From the NCBI GenBank assembly GCA_015488885.1, contig WFMW01000004.1, forward strand, positions 1-58,920: DNA of 58,920 nucleotides. The letters run 5' to 3'. Each line of letters begins with the position of its first letter. The first letter of the stretch is position 1. A program made the translations under genes and the position numbers. This DNA comes from Gammaproteobacteria bacterium (GTDB lineage: Bacteria; Pseudomonadota; Gammaproteobacteria; SZUA-229). Below, one piece after another: positions 1 through 58,920 of the stretch. The notes under the pieces are model-generated. The model saw only the letters and a list, made by a program, of their open reading frames with translations, ran no database searches and was not told where the DNA came from.

Positions 1-379
1 CAATATTTCCAGCCTGTGAAGCAAGTACCATGACAGGTGAAAACTGTTGTGTTTGTGGTATATAGACGAGCGGGGAACCCATATCGCATTGGTGGCCAGT
101 ACAATGATGTGCACCCTTGCAACAGCAGCATTTATGCGCCTTTGTCTGAGCCATAGCCATACGATGATTCATCCCGTTATGACGGGTCATATCGTGGTGA
201 GATGATACGAGTATTTTATTGCTGTGATTTATCGACATCTGAGTCATCGACATTGCCATATTTTCCATCATGGCATGTTTCATACAGGGAGCACTGCCTG
301 CAAGTGCAGAACGCAACGGCGTTATCGTTAACATAACGATAAGCAGGTAAGACAGCAATCTGCAGGATTTATAATTCAT
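1..379 (-). CDS. Secreted Met/His/Cys-rich protein, C-terminus beyond the window edge
   Basis: A partial reading frame starts with ATG at 379 and stays open for 126 codons to the left edge. The first 26 or so residues form a signal peptide ending near LRSALAG. The mature part is very rich in Met and His (MKHAMMENMAMSMTQMS) and has a Cys cluster, HKCCCCKGAHHC, followed by GHQCDM. This composition resembles small periplasmic copper-handling proteins, but I cannot assign a family. Metal binding is inferred from composition only. The gene runs away from the DUF882 gene at 680, with a palindromic repeat between them. Confidence 0.6.
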   Translation of the reverse strand, partial: MNYKSCRLLSYLLIVMLTITPLRSALAGSAPCMKHAMMENMAMSMTQMSINHSNKILVSSHHDMTRHNGMNHRMAMAQTKAHKCCCCKGAHHCTGHQCDMGSPLVYIPQTQQFSPVMVLASQAGNI

Positions 380-495
380 CTAAGTAATAATAGCCAATAT
401 AAGATTTTTATTCAAGCGCTTATTTTCTCAGTTCAGGCAATCGTGTATTTAAAAAGTTCAGCCTGAAAAAAGTTTTACCTGAATATACGGGATTC

Positions 496-544
496 TTACT
501 AAGGCGAACACTGATCAGGTGGTATTCAGCATTCGCCTTAGTAA
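496..544. repeat. Perfect 13-bp inverted repeat between divergent genes
   Basis: TTACTAAGGCGAA at 496-508 is perfectly inverted at 532-544, with a 23-nt loop. The motif AAGGCGAACACTGAT within and after the left arm (501-515) recurs at 663-677, just before the DUF882 start codon. Apart from this, the stretch 380-679 holds no gene that I can see. The structure could be a REP-like element or a transcription-control hairpin. Confidence 0.6.
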
Positions 545-679
545 TAGACTAACAACATTTAAACATTAAAAATAAAGTGGTATTTTCACCTGATAGCTAC
601 CCGCGCGATCAAAAAATAACCAAATCCCTGTAATTCATTACCAAACTCATCTATAATTTACGAAGGCGAACACTGATGA

Positions 680-1291
680 ATGAATGCATCAGAGAGCGCT
701 AATATCATTGATAACGAGATCCAGCCCATGCCATTAAAAACTCGCTTAAATCGTCGCCGTTTTATTCAGTTTGGTGTTGGTGCGACCACCGCTTTAGCCA
801 TTCCCAAAGCCTTTGCGCAGACAAAGCTCAAACCACCAGCTATCAAAGACCGTAAACTGTCATTTTATAATTTACATACCGGTGAAAGTTTAACCACAAG
901 CTACTGGGCAGAAGGCCAGTACCAAAACAGTGAGCTTACTGCGATAAACTATATTCTTCGTGATTTTCGCACCGGTGATATTCACCCTATTGATAAACGG
1001 CTGCTCGATCTGTTACACCAGTTGCACCATAAAATAGATAGCAAACAGGCGTTTCAGGTTATCTCAGGCTACCGCTCGCCAAAAACCAATGCCGCATTAA
1101 GAAAGCACAGCCATGGCGTTGCCAGACACAGCCAGCATATGCTGGGTAAAGCCATTGATATACGTTTGCCCGATTGTCATTTAGCCACGCTGAGAAAAAC
1201 AGCGATGCAATGTCGTGCCGGTGGGGTTGGTTATTACCCGGCATCAAATTTTGTTCATATTGATACCGGACGGGTTCGTCACTGGGGTTAA
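680..1291 (+). CDS. Tat-exported DUF882 / YcbK-type murein endopeptidase
   Basis: The protein is a 203-residue member of the DUF882 (peptidase M15-like, YcbK/MepK) family, whose studied members are zinc murein endopeptidases acting in the periplasm. A twin-arginine signal (NRRRFIQFG followed by a hydrophobic stretch ending at KAFA) occupies about residues 24-46. The zinc-site residues lie in SGYRS, SQHMLGKAIDIR and NFVHIDTG, which give the expected H...D...H ligands. Two starts are possible: ATG at 680, lying just after a repeated motif, or ATG at 728, which gives a conventional short n-region before the RR motif. The gene stands alone, convergent with apbE. Confidence 0.88.
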   Translation: MNASESANIIDNEIQPMPLKTRLNRRRFIQFGVGATTALAIPKAFAQTKLKPPAIKDRKLSFYNLHTGESLTTSYWAEGQYQNSELTAINYILRDFRTGDIHPIDKRLLDLLHQLHHKIDSKQAFQVISGYRSPKTNAALRKHSHGVARHSQHMLGKAIDIRLPDCHLATLRKTAMQCRAGGVGYYPASNFVHIDTGRVRHWG

Positions 1292-1350
1292 GACCCTATG
1301 TTTATTAAAGCGGCTTTGTTTATTAAAGCAGCTATGTTTATTAAAGCAGA

Positions 1351-2247
1351 TTATTGAAGCAGAAACCTGACATCCTGCTGTTGGAGAAAGTCTTCTGCCT
1401 GCTCTCCCTGTAACATGGCATAGGTAGATAACATACCACACTGCGTTGCAGTATCCGCGATAACGGTCACACTGGCCGGGCCATGCGCTACCGGCCAACC
1501 GGTCTTCGGGTTAAGGATATGGCCGAGCGGCCTGCCCCGTTTATCCACAGCGTAACGTTTGGTACTGCCACTGGTGGCAATCGCGCCTCGAAACAGCGAA
1601 ATAACCTTAACGGCTGACTCATCCGCCACAATATTTTCAATACCCACTGTCCAGGGGCTTTGATCAAGTTTGGCGCGAATAGCCATTAAATCACCACCAA
1701 AATTGACCATAATACCGCCTTCGGCAAGTTTAGCGGCCAATGCCAGAGCCACCGCATCGACAGCATATTCTTTACCGATACCGCCAAGATCAAGCTGCAT
1801 ACCTTCTGGTAGCAAAAGGTTTCCCTGCTGTAACTGTATTTTTTCCCAGCCGACACTGGCTGCCAGCTGTTTCAGCAGTTTACGTGGTGGGGGACGGGTG
1901 TTGCTATCAAAATGCCAGTGTTTTAAATAGGTGCCAACGGTAATGTCGATCATGCCATCGGTTAAACGCCAGCATTCATCCGCAAAATTAAGCAGGGAAA
2001 GGGTTTCCATATCCAGCGTTTGCCACTGCCCCGCCTGTTGATTGATCTGGCTGAGAACACTATCAGAACGAAAACGGCTGTATTTTTCTTCAATGCGCCA
2101 GGTTTCACTGGCCGCCCACTGAATGAGCGCCCTGGCATTTTCCTCGCCGGTTTCCAGCCAGATTTCACACGGGCTTTTCATGGCTTCAAACGTTCCCAGC
2201 CACAGACCCTCTCCTTTTTGCTGACACTGCCAGTTACGTTCAGTCAT
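1351..2247 (-). CDS. apbE: FAD:protein FMN transferase (ApbE family)
   Basis: ApbE transfers FMN from FAD to a Ser/Thr of an extracytoplasmic redox protein. The family landmarks are present: LDLGGIGKEYAVD, the glycine-rich MVNFGGDL segment, IATSGS and GHILNPKTGWPV. The length (298 aa) fits, but I see no signal peptide or lipobox, unlike many exported ApbE proteins. This may mean a different start or an unusual location. It is the last gene of the run DUF4266-DUF3570-apbE, so those neighbours are its likely substrates. The DUF3570 protein directly upstream has a DSLSGAS motif similar to known ApbE target sites. Confidence 0.9.
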   Translation of the reverse strand: MTERNWQCQQKGEGLWLGTFEAMKSPCEIWLETGEENARALIQWAASETWRIEEKYSRFRSDSVLSQINQQAGQWQTLDMETLSLLNFADECWRLTDGMIDITVGTYLKHWHFDSNTRPPPRKLLKQLAASVGWEKIQLQQGNLLLPEGMQLDLGGIGKEYAVDAVALALAAKLAEGGIMVNFGGDLMAIRAKLDQSPWTVGIENIVADESAVKVISLFRGAIATSGSTKRYAVDKRGRPLGHILNPKTGWPVAHGPASVTVIADTATQCGMLSTYAMLQGEQAEDFLQQQDVRFLLQ

Positions 2248-2296
2248 AATATTATTTTAGTATTTTCCATGGCAGCAACAGGGGTTCCTCTGCGTC

Positions 2297-3583
2297 TCAC
2301 CATTTACCGCGAACCCCAAAGGTTAGCGCCCAGAAAGTCAGATCGGGAAACATATCATGTCTGCGCTGATCGCCAATCGCAATAGCCGGATGATTGTTAC
2401 CGGTCTGCCTGATCTGTTCAATATTGGCGGTCAAGGTCAGTTTTGCATTCAGCCTCACACCAAACATACTACCCAGTGTTGTCGTGGTCATATCGGCAAG
2501 GCGATAATCGGCTGAAGCAAATTCAGGCAATGCCTGCCCATTATTCAAGCTAAGCCGGTAAAAGTTTGCCTGAGTCTGCTGGCTAAGCCGGTAATGCGGT
2601 ACCAGATACAATAGGCTACCCAGCCCCAAATGGTATTTCACATCATAGGTATTGGTATGAATGCCCCAGTCATCCCAGTAATAACGATAGTTCAGATGCA
2701 GCGAGTCTCTACCAATAGCGGTAATAAAACTCCCCTTAAGAGTTTGTTTCAGGCGAGTACCCGGACGTTTTTCCCAGACATAATCTACCGGCAGACCGGC
2801 TGAATCAATAACACTGATAATTTTATAGGGATCGGTCTGATAACCATTCACATAACTCAGACCATAGGTAAAATTCAACAGGGTAAAGCGATTCAAGACA
2901 TGGGAAATACCGAAAATGCCTTCAAAGGTCTGCTTGATCTTACCGGGAAACAGACTTTCACTTTCACCGCTGCCAGTGCCGCCACCCGAAGGTGATGTTT
3001 GTGTCTGTGGCGCTGGTGTTGCCGGCAGGGCATAAATCGAGGTAAACGGATCATGAAAACCGCCATGAGGATTAACCGCATCATAACTGTAGGCGCCACC
3101 AAAAGTCAGCGTGGTACGTTTATGATCGAAATCCTGCAGATAGGAAAAATTCGCCCCGGCTGATTTATAGTCGGTTTCGGAAGAAAAACTCAAACCGGCC
3201 AGATAGCGTGACAAGCGGTCAAACGGTTTCAACCAGTTAAGATTAAAAGCAAAACGGGTGTCGTTAAAACCTGGATCCAGCGGCGTAAAACCGGGACGGA
3301 CAAGAAAGTTGTTGAAATTCTGCTGCACACCTGCGGCATTTGCGCCATTGGGTGATGCGCCGCTAAGGCTGTCATAAACCGCCTGAAACTGCACATAATC
3401 ATCCACCGCATTTTGTTTCGTCACACTGATAACCGGCTCGATGACGGATACCCTGTCCTGTTGCTGACTGTCTTTTTCCGAATAACTTAATACCGAAGCA
3501 TCGTATAACCAGTCAGCGGCCTGGCTCTGTGTGGCCGTGAGTAATGAGCAAACGGCCAGCCCCAGTTTCTCCTTTAATTGCAT
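2297..3583 (-). CDS. DUF3570 outer-membrane beta-barrel with an ApbE-target-like motif
   Basis: This is a 428-residue DUF3570 protein with a signal peptide (cleavage near TQSQA) and alternating amphipathic strands ending in an aromatic residue (GVRGKW), as expected of an outer-membrane barrel. Near residue 71 it carries DSLSGASPNG, which resembles the D-x-x-[ST]-G-A-[ST] sites flavinylated by ApbE in NqrC/RnfG proteins. The ATG at 3583 follows a GGAGG ribosome site. An in-frame TTG six bases upstream has none. The start overlaps the end of the DUF4266 gene, so translation is probably coupled. Flavinylation is an inference from motif and neighbourhood. Confidence 0.85.
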   Translation of the reverse strand: MQLKEKLGLAVCSLLTATQSQAADWLYDASVLSYSEKDSQQQDRVSVIEPVISVTKQNAVDDYVQFQAVYDSLSGASPNGANAAGVQQNFNNFLVRPGFTPLDPGFNDTRFAFNLNWLKPFDRLSRYLAGLSFSSETDYKSAGANFSYLQDFDHKRTTLTFGGAYSYDAVNPHGGFHDPFTSIYALPATPAPQTQTSPSGGGTGSGESESLFPGKIKQTFEGIFGISHVLNRFTLLNFTYGLSYVNGYQTDPYKIISVIDSAGLPVDYVWEKRPGTRLKQTLKGSFITAIGRDSLHLNYRYYWDDWGIHTNTYDVKYHLGLGSLLYLVPHYRLSQQTQANFYRLSLNNGQALPEFASADYRLADMTTTTLGSMFGVRLNAKLTLTANIEQIRQTGNNHPAIAIGDQRRHDMFPDLTFWALTFGVRGKW

Positions 3584-3807
3584 CCGCAACCTCCACCACC
3601 CACACCGCTGCCACCGGAGGCCGCTTCCTTACTGAAATAAATGTGGTCATCAAGCCCCTGCTGTACCGGGTTCGGACTTATTGCCATATTCTGTCTTGCG
3701 AGTATCCCGCGTTGCCAGGGTTTTACCGCCTGGGGTTGCAAATGACTACAGCCTGATAGTGCCATAACCAATACCAGGGCTATCCCCTGTATTAAAAATA
3801 GTTTCAT
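3574..3807 (-). CDS. DUF4266 small lipoprotein
   Basis: A 77-residue lipoprotein with signal peptide and lipobox (ALSGC). It contains PWQRGILA and the family's hallmark C-terminal run of glycines and cysteines (SGVGGGGCGCN). DUF4266 proteins usually sit next to DUF3570, a thioredoxin-like protein and ApbE, as here. The CGC tail could bind a metal or be a redox thiol served by the TlpA-like protein next door; this is inference. The molecular function is unknown. Confidence 0.85.
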   Translation of the reverse strand: MKLFLIQGIALVLVMALSGCSHLQPQAVKPWQRGILARQNMAISPNPVQQGLDDHIYFSKEAASGGSGVGGGGCGCN

Positions 3808-3817
3808 TTTCTACAAC

Positions 3818-4321
3818 TTATAATTTTAGTGTTTTTTTAATTAAGGCTTCCAGTTCGGCTTCCTGATCGGGATGAAAGCCGATATGAAATAAATGAATTT
3901 TACCCTGCCGGTCAATCAACACACTGGTTGGCATACCCTGAATATTAAACGCTGCCGGGGCTTTCCCATCCGGGTCAAAACAAACCTGAAAACCTGCCGG
4001 AATCTGCTGCAGAAATTGCTTCGCATTAGCGGTATTCTCATCAACATTTACCGCAATAATTTGCAGGCCTTGCTTCTGATAACGTTGCTGAATTTGATTC
4101 AACCAGGGAAAAGAGGCACGACAGGGCAAACACCAACTGGCCCAGAAATCCAGCCAGATAACCTTGCCTTTATAATGTGACAGGGTTGTTTTCATGTTTT
4201 CAATCTGCAGTGGCGTTTGCCACTGCAGGGTTGAAACCGCTTTGGCAAATACCGGCTGCTGGAATAAACAAAGCGCCAGAAAAATCACTGATAATAAATT
4301 TTTTAGCTTAAGCATTATCAT
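3818..4321 (-). CDS. TlpA/ResA-like periplasmic thioredoxin
   Basis: This 167-residue thioredoxin-fold protein has an N-terminal signal peptide (cleavage near QPVFAKA). Its active site is WASWCLPCR, followed by the cis-proline segment GMPTSVLID. TlpA/ResA proteins reduce disulfides outside the cytoplasm, often to support cytochrome maturation or cysteine-rich partners. A GTG at 4327 overlaps the stop of the upstream lipoprotein gene, with ATG six bases on at 4321. Either start implies translational coupling. The Cys-rich DUF4266 protein immediately downstream is a plausible partner. Confidence 0.88.
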   Translation of the reverse strand: MIMLKLKNLLSVIFLALCLFQQPVFAKAVSTLQWQTPLQIENMKTTLSHYKGKVIWLDFWASWCLPCRASFPWLNQIQQRYQKQGLQIIAVNVDENTANAKQFLQQIPAGFQVCFDPDGKAPAAFNIQGMPTSVLIDRQGKIHLFHIGFHPDQEAELEALIKKTLKL

Positions 4322-4326
4322 CGTCA

Positions 4327-5196
4327 CTATCGTCCCTGAATTTCCTGTTGTCCATTTTCAGCTTCACCTTTTTCGGTAAACGTATTATGTTCCGACTCCA
4401 GTTTTTTCTCATTAAATGTGCCAGTGTTATCATCATAATAGGAACCGATTCTGGTTGGTGTAGCCGAACCATTACCATTCGTTGTTGTAGTGGTTATATT
4501 TGGAATATCATTGGTCAGCGTTTGATTAAAATGCGTGGTCGCTTCTGCTACAGAACGTAGACCGCTATTACTCTTTATGATGCCAGCAGGAATCTGGGCA
4601 ATCATATTAGCGGCTTCGGTATCAAATGTATTTGTATTTTTGAAATCTATACTTGTCTGGGTAATATCTTTTTTCAGTTCTGCTGGCGTAGGCAACTGAA
4701 TGCCAGTTTTTGTCGCATCGGTATCCAGACTCATTAATAAACGCACCCGGTTAATAACTTCAGTAGCATCCGGTTTCGCAGTTGCTGTCACTGTACTCTG
4801 AGTTTTTGCGCCATTTGAAAGCACAACCCCTGATGCACTGGTAGTTGTTTGTGGAACCGTTGTCTGTGTAATCGTTGCTGAAATAGTCTGCGGTGTCACA
4901 ATACGCTGGCAGATGGATTTGCCCAGCGCCAGTTTGCCAATAGAAAAGGTAACTTCTTCACCCAGTGTGCAGTTAAAACGTCCATTAGCATCTGTATCAC
5001 CCATATTTGACAATGAATCATAATGCAGATTTTCTACCGGCGCATCAACAAACTGTGCAGAAATAGTATGACCAGCGGGTACAGAACCGGTAGTGCCACC
5101 ACCACAGGCAGTTAATGAAGCACCTGCTGCCAGCCCTATGGAAAGTTTTAATAATCTGTTCTTTATGGTTGCTTTTTTCTTGCTTGCCTGTTTCAT
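4327..5196 (-). CDS. Secreted lipoprotein of unknown function
   Basis: The 289-residue product has a lysine-rich start, a hydrophobic segment and a lipobox (LTACGGG). A short beta-rich module follows (DTDANGRFNCTLGEEVTFSIG), a pattern common in gammaproteobacterial surface lipoproteins. Next come a Thr/Ser-rich linker and an LLMSLDTDATKTG segment. I recognise no enzyme signature. It lies between the TPR/barrel gene and the tlpA-like gene, co-oriented with both, and may belong to the same regulon. Its N-terminal module has Cys residues (FNC, ICQ) that could form a disulfide. Confidence 0.7.
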   Translation of the reverse strand: MKQASKKKATIKNRLLKLSIGLAAGASLTACGGGTTGSVPAGHTISAQFVDAPVENLHYDSLSNMGDTDANGRFNCTLGEEVTFSIGKLALGKSICQRIVTPQTISATITQTTVPQTTTSASGVVLSNGAKTQSTVTATAKPDATEVINRVRLLMSLDTDATKTGIQLPTPAELKKDITQTSIDFKNTNTFDTEAANMIAQIPAGIIKSNSGLRSVAEATTHFNQTLTNDIPNITTTTTNGNGSATPTRIGSYYDDNTGTFNEKKLESEHNTFTEKGEAENGQQEIQGR

Positions 5197-5227
5197 GATT
5201 ACTCCTGATAGTGTTTTAGTAAATTAG

Positions 5228-5275
5228 GGATACTCTGAACAAGTATGGTTAGAATCAGGCTTGTTCAGAGTATCC
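5228..5275. repeat. Palindromic dispersed repeat, copy A
   Basis: GGATACTCTGAACAAG at 5228-5243 is a perfect inverted copy of 5260-5275. It lies between two co-oriented minus-strand genes. The same core (AGGGA...CTGAACAAG) recurs near 6825, 10058, 50786 and 57664, so this is one member of a dispersed family rather than a dedicated terminator. Confidence 0.75.
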
Positions 5276-5399
5276 TTAGCTTTTTCATTTATTAAAACGC
5301 TATCAGGGGGAAAAGGGTTCCATTTATTTTGCATCCATTAATATCCATGGACATTCTTTTTTACAGACAGTAAATATCTGGGAGTTTTGAACAGTGAGC

Positions 5400-6779
5400 T
5401 TAAAAAGATTTTCTTAAGCTTAATAAACCAAGCTGCCGATCATAGGCATAAATAGATTCGGTTGAACGGTTTTTCTGCCAGCGCCAGTTAAGCGCAAACT
5501 GCCAGCCTGGGGCAAAATCATACACATAAGCAAGGGCATAAGTACTACGGTTATCAAATCGGTTCTGGATGGCGGTTGATTCATATTCGCTGCGCCGATA
5601 AGCTATCTCGGCAGAGATTTTATTTTTATGATTAAGATATTTATCGTAGCGTAATCGCAGGGTATTCCGTGTCGGTGAATAATTGACCCTGGGCAGATTA
5701 TTACGGTTATTCCATTCAAGTTCATACCATAAAAGCAGTGTATCTGCCGACCATCTAAGAAAATATTTCGCCGTTAATTTTTGACGATTACCTTCAAGGT
5801 AATCAAAACGGGTATTAATACTGTTTATCTGTTCATAGCGATAACGTAGCCTTAAAATATTATTGCCAGGAAAATACCGGCTTGTTTGCACGGTAGCAAC
5901 ATAACTTCGCTGATAATCACTATGGCCATAGGAAGACTGTCTGAAATTAATATCAAACCGGTTAAACCATTTGTTTATCGGGTACAAATAACGCAGCCCG
6001 ACATCAATTAGACCGAAATCGTTAAAGTTCGTGGAGAAATAATTTAATAAAAAAGCCGTGCCTGTCACCAGCAAGGCCGGTTTTTTTCTGCCGCCATTTT
6101 TAGCTGTTAGACGTTTATCGAACAGGCCAGTTAATTGCAGGAATCGACCTGATTCATTTGAAGCAATATCCAGTGGCGAAAACTTTATATTGGAATCGTA
6201 ACCGGGGCTTAAATAAAGATAGGCATGCCAGTCTTTCCTGTTAGCCGCTCTCTTTTTAACCCTCTTTCTGTTTACTTTGTAAGACGATGTTCTGGCAGTA
6301 AGTTTGGCAATCTGGCGCTCGACCAACGCGGTGAAATTTGAATCAGTGGTTTGACGTTTACTTTGTTTTAAATAATGCAAAGCCTGCGGTTTGTCTCCCT
6401 GCCGGTTTTCTATTAAAGCAAGGTTATAATAAGCAATAGCAGCCAGTTTTTTATTGCCAAGCAGCTTTCTGAAATAAAACCGGCTGGTATTGTATTGCTT
6501 TAATTTATAATAAACCGAACCGAGATTATAATAAATGATTGTGTACGCCTTCTGATCAATATCAGTTTTATCTTTTTCAAGTATCTGCAAGGCAGACTGT
6601 AAAAACTGTTTTGCCTGCTTATATTCGCCACGATGAAAGGCATCAATGCCCGACTGGCATTGATGTTCATATTTTTTATGTTGCAAGCTGAAATCAGCCG
6701 TAGCATGGACAGCAACTGACTGAAAAAAAATCAGCAGAAATAATAGACAGGGGTATTTGTTTTTATCGGTGAAACACAT
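5400..6779 (-). CDS. TPR plus outer-membrane beta-barrel protein
   Basis: A 459-residue exported protein. The signal peptide ends near VAVHA. TPR-like helices fill about residues 35-170 (AYTIIYYNLGSVYYKLKQY, AIAYYNLALIENRQGDKPQ). A basic linker leads to a C-terminal barrel of about 280 residues that starts at YLYLSPGYDSN and ends in ...LRKSF with a terminal Phe. This TPR-then-barrel plan is seen in outer-membrane modification, export or assembly proteins of the DUF560/Slam-like kind, but similarity is only architectural here. It has the same design as the barrel protein at 55604. Confidence 0.75.
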   Translation of the reverse strand: MCFTDKNKYPCLLFLLIFFQSVAVHATADFSLQHKKYEHQCQSGIDAFHRGEYKQAKQFLQSALQILEKDKTDIDQKAYTIIYYNLGSVYYKLKQYNTSRFYFRKLLGNKKLAAIAYYNLALIENRQGDKPQALHYLKQSKRQTTDSNFTALVERQIAKLTARTSSYKVNRKRVKKRAANRKDWHAYLYLSPGYDSNIKFSPLDIASNESGRFLQLTGLFDKRLTAKNGGRKKPALLVTGTAFLLNYFSTNFNDFGLIDVGLRYLYPINKWFNRFDINFRQSSYGHSDYQRSYVATVQTSRYFPGNNILRLRYRYEQINSINTRFDYLEGNRQKLTAKYFLRWSADTLLLWYELEWNNRNNLPRVNYSPTRNTLRLRYDKYLNHKNKISAEIAYRRSEYESTAIQNRFDNRSTYALAYVYDFAPGWQFALNWRWQKNRSTESIYAYDRQLGLLSLRKSF

Positions 6780-6824
6780 ACGCCGATATTATAATAGATT
6801 ATTAGAAGAACTGTCTGGAAATAC

Positions 6825-6901
6825 AGGGAATATCTGAACAAATCTGGATACATAATATGGATTCCTAAAATGCGTATTCACGACTTGTTCAGAACTTCCT
6901 T
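6825..6901. repeat. Palindromic dispersed repeat, copy B
   Basis: AGGGAATATCTGAACAA (6825-6841) is imperfectly inverted at 6885-6901 (TTGTTCAGAACTTCCTT). It belongs to the family of copy A and has a longer loop containing TCTGGATA, a segment shared with the single-arm copies near 10073 and 50802. Confidence 0.65.
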
Positions 6902-6937
6902 AAGTAAAAATTATAGCGTTCCCATGAAATAGCCGGA

Positions 6938-7486
6938 TTAATCTTCTGACTCAGGTGCTTCACCTTCAGGGTTTATTGGCTGTGGCTCTATTACCGGCTG
7001 CGGAATAGCTTCGGGTTGTGGTGCTGCTTCGGGTTGTGGTGCTGCTTCGGGTTGTGGTGCTGCTTCGGGCTGTGGTGCTGCTTCGGGCTGTGGCGATCCC
7101 TGCTCAGCCGCATTATTTCCTGACTGCCCGGAATCTTCTGCGCCAGAATCTTCTATTGTATTTTGCTGTTCTACTGTTCCATTATCCTCGGTGTTTGTAT
7201 CCTCCAGCGACGAATGCTCTGTCGCTTCCCGGTCTTCACCCGGTTCATTTTCAACCAATCCCTTTTCTCCATGCTGAGATTTATTATTTTCTATACCAGA
7301 ATGAGAATTATTGGCACCCGGCAAGGTTAAGGCATGCGCGTTGATAACGGTATCATTATTATCCATCATACGAATAGTTATTTCATCCAGGTCATCCGGT
7401 GCTGCCTGCACGATCAGTGGCACGCAGAATGACAGGATAAAACTGCCAGTCAATAAACAATATTTTGTCAACCCACTCATATTCAT
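6938..7486 (-). CDS. Secreted acidic protein with Pro-Gln-Pro-Glu repeats
   Basis: The 182-residue protein has a signal peptide (ending near IVQAAPDD). A short folded-looking segment follows (ITIRMMDNNDTVINAHALTLPG), then a disordered acidic Asn/Glu/Ser region. It ends in a repeat of the hexapeptide PQPEAA, about five copies. The DNA there is a clean 18-bp tandem repeat. It follows the sigma/anti-sigma pair closely and is probably in their operon. Its role is unknown; the repeat suggests a cell-wall-spanning or spacer segment. Confidence 0.65.
   Translation of the reverse strand: MNMSGLTKYCLLTGSFILSFCVPLIVQAAPDDLDEITIRMMDNNDTVINAHALTLPGANNSHSGIENNKSQHGEKGLVENEPGEDREATEHSSLEDTNTEDNGTVEQQNTIEDSGAEDSGQSGNNAAEQGSPQPEAAPQPEAAPQPEAAPQPEAAPQPEAIPQPVIEPQPINPEGEAPESED
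7012..7098. repeat. 18-bp tandem repeat inside the secreted-protein gene
   Basis: An 18-bp unit (GGTTGTGGTGCTGCTTCG on the plus strand, with one C/T variant) repeats about five times in tandem. It encodes the PQPEAA units. The copies are nearly identical, so the copy number probably varies by slippage. Confidence 0.8.
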
Positions 7487-7520
7487 TTTCTGTCTGTTCT
7501 CTTTATATTCATCTTCATCG

Positions 7521-8198
7521 TTATCCCTGCATCACATTATCCGGTGCATAAAACGCGCTGTCCGGCTGCTTATAATGTGTTTTAATATGCATAACCTTTT
7601 CTTTACCGTTTAACTGGATATGTGTCGTAATATTGCCATCACCTTTTGCGATACCAATAATGGGCAAAGAAATAATATTAACCCCTTTGCGCAGCCCTGT
7701 CGTCCAGCTAATCTGCTTTTTATTACCAAAACCATCAAGCTCAAGGTTAGCGGATAAATCGACACGAAGTTCAACACCTTTTAAGGCCTTTTCTGCATCA
7801 ATAGCTACCCTGACAGTATGGACGTTATTATTAACCGCAATAAAGTTCTCGGCATTTGAATGATCCTTTGACGGATAAAAAACACTTAACGCAATGACCA
7901 TAATGGCAAACATGGCTGCGACTGCCAGTTTATAGCCATGATGATAGCTATGATGAATGGCGTTATTTTCCTGTTCAGCATGTTTTATCGCCTGCCGCAG
8001 AAGACCTTGTTCCGCTTTCGGTGTAAGCGCCTTATACGGTAATGTCTGTAATGCGGCCTGCTGAGCAGTCAACAACTCAAGATGCCGGGCGCAACTTTCA
8101 CAGCCAGTAATATGTCGCTGTAATGCGGCTGTCTGGTCTGCCGACAGATCATCATCAATATAATCATTAATAACCGTTTGTACCTTATCGCAGTTCAT
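7521..8198 (-). CDS. Zinc-finger anti-sigma factor
   Basis: This 225-residue single-pass membrane protein has an N-terminal ZAS-type anti-sigma domain. Its His29-x3-Cys33-x2-Cys36 motif is followed by a membrane helix at about residues 90-108 and a periplasmic domain (ENFIAVNNNVHTVRVAIDAE...). It directly follows the ECF sigma gene, the usual arrangement for a sigma factor and its inhibitor. The periplasmic part, rich in beta structure, probably senses an envelope signal. The signal is not evident from sequence. Confidence 0.88.
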   Translation of the reverse strand: MNCDKVQTVINDYIDDDLSADQTAALQRHITGCESCARHLELLTAQQAALQTLPYKALTPKAEQGLLRQAIKHAEQENNAIHHSYHHGYKLAVAAMFAIMVIALSVFYPSKDHSNAENFIAVNNNVHTVRVAIDAEKALKGVELRVDLSANLELDGFGNKKQISWTTGLRKGVNIISLPIIGIAKGDGNITTHIQLNGKEKVMHIKTHYKQPDSAFYAPDNVMQG

Positions 8199-8228
8199 TT
8201 TTGTCTCCTGATATTCTTATACACGCAG

Positions 8229-8777
8229 CTAGTCGCTAAAAAGTTCCATGTCTGTTGCAGACTTAATATAATTCCTGGCACGATGCAGACGCGATTTCAG
8301 GGTTCCCAGGGGCGTTTGCAGAATATCTGCCAGTTCAGTAAGGGTATAACCTTCCGCATCATGCAACATCATTACCACACGCTGCTCATCGTTCAGGCCA
8401 TCCATAGCCTTGAGTATAACGCTCTGTTGCTGGGTTAATTCGGCCTCCTCATAGGGTGTTTTGTCCACCGCAACCGTATCATCGGGTATTTCAACAGGAC
8501 TGATAATTTTGAGTTTACGCTGTTCTTTACGGTAACTATCAACATATAGATTATATAATGAGCGAAATAACCAGGGCTGCAGCGATTCAACCTGCTCCAG
8601 CTCTTTCAACTTGAGGAAAAGTTTACTCAATAACAATTGCAGCAAATCCTCTGCGTCATCAGCACTTTTACATAAGCGGCAGGCAAACCGGTGTAGCTGA
8701 CTAATATAGGGTGCTATCAGTTGTTCAAAACGGTCGGCAGGCTTTTTACGGGCCTGAAATAGTTTAATAATACTCAT
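8229..8777 (-). CDS. ECF-type RNA polymerase sigma factor
   Basis: The 182-residue protein has a sigma-70 region 2 (RFACRLCKSADDAEDLLQ) and a region 4 helix-turn-helix (YTLTELADILQTPLGTLKSR). It heads a co-oriented series of genes reaching to apbE at 1351. An ECF sigma factor normally autoregulates and drives envelope-related genes, so the downstream exported proteins are its likely targets. This is inferred from gene order, as I found no clear shared promoter motif. The start at 8777 gives the usual length. Confidence 0.92.
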   Translation of the reverse strand: MSIIKLFQARKKPADRFEQLIAPYISQLHRFACRLCKSADDAEDLLQLLLSKLFLKLKELEQVESLQPWLFRSLYNLYVDSYRKEQRKLKIISPVEIPDDTVAVDKTPYEEAELTQQQSVILKAMDGLNDEQRVVMMLHDAEGYTLTELADILQTPLGTLKSRLHRARNYIKSATDMELFSD

Positions 8778-8877
8778 TGATGTCTATTATAATACATTAT
8801 GCTAACTGTTGATGATCAGTAGTGATTACTCATCAGACGATTCACTTGACGATTAACCAGACTAACTCGGAGATATT

Positions 8878-9885
8878 ATGCAAATAGGTATGCTGGGTCT
8901 TGGACGTATGGGGGCAAATCTTGCTCGCCGTTTAATGAAAGGCGGACATGATTGTGTGGTTTTCGATACCGATGCCCATTCAATTGCCGCACTGGAAAAA
9001 GACGGGGCGACTGGCGCAACCACTATTACTGAATTTATTAACAAACTTCATCCACCTCGTGCTATCTGGATTATGGTTCCTGCTGCCGTGGCAGGTACTG
9101 TGGTTGAGGAGCTTGCGGTACAGTTACAGGCTGATGATATTATTATTGATGGCGGTAATTCTTATTACAAGGATGATATGGCACGCGCAAAGCAACTTGC
9201 GACACAAGGCATTCATTATGTTGATATTGGTACCAGTGGTGGCGTCTGGGGACTGGAGCGAGGTTACTGTCTGATGATTGGTGGTGAGAAAGCCGTTGTC
9301 AGCCATCTCGATCCGATATTTAAGACTATTGCACCAGGTATGGGTGAAATTGAACGCACCACCGGGTGTACCGGCGAGGCATCAACATCTGAGCAGGGTT
9401 ACTTACACTGTGGCCCTAATGGTGCCGGTCACTTTGTGAAGATGGTGCATAACGGTATCGAATACGGTATGATGGCAGCCTATGCTGAAGGCATGAATAT
9501 TCTCCACCATGCCAATATCGGCAGCCAGCATCATGATGTGGATGCCGAGACGACACCACTGCAGAATCCGCAGGACTATCAGTTTGATATTGATACTGCT
9601 GAAGTCGCAGAAGTCTGGCGGCGTGGCAGTGTGGTGGCTTCATGGCTGCTGGATCTGATTGCTATATCATTAAAAGACAACCCCGATCTGTCAAACTTTT
9701 CCGGCAGTGTCTCCGACTCTGGAGAAGGCCGCTGGACCAGTATGGCCGCTATCGAAACCGCAACCCCCGCGCCGGTACTTACTGCGGCCTTATTCAGCCG
9801 CTTCGATTCGCGTAACGAAGCAGACTTTGCCAGTAAATTACTGTCGGCAATGCGCTATCAGTTTGGTGGGCATCACGAGAAGTAA
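8878..9885 (+). CDS. gnd: 6-phosphogluconate dehydrogenase, short GntZ-type
   Basis: It oxidatively decarboxylates 6-phosphogluconate to ribulose 5-phosphate. The N-terminal Rossmann motif ([16 protein letters not shown]), the substrate segments GGNSYYKDD and [10 protein letters not shown], and the catalytic stretch [15 protein letters not shown] are all present. At 335 residues it belongs to the short form related to GntZ/YqeC, often NAD+-dependent, rather than the 470-residue NADP form. A GGAG sequence precedes ATG at 8878. The gene is monocistronic and convergent with purA. Confidence 0.95.
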
Positions 9886-9938
9886 CGGTCGATCTCGAAC
9901 CCGCACACACGATGTACTGCATCCTGAATTGCAGCAAA

Positions 9939-10053
9939 ACAGAAGACGGGGATAGCTATTGTTCAAAGACCGTCAGCCGCATGGATGCGGGTATCGAGCG
10001 TACATGGATGTATTTACAGCGTGTCGTGAACAATAGCTATCCCCGTCTTCTGT
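9939..10053. mobile_element. 115-bp MITE-like element between gnd and purA
   Basis: A 27-bp perfect terminal inverted repeat (arm 9939-9965, matching 10027-10053; core GACGGGGATAGCTATTG) encloses 61 bp. The interior holds two CATGGATG-type words (GCATGGATGCGGG and ACATGGATGT). The plus-strand word CATGGATG also occurs in the element at 33787. The location between two converging genes would let it act as a bidirectional terminator, although no long T-run follows. No transposase is present. Confidence 0.7.
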
Positions 10054-10057
10054 ATTA

Positions 10058-10102
10058 GGAAATTTCCAAACAAGTCTGGATATAGCACATATCAGGTATT
10101 AT
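10058..10102. repeat. Single-arm copy C of the dispersed repeat
   Basis: The words AGGAAATTTCCAAACAAGTCTGGATA match one arm of the AGGGA...CTGAACAAGTCTGGATA family, without a partner arm. It abuts the MITE-like element and ends at the purA stop codon. Confidence 0.45.
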
Positions 10103-11398
<1,296 letters not shown>

Positions 11399-11471
11399 TT
11401 AAACCTGAAAAAATAAAAATATTAAAACCAATGACTGATTCTCACCTTCCTGCGTGAGAACCAGAAAAAAA

Positions 11472-12653
11472 TCAAACCTGTTTCACCTGCCATTGCTCAT
11501 CAATAAAGACTAACTGCTTTTTACATTCCATCGCTTTGGCATCTGCTTCCTGCCCGGGCAGTGCTTCAATAACTGTTTTACCCTGCGCGCGTAATACGCT
11601 GATGGCTTCAGTTAATGCCGCTGTCTGCCTGGCGGGCGCAAAAATCTTTTCAGCGCTGACAAATGACCGACTGGATAAACGAATCAAAACTTTTAGATCG
11701 GTACTGAAACCAACAGCGGCGCGGTTTCGCCCGAATAGCTTACCAATATCATCATAACGCCCGCCACGGGCAATGGCCTGTCCGAATTGCGGAACAAAAG
11801 CGGCAAACACCACACCGGTTTTATAGTGATAACCATGTAGTTCTGCCAGATCAAAATTCATTTGCTGTATGCCGAAACGCTGCTGTAATAAAGTAGCGGT
11901 ATTTTCCAGATAATCAATAGCCTGATGCACACTGTTATCGGCTGCCGACAGGACTTTATGTGCATTGGCTAAAACGCCGATATCACCATTTAAGGCTGGT
12001 AGCTGCGCTAACATGGTGCGCACGGTTTCATCTAGATCAAGTGTCGCAAGCAGTGCATTGATTTCTGTTACTGCCTTGCGCTGCAGCATTTCAAATAACT
12101 GACTTTCGATGCCTTTATCCAGCCCAGCCTGTTTTGCCAGCCCGCGAAAAATATCGACATTGCCAAGATCCAGATAAACATCCTGCACACCAACAGTAGC
12201 AAAAGTATGTAGCATTAAACCCAGTATTTCCACTTCGGACTCGATACCGGCATGACCGTATAATTCGGCACCGACCTGCATGGGGCTTCGGCTGTCACCG
12301 ATTGACTCTGCCCGTGTATGTAGCACAGTACCGATATAGCATAAACGAGTTGGCTGGTTACGATTTAAATGATGGGCATCAATACGGGCAACCATGGGGG
12401 TTATATCTGCCCGTACACCCAGTGTCCGGCCACTTATCTGGTCAACCAGTTTAAAGGTCTGTAAATCCAGATCATGGCCGGTACCGGTCAGCAAGGATTC
12501 GATATGATCAATAAACGGCGGAATCACCAGTTCATAACCCCAGACTGCATAAAGATCAAGCAGGTCACGACGCAGAGTTTCCATCTGTGCAGCGGTTTCT
12601 GGCAGGGTTTCTTCTATTCCTTCCGGCAAAATCCAGTGATGCTTTATTGTCAT
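11472..12653 (-). CDS. hisZ: ATP phosphoribosyltransferase regulatory subunit
   Basis: HisZ is a paralogue of histidyl-tRNA synthetase that complexes with short-form HisG to start histidine synthesis. The 393-residue protein keeps the HisRS-like core (WGYELVIPPFIDHIESLLTG, LGVRADITPMVARI, ARGGRYDDIGKLFG) but lacks a C-terminal anticodon-binding domain. The hflC-DUF2065-hisZ-purA order is a common non-enteric gammaproteobacterial arrangement. It also predicts that this genome has short-form HisG elsewhere. Confidence 0.95.
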   Translation of the reverse strand: MTIKHHWILPEGIEETLPETAAQMETLRRDLLDLYAVWGYELVIPPFIDHIESLLTGTGHDLDLQTFKLVDQISGRTLGVRADITPMVARIDAHHLNRNQPTRLCYIGTVLHTRAESIGDSRSPMQVGAELYGHAGIESEVEILGLMLHTFATVGVQDVYLDLGNVDIFRGLAKQAGLDKGIESQLFEMLQRKAVTEINALLATLDLDETVRTMLAQLPALNGDIGVLANAHKVLSAADNSVHQAIDYLENTATLLQQRFGIQQMNFDLAELHGYHYKTGVVFAAFVPQFGQAIARGGRYDDIGKLFGRNRAAVGFSTDLKVLIRLSSRSFVSAEKIFAPARQTAALTEAISVLRAQGKTVIEALPGQEADAKAMECKKQLVFIDEQWQVKQV

Positions 12654-12685
12654 AGTCAGTTATTGCTTTTATTATTTTGATACAT

Positions 12686-12871
12686 TTAATGTACCAGATA
12701 CAGAATAAGCACCCCGACAAGCATACTGGCAAGACCAATACCACGTAACACTCGGTCAGATAGCTGTGCCGCCTGTGCCATAGCCTGACGCCAGCCTGAT
12801 GGACTCAGAAATGGCAACATGCCTTCGATGACCAGCACCAGTGCCAGTGCAGGAAAAAGTTGTTCCCACAT
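12686..12871 (-). CDS. DUF2065 small membrane protein
   Basis: A 61-residue protein with two hydrophobic helices (LFPALALVLVIEGMLPFL and GIGLASMLVGVLILYLV). It is the DUF2065 protein habitually found between hflC and hisZ or purA. The function is unknown. The spacing of nine bases after hflC indicates co-transcription with the HflKC membrane complex. Confidence 0.88.
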   Translation of the reverse strand: MWEQLFPALALVLVIEGMLPFLSPSGWRQAMAQAAQLSDRVLRGIGLASMLVGVLILYLVH

Positions 12872-12880
12872 GTTAAAACC

Positions 12881-13768
12881 CTATTGATTAACTGTGGTCG
12901 ATTTTCGCTTCCCCAGCGGGTCTTTAAAAAACTGGAAATAATCTGTATCAGGTGATAACAGAAGAATATCACTGGCACTGGAAAAAGTATCTTTATATGA
13001 ATTTAGGCTGCGATAAAACTTATAAAAGGACGGATCCTGATTATAGGCTTTAGCATAAATGTCAGTCGCTTTAGCATCCCCTTCACCTCGGGTAATTTCT
13101 GAATCACGATTCGCCTGGGCAATAATGATCCGGCTTTGTCGATCGGCATCTGCCCGAATACGTTCTGCCGCTTCTGCCCCTCTAGAACGAAACTCCTTGG
13201 CGACACGTTCACGTTCTGCGCGCATCCGCCGATAAACCGATTCGGTTACTCGTGAAGGTAAATCAATTTTCTTGATGCGCACATCGACAACCTGAATACC
13301 CAGCTTTTTGGCTTTTTCCGATGCCCGCGCAGTCATAATTCCCATGATTTCACTACGATCACCAGCAATTACCTCCTGCACTGTACGTTTACCAAATTCA
13401 TCACGTAAGCCATTATTAATATTCTGATATAACAGGCGACCAGCCAGATTCTCATCTCCCTCAGTAGTGATGTAGTACTGGGCAACATTTTTAATTCGCC
13501 ATTTCACATACGAATCAACAATCAGATCTTTTTTCTCTAATGTCAGAAAACGTTCAGGTTTCTGGTCAATAGTAAGGATGCGCCGGTCAAACTTACGCAC
13601 ATTATTGATAAACGGGATTTTAAAGTGAAGCCCCGGTTTATAATCGGACTCCATAATGGCACCAAATTTAAACAGGATGGCTGTTTGCCGCATATCAACC
13701 GTAAAAACGCTTAACCAGATCAGCAAGACAATGACGGGCAAGCCAAATTTAAGTATATTCATAGACAT
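12881..13768 (-). CDS. hflC: HflC, subunit of the FtsH modulator complex
   Basis: A 295-residue SPFH/prohibitin-family protein with one N-terminal membrane helix (LKFGLPVIVLLIWLSVF). The large periplasmic domain includes the prohibitin core (FKFGAIMESDYKPGLHFKIPF) and the coiled-coil stretch rich in Glu, Arg and Ala. With HflK it forms a cage around FtsH and tunes membrane protein degradation. Its ATG overlaps the hflK stop (TAATG), giving coupled translation. Confidence 0.97.
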   Translation of the reverse strand: MSMNILKFGLPVIVLLIWLSVFTVDMRQTAILFKFGAIMESDYKPGLHFKIPFINNVRKFDRRILTIDQKPERFLTLEKKDLIVDSYVKWRIKNVAQYYITTEGDENLAGRLLYQNINNGLRDEFGKRTVQEVIAGDRSEIMGIMTARASEKAKKLGIQVVDVRIKKIDLPSRVTESVYRRMRAERERVAKEFRSRGAEAAERIRADADRQSRIIIAQANRDSEITRGEGDAKATDIYAKAYNQDPSFYKFYRSLNSYKDTFSSASDILLLSPDTDYFQFFKDPLGKRKSTTVNQ

Positions 13769-14955
13769 TAACGAGACCCTCTGCTGCGTAAATCACCTGT
13801 TCGTGTACGTTGATTCTGCTGTACAAGCCGCCGTTTTTTCAATAAATGCAGACTTTGCCGTTGCTTTATAGCTTTAATGCTGTTCGATAAGGAAGCATCT
13901 ACAGATTTACCTGACATTAATTTATCCAGCGGTAAATACAGCAAATTATTATTGCCGGATGTATCAATCAACACCTTGGAACTATTGCTTAACACTGAAT
14001 CCATTGCATCCAGATATAACCTTTCCCGGGTAACAGCTGGTGATTTTTTGTAAGCAACAAGTAGCTGGCTGAAACGTTTCGCTTCACCCTGTGCATTATC
14101 GACAACCTCACTCTTATAAGCTTCTGATTCTGCACGTATGCGTGCAGCATCACCGCGTGCTTTTGGAATCACGCCATTACTATAAGTCTGGGCTTCATTT
14201 TTTAGCCTTTCTTCATCCTCACGCGATTGTGTTACATCATCAAAGGCATCTTTTACCGCTTCCGGTGGACGTGCATGTTTAATATTAACTTTAATAACAT
14301 GAATACCGGTTCCATAACTGTCCACAATTTTTTGAATCAGATCTTTCACCTGTACTGATATTTGTGCGCGGCCATCGGTAATGACAAAATCCATCTTGGC
14401 ACGGCCAATGCTCTGGCGTATTGCACTTTCAGTTGCCTGTTCCAGCGTAATCTCGGGCGCGCGCACATTAAACAGATAGTTCGTCGCATTATCTACCTGA
14501 TATTGCACCGAACCTTCAAGATCAACGATATTTTCGTCCTGCGTCAACATGGTGGCACGCAAAGGCACAGTATGCACCTTGTTAATATCAACTTTAATCA
14601 CGGATTCAATCGGTGCGGGTAAATGCCAGTGCAAACCTTCCTGAGTAGTCTCAATATGTTTACCAAAACGCAAGACAACACCACGTTCAGCCTGTTCAAC
14701 TTTATAGAAACCTGTTGCACCCCAGAACAGTAGTAGCAAAATGACCACAATACTGATGCCGATAGTGCCACCCGAACCGGAAGAAGAACGACCACCACGA
14801 CCGCTGCCACCACCTTTGCCGCCAAATATCATACCAAATTTTTTCTGCAGGGTTTTAAATAACTCATCCAGATCGGGCGGTCCCTGGTTTCCACCACGTT
14901 TACCACCTCCCCAGGGGTCTTTATCACCATTACCGCCGGGTTCATTCCAGGCCAT
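13768..14955 (-). CDS. hflK: HflK, subunit of the FtsH modulator complex
   Basis: The 395-residue partner of HflC. It begins with the characteristic cytosolic Gly/Pro-rich tail (MAWNEPGGNGDKDPWGGG...). A membrane helix lies near residues 70-90 (GISIVVILLLLFWGATGFY), followed by the SPFH domain (GVVLRFGKHIETTQEGLHWH). The gene follows hflX by 216 bp, a wider gap than usual. The gap contains AGGAGCCTGTTG at 15027, which resembles a MITE end seen at 33787. Confidence 0.97.
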   Translation of the reverse strand: MAWNEPGGNGDKDPWGGGKRGGNQGPPDLDELFKTLQKKFGMIFGGKGGGSGRGGRSSSGSGGTIGISIVVILLLLFWGATGFYKVEQAERGVVLRFGKHIETTQEGLHWHLPAPIESVIKVDINKVHTVPLRATMLTQDENIVDLEGSVQYQVDNATNYLFNVRAPEITLEQATESAIRQSIGRAKMDFVITDGRAQISVQVKDLIQKIVDSYGTGIHVIKVNIKHARPPEAVKDAFDDVTQSREDEERLKNEAQTYSNGVIPKARGDAARIRAESEAYKSEVVDNAQGEAKRFSQLLVAYKKSPAVTRERLYLDAMDSVLSNSSKVLIDTSGNNNLLYLPLDKLMSGKSVDASLSNSIKAIKQRQSLHLLKKRRLVQQNQRTRTGDLRSRGSR

Positions 14956-15171
14956 ATGTTTCTCCAGATTATCTCATAACTTGATTGATTAAATTAACGG
15001 CAACCGTTGGCAACCGCACTAATATCAGGAGCCTGTTGTACGTGCCCCGGACAGATTTCTGGCCATTTTACCTGAATATTGCGTGAAGAAAATAAATTTA
15101 ATAAATATATTTTATATATGAAGATATTTCAATATGTATTCCAACATGACGATGGCCAAGGAGCCTCTTAA

Positions 15172-16458
15172 TTAGCACAATACTGCCTGCATAAAAAGAT
15201 ACTCGGCATCATCAAAGGCTTTCAGATCACGCTGACGCATTCGTACGGCAAGATGAAAACAGCCTCGTTCATCAATGGTTTCCTGTTCTACCGCACCCAT
15301 CTCAAATAAACGTGCCCGCAGCCGCGTCTGTTCGGGCTGCAAACATAGTTCGCCGGCAACCATATTTTCACGAAAACGCTCAAGCAATGCCTGTTTTAAC
15401 AGATCCAGCCCGGCTCCAGTTTGCGCCGATAACCAGATACGTTTAATCTGCCCGTCATCCCCCCTGTCAACACGCGGCGATGTACCGGACAGGTCAATCT
15501 TATTCATTACCTGAATACAGGGCACCTGGTCGGCGTGTATCTGTTTAAGTACCGAATCAACCTCGTGGATATTTGCCTGCCTGTTGTCATCAGCTGCATC
15601 AATCACATGTAACAATAGTTGCGCCTCTGTCGTTTCCTGCAAAGTGGATCGAAAGGCCTCAACCAGATCATGAGGCAGGTGACGGATAAAACCCACTGTA
15701 TCAGCAAAAATGACCGTCAGATCCTTGCTTAATATTAATCGTCGCAGGGTCGGATCCAGAGTGGCGAACAGTTGATCCTGGACATAAACATCATCTTCAG
15801 TCAGGCGATTAAACAGACTGGACTTGCCTGCATTGGTATAGCCAACCACGGAAATCGTGGCAACTTCGGCTTTCTGGCGTGACTGCCTCCCCTGCTGGCG
15901 TTGTTTACGGACTTTTTCCAGGCGTTTATTAATCTGCTTTATACGAATAGACAACAGACGACGGTCGGTTTCAAGCTGAGTCTCGCCCGGCCCGCGAAGA
16001 CCGATACCACCTTTTTGGCGCTCCAGATGCGTCCAGCCACGCACCAGCCGGGTTGACAGATGTTTTAACTGAGCCAGTTCTACCTGCAATTTACCTTCAA
16101 AAGTACGTGCACGTTGAGCAAATATATCGAGGATTAATCCGGTGCGATCCAGCACTCGACATTCAATCATTTTTTCCAGATTACGTTCCTGTGATGCCTG
16201 CAAGGCATGATTAAACAAAACCAGATCAGCATCGTACTGCTCAACCAGTTGATGAATCTCCTTTGCCTTACCACTACCTATAAAATATTTTGGATCTGGC
16301 CGCTGTCGGCTGCTGGTTGCAATAACCAGTATTTGTGCACCTGATGACAATACCAGTTGCTGAAATTCAGCCAGGTCTTCACGATGTGATTCATCATGCA
16401 CATCCATATGAACCAGAATAGCGCGCTGACCTATTTGTGCCCGTTCTTTATCTAGCAT
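15172..16458 (-). CDS. hflX: HflX ribosome-associated GTPase
   Basis: HflX splits or rescues stalled ribosomes under stress. The 428-residue protein has the N-terminal HflX domain, including GSGKAKEIHQLVE and GPGETQLETDRR. The GTPase domain carries G1 GYTNAGKSSLFN, G3 DTVGFIRHLP and G4 NKID. It follows hfq after a hairpin terminator, as in many gammaproteobacteria. Confidence 0.97.
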   Translation of the reverse strand: MLDKERAQIGQRAILVHMDVHDESHREDLAEFQQLVLSSGAQILVIATSSRQRPDPKYFIGSGKAKEIHQLVEQYDADLVLFNHALQASQERNLEKMIECRVLDRTGLILDIFAQRARTFEGKLQVELAQLKHLSTRLVRGWTHLERQKGGIGLRGPGETQLETDRRLLSIRIKQINKRLEKVRKQRQQGRQSRQKAEVATISVVGYTNAGKSSLFNRLTEDDVYVQDQLFATLDPTLRRLILSKDLTVIFADTVGFIRHLPHDLVEAFRSTLQETTEAQLLLHVIDAADDNRQANIHEVDSVLKQIHADQVPCIQVMNKIDLSGTSPRVDRGDDGQIKRIWLSAQTGAGLDLLKQALLERFRENMVAGELCLQPEQTRLRARLFEMGAVEQETIDERGCFHLAVRMRQRDLKAFDDAEYLFMQAVLC

Positions 16459-16500
16459 TTAAATTCTATTGATATATTTTCGATGTTTTTTCACAATCGC

Positions 16501-16527
16501 AATAAAAATGGCCGCATCTGCGGCCAT
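16501..16527 (-). terminator. Rho-independent terminator after hfq
   Basis: Reading the minus strand, ATGGCCGCAGATGCGGCCAT (16527-16508) forms an eight-base-pair GC-rich stem with a four-base loop, followed by TTTTATT. It lies between the hfq stop and the hflX start and would partly separate the two transcription units. Confidence 0.8.
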
Positions 16528-16562
16528 ATTTCAGGAGTACCGAGTTTAAAAACAGAAACCGT

Positions 16563-16817
16563 TCAATCAGCCATGTTACCTGTATGAGTATCCTTGACTT
16601 CTTCCACCCATTTAATCTGCCGCGAAGGCACCACGGTGGAAATAGCATGTTTATAAACCATCTGCGTAACAGTATTTTTCAGTAATACAGCAAATTGATC
16701 AAAAGATTCTATCTGCCCCTGTAGTTTAATACCATTGACCAGAAAGATGGAAACCGGCACCCGTTCTTTACGTAGTGCATTGAGATAAGGGTCTTGCAAG
16801 TGATGCCCTTTTGACAT
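16563..16817 (-). CDS. hfq: Hfq RNA chaperone
   Basis: An 84-residue Sm-like protein that pairs small RNAs with mRNAs. Sm1 ([32 protein letters not shown]) and Sm2 ([12 protein letters not shown]) are intact, with the distal and proximal RNA-binding residues including the YKHA motif. The C-terminal tail is short. I chose ATG at 16817 because a GAGGAG ribosome site lies six bases upstream. The longer frame would need a TTG. Confidence 0.98.
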
Positions 16818-16971
16818 AATCAACTCCTCAGTTATTGTTATTATCTATTGTTCGGAGACGTTAGAATATATATCTATTATCTTTTTATTGTAGACAGATG
16901 TTCTGTCAAACAAGTTCAGCGCAACAACGATTAACCATTACCCTGTAATATCAACCCCGTATCATCCGCTT

Positions 16972-17934
16972 CTACAACAATAAAGCGACAAGTTTTTGCA
17001 AAACTTTATCGGTATTTAACTGTGACGGGTCAATAAAATTACACTCAGGCTCTTTTCTCAGCCAGGTCATCTGCCGTTTAGCCAGTTGTACAGTAGCTAT
17101 AATAGCCTTTTCTCGCATGATGTCAAAGCTATATTCACCATCAAGATACGCCCATACCTGCCGGTAACCCACCGCACGAATCGATGGCAGACCAATATGC
17201 AGGTCACCACGCCGACGCAGCGTTTCAACTTCTTCAATAAACCCCTGCTTGAGCATTAAATCAAAACGCTGCGTAATTCGCAGACGTAACCCTACTCTAT
17301 CAGCAGGCATCAGGGCAATTTTCAGGCGTTGGTACGGGAACCGGAAAGCAGCCTGTTTCTGCCAGAAATAGCTTAATGTTTTCCCTGATGAATCATATAC
17401 TTCCAATGCTCTCTTAATCCTTTGTGTGTCATTCTTGTGCAGCCTTCCTGCACTCTGTGGATCGACGGTTTGCAGACGCTCATACATAGCTTCAAGCCCA
17501 TTTTCCCGTTGCTCCTGGTCCAGTTGCAGACGTACGTTTTTATCGATTACCGGCAGATCTGCCATGCCTTTCTGCAAGGCATTAAAATACAGCATGGTAC
17601 CGCCAACCAGTAAAGGTATGTCACCCTGCGTGGTGATTTGTTGCATTAAGCCCATCGCATGATCACGAAACTGACCGGCAGAATAATGATCCCGTGGATC
17701 AATAAAATCAATTAAATGATGCGGTGCATCCGCCAGTGTCCTGTTATCCGGTTTGGCACTGCCAATATCCATTCCTTTATACACCAGCGCCGAATCTACA
17801 CTGACAATCTGAGTCGGGAATGCATGATAAAGCGCAATCGCCAGATCGGTTTTACCGGTCGCCGTTGGCCCCATAATAAAAATACTCAAGGGCGAGTCTG
17901 CTGACTCACCGGGCTGAATAACTAGATTTTCCAT
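16972..17934 (-). CDS. miaA: tRNA dimethylallyltransferase
   Basis: MiaA adds the dimethylallyl group to A37 of tRNAs that read UNN codons. The 320-residue protein has the P-loop IMGPTATGKTDLA, DSALVYKGMDIGSAKPD, the GGTMLYFNAL segment and the C-terminal RAVGYRQVWAYLDG and AKRQMTWLR motifs. In relatives it directly follows mutL. Here a 13-kb defence island separates them. Only 62 bp lie between miaA and the res stop, so transcription may read in from the island. Confidence 0.98.
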   Translation of the reverse strand: MENLVIQPGESADSPLSIFIMGPTATGKTDLAIALYHAFPTQIVSVDSALVYKGMDIGSAKPDNRTLADAPHHLIDFIDPRDHYSAGQFRDHAMGLMQQITTQGDIPLLVGGTMLYFNALQKGMADLPVIDKNVRLQLDQEQRENGLEAMYERLQTVDPQSAGRLHKNDTQRIKRALEVYDSSGKTLSYFWQKQAAFRFPYQRLKIALMPADRVGLRLRITQRFDLMLKQGFIEEVETLRRRGDLHIGLPSIRAVGYRQVWAYLDGEYSFDIMREKAIIATVQLAKRQMTWLRKEPECNFIDPSQLNTDKVLQKLVALLL

Positions 17935-17996
17935 ATAACCAATAAATTGTCAGATAAGTAGCTCACATCTGAACCCCGCAGCATTAATATTTTATA

Positions 17997-20738
17997 TTAT
18001 CCACTAAATTTGTTTATACCTGAATTGGTATAATAAGTGCTTAAGCTATTTTGCTCTTTAACTTCATCATGCGGTATAAGTAAATATTTCCATTTTTTAC
18101 CACCATGATTTAAAAGGTAAGCACTCGCATTCTCGCACCAACGTACTGCAGCAACAGATTTTGCCAATACCTTTTTATCCTCCATTTCCTTTTTTGCCTT
18201 TGTTTCTACCATTAAAATGCATTTTTCCGTTTCAACAACAAAGTCAGGTACATATTCCGGGTGCTCTATACCATCTTTGTAATAGAGCTGAAATTGACCT
18301 TTAGCGGGTTTAAACCACTTTATTGCATCACGCTCGATGATTACTGCGAATCGGCGTTCTGTATCACAGTCAAACTTCTGTAACGGGTACAGGCATTTTG
18401 AAAATCCACCAAACAGCATCTGCTTGATTTTACTTTTATCTGTTACCGTATCTCTGTAATTATGAACTTCCTGTCCAGCTGCTGTGTAGGCACAGGGTTT
18501 CAACGGTGTAAAACCACCATGGATTTCAATTTCGTAGTCTGTTTCCTCTTCCCAGAAATGACCAATCATCTGTGCATGGATAGCCTCAGCAATCAATTTT
18601 CGATTTGAATCCAGTACATTCACAAGCTCATCTTCTGAAGTTAAGTAGCTTTCAAAATGTTTTACTGCCTGTCCTGCTAAATCGTAGAGCAGATCAGCAT
18701 GTTCATCATAAGAAATATCATCAAAATCGACCAGTCCATGAACAATGTAATTTTCGGGACGTGATTCGCTGATACCCACCTGTGCAGTCAATGTAGTTTG
18801 CCGGTTAGTATGTAGATTTTGAATAACTATATCTCTTTCTGATGGCAGCAAATTAAGTTGCGAGACATCCAGTACAAATGATTTATAACCATAATTAACC
18901 TCACCTTTGGGTGTAACCACCACTTTTGGTATATCGATGGTTTCCTGCTTGACCAGTGACGATACTTTTTCGACAACGGCTGCCAGGTCTGTCTCTTCTT
19001 CCTCAGCAAGTAATGATTGCTGCCTGTCAGTTAATTTTTCCTTAACGGCTTCAACGATGGCTTGCTGCACTTCATCCTCAAGAAGTACACCGGTTGTTGC
19101 GAGCGTTTCCGGTTTATCCTTCAGACTGTTAATAACATCTAATGTTACTTCTGCCACTTTGCGCTCATTCTCCCCATTAAAGATTAATTTTTCATTATCA
19201 GACCTCGTGTATGTTGTACCCTCACTGCCAGTTGGTACAGTGCCACTTATCATGGAAGTTAGATTTGAGCCGACTTCAACACTCTCTATTCGCGTATCAT
19301 TTTTGGGCGCATCAAGAATAAGCTGTTTTAATCGCAGTGGATTATCCGGGTTATTGGCTTCATCAATAATTTCCTGAAAGCGATCATGAGCCACAATGCT
19401 TAGACGATCGACTGGCTCAACGCCTGTGCGTTTACCATAAGGCAAACGTAAGCCCCGTCCTATCGATTGTTCGATAAGCGTTCGTGCATTAGCGGCTCTT
19501 AATGGTACGATGGTATAAAGGTTGGTGACATCCCAGCCTTCTTTTAGCATATTTACGTGAATAACGACTTCAGTCGGCTCATCAACGCTTTCAACGGCTA
19601 ATAATCGGGCAATCATTTCCTCTTCTGCGGCACCGGACTTACTGCTATCGACCTGGATAATTTTGTCTTTGTAGCGTCCATCAAAGAAGTTAGCGGATTC
19701 CATTACGGTAAATAATTCTGCAGCGTGAGTCGTATCACGGGCAATAACCAGCATAAACGGTTTAACCAGTGGCAAATCATTCTGTTTTGAATAAGTCATT
19801 AATTCGACTTTGGTTTGTTCGTGCAAACGAATACCATCCATCAATTTAATGCGTTCCAGTTCTTCTCGGCTGTATTGACTGGCATCAAAATTACGTTGTG
19901 TTACCACGGCAGGTTCTTTGACAAAGCCATCATCCATAGCTCTGGCCAATGGATAGTCCACCACTACATTTTTAAACGGTATCGTTTTATTTTTTCCTGC
20001 TTCAACAAAGGGGGTAGCGGTAAGCTCCAGACCCAGAATCGGGTTCAGTTCATTAATCGCTTTCATCCCCGCATTGGCACGGTAGCGGTGAGATTCATCC
20101 ATCAGCAAGACCAGATCATCCAGTTCTGACAGATAATTGAAATAGCTGTCACCCAGATATTCGGATAAACGTTTAATACGTGGTGCTTTACCACCACGCA
20201 CTTCAGAAACAATCTTGGCAATATTGAAAATATTAATACGCACTTCCTGTGCCTGACCAAATAAATCGTCCTTAAGTTGTGCGCCCCGCTCTTCATAGTT
20301 ATCACCGGTAATCACAACCGGTTGTGTCACAGTAAATTCCGCAATACCTTTAAATACATATTTAGCTGAGCCGAGGGTAAAGTCGGTAATTAATTTATCG
20401 TAAATGGTCAGGTTTGGTGCCAGCACAAAAAAGTTATTGATGCCATTTGCCAGATGCAAATAGCTAATAAATGCACCCATCAGCCGGGTTTTGCCCACGC
20501 CAGTTGCCAGCGCAAAACAAAGTGAGGGAAATTCACGTTCAAAATCTTCCAGTTTATTAAACTGTGATTTAAGAATATCCAGTAAAGCAGGTACATCATG
20601 TTTGTGATTTAGTAATTCACTGACAGTATTTTCAACAACAGTAGAATCAATCGCTGTTTTTAAAGCCTCCAGTGATTCTCGCTGAGGTGGCCGTAAACTT
20701 AAACGCCCGGAGATATTGTTTAATATACGTTCACTCAT
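17997..20738 (-). CDS. res: Type III restriction endonuclease-like helicase (Res)
   Basis: A 913-residue DEAD/DEAH helicase-nuclease. Walker A is ATGVGKTRL at about residues 78-86, motif II is MDESHRYR, motif III is ELTATPF, and motif VI lies around QSIGRGLRLPYG. The C-terminal PD-(D/E)xK nuclease is visible as YVPDFVVETEKCILMVETKAK-like elements (PD...E.K). Length and order match Res subunits that need the Mod methylase and move along DNA by ATP hydrolysis before cutting. It is the last gene of the island, separated from mod by two small genes. Confidence 0.9.
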   Translation of the reverse strand: MSERILNNISGRLSLRPPQRESLEALKTAIDSTVVENTVSELLNHKHDVPALLDILKSQFNKLEDFEREFPSLCFALATGVGKTRLMGAFISYLHLANGINNFFVLAPNLTIYDKLITDFTLGSAKYVFKGIAEFTVTQPVVITGDNYEERGAQLKDDLFGQAQEVRINIFNIAKIVSEVRGGKAPRIKRLSEYLGDSYFNYLSELDDLVLLMDESHRYRANAGMKAINELNPILGLELTATPFVEAGKNKTIPFKNVVVDYPLARAMDDGFVKEPAVVTQRNFDASQYSREELERIKLMDGIRLHEQTKVELMTYSKQNDLPLVKPFMLVIARDTTHAAELFTVMESANFFDGRYKDKIIQVDSSKSGAAEEEMIARLLAVESVDEPTEVVIHVNMLKEGWDVTNLYTIVPLRAANARTLIEQSIGRGLRLPYGKRTGVEPVDRLSIVAHDRFQEIIDEANNPDNPLRLKQLILDAPKNDTRIESVEVGSNLTSMISGTVPTGSEGTTYTRSDNEKLIFNGENERKVAEVTLDVINSLKDKPETLATTGVLLEDEVQQAIVEAVKEKLTDRQQSLLAEEEETDLAAVVEKVSSLVKQETIDIPKVVVTPKGEVNYGYKSFVLDVSQLNLLPSERDIVIQNLHTNRQTTLTAQVGISESRPENYIVHGLVDFDDISYDEHADLLYDLAGQAVKHFESYLTSEDELVNVLDSNRKLIAEAIHAQMIGHFWEEETDYEIEIHGGFTPLKPCAYTAAGQEVHNYRDTVTDKSKIKQMLFGGFSKCLYPLQKFDCDTERRFAVIIERDAIKWFKPAKGQFQLYYKDGIEHPEYVPDFVVETEKCILMVETKAKKEMEDKKVLAKSVAAVRWCENASAYLLNHGGKKWKYLLIPHDEVKEQNSLSTYYTNSGINKFSG

Positions 20739-20781
20739 AGTGACGTATCCACTCTAATTAATTTAAAATTATTACCATGCA

Positions 20782-20982
20782 TTATTTATCAACCTTATAA
20801 TCAGGTTCCGCTTCATTTACTTCATTTGGTGATAATTTAACAACACGATTATTACGCCAGTAAATTAGTTGTGTATTATGTATTAGCGCCTGTTGACGAG
20901 CACTTCTGGCTGCACGCTGTAAAGCGGGTAAAGCCAACTTCAGCAAAGGATTTTTCGCCTTATCAATATCATTAGCTTTCAT
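20782..20982 (-). CDS. Small protein after the Zeta-like gene
   Basis: A 66-residue basic N-terminal, acidic C-terminal protein (MKANDIDKAKNPLLKLALPALQ...), with no recognised domain. The first start with a plausible ribosome site is ATG at 20982, overlapping the end of the Zeta-like gene by 11 bases. Small partners of this sort often accompany Zeta-like kinases as antitoxins or regulators. That role is inferred from position only. A longer frame starting at 21030 lacks support. Confidence 0.6.
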   Translation of the reverse strand: MKANDIDKAKNPLLKLALPALQRAARSARQQALIHNTQLIYWRNNRVVKLSPNEVNEAEPDYKVDK

Positions 20983-21514
20983 GCTTTTCACTCCATTCAA
21001 CCAGTACAGGTTGCTGATCATTGTTGTCATAAATAGCCCATGCGTCTACAAGGGGTGCATATAAATCATGAAAATTAAACCAGCCCGACTGATAACGACG
21101 CCGGATAACATCCTCTGCAATATAATGCCCGCCTTGTTTAACCCTTTCAGCAACCCGATCAATGGCAATGTCAACATTTTGCAACCGAAGAAAAAGTAAA
21201 CTTACGTGATACCCCAGTGCCTGCCATTGAGAAATTTTCCTGGCGTAAATTTTACCCGCCAGGGTTGTCTCAAAAACAAATGACTCTCGTTTGTGAATAT
21301 GTTCATCTATGGCCTTCAACATAAGTTTACCTGCCTGCACAGCAGCCACTTCTGGTTTAAAGGGTGATAATCCTGCGGCAATTAAATCGGCATTCACAAA
21401 ATGCAGGCAATCTGCCTCATTAGGTAAGAACTCTTTTGCAAATGTGGTTTTACCCGCACCATTAGGGCCTGCAATTATGATAATGCGTTTATTTTCATCC
21501 TGACTATTACTCAT
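20972..21514 (-). CDS. Zeta-toxin-like P-loop kinase
   Basis: A protein of about 180 residues with the P-loop IIAGPNGAGKTTFAKE, then VNADLIAAGLSP and ESFVFETTLAG, as in Zeta-type kinases and related predicted ATPases. Studied Zeta toxins phosphorylate UDP-N-acetylglucosamine and block wall synthesis; whether this one does so is unknown. ATG at 21514 follows GGGAGG with five-base spacing and overlaps the mod end, so translation is coupled. It is placed between mod and res, an unusual interruption of a type III pair. Confidence 0.82.
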   Translation of the reverse strand: MSNSQDENKRIIIIAGPNGAGKTTFAKEFLPNEADCLHFVNADLIAAGLSPFKPEVAAVQAGKLMLKAIDEHIHKRESFVFETTLAGKIYARKISQWQALGYHVSLLFLRLQNVDIAIDRVAERVKQGGHYIAEDVIRRRYQSGWFNFHDLYAPLVDAWAIYDNNDQQPVLVEWSEKHES

Positions 21515-23129
21515 TACCACCTCCCAGCAAATCCTGCTGCTCAGGCTCTTTTTCCATTTGCGGGAGGTTTTCTATATTTAAACTGTAATCATCATGCGCC
21601 CATTCACAACGGCTGAGTACCATTTTGGGTATTTTCTTAATGGTTAGATTTTCAAAACGATCCGGCTTGCAGCGAAACGATCCACAACAAACTAACAGCG
21701 TTTTATCACCACCGACTTCATCGGATAATTGCTGGAGTTTTTCTACCGATAAATTTTGTGTGGTAACATAAATAAAATCGGTTTCAGTGGAATAGCCGTG
21801 ATTCCACCATACGGTATCAGAGGGTTGATAAGTAAAGCCTTCTAATTTGCAGATAGCTTCCGATAACATTTCGGCGTTATAGTCTTTATTGACTACCCAG
21901 TTATCCCATTTATCTTTTTCGAGTAAGGAAGGTGCGAGGGTGTAATAGCGAAAACCGCCACCGCCTTGCCAGTTAATGGATTTTGAAATGCCGCCCTGGT
22001 CTTCGCCATTGATGACTTTTTGTAATCGGGGAATGATGTGAGTGTGGCAATGATCGCCTAGTTCGACCATTATCCACTTCCTGCCCATTTTGTGGGCGAC
22101 TGCACCTGTTGTGCCTGAGCCAGCAAAAGAATCAAGAACCAAATCATTAGGTTCTGTAGCGAGGCGAATTATTCTCTCAATCAACCGTTCAGGTTTTGGG
22201 GTTGCAAAAACCTTATCTGAATTAAAAAACTTAACCTCTTTTTTTGCATCTTGATTATGCCCAACATCAGTATGCTTCCATATAGTCATGGCAGTTATTC
22301 CACCTTTAACCTCAGTAAGAAACTTTTTAACACGTGGCATATTATTTTGTTTTTTACCGAACCAAATTCGATTATCTTTAACCAAATCATTAAATTTATT
22401 CCTAGAAACGCCCCAACACCTTGATGCAGGCGGCTCATATTTATTGCCAGACGGTGTTTCTATTACATAATCACAGGTTTTATTATATGTTCTCACAGTT
22501 AAATCTGAAGAGGTCCAAGCACCTCTTGGGTCATTATCTTGATTCTTATATCTTGAATCCATCTCTGTGGTTCTAGGAAGAAGATTAGGCCGCCATATAT
22601 CTTTATTCTTAGCATATAACAGGATATGGTCATGTGAATCTGATATCCATTTTGCATCATTCTGAGGGGAGAACTTTTTTTCCCATATTATATTTGCTAC
22701 GAAATTCTTTCTACCAAATACCTCATCACATAAAACTTTTAAATAATGACTTTCATCATCATCAATAGTTATCCAAATTGATCCATTTTCACTTAATAAG
22801 CGTTGTAATATTTCCATTCTATCTCGCATTAAACTAAGCCAAATAGAGTGTTCTAATCCATCATCATAATGTTCAAAAGACATTCCTGTGTTATAAGGTG
22901 GATCAATAAATACACATTTAACCTTCCCAGCATACTCCTGCTCCAATGCCTTCAACGCCAGCAAGTTATCCCCAAAAATCAATTTATTATCAAAAATATC
23001 CTTATCGGTTACACGCTGTTTTGCATGATAGGATTTACTCGGGTCTTCCAGTAAAATACGCGGCTCAAGTTTTGGGCGCTTATCTTTGCCTATCCAGGTG
23101 AGTTCGAGTTTTGTTTTTTGTTTTGCCAT
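21507..23129 (-). CDS. mod: Type III DNA methyltransferase (Mod)
   Basis: A 540-residue amino-methyltransferase of the beta class, in which the catalytic motif FIDPPYNTG (about residues 74-82) precedes the SAM-binding motif LDSFAGSGTTGAVAHKMG (about residue 345). The region between them would be the target recognition domain. It modifies the recognition sequence and gives specificity to Res. Only two bases separate it from the subtilase stop, placing it firmly in the same transcript as the IetA/IetS-like genes. Confidence 0.93.
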   Translation of the reverse strand: MAKQKTKLELTWIGKDKRPKLEPRILLEDPSKSYHAKQRVTDKDIFDNKLIFGDNLLALKALEQEYAGKVKCVFIDPPYNTGMSFEHYDDGLEHSIWLSLMRDRMEILQRLLSENGSIWITIDDDESHYLKVLCDEVFGRKNFVANIIWEKKFSPQNDAKWISDSHDHILLYAKNKDIWRPNLLPRTTEMDSRYKNQDNDPRGAWTSSDLTVRTYNKTCDYVIETPSGNKYEPPASRCWGVSRNKFNDLVKDNRIWFGKKQNNMPRVKKFLTEVKGGITAMTIWKHTDVGHNQDAKKEVKFFNSDKVFATPKPERLIERIIRLATEPNDLVLDSFAGSGTTGAVAHKMGRKWIMVELGDHCHTHIIPRLQKVINGEDQGGISKSINWQGGGGFRYYTLAPSLLEKDKWDNWVVNKDYNAEMLSEAICKLEGFTYQPSDTVWWNHGYSTETDFIYVTTQNLSVEKLQQLSDEVGGDKTLLVCCGSFRCKPDRFENLTIKKIPKMVLSRCEWAHDDYSLNIENLPQMEKEPEQQDLLGGGNE

Positions 23130-23131
23130 AT

Positions 23132-25543
23132 TTATATAACCCGCGCACGAACCCGTTCCTGCTCTTGAACCTGAATACGCAACTGTATTTCAGTATAAAG
23201 TTGTGCCTGTTCATTTTCCCTATCTGTTGCAGTGACTACTAATGCATAATGCTCCTGATCCAGACAAGGTGAGATATTACCCCAGTCTCTATCCTGCCGG
23301 GTCACGACAACAAACCATTTTTCATTGGGGTTACGTTGTTTAAAATGCCAGACCGATGACTGCACTGTGCCTTTATCGCGTGTTTGTGCACTTATCTTTC
23401 TATTGGGTGTTGCATCATCATTTCTTGTTTCGGTATCGTCTTGTTTGTCGTGGTTAAAATGCTGTTCAACCTCTTCTAGTGATTGCCCTTTAATTAATCT
23501 GTAGCTCATTTTTGTCGCGGTGTATTCTAACCGTGTGGTACGTACCGGTGGTGAGTAAGCCAGGGTAACTCTTAATTCCCTGCTTGCCCGGTTTGTGCGA
23601 AGAAAACTTTCTGGTAAAGGCAATTCATAAAACTGATGAGTATTATTTTCTATGCTGTCTTCTGCCATAAGCACAACCACGGATTCTGATGATCGATACA
23701 ATGAATCTTCATCTATTTTTCCGTAACCAGCGACCTCTCTTGCCAGTTCTCTATTTTTTGTGCCCGTGTTATCCTTATAGCTTTCCTTCCATTGTTCAGA
23801 AAAAGTGTTAGAACATGCTTCAGGCAAATTTGCATGATTAATTAGCATCGCCCGTAACAGGTTGGCGGAGGCTTGCGGGTATTCATTTAACAGGCGTCCC
23901 GCAAGGTGCGTAATATACGGTGCGGAAAAACTTGTACCGGCTATTTCTTTAAATAAAGTACCTCCCACAAACTGATGATTGAGCGTGAGCACACCCATGC
24001 CTCTTTCGTCAGGATTCCATTGTCTGTCTGCTTGCCTTAATGGTGATGCTCGATTGCCTCCGGTTGCGACAAGCTCCGGTTTTAGTGCTTTACCAACTGA
24101 GGGACCATGACGTGTAAATGGTGAGGGTTGATCTTCATTGCTTGGAGATAATGCACTAATTTCTGGGTATCTTTGCTCATTTGTGTGTTGATTATGCTTA
24201 GCCAGACTACCTACTGTTATGACATTAAGTGCCGTTGCAGGGTCAATAATGATATTGGCATTATCCATTAAGTATTCTGGATATTCATCTCGCCAACTTG
24301 CTACGGGTACCGGGGGATTCTCTGAACCAGAAAAATTACCCGCCGATACAATAAACAAAATATCATATTCTCTTGCCAGCCTGTCCAGCACATATGCAAT
24401 GCCACGTATATGCTTACCGTCGTAAGGTGCATTGGTATTGCCCAGGGAAATATTAAATATTCTGCAACCCAATTCACCTGCAAAATACTCAACTGCTTCC
24501 GTTAATGTTGCTTCAATGGTTTTTTCATCAAATCGTGTTTCATTGGTTTGTTCATCACGGTACATAACCTTGCCGTTATATAGCCAGAATTGAGGCTGCC
24601 AGTAATGGCTATCTGAACAAGCTTCAAGATCGCCATATAAGGCAATACCCGCTACGGCTGTACCATGTCCGGATTCGTCATCTTCATTACGACCTTTTAT
24701 AAAACTTTGACTTTCAGCTATGGCTGTTTTGAGCAGGGGATGATTGGTGTTGATACCGCTATCAAGAATGCAGACTCTTGCGCTATCTGGCTCTGGCGAT
24801 GCTAAATTCCGTGGTATGTTGTCTATATCATAGTTTAATTGCTGATAGCCAATGCCTGATTCTGGCAGTAGATCAACCATGCGAACATCACGGTGGTTTA
24901 ATAACAGGTCAACATGCTGTTGTATTAACTTCAGGCGATAGATCAGTAAACCATCCTGATTAATGCTATCAACTTTTATTATTTTATTTTCAGCTAACCA
25001 GTGTTCAAACTCTTCTATTAATTGAATACGTTTAGGGTGACGGGCTGTTTGTATTGGCCAAAGTTCTATATCCAGACTAAGTTCCTCTGTATCCGGTAGG
25101 CCTTTATGCTGAAGTGCCCAGCTTTTTCTGTCTTCAGGTGTCCAGTTATCAATACCTTGAATCGCTTGTAATATTTGCTTATAGGTAAAATCAGCAGCAT
25201 CCGTTCCTAATTGAGAGAGGTGCTCTGTAAAAATAGCTAGACCTTGCTCATCAGCAAAAACGATACATATTTCTTTATCTTCCTGACCAACAAACTCAAC
25301 ACCATGTTTATACAGGTTTTTAACATCGGGTCCACCTGCATATTGCAGTTTGAATACAAACTTTCCCTGGGGAGATGTTTGCTGTTGCCTTGCTATTCTG
25401 GCTGCACTATTAAGATTACTTGAAAGCACCTGTGCATGTTTACGCAGGTCATCAGGCTTATATCTGGGAGGTGGCTTTTTAGTTCTACGAGGATTAGTTA
25501 AAACCTCTTTTTCTATTGTCAGATGTTTATAATTTTCCGGCAT
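23132..25543 (-). CDS. ietS: Subtilisin-like serine protease, IetS-like
   Basis: An 803-residue S8-family protease with all three catalytic residues: Asp261 in CILDSGINTNHP, His293 in SGHGTAVAG and Ser538 in GTSFSAP, plus the oxyanion Asn403 in SAGNFSG. No signal peptide is present, so it acts in the cytoplasm. It follows an AAA ATPase gene with a 10-bp gap, which is the two-gene layout of the IetAS antiphage system. The name is given by this pairing and architecture. The N-terminal 250 residues and C-terminal 250 residues are probably regulatory. Confidence 0.85.
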   Translation of the reverse strand: MPENYKHLTIEKEVLTNPRRTKKPPPRYKPDDLRKHAQVLSSNLNSAARIARQQQTSPQGKFVFKLQYAGGPDVKNLYKHGVEFVGQEDKEICIVFADEQGLAIFTEHLSQLGTDAADFTYKQILQAIQGIDNWTPEDRKSWALQHKGLPDTEELSLDIELWPIQTARHPKRIQLIEEFEHWLAENKIIKVDSINQDGLLIYRLKLIQQHVDLLLNHRDVRMVDLLPESGIGYQQLNYDIDNIPRNLASPEPDSARVCILDSGINTNHPLLKTAIAESQSFIKGRNEDDESGHGTAVAGIALYGDLEACSDSHYWQPQFWLYNGKVMYRDEQTNETRFDEKTIEATLTEAVEYFAGELGCRIFNISLGNTNAPYDGKHIRGIAYVLDRLAREYDILFIVSAGNFSGSENPPVPVASWRDEYPEYLMDNANIIIDPATALNVITVGSLAKHNQHTNEQRYPEISALSPSNEDQPSPFTRHGPSVGKALKPELVATGGNRASPLRQADRQWNPDERGMGVLTLNHQFVGGTLFKEIAGTSFSAPYITHLAGRLLNEYPQASANLLRAMLINHANLPEACSNTFSEQWKESYKDNTGTKNRELAREVAGYGKIDEDSLYRSSESVVVLMAEDSIENNTHQFYELPLPESFLRTNRASRELRVTLAYSPPVRTTRLEYTATKMSYRLIKGQSLEEVEQHFNHDKQDDTETRNDDATPNRKISAQTRDKGTVQSSVWHFKQRNPNEKWFVVVTRQDRDWGNISPCLDQEHYALVVTATDRENEQAQLYTEIQLRIQVQEQERVRARVI

Positions 25544-25553
25544 TTTTTATCCT

Positions 25554-26540
25554 TCAAACAGAATTATGTTTCACTTCCCTGTTCAGCGCCTTTTTAATAT
25601 CTTTAATTGTCAGAAACTCCTGATTCTTTAATATCATGCGTTTAACCGCCCGGCGAATGACTCTTTCTATATCGGCACCACTAAGTGTCTTAAACAGGCT
25701 TAATACTTTTTTATCATCTATTTCAAATTCTCTTCTGACACCTCTTAGCTTGAGAGTCAGGATTTGTGCTGTTTCAGCCTGTTCAGGTAAAGGAAATGCG
25801 ATAGTTTCGTCAAAACGTCGCCAGATTGCTGTATCCAGAATATGCTCATGGTTTGTGGCGGCAAGCAGCAGGCTTTGCCCCTGATAGGCATCCATCATTT
25901 GTAGTACTGCGTTTACCACACGGCGCAGTTCACCATGTTCACTGCCATCATTACGCTCTTTACCCAAAGCATCAAACTCATCAAATAGAGCAACCATTGG
26001 GTATTGGCTAATAAAATCGAACACTTTGCGTAAATTAGCGGCAGTTTCACCCAGATAGGAGGAAACCAGCGCATCCAGCCTGACTATGGCTAATGGATAA
26101 TCAAGTTCACTGGCTATTACTTCGGCTGCCAGTGTTTTTCCACAACCGGGAGGTCCAAAGAAAATGACTTTATTTGAGGCTTTCATACCATAGCTACGTA
26201 ATACATCCTGCCGGCGATGTTCTTCAAGCAACTCTTCTATCACGTTCAGACTTTCATCTGGAAGGATCAAGTTCTCTACTGTTCTTCCTGGCTGATGAAT
26301 ATCCAGCAAGGGCAAGCCACGTTCTTTATCCGTAGGAACCTTCGGTAGAATACGAGACAGACTACGCTTTGCTGGTTGCATCGTGTCACCATAAAGGATT
26401 TTTTCAAGATCATTGGCAAGAAGATGATGCTGCTTTTGGCGCTCTTCATTAATAACAACTTCTGAAGCATGTCGAAAGGCAGCAGAATTGCCTGACGCTC
26501 CTGCTTTTATCAACTGTCTTAATGTTTTTCCACTTGCCAT
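25554..26540 (-). CDS. ietA: AAA+ ATPase, IetA-like
   Basis: A 328-residue AAA ATPase with Walker A GPPGCGKT (about residues 129-136), Walker B VALFDEFDAL, sensor-like AATNHEHILD and the arginine finger region WRRFDE. I prefer ATG at 26540, which has GGAG six bases upstream, over the one at 26558. Paired with the subtilase downstream it matches the IetA component of IetAS. Presumably ATP hydrolysis gates or feeds the protease; the mechanism is not established. Confidence 0.85.
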   Translation of the reverse strand: MASGKTLRQLIKAGASGNSAAFRHASEVVINEERQKQHHLLANDLEKILYGDTMQPAKRSLSRILPKVPTDKERGLPLLDIHQPGRTVENLILPDESLNVIEELLEEHRRQDVLRSYGMKASNKVIFFGPPGCGKTLAAEVIASELDYPLAIVRLDALVSSYLGETAANLRKVFDFISQYPMVALFDEFDALGKERNDGSEHGELRRVVNAVLQMMDAYQGQSLLLAATNHEHILDTAIWRRFDETIAFPLPEQAETAQILTLKLRGVRREFEIDDKKVLSLFKTLSGADIERVIRRAVKRMILKNQEFLTIKDIKKALNREVKHNSV

Positions 26541-26570
26541 GTCACTCTCCGGGAACACTTTAGGAAACCT

Positions 26571-26622
26571 CTGATTAATTCATACTTTGCTCAGAATGAC
26601 ATTAATCAGGGATTCCTTAGAT
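26571..26622. repeat. Palindromic repeat upstream of ietA-like gene
   Basis: AGGAAACCTCTGATTAAT is imperfectly inverted further on as ATTAATCAGGGATTCCT, ending at about 26617. It shares the AGGRAnnnnCTGA start with the dispersed family but has a different core (ATTAAT). It lies in the gap between the AbiEi-like stop and the ietA-like start, where it might form an operator or attenuator. Confidence 0.6.
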
Positions 26623-26721
26623 AATTATATTGCCTGATTCATTACAAAATCTGGTATTTCAAAGGTTGTTAAATTTTACCTTATTTACCAACATCAGGTT
26701 GATTTATTTCCACTTTTTCAG

Positions 26722-27543
26722 TTAAGCAGTCTGGCGTTCTGGCACTGTGATTAAATAGTCTTTATCCAGTTTACCTCCTTTTACTACTACTCGTTTACCA
26801 CTACCTAATTCCAGCTGTTTTTTGTCTATTCGTGCTAACCACGGGTAACTAAACTGACCGGTCATATAAAGAAACAGTCGTTTTACTTTGATGCTACGAC
26901 AATGCTGCAATAAGGCATTAACACACTTAGGTCGCAAGCTAGTTAAACCCTCAAACAATTCAAGTGCATGGGTAAATGCGTGCTCATCATCTTGTACATC
27001 ATAAAGTACTTCCATTATGGCTCGCTCCGGGGCTGATACCTTTAGTTGCAAATCACGTACGCCTGACGGCATTAACTCGAAACCAACATCCTGTACTGAT
27101 TCATCAAACAACTGTCGTGTATGAAATTGTAATGTTGCCGCTAAGGTTACTGACTTAACCCATGCTGGTATCCTGGCAGTCACTTTACCCTGCCCCCAAA
27201 GATGGATGACCTCGCTGCCTGCCTTGTTGTTATTTCCCTTATCATTCCCTCCTAAAGGTAAATAATGTGCATACCCCTGAAGATTTAGTGCTGTCGTACC
27301 GCCCACATGGAAGGGGTAATGTGCAAAATGCTGTATCCCCAACACCAGCCCCTGCCAGTTGAGTGCCGTTTGCGGTCGAGCGTAAACGCCACGCCCCAAT
27401 GATTGCAACCATTTACTTTGAACATATTTACGCACCAACTGACGTGAATACCCCTGATCAGTCAACCATTTGCCTGGCACTGCCACCCCTTCTGGCAGTA
27501 AGCCAAGCAATTTGTTTATTTTATTTACCTTATGTAAACCCAT
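26722..27543 (-). CDS. Solitary AbiEi-like antitoxin/regulator
   Basis: The 273-residue protein has the AbiEi architecture: an N-terminal winged helix (PGKWLTDQGYSRQLVRKYVQSKWLQSLGRGVYARP) and the larger C-terminal domain (HVGGTTALNLQGYAHYLPLG; SAPERAIMEVLYDV). AbiEi normally neutralises the nucleotidyltransferase AbiEii encoded just downstream and represses its own promoter. No AbiEii frame follows. The next gene is the AAA ATPase. Palindromic sites span its start codon. It may now act only as a regulator of the island (inference). Confidence 0.82.
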   Translation of the reverse strand: MGLHKVNKINKLLGLLPEGVAVPGKWLTDQGYSRQLVRKYVQSKWLQSLGRGVYARPQTALNWQGLVLGIQHFAHYPFHVGGTTALNLQGYAHYLPLGGNDKGNNNKAGSEVIHLWGQGKVTARIPAWVKSVTLAATLQFHTRQLFDESVQDVGFELMPSGVRDLQLKVSAPERAIMEVLYDVQDDEHAFTHALELFEGLTSLRPKCVNALLQHCRSIKVKRLFLYMTGQFSYPWLARIDKKQLELGSGKRVVVKGGKLDKDYLITVPERQTA

Positions 27544-27654
27544 GGTTTACTTTATAACTTATTTTTATTTTTTATTCCAGTTTATTTGGACTTATTATCA
27601 CTATTTGTAAACTTCAGATTTACATTTTGATCTGCAAATAAACTAATAGTTTAT
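27535..27654 (-). promoter_or_regulatory. Three palindromic candidate operators before the AbiEi-like gene
   Basis: GTAAACCATGGTTTAC (27535-27550) is a perfect palindrome across the ATG. TGTAAACTTCAGATTTACA (27606-27624) and ATAAACTAATAGTTTAT (27638-27654) are further palindromes with the same RTAAAC/GTTTAY half-site. AbiEi proteins are known to bind inverted repeats in their own promoters, so these are good candidates for negative autoregulation. Confidence 0.6.
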
Positions 27655-27710
27655 CAACAATACATTTTTCAAACTAACCACACTAATTTATAGCCAGCTT
27701 AACTATATCT

Positions 27711-27792
27711 CATTCCCACGCTCCTGCGTGGGAATGCATACGGTGGTGGCGTTAAGCGGGGTGTGGTATGGGTTACCACGCAGGAGCGTGGG
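27711..27792. repeat. BIME-like pair of GC-rich palindromes
   Basis: CATTCCCACGCTCCTGCGTGGGAATG (11-bp arms, 27711-27736, given here as its arms CATTCCCACGC and GCGTGGGAATG around TCCT) is followed at 27776-27792 by CCACGC-AGGA-GCGTGG. The two share the CCACGC/GCGTGG stem with opposed loops. Such CCCACGC-TCCT-GCGTGGG units are common dispersed repeats in gammaproteobacterial genomes. It lies just after the helicase gene and may end its transcript. Confidence 0.8.
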
Positions 27793-27830
27793 AACCAGAG
27801 CCTCCTCTGTGTTATAAGCTAAACAAACCA

Positions 27831-30734
27831 CTATACAACCTGCCATTGCACAGTAAATAAGCTCTGTTCTGCTAAATGCTTTGTTAGCCGATCTTCTATC
27901 GCTACTATCATCTCTTCACGCCGGGCATCAACTTCATCCTGCTTATCAAACAATTCCCGGCGATCTTTATTACGCTGTGCTTCCAGCTTTTTCTGCTGCT
28001 TTTGTAACGTAAGTTTCTCTTCTAATGTGGGGGCCAGTTTTGCGTCTTTGCGTACCTGGCGTATCTCTTTGTCGAGTTCTTTGATGGAACGTTCTATGGA
28101 TTCTTTCAGATCGTCTGCCCAGGTGTCGAGTTTGGTTATTTCTTCTTCAAAGAAGGTGGCGTTACGTGTACTGATCTCATCTAGCACCTGTGCTTTATAC
28201 TTCTGGTATTGATTATCCAGCGTGGTGTTAATCGCACTATCTGGCTTGATTCCCTGTTCGGTTATCGTTGCCGGTAAGGAGAATAAACGCTCACCCTGTT
28301 CCTGTGTCACCCTTTCGTTATTATCTGTAATGGCAGAAAACAGTAGATAATCTTCGGATTCGGCACTATCGATGGTTAATTTATGCAAACGCAGCCAGCC
28401 TTGTTTGCCGACCAGATTTTCGATAGCCGATGCATGTTGTGGATGCTTGCTGTAATGGAATGTTATATTTGCCGTTGGCAGATTATTGCTACAAATTGTT
28501 TCGATAACGCATTGCGCCAGCGTATGTCCCGGACGATAGATATGTGCATCTTCAATGGGGCGGTTATCGGGTGAACCCATACGGTATTTACCCAACGGTA
28601 CATCTTTACCCTGAGCTGTTGACTGGTAGGGGTTTTGCAGCAGCAGGAAATCACTGCTGTTTTCATCAAACTTGGCGTATGGCTGTAATGCATTGCGCGT
28701 GATCTTGTAGAGCATTTGCTCGTATTTATTCAGGTAGTTTCTGCTTTTTTCCAGATTTACTTTTAGTTTGTCATGAACTTCCGCATCAAAGTTTTCCAGC
28801 AATTTTTGTCGAGTGGTATCCATTGCAGCGCTAATCTGTTCTTCCATTTCTTCCTGCAACAGATCAAATTGTTGATTGATTTCATCGGCACTGCGGCAAT
28901 TCTGGTAGATACCCATTATCCTTTGTTCGAGGTCCACACCACTTTCTATAGAGCCTAATACCTCATCACTGGCACCAAAAACACCATCAAACAATGAAAA
29001 CTTTTCTGAGAGTAATTCATAGACCCTTTGATCGGCGGCATTTTTCTTATTGAGAAAGTTGATGACAACTACATCGTGTTTCTGACCGTAGCGGTGGCAG
29101 CGCCCGATTCGCTGTTCAATTCTCTGCGGGTTCCACGGTAAATCATAATTCACCAAAAATGAGCAAAACTGCAGATTAACACCTTCTGCGGCTGCTTCTG
29201 TCGCTATCATTATTTGAGCGTTATTTTTAAAATAGTCAATCAGTGCTGAGCGCATATCGGCTGTTCTTGAGCCGGTGACTTTATCCGTCCCCAGGTGTTC
29301 TTCCTTCCAGCTTGCATAGATTCGCCGTGATTCCGGATCGGCATTTGAACCATTGAATAAAACCATCTTGTCTGTATAACCATTGTCATTCAGTAAATCG
29401 ACAAGATAGTTTTGTGTTCTACGGGATTCGGTAAATATGATGACTTTATTAAGTGCACCTAATGAATTTGCCTTTTTAAATCCGACGTTCAAAGCATCGA
29501 GCAAAGCCATTCCTTTTGCATTTTCCTGTATCGATGTTGCTAAATCTCTAAAGACTGATAAATCGTCAATTTCTTTTTCGATGGCTTCTATATCTGTTGG
29601 TGATAATGGCTCAGGCAATATTTCATCATTATCCAGACCGTACTCATCGCGCAGTTCGCTTAATACGTCCTCGTCATCGCCTCCTTCCTCAAGAAAATCA
29701 CCAAAATAACGCTCCAGCCTGTCATTTTTCTTCAGCATTCTCTGTAATTTACGCACCAGTGAGTCCAGTGCACCGGCAATCGCGAATGTTGAGGAAGCCA
29801 GCAATTTACGTAATACCAGAGTCATCAATTTTCTTTGACTTGATGGCAAGGCCTGCAAGTTAGCTCTTTGCAGATAGCTTGAGACCATATCGTAAAGGTC
29901 TTGCTCGTCCTGTGAGGGGATAAACTCTTGAGTGATAGGTATGCGGTTCGTATATTTGATGTATTCCAGCACCTGCCGACGAAGGGTTCGGTGACATACA
30001 GGCTTTAATCTGGCTTTCAGCTCAGCATAAACCGCCGGTGTGGTAATTCTGGCATACTGTGCTCTGAAGCTTTTCACATCGCCAAACGTGTACTCGTCTA
30101 TAAAGCTAACCAAACCATACAGTTCCATTAACGAGTTTTGTAAGGGGGTAGCTGTTAATAGCACTTTTGGTGAATTTGCGAGTGCTGTTTTAATCTTTTT
30201 GGCTATTTTATTAGCGGGTTTATATACATTTCTGAGCCTGTGTGCTTCATCAATGATGACTAAATCCCATGGCACCATCATTATGTCTTCATCTTTATTG
30301 GCAGCAAAGTTTAATGAGCATATAATCAGCTCATTTTGTTCAAACGGGTTGCTTTTGCCTGCCTTTTTATCAGCATTGTACGTTCTGGCTTCTAAAATAA
30401 CCGATGGCAGAAAAAACTTTTCCAGAAGCTCCTGATTCCACTGTTTACGCAGGCTTGATGGCGTAATAATGAGGATTCGCTTTTTACCTTCTGCCCATTT
30501 TTGAGAGATAACCAGACCGGCTTCAATGGTTTTTCCCAATCCAACTTCATCTGCCAGAATAGCGCCGGATGAGAGCGGTGATTTGAATGCAAACAGAGCC
30601 GCTTCAACCTGATGCGGGTTAAGGTCTACCTGAGCATCCATCAAGGTGCTTGTGAGCTTTTCCAGGCTATCCGCTGAACTGCGTTTTATTAACTCATGAG
30701 CATAGTATTGTGCTTGATAATCAGTGACTTGCAA
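27831..30734 (-). CDS. SNF2-family DEAD/DEAH helicase of the defence island
   Basis: A 967-residue SF2 helicase. Walker A is ADEVGLGKTIEAG (about residues 61-73), motif II IDEAHRLRN, motif III TATPLQNS, and motif VI QRIGRCHRYGQ. A long charged coiled coil rich in Lys and Glu fills the C-terminal 150 residues. This resembles the SNF2/HepA-like helicases found in restriction and phage-exclusion loci. No drmA/B/C genes are present, so it is not DISARM. The start appears to be a TTG with GGGG upstream. It leads the island, right after mutL, and has no nuclease domain that I can see. Confidence 0.85.
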   Translation of the reverse strand: MQVTDYQAQYYAHELIKRSSADSLEKLTSTLMDAQVDLNPHQVEAALFAFKSPLSSGAILADEVGLGKTIEAGLVISQKWAEGKKRILIITPSSLRKQWNQELLEKFFLPSVILEARTYNADKKAGKSNPFEQNELIICSLNFAANKDEDIMMVPWDLVIIDEAHRLRNVYKPANKIAKKIKTALANSPKVLLTATPLQNSLMELYGLVSFIDEYTFGDVKSFRAQYARITTPAVYAELKARLKPVCHRTLRRQVLEYIKYTNRIPITQEFIPSQDEQDLYDMVSSYLQRANLQALPSSQRKLMTLVLRKLLASSTFAIAGALDSLVRKLQRMLKKNDRLERYFGDFLEEGGDDEDVLSELRDEYGLDNDEILPEPLSPTDIEAIEKEIDDLSVFRDLATSIQENAKGMALLDALNVGFKKANSLGALNKVIIFTESRRTQNYLVDLLNDNGYTDKMVLFNGSNADPESRRIYASWKEEHLGTDKVTGSRTADMRSALIDYFKNNAQIMIATEAAAEGVNLQFCSFLVNYDLPWNPQRIEQRIGRCHRYGQKHDVVVINFLNKKNAADQRVYELLSEKFSLFDGVFGASDEVLGSIESGVDLEQRIMGIYQNCRSADEINQQFDLLQEEMEEQISAAMDTTRQKLLENFDAEVHDKLKVNLEKSRNYLNKYEQMLYKITRNALQPYAKFDENSSDFLLLQNPYQSTAQGKDVPLGKYRMGSPDNRPIEDAHIYRPGHTLAQCVIETICSNNLPTANITFHYSKHPQHASAIENLVGKQGWLRLHKLTIDSAESEDYLLFSAITDNNERVTQEQGERLFSLPATITEQGIKPDSAINTTLDNQYQKYKAQVLDEISTRNATFFEEEITKLDTWADDLKESIERSIKELDKEIRQVRKDAKLAPTLEEKLTLQKQQKKLEAQRNKDRRELFDKQDEVDARREEMIVAIEDRLTKHLAEQSLFTVQWQVV

Positions 30735-30842
30735 TCGTTAACCCCATAAAATAGTTGTACTATTATCAGTTTCCTATTACTACCCATCCACATCGCTGAA
30801 AGACTTTAACCCGAATATTTCACTGAGCTATTACAAATACTT

Positions 30843-32678
30843 TTACTGCCCGCGTTTAAACCATTTATCCAGTTCCGCCATTGTTAACTGAATCCAGGTG
30901 GGGCGACCATGATTACATTGTCCACTACGATCAGTGCGTTCCATATCACGCAACAGCGCATCCATTTCGGCCAGTGTGAGTTTGCGATTTGCCCGTACCG
31001 AACCATGACAGGCCATGGTTGATAATACCTCGTTGATGGCTTCATGGATACGTTCACTGCTGCCATGGCGAAGCAGATCCGACAGCACATCACGCAGCAG
31101 GGCTTCTGTATCACTGTTTGCCAGTACCACGGGAATCTGGCGGATACAGATACTTTCTTCCGCATTGCGATCAAGCTCGAAACCCAGCTGTTGAAAAATG
31201 GTCGGCTGGGTCTCAACCAGATCGGCTTCACGCTGACTGACTGCCAGCGTGACTGGCACCAGCAGGGGCTGTGATTGAATACCGGCATGTTCACTGGCCT
31301 GTTTAAGACGCTCATAGGTAATGCGTTCATGAGCCGCATGCATGTCCACCAGCACCATACCCTGCGCATTTTCCGCGACAATATAAATACCATGTAACTG
31401 TGCCCTGGCAAACCCCAGCGGGGGTATTTCAGGTTCTGACTGAGGCTGGCTGCCAGCCAGATCCCTGGCCTGATGAAACAGGGTTTGATAGCCCTGTTGC
31501 TGCTCGGCAATAGCCAGCGACAGATTTTGCTGATTGGCTGCTGGCACGGAAGTTTGATAATGGCTGCCATGACAGGCACTGCCGGTCGCAGGCACAGGTG
31601 CGGCGGCACTGGCCTCACCCTGTACATTGATCGCGCTGGAAAAATGGCCTGCATCATGACTGTTATTGTTCTCGGGACGTACTTCGGCCAGTGTTTTATA
31701 AATGGTTTTAAACAGAAAATCATGGACCTGACGTGACTGGCGAAAGCGGACTTCATGTTTACCCGGATGTGCATTCACATCGACACTGGCAGGGTCAATC
31801 TCCAGAAATAACACATAGGCGGGATGACGACCATGAAACAATACATCGGCATAAGCCTGACGAACAGCGTGAGTTACCAGCCGGTCTTTGACCACCCTGC
31901 CATTAACATAAAAATACTGCATATCGGCCTGACTACGGGAAAAAGTGGGCAAGGCAATCCAGCCCCACAGCCGTTTGTCTTCATAACTGAAATCGGTGTA
32001 CACCGCCTGCTCGATAAACGCCGGGCCACAAACCTGAGCAATACGTTTTTCCTGCTGCAGGCGTTGCATGGCTGGCAAAAACTGTTTTACCATGCGCTGG
32101 TTGTGTACCAGTGTCATGCCCACTTCAAAATGGCTGAGCGCCATCCGTTTGACGACATCCTCAAGATGGGCAAATTCGGTTTTTTCCGTGCGCAGAAATT
32201 TTCGCCGTGCCGGTACATTAAAAAACAGATCTCGAACTTCAATGCGGGTTCCGGGGGTATGAGCGGCAGGGATAATTGCCGATGCCACACTGTTATGCAT
32301 GTCCAGCTGCCAGGCATGATCGCTGTCATGCTGACGGGAAACAAGAGTTAACTGACTTACCGAAGCAATACTTGGCAAAGCTTCACCACGAAACCCCAGG
32401 CTGGTAACCCGTTCCAGGTCATCAATTTGATGGATCTTACTGGTGGCGTGGGGAGAAAGTGATAACACCAGATCATCTTTATGTATCCCGCAACCATTAT
32501 CCGACAGACGGATAAGCTTGATACCACCCTGCTCAACATCAATATGAATATCGGTCGCCCCTGCATCCAGCGCATTTTCCAGTAGCTCTTTCACTACTGA
32601 AGCTGGTCGTTCCACCACCTCCCCGGCGGCAATCTGATTGACCAGCTGGGTTGGCATGGTTTGAATTCGTTGAGTCAT
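30843..32678 (-). CDS. mutL: DNA mismatch repair protein MutL
   Basis: The 611-residue GHKL ATPase that links MutS mismatch recognition to strand removal. The N-terminal motifs are [22 protein letters not shown] and [13 protein letters not shown]. The C-terminal dimerisation domain has [15 protein letters not shown] and [14 protein letters not shown]. In relatives it precedes miaA directly; here the island begins 108 bp after its stop. Confidence 0.97.
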
Positions 32679-32700
32679 AAAAGGCGATAGCCTCAGGCGG

Positions 32701-33762
32701 TTATTTTATATAGCGCAGATAATGTACACTAAACAGGCGCTGCGCATCAAGCCAGGTTCTGACCGGTTCAAATCCGGCTTTAGCTGCCAGCTGCTGAAAG
32801 GCCTCAACGGTATATTTATGGGAATATTCGGTTAGTATCGACTGCCCCTGGTTAAATGTGAAACAATGTTCGTTACCATGGTCATCCATAATATGCACCT
32901 GCTGACTGGTTTTACTGATCAAATGCATTTCTATCCGCTGCTGCCCGGCATTAAAAAAAGCATGGTGTCTGAATTGCGCCAGCTTAAAATCTGCACCCAG
33001 CTGCCGGTTAATCCGGTGTAGCAGATTTAAATTAAACTGTGCCGTATATCCGGCTTTATCATTATAGGCTGCATTCAGAACTCGGCTGTCTTTAGACAGA
33101 TCAACGCCTATCAACAGGCCGCCACCGGTTGCCACCATCTGACCAATTTCCTCAAGGACTTTTACCGCCTGCTGCGGCGTAAAGTTACCAATGGTCGAAC
33201 CTGGGAAAAAAGCAACTTTCTGGCCTGCCTTCACCTCATAAGGCAGGGTCAGCTCACGGGTAAAATCACTGCATACCGCATGTACCTTTAACCAGGTGAA
33301 TTCCTCAGCCAGTTTCTGCGCTTCTTCCTGCAGATACAGGCGGGATATATCCATGGGCAAATAAGCAATCGGGCGTAACGCATCCAGCAACAGACGCACT
33401 TTATAACTGTCACCACTGCCCGGTTCAATCAACAGACACTGTTTACCCAGCGTACTTACAATTTCATCAATATTGTCGCGAATAATACTGACTTCTGTCC
33501 GGGTCGGATAATATTCTTCGGTCGCACATATTGCTTCAAATAATTTTGAACCGGTCTGATCGTAAAAATATTTGGGCGGAATAGCTGGCTGCGGTGCCGA
33601 TAAACCCTGAATAACATCAACACGAAAATCAGCCGCTTCGGGATGCAGGTCATAAAACCGGTAACGAGATGGATTCACTGTGGAGATTCTTTCACTGTTG
33701 CTGTCATCATTTCTGATTTTAACATTAACCCGGATAGTGTGGATACTGCTTGCCCAGGACAC
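32701..33762 (-). CDS. EgtD-like histidine-specific SAM methyltransferase
   Basis: A 353-residue protein of the EgtD (DUF2260) family, whose characterised members trimethylate histidine to hercynine in ergothioneine synthesis. The SAM site is [18 protein letters not shown] and the substrate segments are [10 protein letters not shown] and RIEMHLISK. No egtB-like sulfoxide synthase lies in the window, so I give no gene symbol. The first 25 residues are not typical; a GTG at the [13 protein letters not shown] segment may be the real start. Confidence 0.85.
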
Positions 33763-33786
33763 GCTGTCAATACATCCCTGTACGCC

Positions 33787-34057
33787 AGGAGCCTGTCGGA
33801 CTTAACCAATCGTAGCGAGGGAAAGCCGATTTGAGACAGATCTTTCGTTATTTTGAGGCGAGTAGTGCTACATGGATGTAGCGGTTACGAACCTAAGGAT
33901 GGAATAGTATGACTATTTAACGATTATATTGTCAGGAACAATATAACGCGTCAGCCCCAAAGGGGTGAAACGCATGGATGCGTTGAACAAAAATAACGGG
34001 AAATATGGCCAAATTCGGCTTTTACGCAGTAGGTTGTGTTAAGTCCGACAGACTCCT
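33787..34057. mobile_element. 271-bp MITE-like element with TCGGACTTAAC termini
   Basis: AGGAGCCTGTCGGACTTAAC at 33787-33806 is matched 19 of 20 by the inverted 34038-34057. Imperfect pairing continues inward about 55 bp (AAAGCCGATTTG... against CAAATTCGGCTTTT, then CGTTATTTT against AAAATAACG). The interior holds ACATGGATG and GCATGGATG words, and no coding frame. Such ends suggest mobilisation by an IS with matching termini elsewhere. Much of the gap 33763-34132 is this element. Confidence 0.75.
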
Positions 34058-34132
34058 AGACACCCATAAAATTAATTTGACGACCCCGTGACCAGACAGC
34101 AATCTATTTTATCATCAATCAGCAAAGGACAG

Positions 34133-34368
34133 CATGATGCCAACGCCAAGGAAGAACCTGGTCTTGCTTGAAGCTACTCCCTATCACCACTCAGAAAGTG
34201 CTTTACAATGTGTTCCTTGCCTGTGTCAACCGCACACTGAAGGATTTTGGCCTTAACGCCAAACATTTAGGTGCCGAGATGAGGATGACGGCGGTGCTCC
34301 ATACGAATAACCGTCGATTAGACTATCATCCCCATATCCATGTGGTTGTCCCCGGCGGGGTATATTAA
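34133..34368 (+). pseudogene. Mosaic of transposase fragments (REP-associated N-terminus, IS91 core)
   Basis: Reading from ATG at 34133 gives MPTPRKNLVLLEATPYHH, the typical start of REP-associated tyrosine transposases. At about 34171 a different frame becomes LLPITTQKVLYNVFLACVNRTLKDFG and MTAVLHTNNRRLDYHPHIHVV, the conserved heart of IS91-type Y2 transposases. Both parts are short fragments, truncated at each end. The junction at 34171-34190 shows recombination of two unrelated transposase remnants. Confidence 0.7.
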
Positions 34369-34370
34369 TG

Positions 34371-34458
34371 CGCTTATCTTTTTTGAATGTTTCTTCGGCA
34401 ACAGCTTTCTACGCTTTGGTGTGAGAACAGACTTAAACTCACTTGCCTCAAAAGCTTT
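34371..34458 (-). pseudogene. Remnant of a CopG/BrnA-type antitoxin gene
   Basis: On the minus strand, KAFEASEFKSVLTPKRRKLL followed after a small deletion by HSKK closely matches the antitoxin encoded at 37890 (FEAGEFKSVLTPKRKKVL...). The reading frame is cut at both ends. It marks a former sixth toxin-antitoxin unit in this region. Confidence 0.7.
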
Positions 34459-34762
34459 AACCCGGATATTGCATGTCCGCTAAATTTAATAAGCGCCCAC
34501 TTCGCCATACTCTGATTACATGAATAGCTTTTTTCTCTTTTAAATAAACGATACGAAAAGGGGGGTGAATTAATTCACGTATATTATTTTCGTTAAACTC
34601 AGGTACCTTTCGACCAATGTCTGGATTTGTTGGTATGGTTTCAATATGTTTAATGATTTTTGTAACAAACTCAATCCCTTTTTGCGGCACTCCTTCATTA
34701 AGATAGTATTCTTTTATTGATTCTAAATCATTAAACGCTGAGTCAGATATTAATATTTTCAA
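34457..34762 (-). CDS. ParE/RelE-family toxin
   Basis: A 101-residue toxin with the RelE/ParE fold: an SDSAFNDLESIKEYY helix, the IGRKVPEF loop, IRELIHPPFRIVYLKE and the terminal VIRVWRSGR. ParE toxins inhibit gyrase; RelE types cut mRNA; I cannot decide between them. The start ATGA overlaps the antitoxin stop, the usual layout for coupled translation. Confidence 0.9.
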   Translation of the reverse strand: MKILISDSAFNDLESIKEYYLNEGVPQKGIEFVTKIIKHIETIPTNPDIGRKVPEFNENNIRELIHPPFRIVYLKEKKAIHVIRVWRSGRLLNLADMQYPG

Positions 34763-35031
34763 ATATTGATACCTAATTTTATTTTTACATCATCAACAGT
34801 TTGTTCTTTGCCTTCTTTTACTTCCAGCAAACCCTGTGCGATGGCTTTTACAAAAGCGCGCTCTTCTTCATGATTTTCAAATTCTTCTAAGCCTTGCATA
34901 ACGGCTATGCCACGACCCCTGCTAGTAAGTAATATGGGACGGTGGGAATCTTTTGCTTGATTTGCAATTTTTCCTGGGTTTATTTTAAGGTCAGACAAAG
35001 GAATAATGTCTTGGGAGAATAGTGTTTTCAT
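34759..35031 (-). CDS. Phd/YefM-family antitoxin
   Basis: This 90-residue antitoxin begins with the PhD/YefM DNA-binding domain (IIPLSDLKINPGKIANQAKDSHRPILLTSRGRGIAVM) and ends in a short acidic toxin-binding tail. It precedes and overlaps the ParE/RelE-like toxin gene. It probably represses the operon together with the toxin. The R-G-R-G-I-A segment replaces the more usual NGKPVA. Confidence 0.9.
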   Translation of the reverse strand: MKTLFSQDIIPLSDLKINPGKIANQAKDSHRPILLTSRGRGIAVMQGLEEFENHEEERAFVKAIAQGLLEVKEGKEQTVDDVKIKLGINI

Positions 35032-35100
35032 GTGCTCAACCCTAACAGCTGCTGTTAACTGGTCTTATTGTAGCACCTGTAGCCTGAGTTTCAATGAAAA

Positions 35101-35190
35101 ATATAATGTTTGAGTTAACCGGCCGTCTTATACAGAGCGTAACACAGTGGGGCGGCGTATAAAACGGTCGGGTTGAATGACTTGTATATT
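35101..35190. other. attC-like recombination site 1
   Basis: TTAACCGGCCGTCTTATAC (35115-35133) pairs with GTATAAAACGGTCGGGTTGA (35157-35176). The whole frame ATAATGTTTGAGTTAACC ... GGTTGAATGACTTGTATATT follows the layout of integron attC sites such as that of aadA (TAACGCCTGAATTAAGCC ... GGCTTGAATGAATTGTTAGAC). The outer core is eroded (GTATATT rather than GTTRRRY). It lies between two toxin-antitoxin pairs. Confidence 0.55.
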
Positions 35191-35283
35191 TTTCATTTAA
35201 TTTCATACACTTACGGGTAACCTTGCTATTGCGCCTACAGGGTATATACTATTAAGTATATATCAATAGAGTGGGGTGACGAT

Positions 35284-35517
35284 ATGAGCGCACAAATAGC
35301 CAAGATATTTATGAACGGACGTAGCCAGGCCGTCCGTTTACCTAAAGAATACCGCTTTAATACCGACGAGGTTTTTATTACAAAGCAAGGGGACAACATC
35401 ATTATTTCTGCAAAAGAGCCAACCTGGGATGAATTTTTTGATTCTAAGCCTGTTTTTGGGGATGACTTTTTACAAGAACGATTTGATGAACAACCACAGG
35501 AAAGGGATTTTGATTGA
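35284..35517 (+). CDS. vapB: VapB-type antitoxin
   Basis: A 77-residue AbrB/MraZ-fold antitoxin. The DNA-binding part is AKIFMNGRSQAVRLPKEYRF, and the acidic C-terminus would wrap the PIN toxin. Its TGA overlaps the vapC ATG. This is the only toxin-antitoxin pair of the cluster on the plus strand. GGGGTGA precedes the start. Confidence 0.93.
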   Translation: MSAQIAKIFMNGRSQAVRLPKEYRFNTDEVFITKQGDNIIISAKEPTWDEFFDSKPVFGDDFLQERFDEQPQERDFD

Positions 35518-35927
35518 TGTATATGCTTGACACTAATATTTGTATTTATGTTTTAAAAAATCACTCTGATAAATTGCGACATAAATTTAAAGCGATTAAA
35601 GATATTTGTATTTCCTCGGTTACATATGGAGAGTTGTGTTATGGAATAGAAAATGGAAGTAATAATTTAAAAGAACAACGATGGCAACAACTTGAAATTT
35701 TTACACAAAGGCTGCTAATAGATTCTTTAGATGAAAATGCTGGTAAGCACTACGGCTCAATTAGAGCGCAACTAAAAAAAGACGGTACGCCGATTGGAAA
35801 TAATGATCTTTTAATTGCTGCTCATGCTCGAAGTATTAATGCTGTATTAGTTACAAATAACGTTCGGGAATTTAATCGAGTACCGAACCTTGTAGTTGAA
35901 AATTGGATTTTTGATTCGTGTTTTTAA
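35517..35927 (+). CDS. vapC: VapC-type PIN-domain toxin
   Basis: A 136-residue PIN ribonuclease. The acidic active-site residues are in YMLDTNICIYVLK, VTYGELCYG and GNNDLLIAAHARS. VapC enzymes cut tRNA or rRNA when freed from VapB. ATG at 35517 is preferred to the in-frame TTG at 35514. The gene ends at an attC-like site. Confidence 0.93.
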   Translation: MYMLDTNICIYVLKNHSDKLRHKFKAIKDICISSVTYGELCYGIENGSNNLKEQRWQQLEIFTQRLLIDSLDENAGKHYGSIRAQLKKDGTPIGNNDLLIAAHARSINAVLVTNNVREFNRVPNLVVENWIFDSCF

Positions 35928-36009
35928 AATACAATGTTTTGCATAACTTGACGTAAATACAGAGCAAAGCGGCGTATAAAATTGGCCAACGTTGAATGAA
36001 TTATTATAC
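35926..36009. other. attC-like recombination site 2
   Basis: ATACAATGTTTTGCATAAC ... GGCCAACGTTGAATGAATTATTATAC lies between the ends of vapC and the next toxin gene, which converge. The right half reads GAATGAATTATTATAC, only a few changes from the GAATGAATTGTTAGAC end of the aadA attC. The left CATAACTTG...GTAAATAC word recurs at 42415, next to another rearrangement. Confidence 0.5.
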
Positions 36010-36300
36010 CTTTATATCATCTTTCTTTAATATCTGGTGATAATTTTTAACAACTAAAATTAAAATTTCTTTTGATTTAACCTTATAAATAATTCGATGG
36101 TTTTTAAGCACAAGCTCCCTAATTTCTTTTCGTTTTATTTCAGGAACAATGCGACCGCTATCTGGAAATTCTATTAACTGATTGACAGAATTAAATATTT
36201 TTTCTGCCCATTCAATTGCTACTGATGGTTTATCAAAAGCGATATATGCAGCAATGTCCTGGACTTGCTCAACTGCTAATGGTGACCAGGTTATTTTCAA
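36004..36300 (-). CDS. ParE/RelE-family toxin
   Basis: A 98-residue ParE-like toxin: WSPLAVEQVQDIAAYIAFDKP, SGRIVPEIKRKEIRELVLKNHRIIYKV and a final ILVVKNYHQ. It overlaps its antitoxin by four bases. The stop codon sits at the edge of attC-like site 2, as expected for a gene cassette whose end is defined by attC. Confidence 0.9.
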   Translation of the reverse strand: MKITWSPLAVEQVQDIAAYIAFDKPSVAIEWAEKIFNSVNQLIEFPDSGRIVPEIKRKEIRELVLKNHRIIYKVKSKEILILVVKNYHQILKKDDIKV

Positions 36301-36578
36301 GTTTTAATGCTCTTTAATACAATAGACTTAGCCTCATCATGAGAAATACCTTTGCCATCATTAATTTGAGCTTCAGCTTTATAGATGCTTTCGAGTAAAT
36401 CTAAACGTCCTGTCAAATTTTCAAATTCTTCCACATCAGTTAGAATCGCTACCCCTTTACCATGCTGAGTTATCAGTAAAGGGCGTTTAGTTTCAGTAAC
36501 TTGCTGTATAAATGAGCTAACGCCTGACCTGAATTTTGAAAGTGGTTGGATATCTTCTTTAAGATTAATTGGTTGCAT
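36297..36578 (-). CDS. Phd/YefM-family antitoxin
   Basis: A 93-residue antitoxin with IQPLSKFRSGVSSFIQQVTETKRPLLITQHGKGVAILTDVEEFE, the YefM DNA-binding module, and a C-terminal tail for binding toxin. I choose ATG at 36578 because AGAGGTG precedes it; the longer frame from 36611 adds 11 residues with no ribosome site. Confidence 0.9.
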   Translation of the reverse strand: MQPINLKEDIQPLSKFRSGVSSFIQQVTETKRPLLITQHGKGVAILTDVEEFENLTGRLDLLESIYKAEAQINDGKGISHDEAKSIVLKSIKT

Positions 36579-37120
36579 AGCAAACACCTCTTTGTACGAT
36601 ATTACGTACAAACTAGCACAATCATTTATTAATTGCTACGTTTATTATTTTTTAGGTAGCGGGCAGGTTCTGGAGGGATGTTTGAAGCTGCATCAGCTAC
36701 CATGGCTGTCATTTGCTTTTCTTCATAAAATCGTTTGGTTCAATTTATCTTGCAATGAAACACCGAATGGACGTGGGCACATTTTCATGTCGGACAAGGT
36801 TTGAACCCGTATATTTTCCATTACAGAAAATCATTCATTTTTTCCATCATCTTATTGATGCATTGTCACCGGCACCTCTCATGGGCAGCTTTCTTCTACC
36901 TTGAAGGACAATACGACATTGCCACGTCTACATATCCGATCCACCTCACGGCTTCATCTTAACAGGGTACGTTGTCCCAAACGCTTTATACCCATTCCGT
37001 TTCGCATAGTTTTGTAGGAAACTGCTGACAGAACAGCAGGTTGAAAATTTAATAAAATGTTAAAAAAAACTTTTAAACTTTATTAAACCTCAACAAATAA
37101 ATATGCAACTTCGTGTCGCA
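36579..37120. other. Stretch without a recognisable gene
   Basis: About 540 bp between an antitoxin start and attC-like site 3. Short open frames occur but none resembles a known protein or has a good ribosome site. A small hairpin, CTGCTG-ACAGAA-CAGCAG, lies at 37022-37039. The stretch may be a decayed cassette: the antitoxin promoter must lie at its left end, and the rest shows no function. Confidence 0.5.
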
Positions 37121-37196
37121 AATAACGTTTGAGTTAACCAATTTAGCAAAATGCATGACATTTTTCTAAATCCGGTGTAGCTAATTGTTAGCATTA
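37121..37196. other. attC-like recombination site 3
   Basis: AATAACGTTTGAGTTAACC at the left and GCTAATTGTTAGCATTA at the right surround a region of imperfect palindromy. The left word GTTTGAGTTAACC is identical to that of site 1. The right end has the core GTTAGCA, close to GTTRRRY. The stop codon of the downstream ParE-like gene (37194-37196) lies inside it. Confidence 0.55.
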
Positions 37197-37526
37197 GCTT
37201 TTTCTCATTAAACGTTCCAGCAATATGTCTTCAACATTTCTTCTGGAGTCAATGACCGCCAAAACAAATACATTTTCATCAACGATTTTAAATATCACCC
37301 TCCAGGGAGGTACAATTATTTCACGGTAAATCGAGACACCATGTTCTTTGAGTTCTGGAACTATTCTACCTCGTTGCGGTAAAGAGTTAAGACTGGTCAC
37401 TTTATTTTTTATTATTTTAAAACTTTCCAGTGCAGCCTTCGGGTTAACAGAGTGAATATATTCGATTACTGATACCAAATCATTTTCGGCAGACTCTACC
37501 CAAGAGACTTTATATTTCTTAGGCAT
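37194..37526 (-). CDS. ParE/RelE-family toxin
   Basis: A 110-residue toxin with VSWVESAENDLVSVIEYIH, LPQRGRIVPELKEHGVSIYREIIVPPWRVIFKI, and VLAVIDSRRN. It is somewhat longer than its two relatives in the cluster and follows its antitoxin by four bases. It ends within attC-like site 3. Confidence 0.9.
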   Translation of the reverse strand: MPKKYKVSWVESAENDLVSVIEYIHSVNPKAALESFKIIKNKVTSLNSLPQRGRIVPELKEHGVSIYREIIVPPWRVIFKIVDENVFVLAVIDSRRNVEDILLERLMRKS

Positions 37527-37530
37527 GAGT

Positions 37531-37803
37531 TTAAGTTGTAATTAATTTTTCAAGCCTTAAAAAAACATCTGTTTGTTCTTTATATTTTCCTTTTTGAATA
37601 TCCTGCTCTCCTTGAGCTACTATTTTAAGAAGCCCTATAGCATTCCTCATATTTTCAAAGCTTTCTGGGTCTTGCAATACAGCTTTTGGCTCACCATTTT
37701 GAGTGATTATTATCGGCCGATGAGTCTCATTTACCTGCTTTAACATATCGGCAGCTCGAGACTTTAAATAAGATATTGGTTTGATATCAGTAGAAATATT
37801 CAT
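37531..37803 (-). CDS. Phd/YefM-family antitoxin
   Basis: A 90-residue antitoxin starting with ISYLKSRAADMLKQVNETHRPIIITQNGEPKAVLQD, the typical Phd/YefM domain, and a C-terminal Glu/Lys-rich tail. TGGAGG lies upstream of ATG at 37803. It forms a toxin-antitoxin pair with the ParE-like gene downstream. Confidence 0.9.
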   Translation of the reverse strand: MNISTDIKPISYLKSRAADMLKQVNETHRPIIITQNGEPKAVLQDPESFENMRNAIGLLKIVAQGEQDIQKGKYKEQTDVFLRLEKLITT

Positions 37804-37875
37804 AAAATTAACCTCCAGTCTAAATACTGTACCATATTAAGACCTTCAGTTACACCTCTTGCGCTATATTTTTAA

Positions 37876-37938
37876 TGCTAACGATTTAGCTAACCGGCGT
37901 GATGCTTTTTCGCGTCCGTGTTTAGCGCCTTGTTAGCC
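37876..37938 (-). other. attC-like recombination site 4 (best preserved)
   Basis: On the minus strand, GGCTAACAAGGCG ... CGCCGGTTAGC forms a nearly perfect stem (GCTAACAAGGCG against GCTAAC-CGGCG) around a 27-nt loop, with further TAACGATTTA/GTTAGCA sequence outside. The antitoxin gene ending at 37890 runs into it and so gains the tail NKALNTDAKKHHAG, a signature of genes read through attC sites. GTTAGCC/GTTAGCA cores differ from consensus by one base. Confidence 0.65.
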
Positions 37939-38213
37939 ACAATGTCATGCAAGCCACCAGAAACATATTTATGAAGAACACTAGATACTAATGTTTGATA
38001 AGGAATACCTTCTTCAAGCGCACGTCTTTGAAGCGAGTCAAGATCACGACTTGAAATTCTGATGTTTATTCGTTTGTCTTTTTTAAATGTTTCTTCAGCA
38101 ATAGCTTGCAACACTTTTTTACGTTTTGGCGTAAGCACTGACTTAAACTCACCTGCTTCAAAATCTTTTAAAATTTGCTTCTCTTCTTTACTAAGTTTAG
38201 GGCCACCCATCAT
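37890..38213 (-). CDS. CopG/BrnA-type antitoxin
   Basis: A 107-residue antitoxin. LSKEEKQILKDFEAGEFKSVLTPKRKK and KRINIRISSRDLDSLQRRALEEGIPYQTLVSSVLHKYVSG show the CopG_antitoxin layout with a ribbon-helix-helix DNA-binding part. The last 17 residues come from the attC-like site and are probably not functional. ATG overlaps the toxin stop. Here the toxin is upstream of the antitoxin, as in BrnTA. Confidence 0.88.
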   Translation of the reverse strand: MMGGPKLSKEEKQILKDFEAGEFKSVLTPKRKKVLQAIAEETFKKDKRINIRISSRDLDSLQRRALEEGIPYQTLVSSVLHKYVSGGLHDIVANKALNTDAKKHHAG

Positions 38214-38485
38214 GATTCTCCCAGGTACTGCTTTGTAGCTTTTCTGCTAGGAATAACAGTTTTTAAAAATATCTCTTTTCGGTTTTCTACATACGGAACC
38301 AGATATGCATAATCATCGATGTTTATTACAAATACACGTTGATTTGGGTATTTGTCACTATTTGTGTGTTCGATATCATCTAATAGCGCACCTTGCTGTA
38401 AGTAGAAAACGACATCCTCAAATGAAACGCCACGCTCAGATATAAGCTGTTGATTTTTTGTGGAATTCCAGTTTATTGGTTTCAT
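38210..38485 (-). CDS. BrnT-like toxin
   Basis: A 91-residue protein: MKPINWNSTKNQQLISERGVSFEDV followed by NQRVFVINIDDYAYLVPYVENRKEIFLKTVIPSRK, as in BrnT-like RelE-superfamily ribonuclease toxins. I choose ATG at 38485; the frame from 38566 would add an unlike N-terminus. It is co-transcribed with the CopG/BrnA-like antitoxin downstream. Confidence 0.85.
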   Translation of the reverse strand: MKPINWNSTKNQQLISERGVSFEDVVFYLQQGALLDDIEHTNSDKYPNQRVFVINIDDYAYLVPYVENRKEIFLKTVIPSRKATKQYLGES

Positions 38486-38755
38486 GGAATTAAAGTGTAG
38501 CACATAGGTGTGCCTATTGGCATCATTTTTTCCTTGTAGCACATAAAAGGACACCCATATATTCACTTAGCTAGATATTCAGCCCATAAACCTTTCTCCC
38601 AGCACTACTCTCTTCTCGCTGGATTCTCTTCAGTCGTTCACAGTCAGGAACAGCCCGTATTTTTTACCAGAGGGCAAAATGATTGCACAGTGATTGGTTT
38701 TCACTATGGATTGTGGAAATGGATTATGGATAACTGATTGAATAGAAAAACCCAA

Positions 38756-39899
38756 TCAGGCAGCGACTGAACGATAGTGCTTTCTCGACAATGTCATGCC
38801 CTTCAACCAGCGTTTGTGGCAATGTTGCGCAAAATCTTCAAGTTTGTCGGTGGCACCGGCGGCTGTTCCGTATTGCTGATTAAAGCCCTGGATATGTTCC
38901 AGCCATTTATCCGGCTTAATGCCGAATCGTGCAACAAGGGATGACAGTTCTGAGGGTATAACCCCGTGTTTATCCGCACGAATCACTCTGCCGGTGCTAT
39001 CGACCAGGCTAACGTAGTCTTCACGGGTAATGGGTAAGGCGGTGTGGATGGGGGTATGGCTGCTCCCGTCGAAGGGCATTAAGGGGGCTGTCTCCAGATC
39101 CGCCAGTTTGATGTCTTCTTTGATCGCCTGTTGCCGTTTTATGCGTTTAAGCAGTGTTTTTGTGGCCTTGCTTTTATGCTTGCCGGGTATGATGTCATCA
39201 TACAGGCGCTGTTGTATTGAGGTGAAATCGCTTGCTTCCGGGCTGTCTGCCATGCCTGCTCGAATCGGGTTCAGGTCAACATAGGCCATGCAGGTCAGGA
39301 GTGCGGCGTCATCCAGCAGGGCCTGGCTTTTGAACCGTCCTTCCCACAAAATTTTCTGGAAAAATTTTGAATAGCTCGGCTGGCCCGAAGGGTAAATACC
39401 AGGGAGGGTATTTATAGAATCGGCCGGTGCAGTTGTCTTCCCGGTTGGCCATACGCGCAATCGTTTCGTTTATGCCACGCATAAACCAGCTTATACTGCA
39501 CAGGCGCTCACGCCATTCGGCGATGATGGAGGAAACTGCCTCCAGCTCGGCGCTGGTCAGGGTTTCGTTGTTGCGCCAGCGGTTAATCAGCCCGTCACCG
39601 GCATACAGTTGTTGCCAGCGTTCCACGACTTCAGTATCTGTCCAGCTGTCAATGCAATCGGTATCAATATGTAAGATAACGTGATAATGGTTACTCATTA
39701 CCGCGTATGCGCAAACATCAATGGCGTAGATAGAGGACAGAAACCGAATACGCGAGACCAGCCACTGTTTTCGGTGGTCAAAATTCTGTCCGGTTGTATT
39801 ATCCACCCCACACAGGTAGGCGCGGCGAACGCAACGAACGGTGCAGTGGTAAAACGATGTCGCGTCAAGGGCAACCTGTTCTCGGCGGGCTTTTGTCAT
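38756..39899 (-). pseudogene. REP-associated tyrosine transposase gene split by a 70-bp insertion
   Basis: The N-terminal part (39899 to 39417) has the Y1 transposase core, ARREQVALDATSFYHCTVRCVRRAYLCG, AVMSNHYHVILH and the catalytic-helix Tyr region. After NREDNCTGRF the frame enters foreign sequence and stops at 39309. The second part resumes in another frame with WEGRFKSQALLDDAALLTCMAYVDLNPIRAG at 39346 and runs to 38756. Removing 39347-39416 restores a single frame of about 360 codons. RAYTs move REP elements as single strands. Confidence 0.85.
39347..39416 (-). mobile_element. 70-bp hairpin element inside the transposase gene
   Basis: The inserted sequence contains the hairpin TAAATACC-AGGGAG-GGTATTTA, a second weak palindrome AAAATTTTCTGGAAAAATTTT (written here across its centre) and the loop-like GGCTGGCCCGAAGGG. 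This size and shape fit a REP-type or other miniature element. It shifts the frame by one base. Confidence 0.65.
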
Positions 39900-39967
39900 A
39901 GGAACACATGCTATATGTATTTAAAACTGGCGTTAAGTTTTTGGGTGTCCTATTAATCACTTTCATG

Positions 39968-40207
39968 ATTTCAAATTTCACAATTTCTTAAACTATCTGT
40001 AACGCCTGTGCAATATAAGCAAGATAAATTACCTCTACCTTTTCAACGATAGAGGACGATTTAGAATGACTAATATATTAAAACTGACAGCGATAACTGC
40101 ATTAATGATGGCAAGTTTGCCGCTGGTTTCACATGCAGAGACGGATCATAACATCAATGATGAGTCCGTAAGATGGAGCAGAAATGACATCTATAGCAAT
40201 AATTTCG
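39968..40207 (+). repeat. Duplicated promoter and signal-peptide leader, copy 1
   Basis: About 240 bp, from the non-coding stretch TTTCAAATTTCACAATTTC through the ATG at 40066 and 45 codons into the gene, is nearly identical to 41479-41718. The offset is 1511 bp. It includes the ribosome site GATAGAGGACGATTTAGA and the whole signal peptide. Confidence 0.9.
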
Positions 40208-41205
40208 GCAAGCATCATCATAAGCACCATAAACATCACCATAAATATCATCAACGCCTGCGTGTGGCTTTATGGGGTGATGAATTCTACAGCGATGATC
40301 CTGGTCAAAAAGCAGATACCATTGATCAAACTATTGACTCTATGAATGAACATCATTTGGATTTCACCATTTTTGCGGGTGACACCAAGAACGGCCATAG
40401 TTTGTGTACTGATCAGGCAATTGGGCAGGATGTCATCGATATTTTTAATCGTCTGGATGCACCAACCATGTACAGCGTGGGTGATAATGAATGGACAGAT
40501 TGTCATCGTACCAGTAACGGCAGCTATGATCCGGTTGAACGACTAAGCTATCTGCGCACAACTTTTTTTAGCAAGAATACTACTCAGGGAGTGGATCCAA
40601 TTGCAGTTGAACGTCAGGGAGGACTTGGTCAGGCATACAGTGAAAACAGCCGCTTTGTTATGAATAAAGTTGAGTTTGTTGCCTTGCATATCCCTGGCAG
40701 TAACAATAATCTGGTGGTAACTGACAAGCAATGTTACAAGAAATCCAACCGTACCCAGCAGGATTGTAATGCTGCCACAGCAGAATACCAATCACGCAAT
40801 GCCATGAATATCGCGTGGTTAAAAGATTCCTTTGCCATGGCGCACAAGAATCATTATGCGGGTATATTGATTGCCATACAGGCGGATATTTTCTTTCCTT
40901 TTGAACTTAGCGATGGTGGTTACCAGGAAGATTTTTTGCCGCAGTTGAATTCTGATAATGGTTATTCTGATTTCTTCCGTGCTCTGGTTGAAGAAACGCA
41001 AAACTTTAGCGGTCAGGTAGTTTTGGTCCATGGTGATTCTCACTACTACAAGATTGATAAAGCCATGTATAACGAGGACGGTACACTTACCGGAAACTTC
41101 ACCCGCGTGGAAGTATTCGGTAGTAAAGACAATAGCTGGATAGAAATGATGGTTGATCCTTCCAGCAAGAATGTTTTTACGTTTGAACCTGTAGTGCTTA
41201 ACTAG
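40066..41205 (+). CDS. Secreted metallophosphatase-like protein with His-rich linker
   Basis: A 379-residue protein with a signal peptide ending at VSHA, a His/Lys-rich linker (KHHHKHHKHHHKYHQ) at about residues 49-63, and a calcineurin-like domain. The metal motifs FTIFAGDTKN, YSVGDNEWTDC and LVHGDSHYYKID are in the right order, while the first D-x-H motif is weak (WGDEFY). It is exported, so it probably hydrolyses phosphoesters outside the cell. The linker could bind metals. The leader is shared with the phospholipase-like gene at 41577. Confidence 0.82.
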   Translation: MTNILKLTAITALMMASLPLVSHAETDHNINDESVRWSRNDIYSNNFGKHHHKHHKHHHKYHQRLRVALWGDEFYSDDPGQKADTIDQTIDSMNEHHLDFTIFAGDTKNGHSLCTDQAIGQDVIDIFNRLDAPTMYSVGDNEWTDCHRTSNGSYDPVERLSYLRTTFFSKNTTQGVDPIAVERQGGLGQAYSENSRFVMNKVEFVALHIPGSNNNLVVTDKQCYKKSNRTQQDCNAATAEYQSRNAMNIAWLKDSFAMAHKNHYAGILIAIQADIFFPFELSDGGYQEDFLPQLNSDNGYSDFFRALVEETQNFSGQVVLVHGDSHYYKIDKAMYNEDGTLTGNFTRVEVFGSKDNSWIEMMVDPSSKNVFTFEPVVLN

Positions 41206-41217
41206 CAGCCAGTCGGA

Positions 41218-41394
41218 CTTAACCCCGAAGCTGTATGGAGATATCGGTATCTGTACATTGGGCATGCCCGGCGTACAGATACCGACACGTCTTCTTTTAT
41301 TACATTTCGTTATTTTTATTATTCAAAGTGTTACGCGATAGTTTCAGTATCTCCATACAATTTCCAGACTGGAAATCTGTCGGGGTTAACCCAT
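41218..41394. mobile_element. Nested inverted-repeat element between the two phosphoesterase genes
   Basis: TTAACCCCGA-AGC-TGTATGGAGATA at 41218-41243 is mirrored at 41348-41394 (TATCTCCATACA ... TCGGGGTTAA), the right arm carrying an extra small hairpin TTTCCAGACTGGAAA. Inside, CGGTATCTGTAC (41245-41256) pairs with 41273-41284. The adjacent GTCGGACTTAAC resembles the termini of the MITE at 33787. No coding frame. It may also terminate the metallophosphatase transcript. Confidence 0.55.
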
Positions 41395-41478
41395 CATGGC
41401 GGCATCTATACGACCGCTACAGTGGCGGGCTTCAATACTGCAAGGAGTTTGTCGATGGTCGAAAAAATGACTTTTATA

Positions 41479-41718
41479 ATTTCAAATTTCACAATTTCTT
41501 AAATTCTCTGTAACGCCTGTGCAATATAAGTAAGATAAGTTACCTCTACCTTTTCAACGATAGAGGATGATTTAGAATGACTAATATATTAAAACTGACA
41601 GCGATAACTGCATTAATGATGGCAAGTTTGCCGCTGGTTTCACATGCTGAGACAGATCATAACATCAACGATGAGTCTGTAAGATGGAATAGACATGGCT
41701 TCTATAGCAATAATTTAT
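41479..41718 (+). repeat. Duplicated promoter and signal-peptide leader, copy 2
   Basis: This is the second copy of the 240-bp leader; differences from 39968-40207 are scattered single bases, mostly synonymous. The sequences diverge completely after the His-rich linker begins. Confidence 0.9.
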
Positions 41719-42251
41719 GGGAGCATCATCACCTTCATCATAACCATCACATGCATACGGCCACACCCATTAAACATGTGATTGTTATCTACCAGGAAAA
41801 TGTTTCATTCGATCACTATTTTGCTACTTACCCGAAGGCCTTAAATCCAGATGGTGAGCCACATTTTACGGCACGCAGGGGCACGCCTTCAGTAAATGGT
41901 CTGAGTGAGGCTATGTTGAGGCACAATCCTAACATAGCCAATCCGCAGCGTCTCGGACGTGATGAAGCCCTGACATGCGATCAGGATCACCACTATGGGG
42001 ATGAGCAGCGTGCCTTTGATGGTGGTTTGATGGATAAATTCGTGGAATACACTAATAAAGAGTCCTGTAGCTTCCCGGAAATCAGCAAACCGAATCTGGT
42101 GATGGACTACTATGATGGCAATACCGTGACAGCCCTGTGGAATTATGCACAGCATTTTGCTATGAGCGACAATGCTTATAACACTACCTTCGGGCCTTCT
42201 ACACCCGGTGCACTAAATCTGGTATCGGGGATTTGCCTAACGAGGCTGTAG
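41577..42251 (+). pseudogene. Truncated secreted phospholipase C / acid-phosphatase-family gene
   Basis: The 224-residue frame has the same signal peptide as the metallophosphatase, then a His-rich linker and the start of a PF04185 phosphoesterase domain (KHVIVIYQENVSFDHYFATYPKAL; GALNLVSG). Family members are about twice as long. The match stops at LVSG (about 42228), followed by unrelated residues ICLTRL and a stop next to an inverted-repeat element. The C-terminal half of the catalytic domain is missing, so the product is probably inactive. Confidence 0.8.
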
Positions 42252-42410
42252 AATAACCTACAGCGTCAATTTTGGTTAAAAAATGTGCTAAAAAATATGG
42301 CTCATATGCAAATTCTGAGTCTATTTTTCCTCACTAAATTATTTGAGAGCACTCTCCGTACCGTAAAATTTTATACAAAAATATACTCGAGGTTTTTCTA
42401 CAGCCTGAAC
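42240..42410. mobile_element. 171-bp inverted-repeat element that ends the phospholipase gene
   Basis: ACGAGGCTGTAGAATAACCT (42240-42259) matches, inverted, GTTCAGGCTGTAGAAAAACCT written from 42410 to 42390. The interior is AT-rich and has no gene. The GAGGCTGTAGAAAAACC type of end resembles IS termini, so this may be a MITE or IS remnant. It abuts the truncation point. Confidence 0.6.
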
Positions 42411-42447
42411 GCTTGCATAACTTGCCGTAAATACATAGTCTGTCTCT

Positions 42448-43040
42448 TCAGTTTAAAATAACTTTCCCTATCAAAAGATCTTGCATGAGGCCGATTTTTT
42501 GTTTTACTAGTTTATTCATATACTTTTCTTCTGACCTAGCCATATCTGAAATTTTAATGATTTTCTGAACAATCATATTTTGCTCTTCATTTGGTGGCTT
42601 TGGTATCGGCATATTCTGAATGTCAGGCTGCGCGATAGTAGTCATTGTTACTTGTTTTGCTCTTGCCATTAAATAATCGCGAGACGGCCTTGTTTGGCAA
42701 TATAGTGCCAGATAATCTGGATTCACTAAATCTTGATTCGGCCTGAGACGCATTACATGACATTCATATACTGTAGGCTCTGGTAAGCTTCTTGCTATAT
42801 TACATTTTGCAATACCTGACGGCACCAATGAGCTGCGTGTGAAAAACAAATCACCAGGTTCAACCATATATTTCTTGTAATTTTTTATATTGGCGTCTAC
42901 TCGCTCTACTGATTCAAGGGTAATATCAATTCCATAATCTTGGTAAAGCTCTGATACATTTATTAACTTATACCCACTCCCAACAAGTTCAGGTTTTTTA
43001 AAATAGCCATTTTTCAGACCATCGATAGAACTCACCGCCT
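42448..43040 (-). pseudogene. hsdS remnant: second target-recognition domain of a type I specificity subunit
   Basis: About 195 codons match the C-terminal half of Hsd[31 protein letters not shown], a recognition domain, ATVTTIAQPDIQNMPIPKPPNEEQ-type conserved helix region and the terminal coiled coil (QKIGLMQDLLIGKV). No start codon suits it, because it begins inside hsdM sequence out of frame. HsdS normally has two such domains, so this fragment cannot specify a site alone. Confidence 0.82.
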
Positions 43041-43588
43041 TTTTTGTCGGCGCTATCGGCAAAATATTTGATCAGGTATTCATAGGCCGCGCCCAGCAGG
43101 TCGGGGAACTCAAAATCGCCATTTGCCAGAGGGATTTCATCAAAATGCTGGATAAACGCTACCAGGGTGCTGTCAGACATGGGCTTTTTGCCAACCTTTC
43201 GGTTGAAGTTGATGTGCTTGAGCACATCCTCCATACCGCGCTTGAGGTTGGCCTCCTCCAGCTCCGCCAGCGCCTTGTTGAGACCGGAACCAACATCGGA
43301 CTTTAAGTGCCGCAGAGTATTCCAGTGGGCACGCTCTGGTACATAAAAGCTGTATTTATTGGGCTTGGACAGCTGGATGGCTATGGCTACCTCATCCAAC
43401 CCTTTGCTAACATAGTTTTTTCTTAGTTTATACTGCTCATTATCGAACTCATCAGACATGCGCTTAAGGAATAACATGCCAAAGATGTATTCCTTATATT
43501 CAGAGGCATCCATTTTGCCACGCAGAATATCACAGGCTTTAAGCAGCAGGGATTCAAGTCGGGATAAGGTTAGTTTTTGAGTATTCAT
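43023..43588 (-). pseudogene. hsdM remnant: N-terminal part of a type I DNA methyltransferase
   Basis: The first 185 residues of HsdM are present ([67 protein letters not shown]). The protein breaks off exactly before the TP that normally follows GGEFY, ahead of the SAM-binding and NPPF motifs. The join is to hsdS sequence in another frame. The start sits only 7 bp from a terminator, leaving no space for a promoter. Confidence 0.85.
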
Positions 43589-43595
43589 CTTCCGC

Positions 43596-43624
43596 AAAAA
43601 AGGCCCGCAAGCGGGCCTTTTTTA
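43596..43624. terminator. Bidirectional rho-independent terminator
   Basis: AAAAAAGGCCCGCAAGCGGGCCTTTTTT has a GGCCCGC/GCGGGCC stem, with an A-run on one side and a T-run on the other. It ends the LysM lipoprotein transcript on the minus strand and lies directly before the hsdM remnant. Confidence 0.93.
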
Positions 43625-43651
43625 TTGCAAAGTTCAGTGACAGCGTTATTC

Positions 43652-44305
43652 TTATTTTGCCAGATAATCCAGATCAGACTGCTCTGTATCACCCAGGGTC
43701 CACGCGCCGCGTGTTTTCGCATGGTTGATGGCGGCGTTGATTTCAGATGCTGTCGCATTCTGGTCAATATCCAGAACCTGTCCGGGATAGATTAAATCGG
43801 CATCTTTAATCTTGTCGCGATTGGTTTTATAGATGAGTGGCCATTGATAAGGATTGGCATAAACTTCATCTTTAGCGGAAATGTCCCACAGGTTGTCGCC
43901 CCGGACAACCTCGTAACTATCAACCTTGCCAGCCATCGTATTTTTATTTTTTGCATCACTTTCATCATAACTGACACTCATGGTATTCAAATATTTCTGG
44001 TTTTCAAATTTAGCCTGTTTGATGGCAGCTTTTGCCTGTGCATTGGCCAGGTTGGCTAATTTCAGGGCTTTGGCGTTATCACCAGCAGCCAGTGCAGCTT
44101 CGGCCTTTTTAATGATCTTACCGGTATCACGCCATTCATAATTCAGGCTTTTTGCCTGTGCGTTTGAGGCTTTGGCATCTGAAATTGCCTGCTGCGCCTG
44201 CTGAGCCATCGTTGGGCCAGAGGCTGTTTCACTGGTTGTGGCACAACCAGTTATTAATCCTAAACTTAAAAGAACAATGCTGAAAAAACGGGCAGTTGTG
44301 TGCAT
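43652..44305 (-). CDS. LysM-domain lipoprotein
   Basis: A 217-residue protein with signal peptide and lipobox (ITGCATT), an Ala/Lys/Gln-rich helical region (residues 35-110) and a C-terminal LysM domain (SYEVVRGDNLWDISAKDEVYANPYQWPLIYKTNRDKIKDADLIYPGQVLDI, given by its ends VRGDNLWDIS and IYPGQVLDI). LysM binds peptidoglycan. The protein probably links the outer membrane to the wall. It has its own terminator at 43596. Confidence 0.88.
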   Translation of the reverse strand: MHTTARFFSIVLLSLGLITGCATTSETASGPTMAQQAQQAISDAKASNAQAKSLNYEWRDTGKIIKKAEAALAAGDNAKALKLANLANAQAKAAIKQAKFENQKYLNTMSVSYDESDAKNKNTMAGKVDSYEVVRGDNLWDISAKDEVYANPYQWPLIYKTNRDKIKDADLIYPGQVLDIDQNATASEINAAINHAKTRGAWTLGDTEQSDLDYLAK

Positions 44306-45330
<1,025 letters not shown>

Positions 45331-45342
45331 ACACTGAGCGCT

Positions 45343-45729
45343 ATGACAAATATAAAAAACAGTCAACTAATTCCGGTATTTCGCTGGTTAACACTTATCG
45401 GGTATTTTGGTTTAATGACGGGATTTTACTTCTGGTATTTATGGATTCATCCGCTGGAAAAAAATCTTATTTCAATCATCATCCTGTTTCAGATAGGACC
45501 ATTAATATTTCCATTATTCGGTTTGCTGAAAGGCAGGGTTTATACCCATACCTGGTCAATGTATCTGGCCATCTATTATTTTTGTGTTGGTGTCTGGTAC
45601 GCCGGCTCATCTGCAGAATTTTATTTTGGACTTTATGTTATTTGTACCAGCCTGCTATTTTTTGTCGGCACTATGTTTTATGTACGCCTGAAAAGCAAAG
45701 CCAGGGCGGCTAATCAGGAATCTGCCTGA
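45343..45729 (+). CDS. DUF2069 membrane protein
   Basis: A 128-residue protein with four predicted membrane helices (LTLIGYFGLMTGFYFWYLW; LISIIILFQIGPLIFPLFGLL; YLAIYYFCVGVWYAG; FGLYVICTSLLFFVGTMFYV), fitting DUF2069. The function is unknown; linkage to wrbA is conserved across relatives. Confidence 0.87.
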   Translation: MTNIKNSQLIPVFRWLTLIGYFGLMTGFYFWYLWIHPLEKNLISIIILFQIGPLIFPLFGLLKGRVYTHTWSMYLAIYYFCVGVWYAGSSAEFYFGLYVICTSLLFFVGTMFYVRLKSKARAANQESA

Positions 45730-45794
45730 CTCCGTTCACCGGTAAATAAGTTCTGAATCCGACAGACTCGCGGCGGCGTTCTAAGAAGTCAGTT

Positions 45795-47201
45795 CTAAAA
45801 CGGCATACCGGACAACAGGTAATGGGTTGCGATGGATGAAATAAAACCAAGCATCACTACCCAGCTCCATTTTAAATGCCCGAAAAAAGTATAATTACCT
45901 TTTGCCTGCCCCATTAACGCCACCCCTGCAGCAGAACCAATCGATAGTAACGAACCACCCACACCTGCAGTAAATGTCACCAGTAACCACTGGTTCACGC
46001 TCATATCAGGCATCATGGTTAGTACCGCAAACATAACGGGAATATTATCAATCACCGCAGACATAATCCCCACCAGGATATTCGCCCAGCTGGTACCCAG
46101 ACCGGTATAGAGAAGATGCGAAGTAAGGGTCAGATAGCCAAAGGCACTTAAACCGCCAACACATAAAATAACACCGTAGAAAAACATCAACGTATCCCAC
46201 TCAGCACGTTGTAACTGGTGAAAAATATCAAATGCCCCTTCACCATCAACCTGTGTTGCATTCTCAAAAGACTGTAACTTCTGTTTTTCAGATTGTTTTA
46301 ACCAGTAACCGAATAATTTAAGCACACCTAATCCGGTCATCATGCCCAGCATTGAAGGAAGATGAAGAAAACTGTGAAATAACACCGCTGTTATTATCGT
46401 ACCGAGAAACAGGATAATGACAATAAATCCACCGGGTTTCACCTGTACCGTTTCACCAGACTGTTCTGGCATACCTGCAGGAAGAAAGAAGGACATGACT
46501 AATGCAGGCACAAACCAGTTAACCAGTGAAGGCAAAAACAGGTGGAAAAACTGCCCAAACTGAACAACCCCTTTTTGCCAGACCATTAATGTTGTGATAT
46601 CACCAAAAGGACTGAATGCACCACCTGCATTGGCAGCGATAACAATATTAATACAACCAAGGGTGATAAATTTTGCCTGCTTGCCAGCTACAGCCATAAT
46701 AACCGCACCCATAACCAGTGCCGTGGTCAAATTATCAGCAACCGGTGAAATAAAGAAAGCCAGTAAACCGGTTATCCAGAAAATATTTTTTAACGATAAT
46801 CGTTTTGATACCAGATAAGCACGCAAGGCGGCAAAAATATTACGCTCTTCCATGGTATTCACATAGGTCATGGCTGATAATAAAAACAGCAATAACTCGG
46901 CATATTCCAGGATATTATGTTGAATGAGTATTTCTGCGCTATGGGTATCACCATTGTGATTAAAGGTAAGCGCAACCAGTACCCAGATTATTCCCGCAGC
47001 CACCATCACCGGTTTGGATTTGCGCAAATGCAGAAACTCCTCACCAATGACCAGTGCATAAGCAAATGCAAACAGAATAACAGAGATAATACCCATCCAG
47101 GTGGCCGTGAAATCGGTGGTGCTGACGGCGACCTCACTACTGGCATCAGCCAGTCCAGGAAACAACAGAAAGAAAATTAATATTACTGAAATTTTGATCA
47201 T
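45795..47201 (-). CDS. nhaD: NhaD-type Na+/H+ antiporter
   Basis: A 468-residue ion transporter of the IT superfamily that expels Na+ (or Li+) in exchange for protons, common in marine and halophilic bacteria. It has a signal-like first helix and about twelve more, with NhaD landmarks SPVADNLTTALVMG, NAGGAFSPFGDITTLMVWQKG and SAVIDNIPVMFAVLTM. ATG at 47201 follows AAGGGCGAG; the frame from 47294 would add 31 polar residues and is unlikely. Confidence 0.93.
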   Translation of the reverse strand: MIKISVILIFFLLFPGLADASSEVAVSTTDFTATWMGIISVILFAFAYALVIGEEFLHLRKSKPVMVAAGIIWVLVALTFNHNGDTHSAEILIQHNILEYAELLLFLLSAMTYVNTMEERNIFAALRAYLVSKRLSLKNIFWITGLLAFFISPVADNLTTALVMGAVIMAVAGKQAKFITLGCINIVIAANAGGAFSPFGDITTLMVWQKGVVQFGQFFHLFLPSLVNWFVPALVMSFFLPAGMPEQSGETVQVKPGGFIVIILFLGTIITAVLFHSFLHLPSMLGMMTGLGVLKLFGYWLKQSEKQKLQSFENATQVDGEGAFDIFHQLQRAEWDTLMFFYGVILCVGGLSAFGYLTLTSHLLYTGLGTSWANILVGIMSAVIDNIPVMFAVLTMMPDMSVNQWLLVTFTAGVGGSLLSIGSAAGVALMGQAKGNYTFFGHLKWSWVVMLGFISSIATHYLLSGMPF

Positions 47202-47415
47202 TATCTCGCCCTTATCAGGAAACGGATGATCCACACAGGATTCACTTAGCGTTTCCCTCATTATAGTTATTATAAATACCCTTTCAGGAAACATTTATGC
47301 ATAAGCTTTTACACCCGTATCATACAAAAATCACTTAAAAATGAATAATTGTAGATTCATATCGACAGCATACAGACTTTCTTTATAGTGCATTACAAAA
47401 GAAAGACCCTGTTGA

Positions 47416-49437
47416 CTAAAAAATGCCGAATAATTTATGTGCTTCTCTGTATTTTTTTAGCATAGTTATGATAGATGCATTTTTTCCCTGTTGCGCCAGC
47501 TCCAAAGCTTGTTCACGTTTATTATTTCTTATATCTATATCTGCCCCGGCATCCAGCAGTAGTTCTACTGACTCAGGACTATTTGCCAGAACAGCAAGCA
47601 CTAATGCTGTATTACCAATATTATTTTTCAGATTAAGAGCAGAACCCATGGTCAATAGTGTTCTTACTGTTTTAGAATAGCTGCGGCTTGCTGCTATCAT
47701 CAAAGCGGTATTACCATCATTAGCCCGGGCATTAATTTTCAGACCTTTTTTTATCAAGGCAGGCATTACATCAGGATTATCCAGCATCGCCGCACGATGC
47801 AACAGAGTTAATCCGTTCTGATCTTTACCCTGCAGATTTGCCTGATTTCCTAGCAGGTAATCCACCATAGCAGGACTGGCTGATTCCATAGCATACCAGA
47901 GTGCATCATGGCCAGCAGCGTTGCGTACTGAAATATCGGCACCGGCTTTAACCAGACGTTTAACCGTTGATAATGACATGGTTTCAATGGCCCGCATTAA
48001 ATCATTGCGAGCATTTTCCGTATCATTATCCGGTTTTGCATGATATTTAAGTAATAGGCCAGTAATCACCTCCTGTTTATTTATGATGGCATAAGTTAGC
48101 GCTGTACGCTTATTATGATCCTTAAGTTGAACGCTTGCACCTGCTTTAAGTAATGCAATAACCGCTTTTTTATTTCCTTTATCTACTGCCCACATTAATG
48201 GAGTTTTACCTTTTCTACTATACAGGTTTATTTTTGCACCGTAATGAATTAGCTGACTAATAATCTGTGAATTACCTTTTATAGCGGCACGCGTTAAAGG
48301 CGTATGACCTTCCCTGTCCTGCTGATTTGGGTTTGCACCCTGTTTAAGAAGCTTCAGCATAACCTCTGACTTCCCCCGCCAGACAGCTAGCATTAATGGT
48401 GTCCATAATTTATAGATACCTGTTGTACTCTTATGCAGCACAGTAAGTTTTTGCTGTACAGTTAATGCCGGTTTTTTCTCTGCTGGCAACCAGGCACCAT
48501 ATTTTTTCAGTAATGCAACCGTTGTTTTATGCCGATTTTTTTCCGCCAGCATAATGGCGGTTTCACCCCTGTTGTTTTTTAATGATAGCGATGATTTTCT
48601 TTTCAGTAAAACGTTAACCGTCGAGTTATAACCTTTCATGGCCGCAAGCATTAATGCAGTATTGTTATTGGCATCACGAATATTAATTCTTGCGTGATGG
48701 TTTAACAGATCAAGTACAACATTATTTTGAGCGGTTAATGCAGCAAGTAACAGGGGGCGGTTACTATATTTGTCTACCGCATCAACATTCGCACCATGTT
48801 TAAGTAACAGATGAATAAGTTTGCTGTTCTTCTGTAACAGGGCATCAAATATAACCGGTCGCTGGTGACTATCACGCGTATCTGCACTAACTCCCTGCGC
48901 CAGTAACTGCCTGGTACGATAAACATCCGCTGAGTGAACAGCCTGTACCAGCACCTTGCCGGAATTAGATGCTTCTGCTTTATTTAACGGTATCACATCA
49001 ATGGACTGTAATCTTTTCAGTCGCTGTTCTGCTGTTTTATAACCATGCTTAGCGGCAACCTTTAACCAGTGTATAGCCTTGTCAATATTTTTTTCAACGC
49101 CGGAACCCTGCTCATACATAACACCAAGTGAATACTGCGCGCGGGTAAAACCATGTACAGCTGACTGCTTCATCCAGTAGGCCGCTTTGCGATTATTTTC
49201 ATTCAAACCCTGGCCATTTCTGCACATCACAGCAAGATAATACTGCGCCTCACCGTCACCCTTTCTGGCTAGTGATTTTAAAATGCCAATTGCCTTTGTG
49301 TACGCCTGTGAGCGTATTGCTATTTTTGCCTCAGTCAATGATGCTGCCTGTACAACATTGACTACAGGCAGTAATAAACACAGAGAAAACGCCAATGCCC
49401 TGACTATTAAAAACTGCACAATATTCCTCTTCACCAA
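47416..49437 (-). CDS. Exported Sel1/ankyrin-repeat protein
   Basis: A 673-residue protein with a signal peptide ending near NVVQAA. Three Sel1-like repeats follow (GEAQYYLAVMCRNGQGLNENNRKAAYWM). From about residue 155 there are some fifteen ankyrin repeats (for example NTALMLAAMKGYNSTVNVLLKR). Repeat proteins of this kind bind other proteins. It starts 27 bp after the FAD oxidoreductase gene and is probably co-transcribed, which hints at a scaffolding role near the electron-transfer proteins. That is speculative. Confidence 0.85.
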   Translation of the reverse strand: MVKRNIVQFLIVRALAFSLCLLLPVVNVVQAASLTEAKIAIRSQAYTKAIGILKSLARKGDGEAQYYLAVMCRNGQGLNENNRKAAYWMKQSAVHGFTRAQYSLGVMYEQGSGVEKNIDKAIHWLKVAAKHGYKTAEQRLKRLQSIDVIPLNKAEASNSGKVLVQAVHSADVYRTRQLLAQGVSADTRDSHQRPVIFDALLQKNSKLIHLLLKHGANVDAVDKYSNRPLLLAALTAQNNVVLDLLNHHARINIRDANNNTALMLAAMKGYNSTVNVLLKRKSSLSLKNNRGETAIMLAEKNRHKTTVALLKKYGAWLPAEKKPALTVQQKLTVLHKSTTGIYKLWTPLMLAVWRGKSEVMLKLLKQGANPNQQDREGHTPLTRAAIKGNSQIISQLIHYGAKINLYSRKGKTPLMWAVDKGNKKAVIALLKAGASVQLKDHNKRTALTYAIINKQEVITGLLLKYHAKPDNDTENARNDLMRAIETMSLSTVKRLVKAGADISVRNAAGHDALWYAMESASPAMVDYLLGNQANLQGKDQNGLTLLHRAAMLDNPDVMPALIKKGLKINARANDGNTALMIAASRSYSKTVRTLLTMGSALNLKNNIGNTALVLAVLANSPESVELLLDAGADIDIRNNKREQALELAQQGKNASIITMLKKYREAHKLFGIF

Positions 49438-49464
49438 TAAACTATTTTATATATCGACAAAATA

Positions 49465-50775
49465 TCAGGCAGTACCAAATTTTGTATCGACTGTAACACC
49501 AGTTTTTTTCAGGAACCCAGTCGGTAAAATACCACCTGCACAAACAATGACGGTGTCATTTGCAATGCTTAGTTCATCGTTACCTGTTTTAATGATAACC
49601 CTGTGAGGCTCAATGATTTTTACATTTGATTTCATCAATATATGTAGCCGTCCTGCCTTTTGTACTGCCGAAGCGTTTGTACGATTTTTTTCTTTTGCAC
49701 GCGAAAAGGCTTCACTACGATATGAAATAGTTACCGTTGTACCTGGCACTTCAGCAATGCTTACCGCAGCTTCCAGAGCACTATCACCACCGCCGACAAT
49801 CAATACATGTTGATTACGATACTGTTCTACATCAATCAGCCTGTATACAACCTTGGGTAGATCTTCTCCGGGTACGTCCAGTTTTCGCGGCGTACCACGG
49901 CGACCAATTGCCAGTAAAACCGCCCGACTATGGTAGTTAGTATTAATCGTTTTTACATGAAATCCCTGTTCTTCAATTTCAATACTCTCAACCTGTTCCC
50001 TTTCCTTAATCTTCAGCCCGCTCTGGCTCACTACAGACTGCCAGAATTCCATCAATATTTCTTTGGTCGTTTCTCTAAACTGCATCTTTCCAACTATGGG
50101 TAATACTGCCGGTGCTGTCATAACAATTTTCCCACGGGGATAATGAGAAACAGTTCCTCCTAATGAGTCCTGTTCCAGTGTTATAAAATCAAGTTTTTTC
50201 TCCTTTGCAGCCAGTGATGCTGCGATACCAGCAGGACCTGCTCCAACAATAATCAGGTCGAGTTTCCCACCACGCTTTATTCCAGGCAATTTAACTATCG
50301 TATTCACCGCTTCAACGCCCTGCCTGACAGCATTTCGAATTAAACCCATACCACCAAGCTCACCGGCTATAAATATACCCGGAACATTAGTCTGGAAGTT
50401 TTTATCTACCTGAGGAATATCTACACCCCGTTTTTCGGTGCCAAAAACCAGTTCAATGGCATTAAAAGGACAGGCTGTTTTGCAGGCACCATGGCCAATA
50501 CAATGTGTCGGGTTGATTAAATGAGCCTTACCATGTATTAATCCAAGCACATTTTTAGTTGTTTCAGGGCAGGCATTTATACAGCTTGCACAACCCAGAC
50601 AGAGGTTATGATCAATCAGAGGATGAAGTGATGCAGGTTCGGCCATACCTGACGCTTTGACTTCATCAAAAATACGTTGGCTAAGATGCTGTTTTTGCGC
50701 CCGCTTCCATAAATAATAAAATAATATAATCAGTAATGGCAGGCCATAATAAAGGATTAAAGGTGATATTGTCAT
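49465..50775 (-). CDS. Membrane-anchored Fe-S/FAD NAD(P)-dependent oxidoreductase
   Basis: A 436-residue protein with one N-terminal membrane helix (residues 5-22) and a double ferredoxin-like domain: C59-x2-C62-x2-C65-x3-C69P and C92-x5-C98-x3-C102P, where His95 replaces the expected second Cys. A thioredoxin-reductase-like flavoprotein follows, with FAD site IIVGAGPAGIAAS (about 175) and NAD(P) site HVLIVGGGDSALEAA (about 323). It would pass electrons between pyridine nucleotide and a membrane partner. It is divergent from the cytochrome genes and shares their 276-bp control region. Confidence 0.85.
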   Translation of the reverse strand: MTISPLILYYGLPLLIILFYYLWKRAQKQHLSQRIFDEVKASGMAEPASLHPLIDHNLCLGCASCINACPETTKNVLGLIHGKAHLINPTHCIGHGACKTACPFNAIELVFGTEKRGVDIPQVDKNFQTNVPGIFIAGELGGMGLIRNAVRQGVEAVNTIVKLPGIKRGGKLDLIIVGAGPAGIAASLAAKEKKLDFITLEQDSLGGTVSHYPRGKIVMTAPAVLPIVGKMQFRETTKEILMEFWQSVVSQSGLKIKEREQVESIEIEEQGFHVKTINTNYHSRAVLLAIGRRGTPRKLDVPGEDLPKVVYRLIDVEQYRNQHVLIVGGGDSALEAAVSIAEVPGTTVTISYRSEAFSRAKEKNRTNASAVQKAGRLHILMKSNVKIIEPHRVIIKTGNDELSIANDTVIVCAGGILPTGFLKKTGVTVDTKFGTA

Positions 50776-50785
50776 CGTCTATAAC

Positions 50786-50832
50786 TTAGGGAAGCTCTGA
50801 ACTAGTCTGGATACAGAAAAAGTATTCCATGG
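50786..50832. repeat. Single-arm copy E of the dispersed repeat
   Basis: AGGGAAGCTCTGAACTAGTCTGGATA matches the family consensus in one arm. It lies in the divergent region 50776-51051 between the oxidoreductase and the cytochrome-b-like gene. The remaining bases there hold only a short open frame that I do not support as a gene. Confidence 0.5.
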
Positions 50833-51051
50833 TTATATCCACGCCGGGAACAGGACTTTTGTTGCATATTTTTTATAAATATTTCAACAAGCTCATTATT
50901 TTTCTATTCATACTGCTATTCGTCCTGATATTCATCCCGATAAATATTTCCTGTACAAGTGGAACCAAAATACGCTACCAGACGTGTCTGGTTAACAGGA
51001 ATATATCAGAAATAAACAGAAAATATTCATTACCATGATCTATAGCTACTT

Positions 51052-51885
51052 ATGATACAAGCATCATTTAAACTATTGAGAACTAACTTTTTATTGCTCT
51101 GTGCAACTATCGTACTTTATATAGGCTGGATGCACAGAAGTGATAATTATCTTAGTGCGGAGACTGGAACCGGCTATGCTCTCGGTATTATCGGCGGCAG
51201 TCTGATGCTTACTCTCCTTCTTTACCCGCTGAGTAAACGTATTACACTACTGACCAGATTAATTCCCATTCGTTACTGGTTTGGCATGCATATGCTATTA
51301 GGTATTGTTGGGCCTATACTGGTTTTATTCCACTCTAACTTTCATCTTGGTTCAGCAAATAGCTCTATTGCACTTATCTGTATGCTCATGGTTGCAGGCA
51401 GTGGTGTAATCGGGCGATACATATACACGCATATTCATCATGGTCTGTATGGCACACGCATTACCCTTAAGGAACTCAGACAGGAAACTGAAAATAAGCA
51501 TTCAGCCATTCTCACGCTGTATGAAAAAGACAGTAAATTAGCCAGTCAGTTGAAAAATATGGAAGATAAAGCCATGCAGCCCTATACCAATATAATAAGC
51601 AGTCTGCTACAGGTTATGTATCTGGCTATTAATGCACCATGGATGAAAAGAAAAATACTCCAGTCTTTAAAAAATAGTTATAGTGAAAATACCGACGAGA
51701 CATACATAGCTGACAAAAAAATAGTTGTCTGTACCGTTAAGAAATATCTTTTAACACTAAGAAAGGCAGCCGCATTAAGCGTATATGAAAGGCTGTTTTC
51801 CTTATGGCATATTCTCCACCTGCCATTGTTTATTATGATGATTATTACTGCGGTTATTCATATTTTTGCAGTACATCTTTATTAA
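51052..51885 (+). CDS. Cytochrome b / ferric-reductase-like membrane protein
   Basis: The 277-residue integral membrane protein has helices at about 10-27, 42-60, 77-96, 104-125 and 250-275. His pairs spaced as in dihaem b cytochromes occur: His80 and His94 in the third helix (WFGMHMLLGIVGPILVLFHSNFH) and WHILHLP ... AVIHIF in the last. The middle loop is long and charged. I recognise no exact family. It is the first gene before the multihaem cytochromes (37-bp gap), so it is well placed to move electrons across the inner membrane between the quinone pool or the Fe-S flavoprotein and the periplasm. Confidence 0.7.
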   Translation: MIQASFKLLRTNFLLLCATIVLYIGWMHRSDNYLSAETGTGYALGIIGGSLMLTLLLYPLSKRITLLTRLIPIRYWFGMHMLLGIVGPILVLFHSNFHLGSANSSIALICMLMVAGSGVIGRYIYTHIHHGLYGTRITLKELRQETENKHSAILTLYEKDSKLASQLKNMEDKAMQPYTNIISSLLQVMYLAINAPWMKRKILQSLKNSYSENTDETYIADKKIVVCTVKKYLLTLRKAAALSVYERLFSLWHILHLPLFIMMIITAVIHIFAVHLY

Positions 51886-51921
51886 ATCAAGGCTAAACCT
51901 CTCGCTAACAAGTGACATTTT

Positions 51922-53502
51922 ATGTATCGATGCTTACCCTGTCTTTTCTGGTCTGTTTTTCTACTGTTTATATTAGCCCTGTCAGCGATAGCCAGTGCAG
52001 ATTCTCTGAAAACCCTGCTTATGCCAGGTCCATTAACGGATGCACATGCAAAATATGAGCATGATTGTAATAAATGCCATAATATCACTAGCAAAACCGA
52101 GCAGGGAAAAGTCTGTCTGCGATGTCACGACCATAAAGATATTCGTAATGATATTAATAAAAGAACCGGGTTTCACGGACGATTGTCCGATTCCGTACAG
52201 TTAAAATGCAAACACTGTCATACTGAACATAAAGGCAGAAAAGCTGAAATTATACTTTTAAATCCATCAACCTTTAATCACATAAACACCGATTTTGTTT
52301 TAAAAGGTGCCCACAGAAAGATTGTTTGCCAGGCTTGTCATAAACCTGAAAAAAAATACTCGCAAGCAGCACATAAATGCTATAGCTGCCATAGAAAAAA
52401 TGACGTACACAAAGGCAAACAGGGAAACAAATGTGATAACTGTCATACAGAAAATAACTGGAAAAAAACAAAATTTAACCATAATAAAACTCATTTTCCG
52501 TTAAAAGGTTCACATAAAAAAACAGCCTGTAATGCCTGCCATATTACACCAACCTATAAAGATACACCGAAAACATGCATAAGTTGCCACCAAATAGATG
52601 ACATTCACCCTGGTGAATTTGGTATCAAATGTAATCGCTGTCATAACTCAGTTAAATGGAAAAATGGACATTTTAATCATAATAAAACCGATTTTCCGTT
52701 AAAAGGTTCACACCAGAAAGCAACCTGCAATAGTTGTCACACATTAGGAGATAAAAAGACAAAGTTACCTAAAGACTGTTATGGCTGCCACAAAAACGAT
52801 GATATTCATCAAGGTCAGTATGGTAAAAAATGCCATACCTGTCATCGTTCAACATCATGGCAGAAACAGATATTTAACCATACTAAAAACACCGACTTTC
52901 CTTTACTGGGTAAGCATAAATCAATCAGCTGTAGCCTCTGTCATTCTGGAAATGTTTATAAAGAAAAACTCAAAACAGACTGTATTAACTGCCATAAACA
53001 GGACGATGTACATAAAGGTAAACAGGGCAGAAAATGTGATAACTGCCATAATGAAAGCAGCTGGAAAAGCAATGTTAAATTTGATCATGATCTGACAAAA
53101 TTTCCATTAATTGGCATGCATGCTACCACACAATGTGGTGAATGCCATCTGTCAACAACGTACAGCGATGCAAACACGGACTGTAATAACTGCCATACCG
53201 ATGATGATATACATAAACAGCGACTGGGAACGGATTGCGCAAACTGCCACAACCCCAATGCCTGGGATATCTGGATTTTCGATCATAATAAATCGACAAC
53301 TTTTAAAATTGATGGCGCGCATAAAAAAGCAGGTTGTTATGATTGTCACAAAACACCTTCATCAGGAAAAAAGCTGGTAACAGCAAGCGATTGTATCGGC
53401 TGTCATCGCAGTGATGATATTCACCATCGTCAATTTGGCAGAGACTGTGGACAATGCCACACTACAGACAGCTTTAAGGATATATTATTAAAACGCAGAT
53501 AA
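51922..53502 (+). CDS. 21-haem cytochrome c with six three-haem repeats
   Basis: A 526-residue exported protein with a signal peptide ending at IASA. I count 21 CxxCH motifs: three in the N-terminal part, then six repeats of about 67 residues each with three. The repeat reads FNHNKTxFPLKGSHKK..C..CH....C..CHxxDDIHxG..G..C..CH....W. His in KGSH and DDIH are likely distal ligands. Haem density is about one per 25 residues, typical of electron-wire cytochromes. It sits between the cytochrome-b-like and second multihaem genes. Confidence 0.92.
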   Translation: MYRCLPCLFWSVFLLFILALSAIASADSLKTLLMPGPLTDAHAKYEHDCNKCHNITSKTEQGKVCLRCHDHKDIRNDINKRTGFHGRLSDSVQLKCKHCHTEHKGRKAEIILLNPSTFNHINTDFVLKGAHRKIVCQACHKPEKKYSQAAHKCYSCHRKNDVHKGKQGNKCDNCHTENNWKKTKFNHNKTHFPLKGSHKKTACNACHITPTYKDTPKTCISCHQIDDIHPGEFGIKCNRCHNSVKWKNGHFNHNKTDFPLKGSHQKATCNSCHTLGDKKTKLPKDCYGCHKNDDIHQGQYGKKCHTCHRSTSWQKQIFNHTKNTDFPLLGKHKSISCSLCHSGNVYKEKLKTDCINCHKQDDVHKGKQGRKCDNCHNESSWKSNVKFDHDLTKFPLIGMHATTQCGECHLSTTYSDANTDCNNCHTDDDIHKQRLGTDCANCHNPNAWDIWIFDHNKSTTFKIDGAHKKAGCYDCHKTPSSGKKLVTASDCIGCHRSDDIHHRQFGRDCGQCHTTDSFKDILLKRR

Positions 53503-53603
53503 AGTAAATATTAAAATAGCAGGAACCTTTTCTACGGGAGACACGTTACAACTGTAATAAATGATAAAAATACGACTGTCTAGATAACTATACAAGCAAC
53601 GCT

Positions 53604-55559
53604 ATGCCGACACTTCGACTGTTACTTTTAATACCGGTTTTTTTCCTGAGTTTTAATATTCAGGCTGCTGTTTCCAGTAATCATTTTGATCACTTTTCTA
53701 CCGGCTTTCCATTAACCGGGAAACACCGTAATATCGATTGCTCAAGTTGTCACTTATCCGGCCACTTTAAAGGCGCTCCACTGGAATGTGCTGGCTGCCA
53801 TAACGGTTCACGTGCACCTGGCAAACCTGCGCAACATATCAGTAGCAGTATATACTGCGATGACTGCCATACGGTTAATTCCTGGCAGAGTGCAACCTTT
53901 GATCACACCGGTGTCCAGGGAAGTTGCACAAGCTGCCATAATAATACTACCGCTACCGGTAAATCACCTTCGCATATTCCTTCTTCCGCAATATGTGAAA
54001 GCTGCCACAATACCGTATCCTTTAACCATGTAAGCACTGTTGATCATGCAGAAGTCAAAGGCAGTTGCAACAGTTGTCATAATGGCAGTATCAGTACTGG
54101 CAAATCATCACAACATATTATCACTAACCAGCAATGTGACAGTTGCCACTCAACCACCAGCTGGAAAGGCGCTCGTTTTGACCACACGAATACCGCCGGT
54201 AAATGCAGCAGTTGCCACAATGGGGTAACAGCAACCGGTAAATCCATTTCACATCTGCAAACAAAAGCACAGTGTGATAGCTGTCATACAACCGCCAGCT
54301 GGAAGGCGGCCACTTTTGACCATTCAGCAGTCACCGCACCCTGCTCCAGTTGTCATAATGGTAGTGTTGCAACCGGCAAAAATGTAAACCACCTGAAAAC
54401 ATCAGCTGAGTGTGATAGCTGCCACACCACAGCTACCTGGAAAAATGCCCGTTTTGATCATTCAGCAGTGTCCGGCAACTGTAGCAGTTGTCATAACGGC
54501 AATATTGCCACCGGTAAAAGCGCCAGTCACTTACTTACCACGGCTGACTGCGGTAACTGTCATACTACAACATCGTGGAAAGGGGCTGGCTTCGATCACG
54601 CTTCCGTTTCAGGCCCCTGTTCAAGCTGTCATAACGGTGTTATTGCCACCGGTAAAACGGCTTCACATGTACAGACCAATGCACAATGTGATAACTGCCA
54701 TAATACGAATACATGGAAAGGCGCAAACTTTGATCATAGCTCGGTGACTGGAAGCTGTTCAAGCTGTCATAACGGGGTAACCGCGCCGGGCAAGAATTCG
54801 TCACATCTACCCACAAATGCTGACTGTGATAATTGCCATACCACCACCTCATGGAAAGGTGCCGTATTTGATCATGCATCAGTCACTGCAAGTTGTAATA
54901 GCTGTCACAACGGTGTGGTTGCCACCGGTAAAAGCCCGTCTCATTTACCGACCAATGCACAATGTGATGACTGTCATACCACCAAAACCTGGGCAGGAGC
55001 AAGCTTCAATCATAATTCGGTTACTGCACCATGTAGCAACTGTCACAACGGCGTTGTTGCCACCGGAAAAAATCCCACACATTTACAGACTAACAGTGAG
55101 TGCGATGCCTGCCATACAACAAATTCATGGTTGGGTGCCAGTTTTGATCACAACAATGTAACTGGATTATGCTCGAGCTGCCATAATGGTTCGACAGCAA
55201 CCGGGAAGAACACCACGCATTTTGTTACCACACTGGACTGTGAACGTTGTCACTCAACACAACGCTGGAAACCACTTGTATTATTCCGTCACGATTCCCC
55301 AGACTACCCGGGTGATCATCGCACTGCCACGCTCTGTGTAGACTGTCATACCACCAACAACCAGACCATCGCCTGGCCATTTCCGACATATAAGCCTGAT
55401 TGTGCTGGTTGCCATGCTAATAACTACAAATCAGATGAACACAAGGGAGCAGGTAATGTACCACTGCCTGTTGCGGATGTTCAGGACTGTAGTGGAACCT
55501 GTCACCTGAAAAAGGCGACAAAAAGCCATCAACACCGTGCAAGTGCTGGTGGATGGTAA
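53604..55559 (+). CDS. Multihaem cytochrome c with ten two-haem repeats (25 CxxCH and one CxxxCH)
   Basis: A 651-residue exported protein with a signal peptide ending near NIQAA. It has 25 CxxCH motifs and one CSGTCH. Residues 85-545 are ten tandem units of 46-47 residues (CDSCHTTxSWKGAxFDHxxV...CSSCHNGxxATGKxxxHLxTNA). Each has two CxxCH plus FDH and a second His as likely distal ligands. The C-terminal part is less regular. It may lie on or across the outer membrane together with the barrel protein encoded downstream (29-bp gap to its first possible start), though this is not proven. Confidence 0.92.
   Translation: MPTLRLLLLIPVFFLSFNIQAAVSSNHFDHFSTGFPLTGKHRNIDCSSCHLSGHFKGAPLECAGCHNGSRAPGKPAQHISSSIYCDDCHTVNSWQSATFDHTGVQGSCTSCHNNTTATGKSPSHIPSSAICESCHNTVSFNHVSTVDHAEVKGSCNSCHNGSISTGKSSQHIITNQQCDSCHSTTSWKGARFDHTNTAGKCSSCHNGVTATGKSISHLQTKAQCDSCHTTASWKAATFDHSAVTAPCSSCHNGSVATGKNVNHLKTSAECDSCHTTATWKNARFDHSAVSGNCSSCHNGNIATGKSASHLLTTADCGNCHTTTSWKGAGFDHASVSGPCSSCHNGVIATGKTASHVQTNAQCDNCHNTNTWKGANFDHSSVTGSCSSCHNGVTAPGKNSSHLPTNADCDNCHTTTSWKGAVFDHASVTASCNSCHNGVVATGKSPSHLPTNAQCDDCHTTKTWAGASFNHNSVTAPCSNCHNGVVATGKNPTHLQTNSECDACHTTNSWLGASFDHNNVTGLCSSCHNGSTATGKNTTHFVTTLDCERCHSTQRWKPLVLFRHDSPDYPGDHRTATLCVDCHTTNNQTIAWPFPTYKPDCAGCHANNYKSDEHKGAGNVPLPVADVQDCSGTCHLKKATKSHQHRASAGGW
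53856..55238 (+). repeat. Ten tandem copies of a 138-bp coding repeat
   Basis: The 46-residue haem-binding units (nine of 138 bp, one of 141 bp) lie head to tail. Their DNA is similar enough to recombine, so the number of haem units could change by unequal crossing-over. Confidence 0.85.
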
Positions 55560-55603
55560 CTATTTTAGTAGACAGCTAATTTTAGCTCTTGATTTTATTT
55601 AAT

Positions 55604-57664
55604 ATGATTACGACGCCATCCTATATGACGCGCCCTCACTATCCCGTAACTTTTATATTTGCCATGATAGTATTATGCCAGCTAATTATACCGGTAAATA
55701 CCCGGGCATCTGGCAGATCAAAAATCTATGCTATTGTATTAGCATCAACGCCAGGCAGGCAGGTAAAATGGGTAATAAAAAAATACTCAGCATTTAATCA
55801 CCGCACTATTTATTCACAGGCAATAACTGTAAAAGGCAAAGCATGGCAAAGGCTGTGTGTTGGTTTTTATACAGATTATAAGCAGGCCAGAGCCGTACAG
55901 GAAAAAATAAAAAAACGGTACCCGGATGCATGGATAACAAGAACATCAAAAAATACTATTAAGCGTATTATAAGCTCACCAGAAAACACAAATGTTTCTG
56001 CACCACCTGTAACAAAACATACTATTATTCATAATCAATCAACACTAACGGAAAAGCAGATTAATGAACTGATGCAAAAAGCCAGGCAGTCATTCAATGG
56101 AAAAAAATACAGAAGTGCGATTCGTTATCTGACCGCCCTGGTTGAAGCAGGAAAACATAAATATTCACAGGATGCACTGGAACAACTCGGGCTGGCAAGA
56201 CAACGTCTCGGCCAGAAAGAACGTGCGGCGAAAACGTATGCAAGATATATAAAACTATATCCGAGCAGCAAAGGTGCGCCCAGAGTCAAACAACGTCTTG
56301 CTGGTTTACTTACCGCCAGCAAACCAGCCAGGAAAAAGATTCACCTGTTGACTGTTCAGAAAAAAAATAAAATATCATCCTATGGCAATTTATCCCAGTT
56401 CTATCGCTGGAACCGGGCCAGTACCGACAATGCGGCTTCTGTTGTTACCCTGTCACAACTGGTAACTTTTCTGGATACAGAAACACTGGTTCGTTCAAAC
56501 AGCTATGATCAGCGCTTCAGGTTTACGGCTGACCATACCCATGATTTTGTCGCATTAACCAGTAAAGATGATCTGCGTTTTATTGAAACCTATTATGAGT
56601 TAACCCAGAGAAGAACAGGTAATTCGGGAAAAATTGGCCGTCAGGCATTACGTATAGGCGGTATATTAAAACGTTTTGACGGTATTTCACTCGGTTACCA
56701 GATTAACCCTGAAATGCGTTTAAATTTTCTTGGCGGTTTACCCGTCGATATTCAAAATAAAACCTCTTTTAATAAACATAAATTTTTCTACGGTTTTATT
56801 TATGAAACAGGTACCTTTCTGAAAAACTGGAATATGAATTTATTTTATTTTGACCAGAAAATAGACGGCTTAACCGACCGTAACAGTGCCGGTACGGAAG
56901 TACACTATAATGATAGAAACAGGGCTCTGTTTGGTATGATTGATTACGATCTGTTCTATAAAAAAATTAATATCCTGCAGTTAAACGCCAATATTCTATT
57001 TGCTCATGGCCGCTCCGCGTATATGAACGCATTTATGCGTGAAGCGCCCATACTTGCCACCAGCAATGCCTTAATTGGGCAACAGGCAAGAACCATCAGC
57101 GATCTGAAAAAAACCCTGAATATTGAGCAAATTTATCAACTGGCCAATGACCGGACAGCTAGCAGTCAAACGGTTACCATTGGCGGAACCCAGCCGATAA
57201 ATGAGAAATTTCAGTCATCGGTTGATATTACCCTGTCCAGAGTTGGTTCTACTGTCAGCTCTGGCGGTGTTGCGGCAACCCCCAGTACCGGCACAGACTA
57301 TTTTTTAAGTGCACAGATCGTTGGCAATAATCTATTAATAAATCATGATACCGGTGTCATCGGTATTCGCTTCAATAATACTACACCATCCAATACACTT
57401 TCCTTAATCGCCAACTCCAGGTTCCCGATCAACCGTAACTGGCGAATTAATCCACGCCTTCAGTTAGACTACAGAAAATTACAGGGCAGTGGATCACAGA
57501 CAAAATATCGCGCTCTATTAAGAACCGATTATCGGTATTTAAACAAGGTACGTTTTGATTTTGAAATTGGTTATGATGCAACCACCAGTACAAATATAAA
57601 TAATGATACACTGGGGACCAATAACCTGTTCTTTACTCTTGGTTATCGTTGGGACTTTTACTAA
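55604..57664 (+). CDS. SPOR/TPR/beta-barrel outer-membrane protein
   Basis: A protein of about 686 residues. The signal peptide ends near VNTRA. A SPOR-like domain is followed by TPR-like helices (ARQSFNGKKYRSAIRYLTALVEAG; ALEQLGLARQRLGQKERAAKTYARYIKLYP), then a barrel of about 420 residues ending in LGYRWDFY. ATG at 55604 (MITTPSY) or 55625 is preferred over a TTG at 55589. As the last gene after two multihaem cytochromes it could be the porin sheath of an electron conduit (inference). Its plan matches the barrel at 5400. Confidence 0.8.
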   Translation: MITTPSYMTRPHYPVTFIFAMIVLCQLIIPVNTRASGRSKIYAIVLASTPGRQVKWVIKKYSAFNHRTIYSQAITVKGKAWQRLCVGFYTDYKQARAVQEKIKKRYPDAWITRTSKNTIKRIISSPENTNVSAPPVTKHTIIHNQSTLTEKQINELMQKARQSFNGKKYRSAIRYLTALVEAGKHKYSQDALEQLGLARQRLGQKERAAKTYARYIKLYPSSKGAPRVKQRLAGLLTASKPARKKIHLLTVQKKNKISSYGNLSQFYRWNRASTDNAASVVTLSQLVTFLDTETLVRSNSYDQRFRFTADHTHDFVALTSKDDLRFIETYYELTQRRTGNSGKIGRQALRIGGILKRFDGISLGYQINPEMRLNFLGGLPVDIQNKTSFNKHKFFYGFIYETGTFLKNWNMNLFYFDQKIDGLTDRNSAGTEVHYNDRNRALFGMIDYDLFYKKINILQLNANILFAHGRSAYMNAFMREAPILATSNALIGQQARTISDLKKTLNIEQIYQLANDRTASSQTVTIGGTQPINEKFQSSVDITLSRVGSTVSSGGVAATPSTGTDYFLSAQIVGNNLLINHDTGVIGIRFNNTTPSNTLSLIANSRFPINRNWRINPRLQLDYRKLQGSGSQTKYRALLRTDYRYLNKVRFDFEIGYDATTSTNINNDTLGTNNLFFTLGYRWDFY

Positions 57665-57700
57665 GGGATACTAATCAGAGTATATGTTCAGAGTATCCCT
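57664..57700. repeat. Palindromic dispersed repeat, copy F
   Basis: AGGGATACT at 57664-57672 is inverted as AGTATCCCT at 57692-57700, with the CAGAG words inside. It lies where two genes converge and includes the end of the glycerophosphodiesterase frame, so it may help end both transcripts. Confidence 0.6.
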
Positions 57701-58449
57701 GACGCCTGACTGAGTTTATGAAAACAGTTGGTTTCATACAGTCGAATACCGGTTGCGGAAAAAGTTTTTATTTCGGCGACAGAATCAAGCGTGTAAACAG
57801 CCCATTCCCAGCTTCCCTGCCATAAATCCTGTTTACGGTGCGGGCAGAATTTCGCATCGACAAACAGGTAATCCGCAGACAGCTGTTGCGCTTTTCTCTG
57901 CGTATCGGCTGACCATGTCGGCAATACCCAGCCCACCGGCAGGGAATATTTTTCCTGCGTATAAACCATTGCCTTATAGTCAAAAGAGATTAACACTACC
58001 CGGCAGCTTAAACCGGACAGTTGAGCAACTACAAGGTCAATCATCTGCCTGCCAAAAATAGTAAGACTGGCACGTTTTAATTCGATAAAGCAGGTAATAT
58101 CCGGCCATTGCTGTAAAAAACCGACAAACTGCTGCAAACTGGCAATCCGGCAGCGCTGGTATTTTTCACCAAAACGTTCGGCGTAACCGGCTGATAAATT
58201 TTTGAATTTATCGAAATGGGTATGGGTTATTGACAGCTTATGGCCGGTTAATTTTAACAGATTTTCATCATGGCTTAACACCGCAACCCCATCAGCAGAA
58301 AGCTGTATATCCGTTTCGATGAATGTTGCACCCGCCTGTAAAACATGCGCAAACCCCGGCAAACTATTTTCCGGGAACAACCATGGCTGGCCTCGATGCC
58401 CGATCAGATTGATATTTTTAGTTGTCGGTATTTCTGCACTCATCACCAT
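57688..58449 (-). CDS. Glycerophosphodiester phosphodiesterase family protein
   Basis: A 253-residue GDPD-family TIM barrel. IGHRGQPWLFPENSLPGF holds the catalytic His and Glu, and ETDIQLSADGVAVLSHDENL the metal ligands. CFIELKRASL and VGWVLPTW follow. It hydrolyses glycerophosphodiesters to glycerol 3-phosphate and alcohol. It lacks a signal peptide and is cytoplasmic. ATG at 58443 is an alternative start. The convergent neighbour is the barrel gene. Confidence 0.92.
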   Translation of the reverse strand: MVMSAEIPTTKNINLIGHRGQPWLFPENSLPGFAHVLQAGATFIETDIQLSADGVAVLSHDENLLKLTGHKLSITHTHFDKFKNLSAGYAERFGEKYQRCRIASLQQFVGFLQQWPDITCFIELKRASLTIFGRQMIDLVVAQLSGLSCRVVLISFDYKAMVYTQEKYSLPVGWVLPTWSADTQRKAQQLSADYLFVDAKFCPHRKQDLWQGSWEWAVYTLDSVAEIKTFSATGIRLYETNCFHKLSQASGIL

Positions 58450-58475
58450 GATATATTTAGCATGACCAATCAGTA

Positions 58476-58901
58476 TTAGTGCTTATCCCAGTAACGCTGC
58501 ATTTCGTAATATAAAAATGAAGCTGTCCAGGTAATTAACAGCAGGCCGGTTAAGGATTCAAGCCCAACCAGATAACGGATATGGCCATGTGGTTCAATAT
58601 CACCTAAACCCAGTGTAGTAAAGGTAGTAAAAGAAAAATAAGCACACTCCATCAAAGTACCATGATATGCCCCACCTAAATACCCCCACCCCTGCATCTG
58701 TTGCAATAAATAATAAGTAATGGCAAATAACCAGATTTCGAGACTGTGTGCCACTAACGATGTAAACACCCCAATAACGATTCTGAAGCGATGTTTTATC
58801 TTCATTCTGGGAATAATGGTAGAAATCCTGTACAGGAACTCATAATGAATCAGTACTGCGATGGTAACGATAATTGAGTTAAGGATAAAGACAGTAAGCA
58901 T
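58476..58901 (-). CDS. Two-transmembrane K+ channel-like protein
   Basis: The 141-residue protein has membrane helices at about 3-20, 40-65 and 115-133 around a pore loop with the selectivity-filter sequence FTTFTTLGLGDIEP. TLGLGD is a variant of the TVGYGD filter, so potassium selectivity is plausible. The domain is Ion_trans_2. It precedes the glycerophosphodiesterase gene by 27 bp, possibly in one transcript. Confidence 0.85.
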   Translation of the reverse strand: MLTVFILNSIIVTIAVLIHYEFLYRISTIIPRMKIKHRFRIVIGVFTSLVAHSLEIWLFAITYYLLQQMQGWGYLGGAYHGTLMECAYFSFTTFTTLGLGDIEPHGHIRYLVGLESLTGLLLITWTASFLYYEMQRYWDKH

Positions 58902-58920
58902 AAATAACGATTTTCTAACG

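Follow-up and report, generated by a model that had tools for sequence, protein, structure and literature searches.

Which system is encoded by a gene cluster in which a membrane-anchored oxidoreductase diverges from a membrane protein, two multihaem cytochromes and an outer-membrane barrel? The cluster lies in a window of 58,920 nucleotides (the whole stretch of DNA that was analysed). The initial annotation had proposed an electron conduit between inner and outer membrane at positions 49465-57664 and had suggested that it may be of a new type. Our data support the conduit as the best reading, which fits all evidence, whereas the suggested novelty is contradicted by gene content, haem numbers, residues per haem and motifs, all of which are those of PCC3. 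The features of the locus are as follows.

47416..49437, minus strand: secreted Sel1/ankyrin-repeat protein, 673 aa, TTG start; Pfam Sel1 and Ank
49465..50775, minus strand: membrane-anchored Fe-S/FAD oxidoreductase, 436 aa; Fer4 and Pyr_redox domains
50776..51051, no strand: divergent intergenic region, defined by its position between the divergent genes
51052..51885, plus strand: PCC3-type inner-membrane protein with five TM helices, 277 aa; His80/94/256/270, SGXXG
51922..53502, plus strand: periplasmic-type 21-haem cytochrome, 526 aa, 21 CXXCH; Cytochrome_C7 (Pfam)
53604..55559, plus strand: extracellular-type 26-haem cytochrome, 651 aa, 25 CXXCH and 1 CX3CH
55589..57664, plus strand: outer-membrane barrel with SPOR and TPR domains (Pfam; AlphaFold2 model)

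Gene content and relation to PCC3

Open reading frames were found at the annotated coordinates, with the Fe-S/FAD gene on the minus strand diverging from the genes for the membrane protein, the two cytochromes and the barrel (51052-57664, plus strand). The estimate of about 47 haem sites was borne out, since 21 CXXCH in the first cytochrome, 25 CXXCH in the second and one CSGTCH (residue 629) add up to 47. By motif count, no other open reading frame in the window carries more than one CXXCH. The interval initially given is too short, as the adjacent ankyrin/Sel1 gene also is a member. The divergent intergenic region should be the promoter site of both arms; a promoter scan of this region gave scores no better than those of shuffles.

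A search for the same gene set in relatives showed that it recurs in dozens of genomes, and it is thus not due to chance. The linkage of these genes, on which the initial proposal was made to depend, was also examined: as a rule the genes are linked, in a conserved order. Some variation was observed. The barrel and outer cytochrome genes lie on the opposite strand relative to the membrane protein and inner cytochrome genes in three loci (L073:12411-16984, L086 and L090), and some loci contain a TPR protein with weak likeness to CcmH/CycH. One record titled as a Klebsiella pneumoniae MAG has a PCC3-type locus (L089) and is probably mislabelled or contaminated. Further conserved neighbours proposed by all-against-all comparison were mostly shadow ORFs of GC-rich genomes. 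Carriage on a plasmid was considered and rejected, as the barrel has no plasmid match.

The earlier comparison took in Mtr, Pcc and Cyc2 only, and PCC3 is the match (PMC5566968). The text of He et al. 2017 (PMC5566968), who proposed PCC3, describes four genes, namely a porin, two multihaem cytochromes and an inner-membrane protein, and four genes are likewise counted in the text of later papers (PMC10734462, PMC8788666). These genes are adjacent here. For the inner-membrane protein, the 2017 text gives about 300 aa, five TM helices, SGXXG and two WX3HX13H motifs (PMC5566968); the protein of the window has 277 aa, five hydrophobic segments, SGXXG and two WX3HX13H. For the cytochromes, it gives 22-39 residues per haem in both and about 21 haems in the periplasmic one (PMC5566968). 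With 21 haems in 526 aa and 26 haems in 651 aa, the window proteins have about 25 residues per haem, which is within this range. The sequence comparison with PCC3 of named iron oxidisers covered a Gallionella MAG locus (L088), which is homologous in its membrane protein, 24-haem cytochrome and Fe-S/FAD gene. A new conduit type was rejected, as the cluster has each PCC3 feature tested (He et al. 2017, PMC5566968). Judged by its sequence, the cluster is PCC3, a known kind, plus two added constant subunits.

The flavoprotein and the Sel1/ankyrin protein

The first of these subunits is the Fe-S/FAD protein, which has one N-terminal hydrophobic helix, two ferredoxin-type motifs and a pyridine-nucleotide oxidoreductase domain (Pfam, NCBIfam). 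Its FAD domain is closest to YpdA, thioredoxin reductase and TrxR-like ferredoxin-NADP reductase. No mention of the gene was found in the text of the PCC3 papers (PMC5566968; text as distinct from figures and supplements). In all of the 19 nearest relatives, the gene lies next to that of the membrane protein and diverges from it. Of 42 loci from named records, which cover Gammaproteobacteria, Thiobacillus, Burkholderiales, Gallionella and Nitrospira, 41 contain it. The exception is locus L087, where the membrane protein lies close to a contig end.

Whole genomes were searched so that the association does not hang on neighbourhood alone. Class-wide, 229 genomes were divided into 28 with both genes, 2 with only the flavoprotein, 1 with only the membrane protein and 198 with neither; the two genes thus occur together in 28 of the 31 genomes with either (Fisher 1.8e-32), counts that are to be read with the caveat that the profiles were made from PCC3 loci and that related species and genomes are non-independent samples. 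One of the two flavoprotein-only genomes has the gene as a fragment on a 3.5-kb contig, and the other is 72% complete. The flavoprotein family is discrete, with best per-genome scores of at least 382 bits and then none above 223. Phylum-wide, among 398 genomes sampled, both genes were found in the same 6 genomes (6/6). In 2 of these 6 they lie on separate contigs, which indicates that the link is more than proximity. Including this protein in the system was a good call of the initial annotation, for it is a constant companion of the membrane protein. The pattern makes it the fifth PCC3 member and a candidate for the cytoplasmic entry or exit of electrons.

The iron-sulfur motifs are unusual. 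The second reads CIGHxACxxxCP, with His95 replacing the usual cysteine in 22/22 aligned proteins, and in the first the second cysteine (Cys62) is changed to Ser in 9/22. Owing to these substitutions, one or more of the clusters may be ligated by His or Ser, or be of the 3Fe type. In one complete genome, the Fe-S/FAD gene is interrupted by a TGA and a gap (L094:3407-5029 on G087 contig 1, and L032); the same genome has two outer cytochromes, with 24 and 70 haem sites.

The second added subunit is encoded 27 bp behind the flavoprotein gene. Its Sel1/ankyrin gene is present in 27 of the 42 named loci and absent from Thiobacillus-, Gallionella- and Nitrospira-type loci. Full-length homologues (>370 bits) occur in 27/229 genomes, all of which are flavoprotein-positive. 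In several genomes the flavoprotein-ankyrin pair has moved and is found beyond the barrel gene, still adjoining the cluster. A secretion-signal-like N-terminus was observed in all 15 aligned relatives (15/15). The protein is a sixth, clade-restricted member and probably serves as a periplasmic scaffold. A literature search found no paper joining PCC3 or multihaem conduits with ankyrin.

The membrane protein and the cytochromes

The inner-membrane protein had been called cytochrome-b-like, which agrees with its five hydrophobic segments and four conserved His spaced as in di-haem cytochromes b. Its motifs are W76/H80/H94, S117-G118-x-x-G121 and W252/H256/H270 (numbering of the window protein). 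No variation was seen across 39 aligned proteins at W76, H80, H94, S117, G118, W252 and H256; 37 of them extend as far as H270, and all of these have it. The histidines form two HX13H pairs, H80/H94 and H256/H270, as in ferric reductase-like di-haem cytochromes b. The protein probably is a di-haem cytochrome b with His80/94/256/270 as the residues concerned. No match was found in Pfam or NCBIfam, ferric-reductase families included, and no relative among PDB chains by sequence. The model (pLDDT 78) had no Foldseek match at E 0.001. In a second structural comparison b561 (Z 8.8), Dcytb (Z 8.1) and NOX5 (Z 7.2) were matched with low rmsd and with Z at chance level for helical bundles. Positive charges place loops 2 and 4 in the cytoplasm. 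Loop 4 is a 120-residue helical domain, so that this domain and the flavoprotein would be on the same, cytoplasmic side.

Seven three-haem modules form the inner cytochrome; the unit of three haems follows from the spacing pattern 16-17/18/32-33. The haem number is 21 in 51 of 70 distinct complete inner cytochromes and 24 in another 17; the remaining two have 18 haems and, in the case of an extra copy, 16. A 27-haem inner cytochrome is known from Gallionellaceae (PMC10734462). In the outer cytochrome the unit has two haems in 46 aa and is seen in the DNA as a 138-nt repeat; by sequence, this protein has no relative in the PDB. Here the haem number is free: 53 complete proteins contain from 7 to 133 CXXCH (7 to 134 haems), with an odd count in 45. 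A CX3CH occurs in 36 of the 53, usually as a C-terminal C[SA]GxCH as in the window protein. A near-fixed inner length and a free outer length would be expected if the inner cytochrome, but not the outer, bridges the periplasm. This module rule was not found in the texts of the PCC3 literature. At the upper end is an outer cytochrome of 4086 aa with 133 CXXCH and one CX3CH (L120:77-12334; G265 contig 17, about 42976-55233). It is a single open frame and rich in repeats, and is a candidate subject to assembly artefact; the largest known in 2017 had 85 haems according to the text of He et al. 2017 (PMC5566968).

Electron path, alternatives and known systems

The cluster is a conserved, co-inherited gene unit with the sequence features described above. 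We consider it highly probable that it encodes a cell-wall-spanning PCC3-type porin-cytochrome conduit with two additional constant subunits. The Fe-S/FAD protein would sit on the cytoplasmic face, tethered by its N-terminal helix, and pass electrons to or from the membrane protein, with NAD(P)H (or ferredoxin) on its other side. The membrane protein, as a di-haem cytochrome b, would carry electrons over the inner membrane, perhaps with contact to the quinone pool as well. The 21-haem cytochrome would be the wire that crosses the periplasm, its length set by the seven modules, and the 26-haem cytochrome would take electrons on to the cell surface, either through the barrel or beyond it. In the periplasm, the wire is probably held in place and kept aligned by the SPOR and TPR domains of the barrel together with the secreted ankyrin/Sel1 protein. 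The direction of flow would depend on the partner: with NAD(P)H the outward direction, which follows the membrane potential, is favoured; with quinone, electrons could come inward from Fe(II), minerals or a cathode. Points that speak against the conduit are the behaviour of the PCC3 clusters of S. lithotrophicus ES-1 on Fe(II), described below, the fold of the membrane protein, which has no significant PDB match, and the barrel, which with 22 strands is smaller than the PCC3 porins are predicted to be. A bolder version is tentative, and we think it rather doubtful as a whole. It takes PCC3 as a six-part machine that passes electrons from cytoplasmic NAD(P)H over flavin, Fe-S, two b haems and two c-haem wires to the outside, bypassing quinone, with the inner wire as a ruler of the periplasm, one three-haem module per step.

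The most serious alternative, to which we give somewhat less than an even chance, is a conduit that runs inward. Electrons from extracellular Fe(II), minerals or a cathode would travel along the wire and reach the quinone pool at cytochrome b, and the Fe-S/FAD protein would be an accessory or use these electrons in part. As far as its text goes, this is the published model of He et al. 2017 (PMC5566968), and PCC3 is common to many iron oxidisers (PMC10734462). The gene complement of the genome (2.63 Mb, 72 contigs) is what one would expect of a lithoautotroph: it includes RuBisCO, DsrA, two haem-copper oxidases and a Uet-like cluster. However, both PCC3 clusters of S. lithotrophicus ES-1 are down-regulated on Fe(II) (PMC8788666), which makes Fe(II) oxidation doubtful, and inward flow leaves a constant flavoprotein of the NAD(P)H type unexplained. 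By its gene content, the organism is likely a lithoautotroph with two outer-membrane conduits. The Uet-like cluster (L091:8436-15585, G000 contig 9) contains an 11-haem, two 3-haem and, at the contig end, a 4-haem protein, as well as an NHL-repeat protein and a 677-aa ORF without Pfam match. Elsewhere in this genome (L092:6983-9904, G000 contig 70) a 974-aa protein is possibly a further surface cytochrome: its scanned part contains nine CXXCH, and it has a bacterial Ig domain and a lipoprotein-like N-terminus.

The barrel had been recognised initially as an outer-membrane barrel, and the model agrees: SPOR and TPR domains are followed by a barrel of 22 strands (AlphaFold2, mean pLDDT 84.7), in which strands 13 and 14 are separated by a helical insert with conserved residues. 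TPR domains are found in most relatives (Pfam), and the Foldseek matches include exporters, among them PelB and AlgE. Moreover, the barrel is always present while the outer cytochrome varies from 7 to 134 haems. These observations would suit a TPR-plus-barrel exporter that secretes the outer cytochrome to the surface and has no cytochrome in its lumen. We regard such an exporter as unlikely, as many unrelated barrels match equally well and the barrel part matches no exporter sequence family (Pfam). The best structural matches in the PDB are TonB-dependent receptors with other barrels close behind, and near-equal matches of this kind indicate no specific kinship; MtrB is not among the matches listed, which is uninformative either way. 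TonB-dependent receptors are 22-stranded and accommodate a plug domain of about 150 residues, so that the modelled barrel may have room for a thin cytochrome. MtrB has 26 strands and is wider. A periplasmic electron store with no path outward, for which one could cite that both window cytochromes have only signal-peptide-like N-termini, is very improbable: the barrel family and the membrane protein occur in almost identical sets of genomes, in conserved order, and a store would not need a fixed inner and a free outer haem number.

PCC3 has been a four-gene candidate since 2017. In the conduit preferred here, its constant Fe-S/FAD companion is a concrete candidate for the cell-side electron end and makes the electron direction testable with NAD(P)H and the protein in purified form. 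The fixed three-haem count inside and the free two-haem count outside offer a simple rule for wires that span the cell wall.

Among known systems, PCC3 shares with the cluster the porin, the 21-haem periplasmic-type and the many-haem extracellular-type cytochrome, the five-helix membrane protein and about 25 residues per haem. It differs in having four genes, to which the Fe-S/FAD and ankyrin/Sel1 genes are added here, and in porins that the 2017 text predicts with up to 42 segments (PMC5566968), compared with 22 modelled strands. PCC4, as described in the text of He et al. 2017, has a membrane protein with the same His spacing and, in subgroup II, an adjoining Fe-S gene. However, it lacks an extracellular cytochrome, its cytochromes have 4, 5 and 10 haems, and its membrane proteins are stated there to be overall non-homologous to those of PCC3 (PMC5566968). 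MtrCAB, MtoAB and PioAB likewise combine a barrel with a periplasmic multihaem cytochrome, and Mtr also has an extracellular one, but their cytochromes are decahaem proteins, whereas 21 and 26 haems in C7-like modules and another inner-membrane partner are found here. The DmsE/MtrA family model TIGR03508 gave 92 bits against a cut-off of 192, in repeated partial matches to a protein with 25 CXXCH, not 10. Uet of Tenderiales and Gallionella also is a multihaem outer-membrane conduit, but is encoded at a different locus by 11-haem, 4-haem and 3-haem cytochromes with NHL proteins. Ferric reductases and NADPH oxidases (NOX) resemble the inner part of the system in their HX13H pairs on two helices and a flavin and pyridine-nucleotide domain on the cytoplasmic side; here, in contrast, flavin and haem b would be on separate proteins, and the Fe-S motifs are extra.
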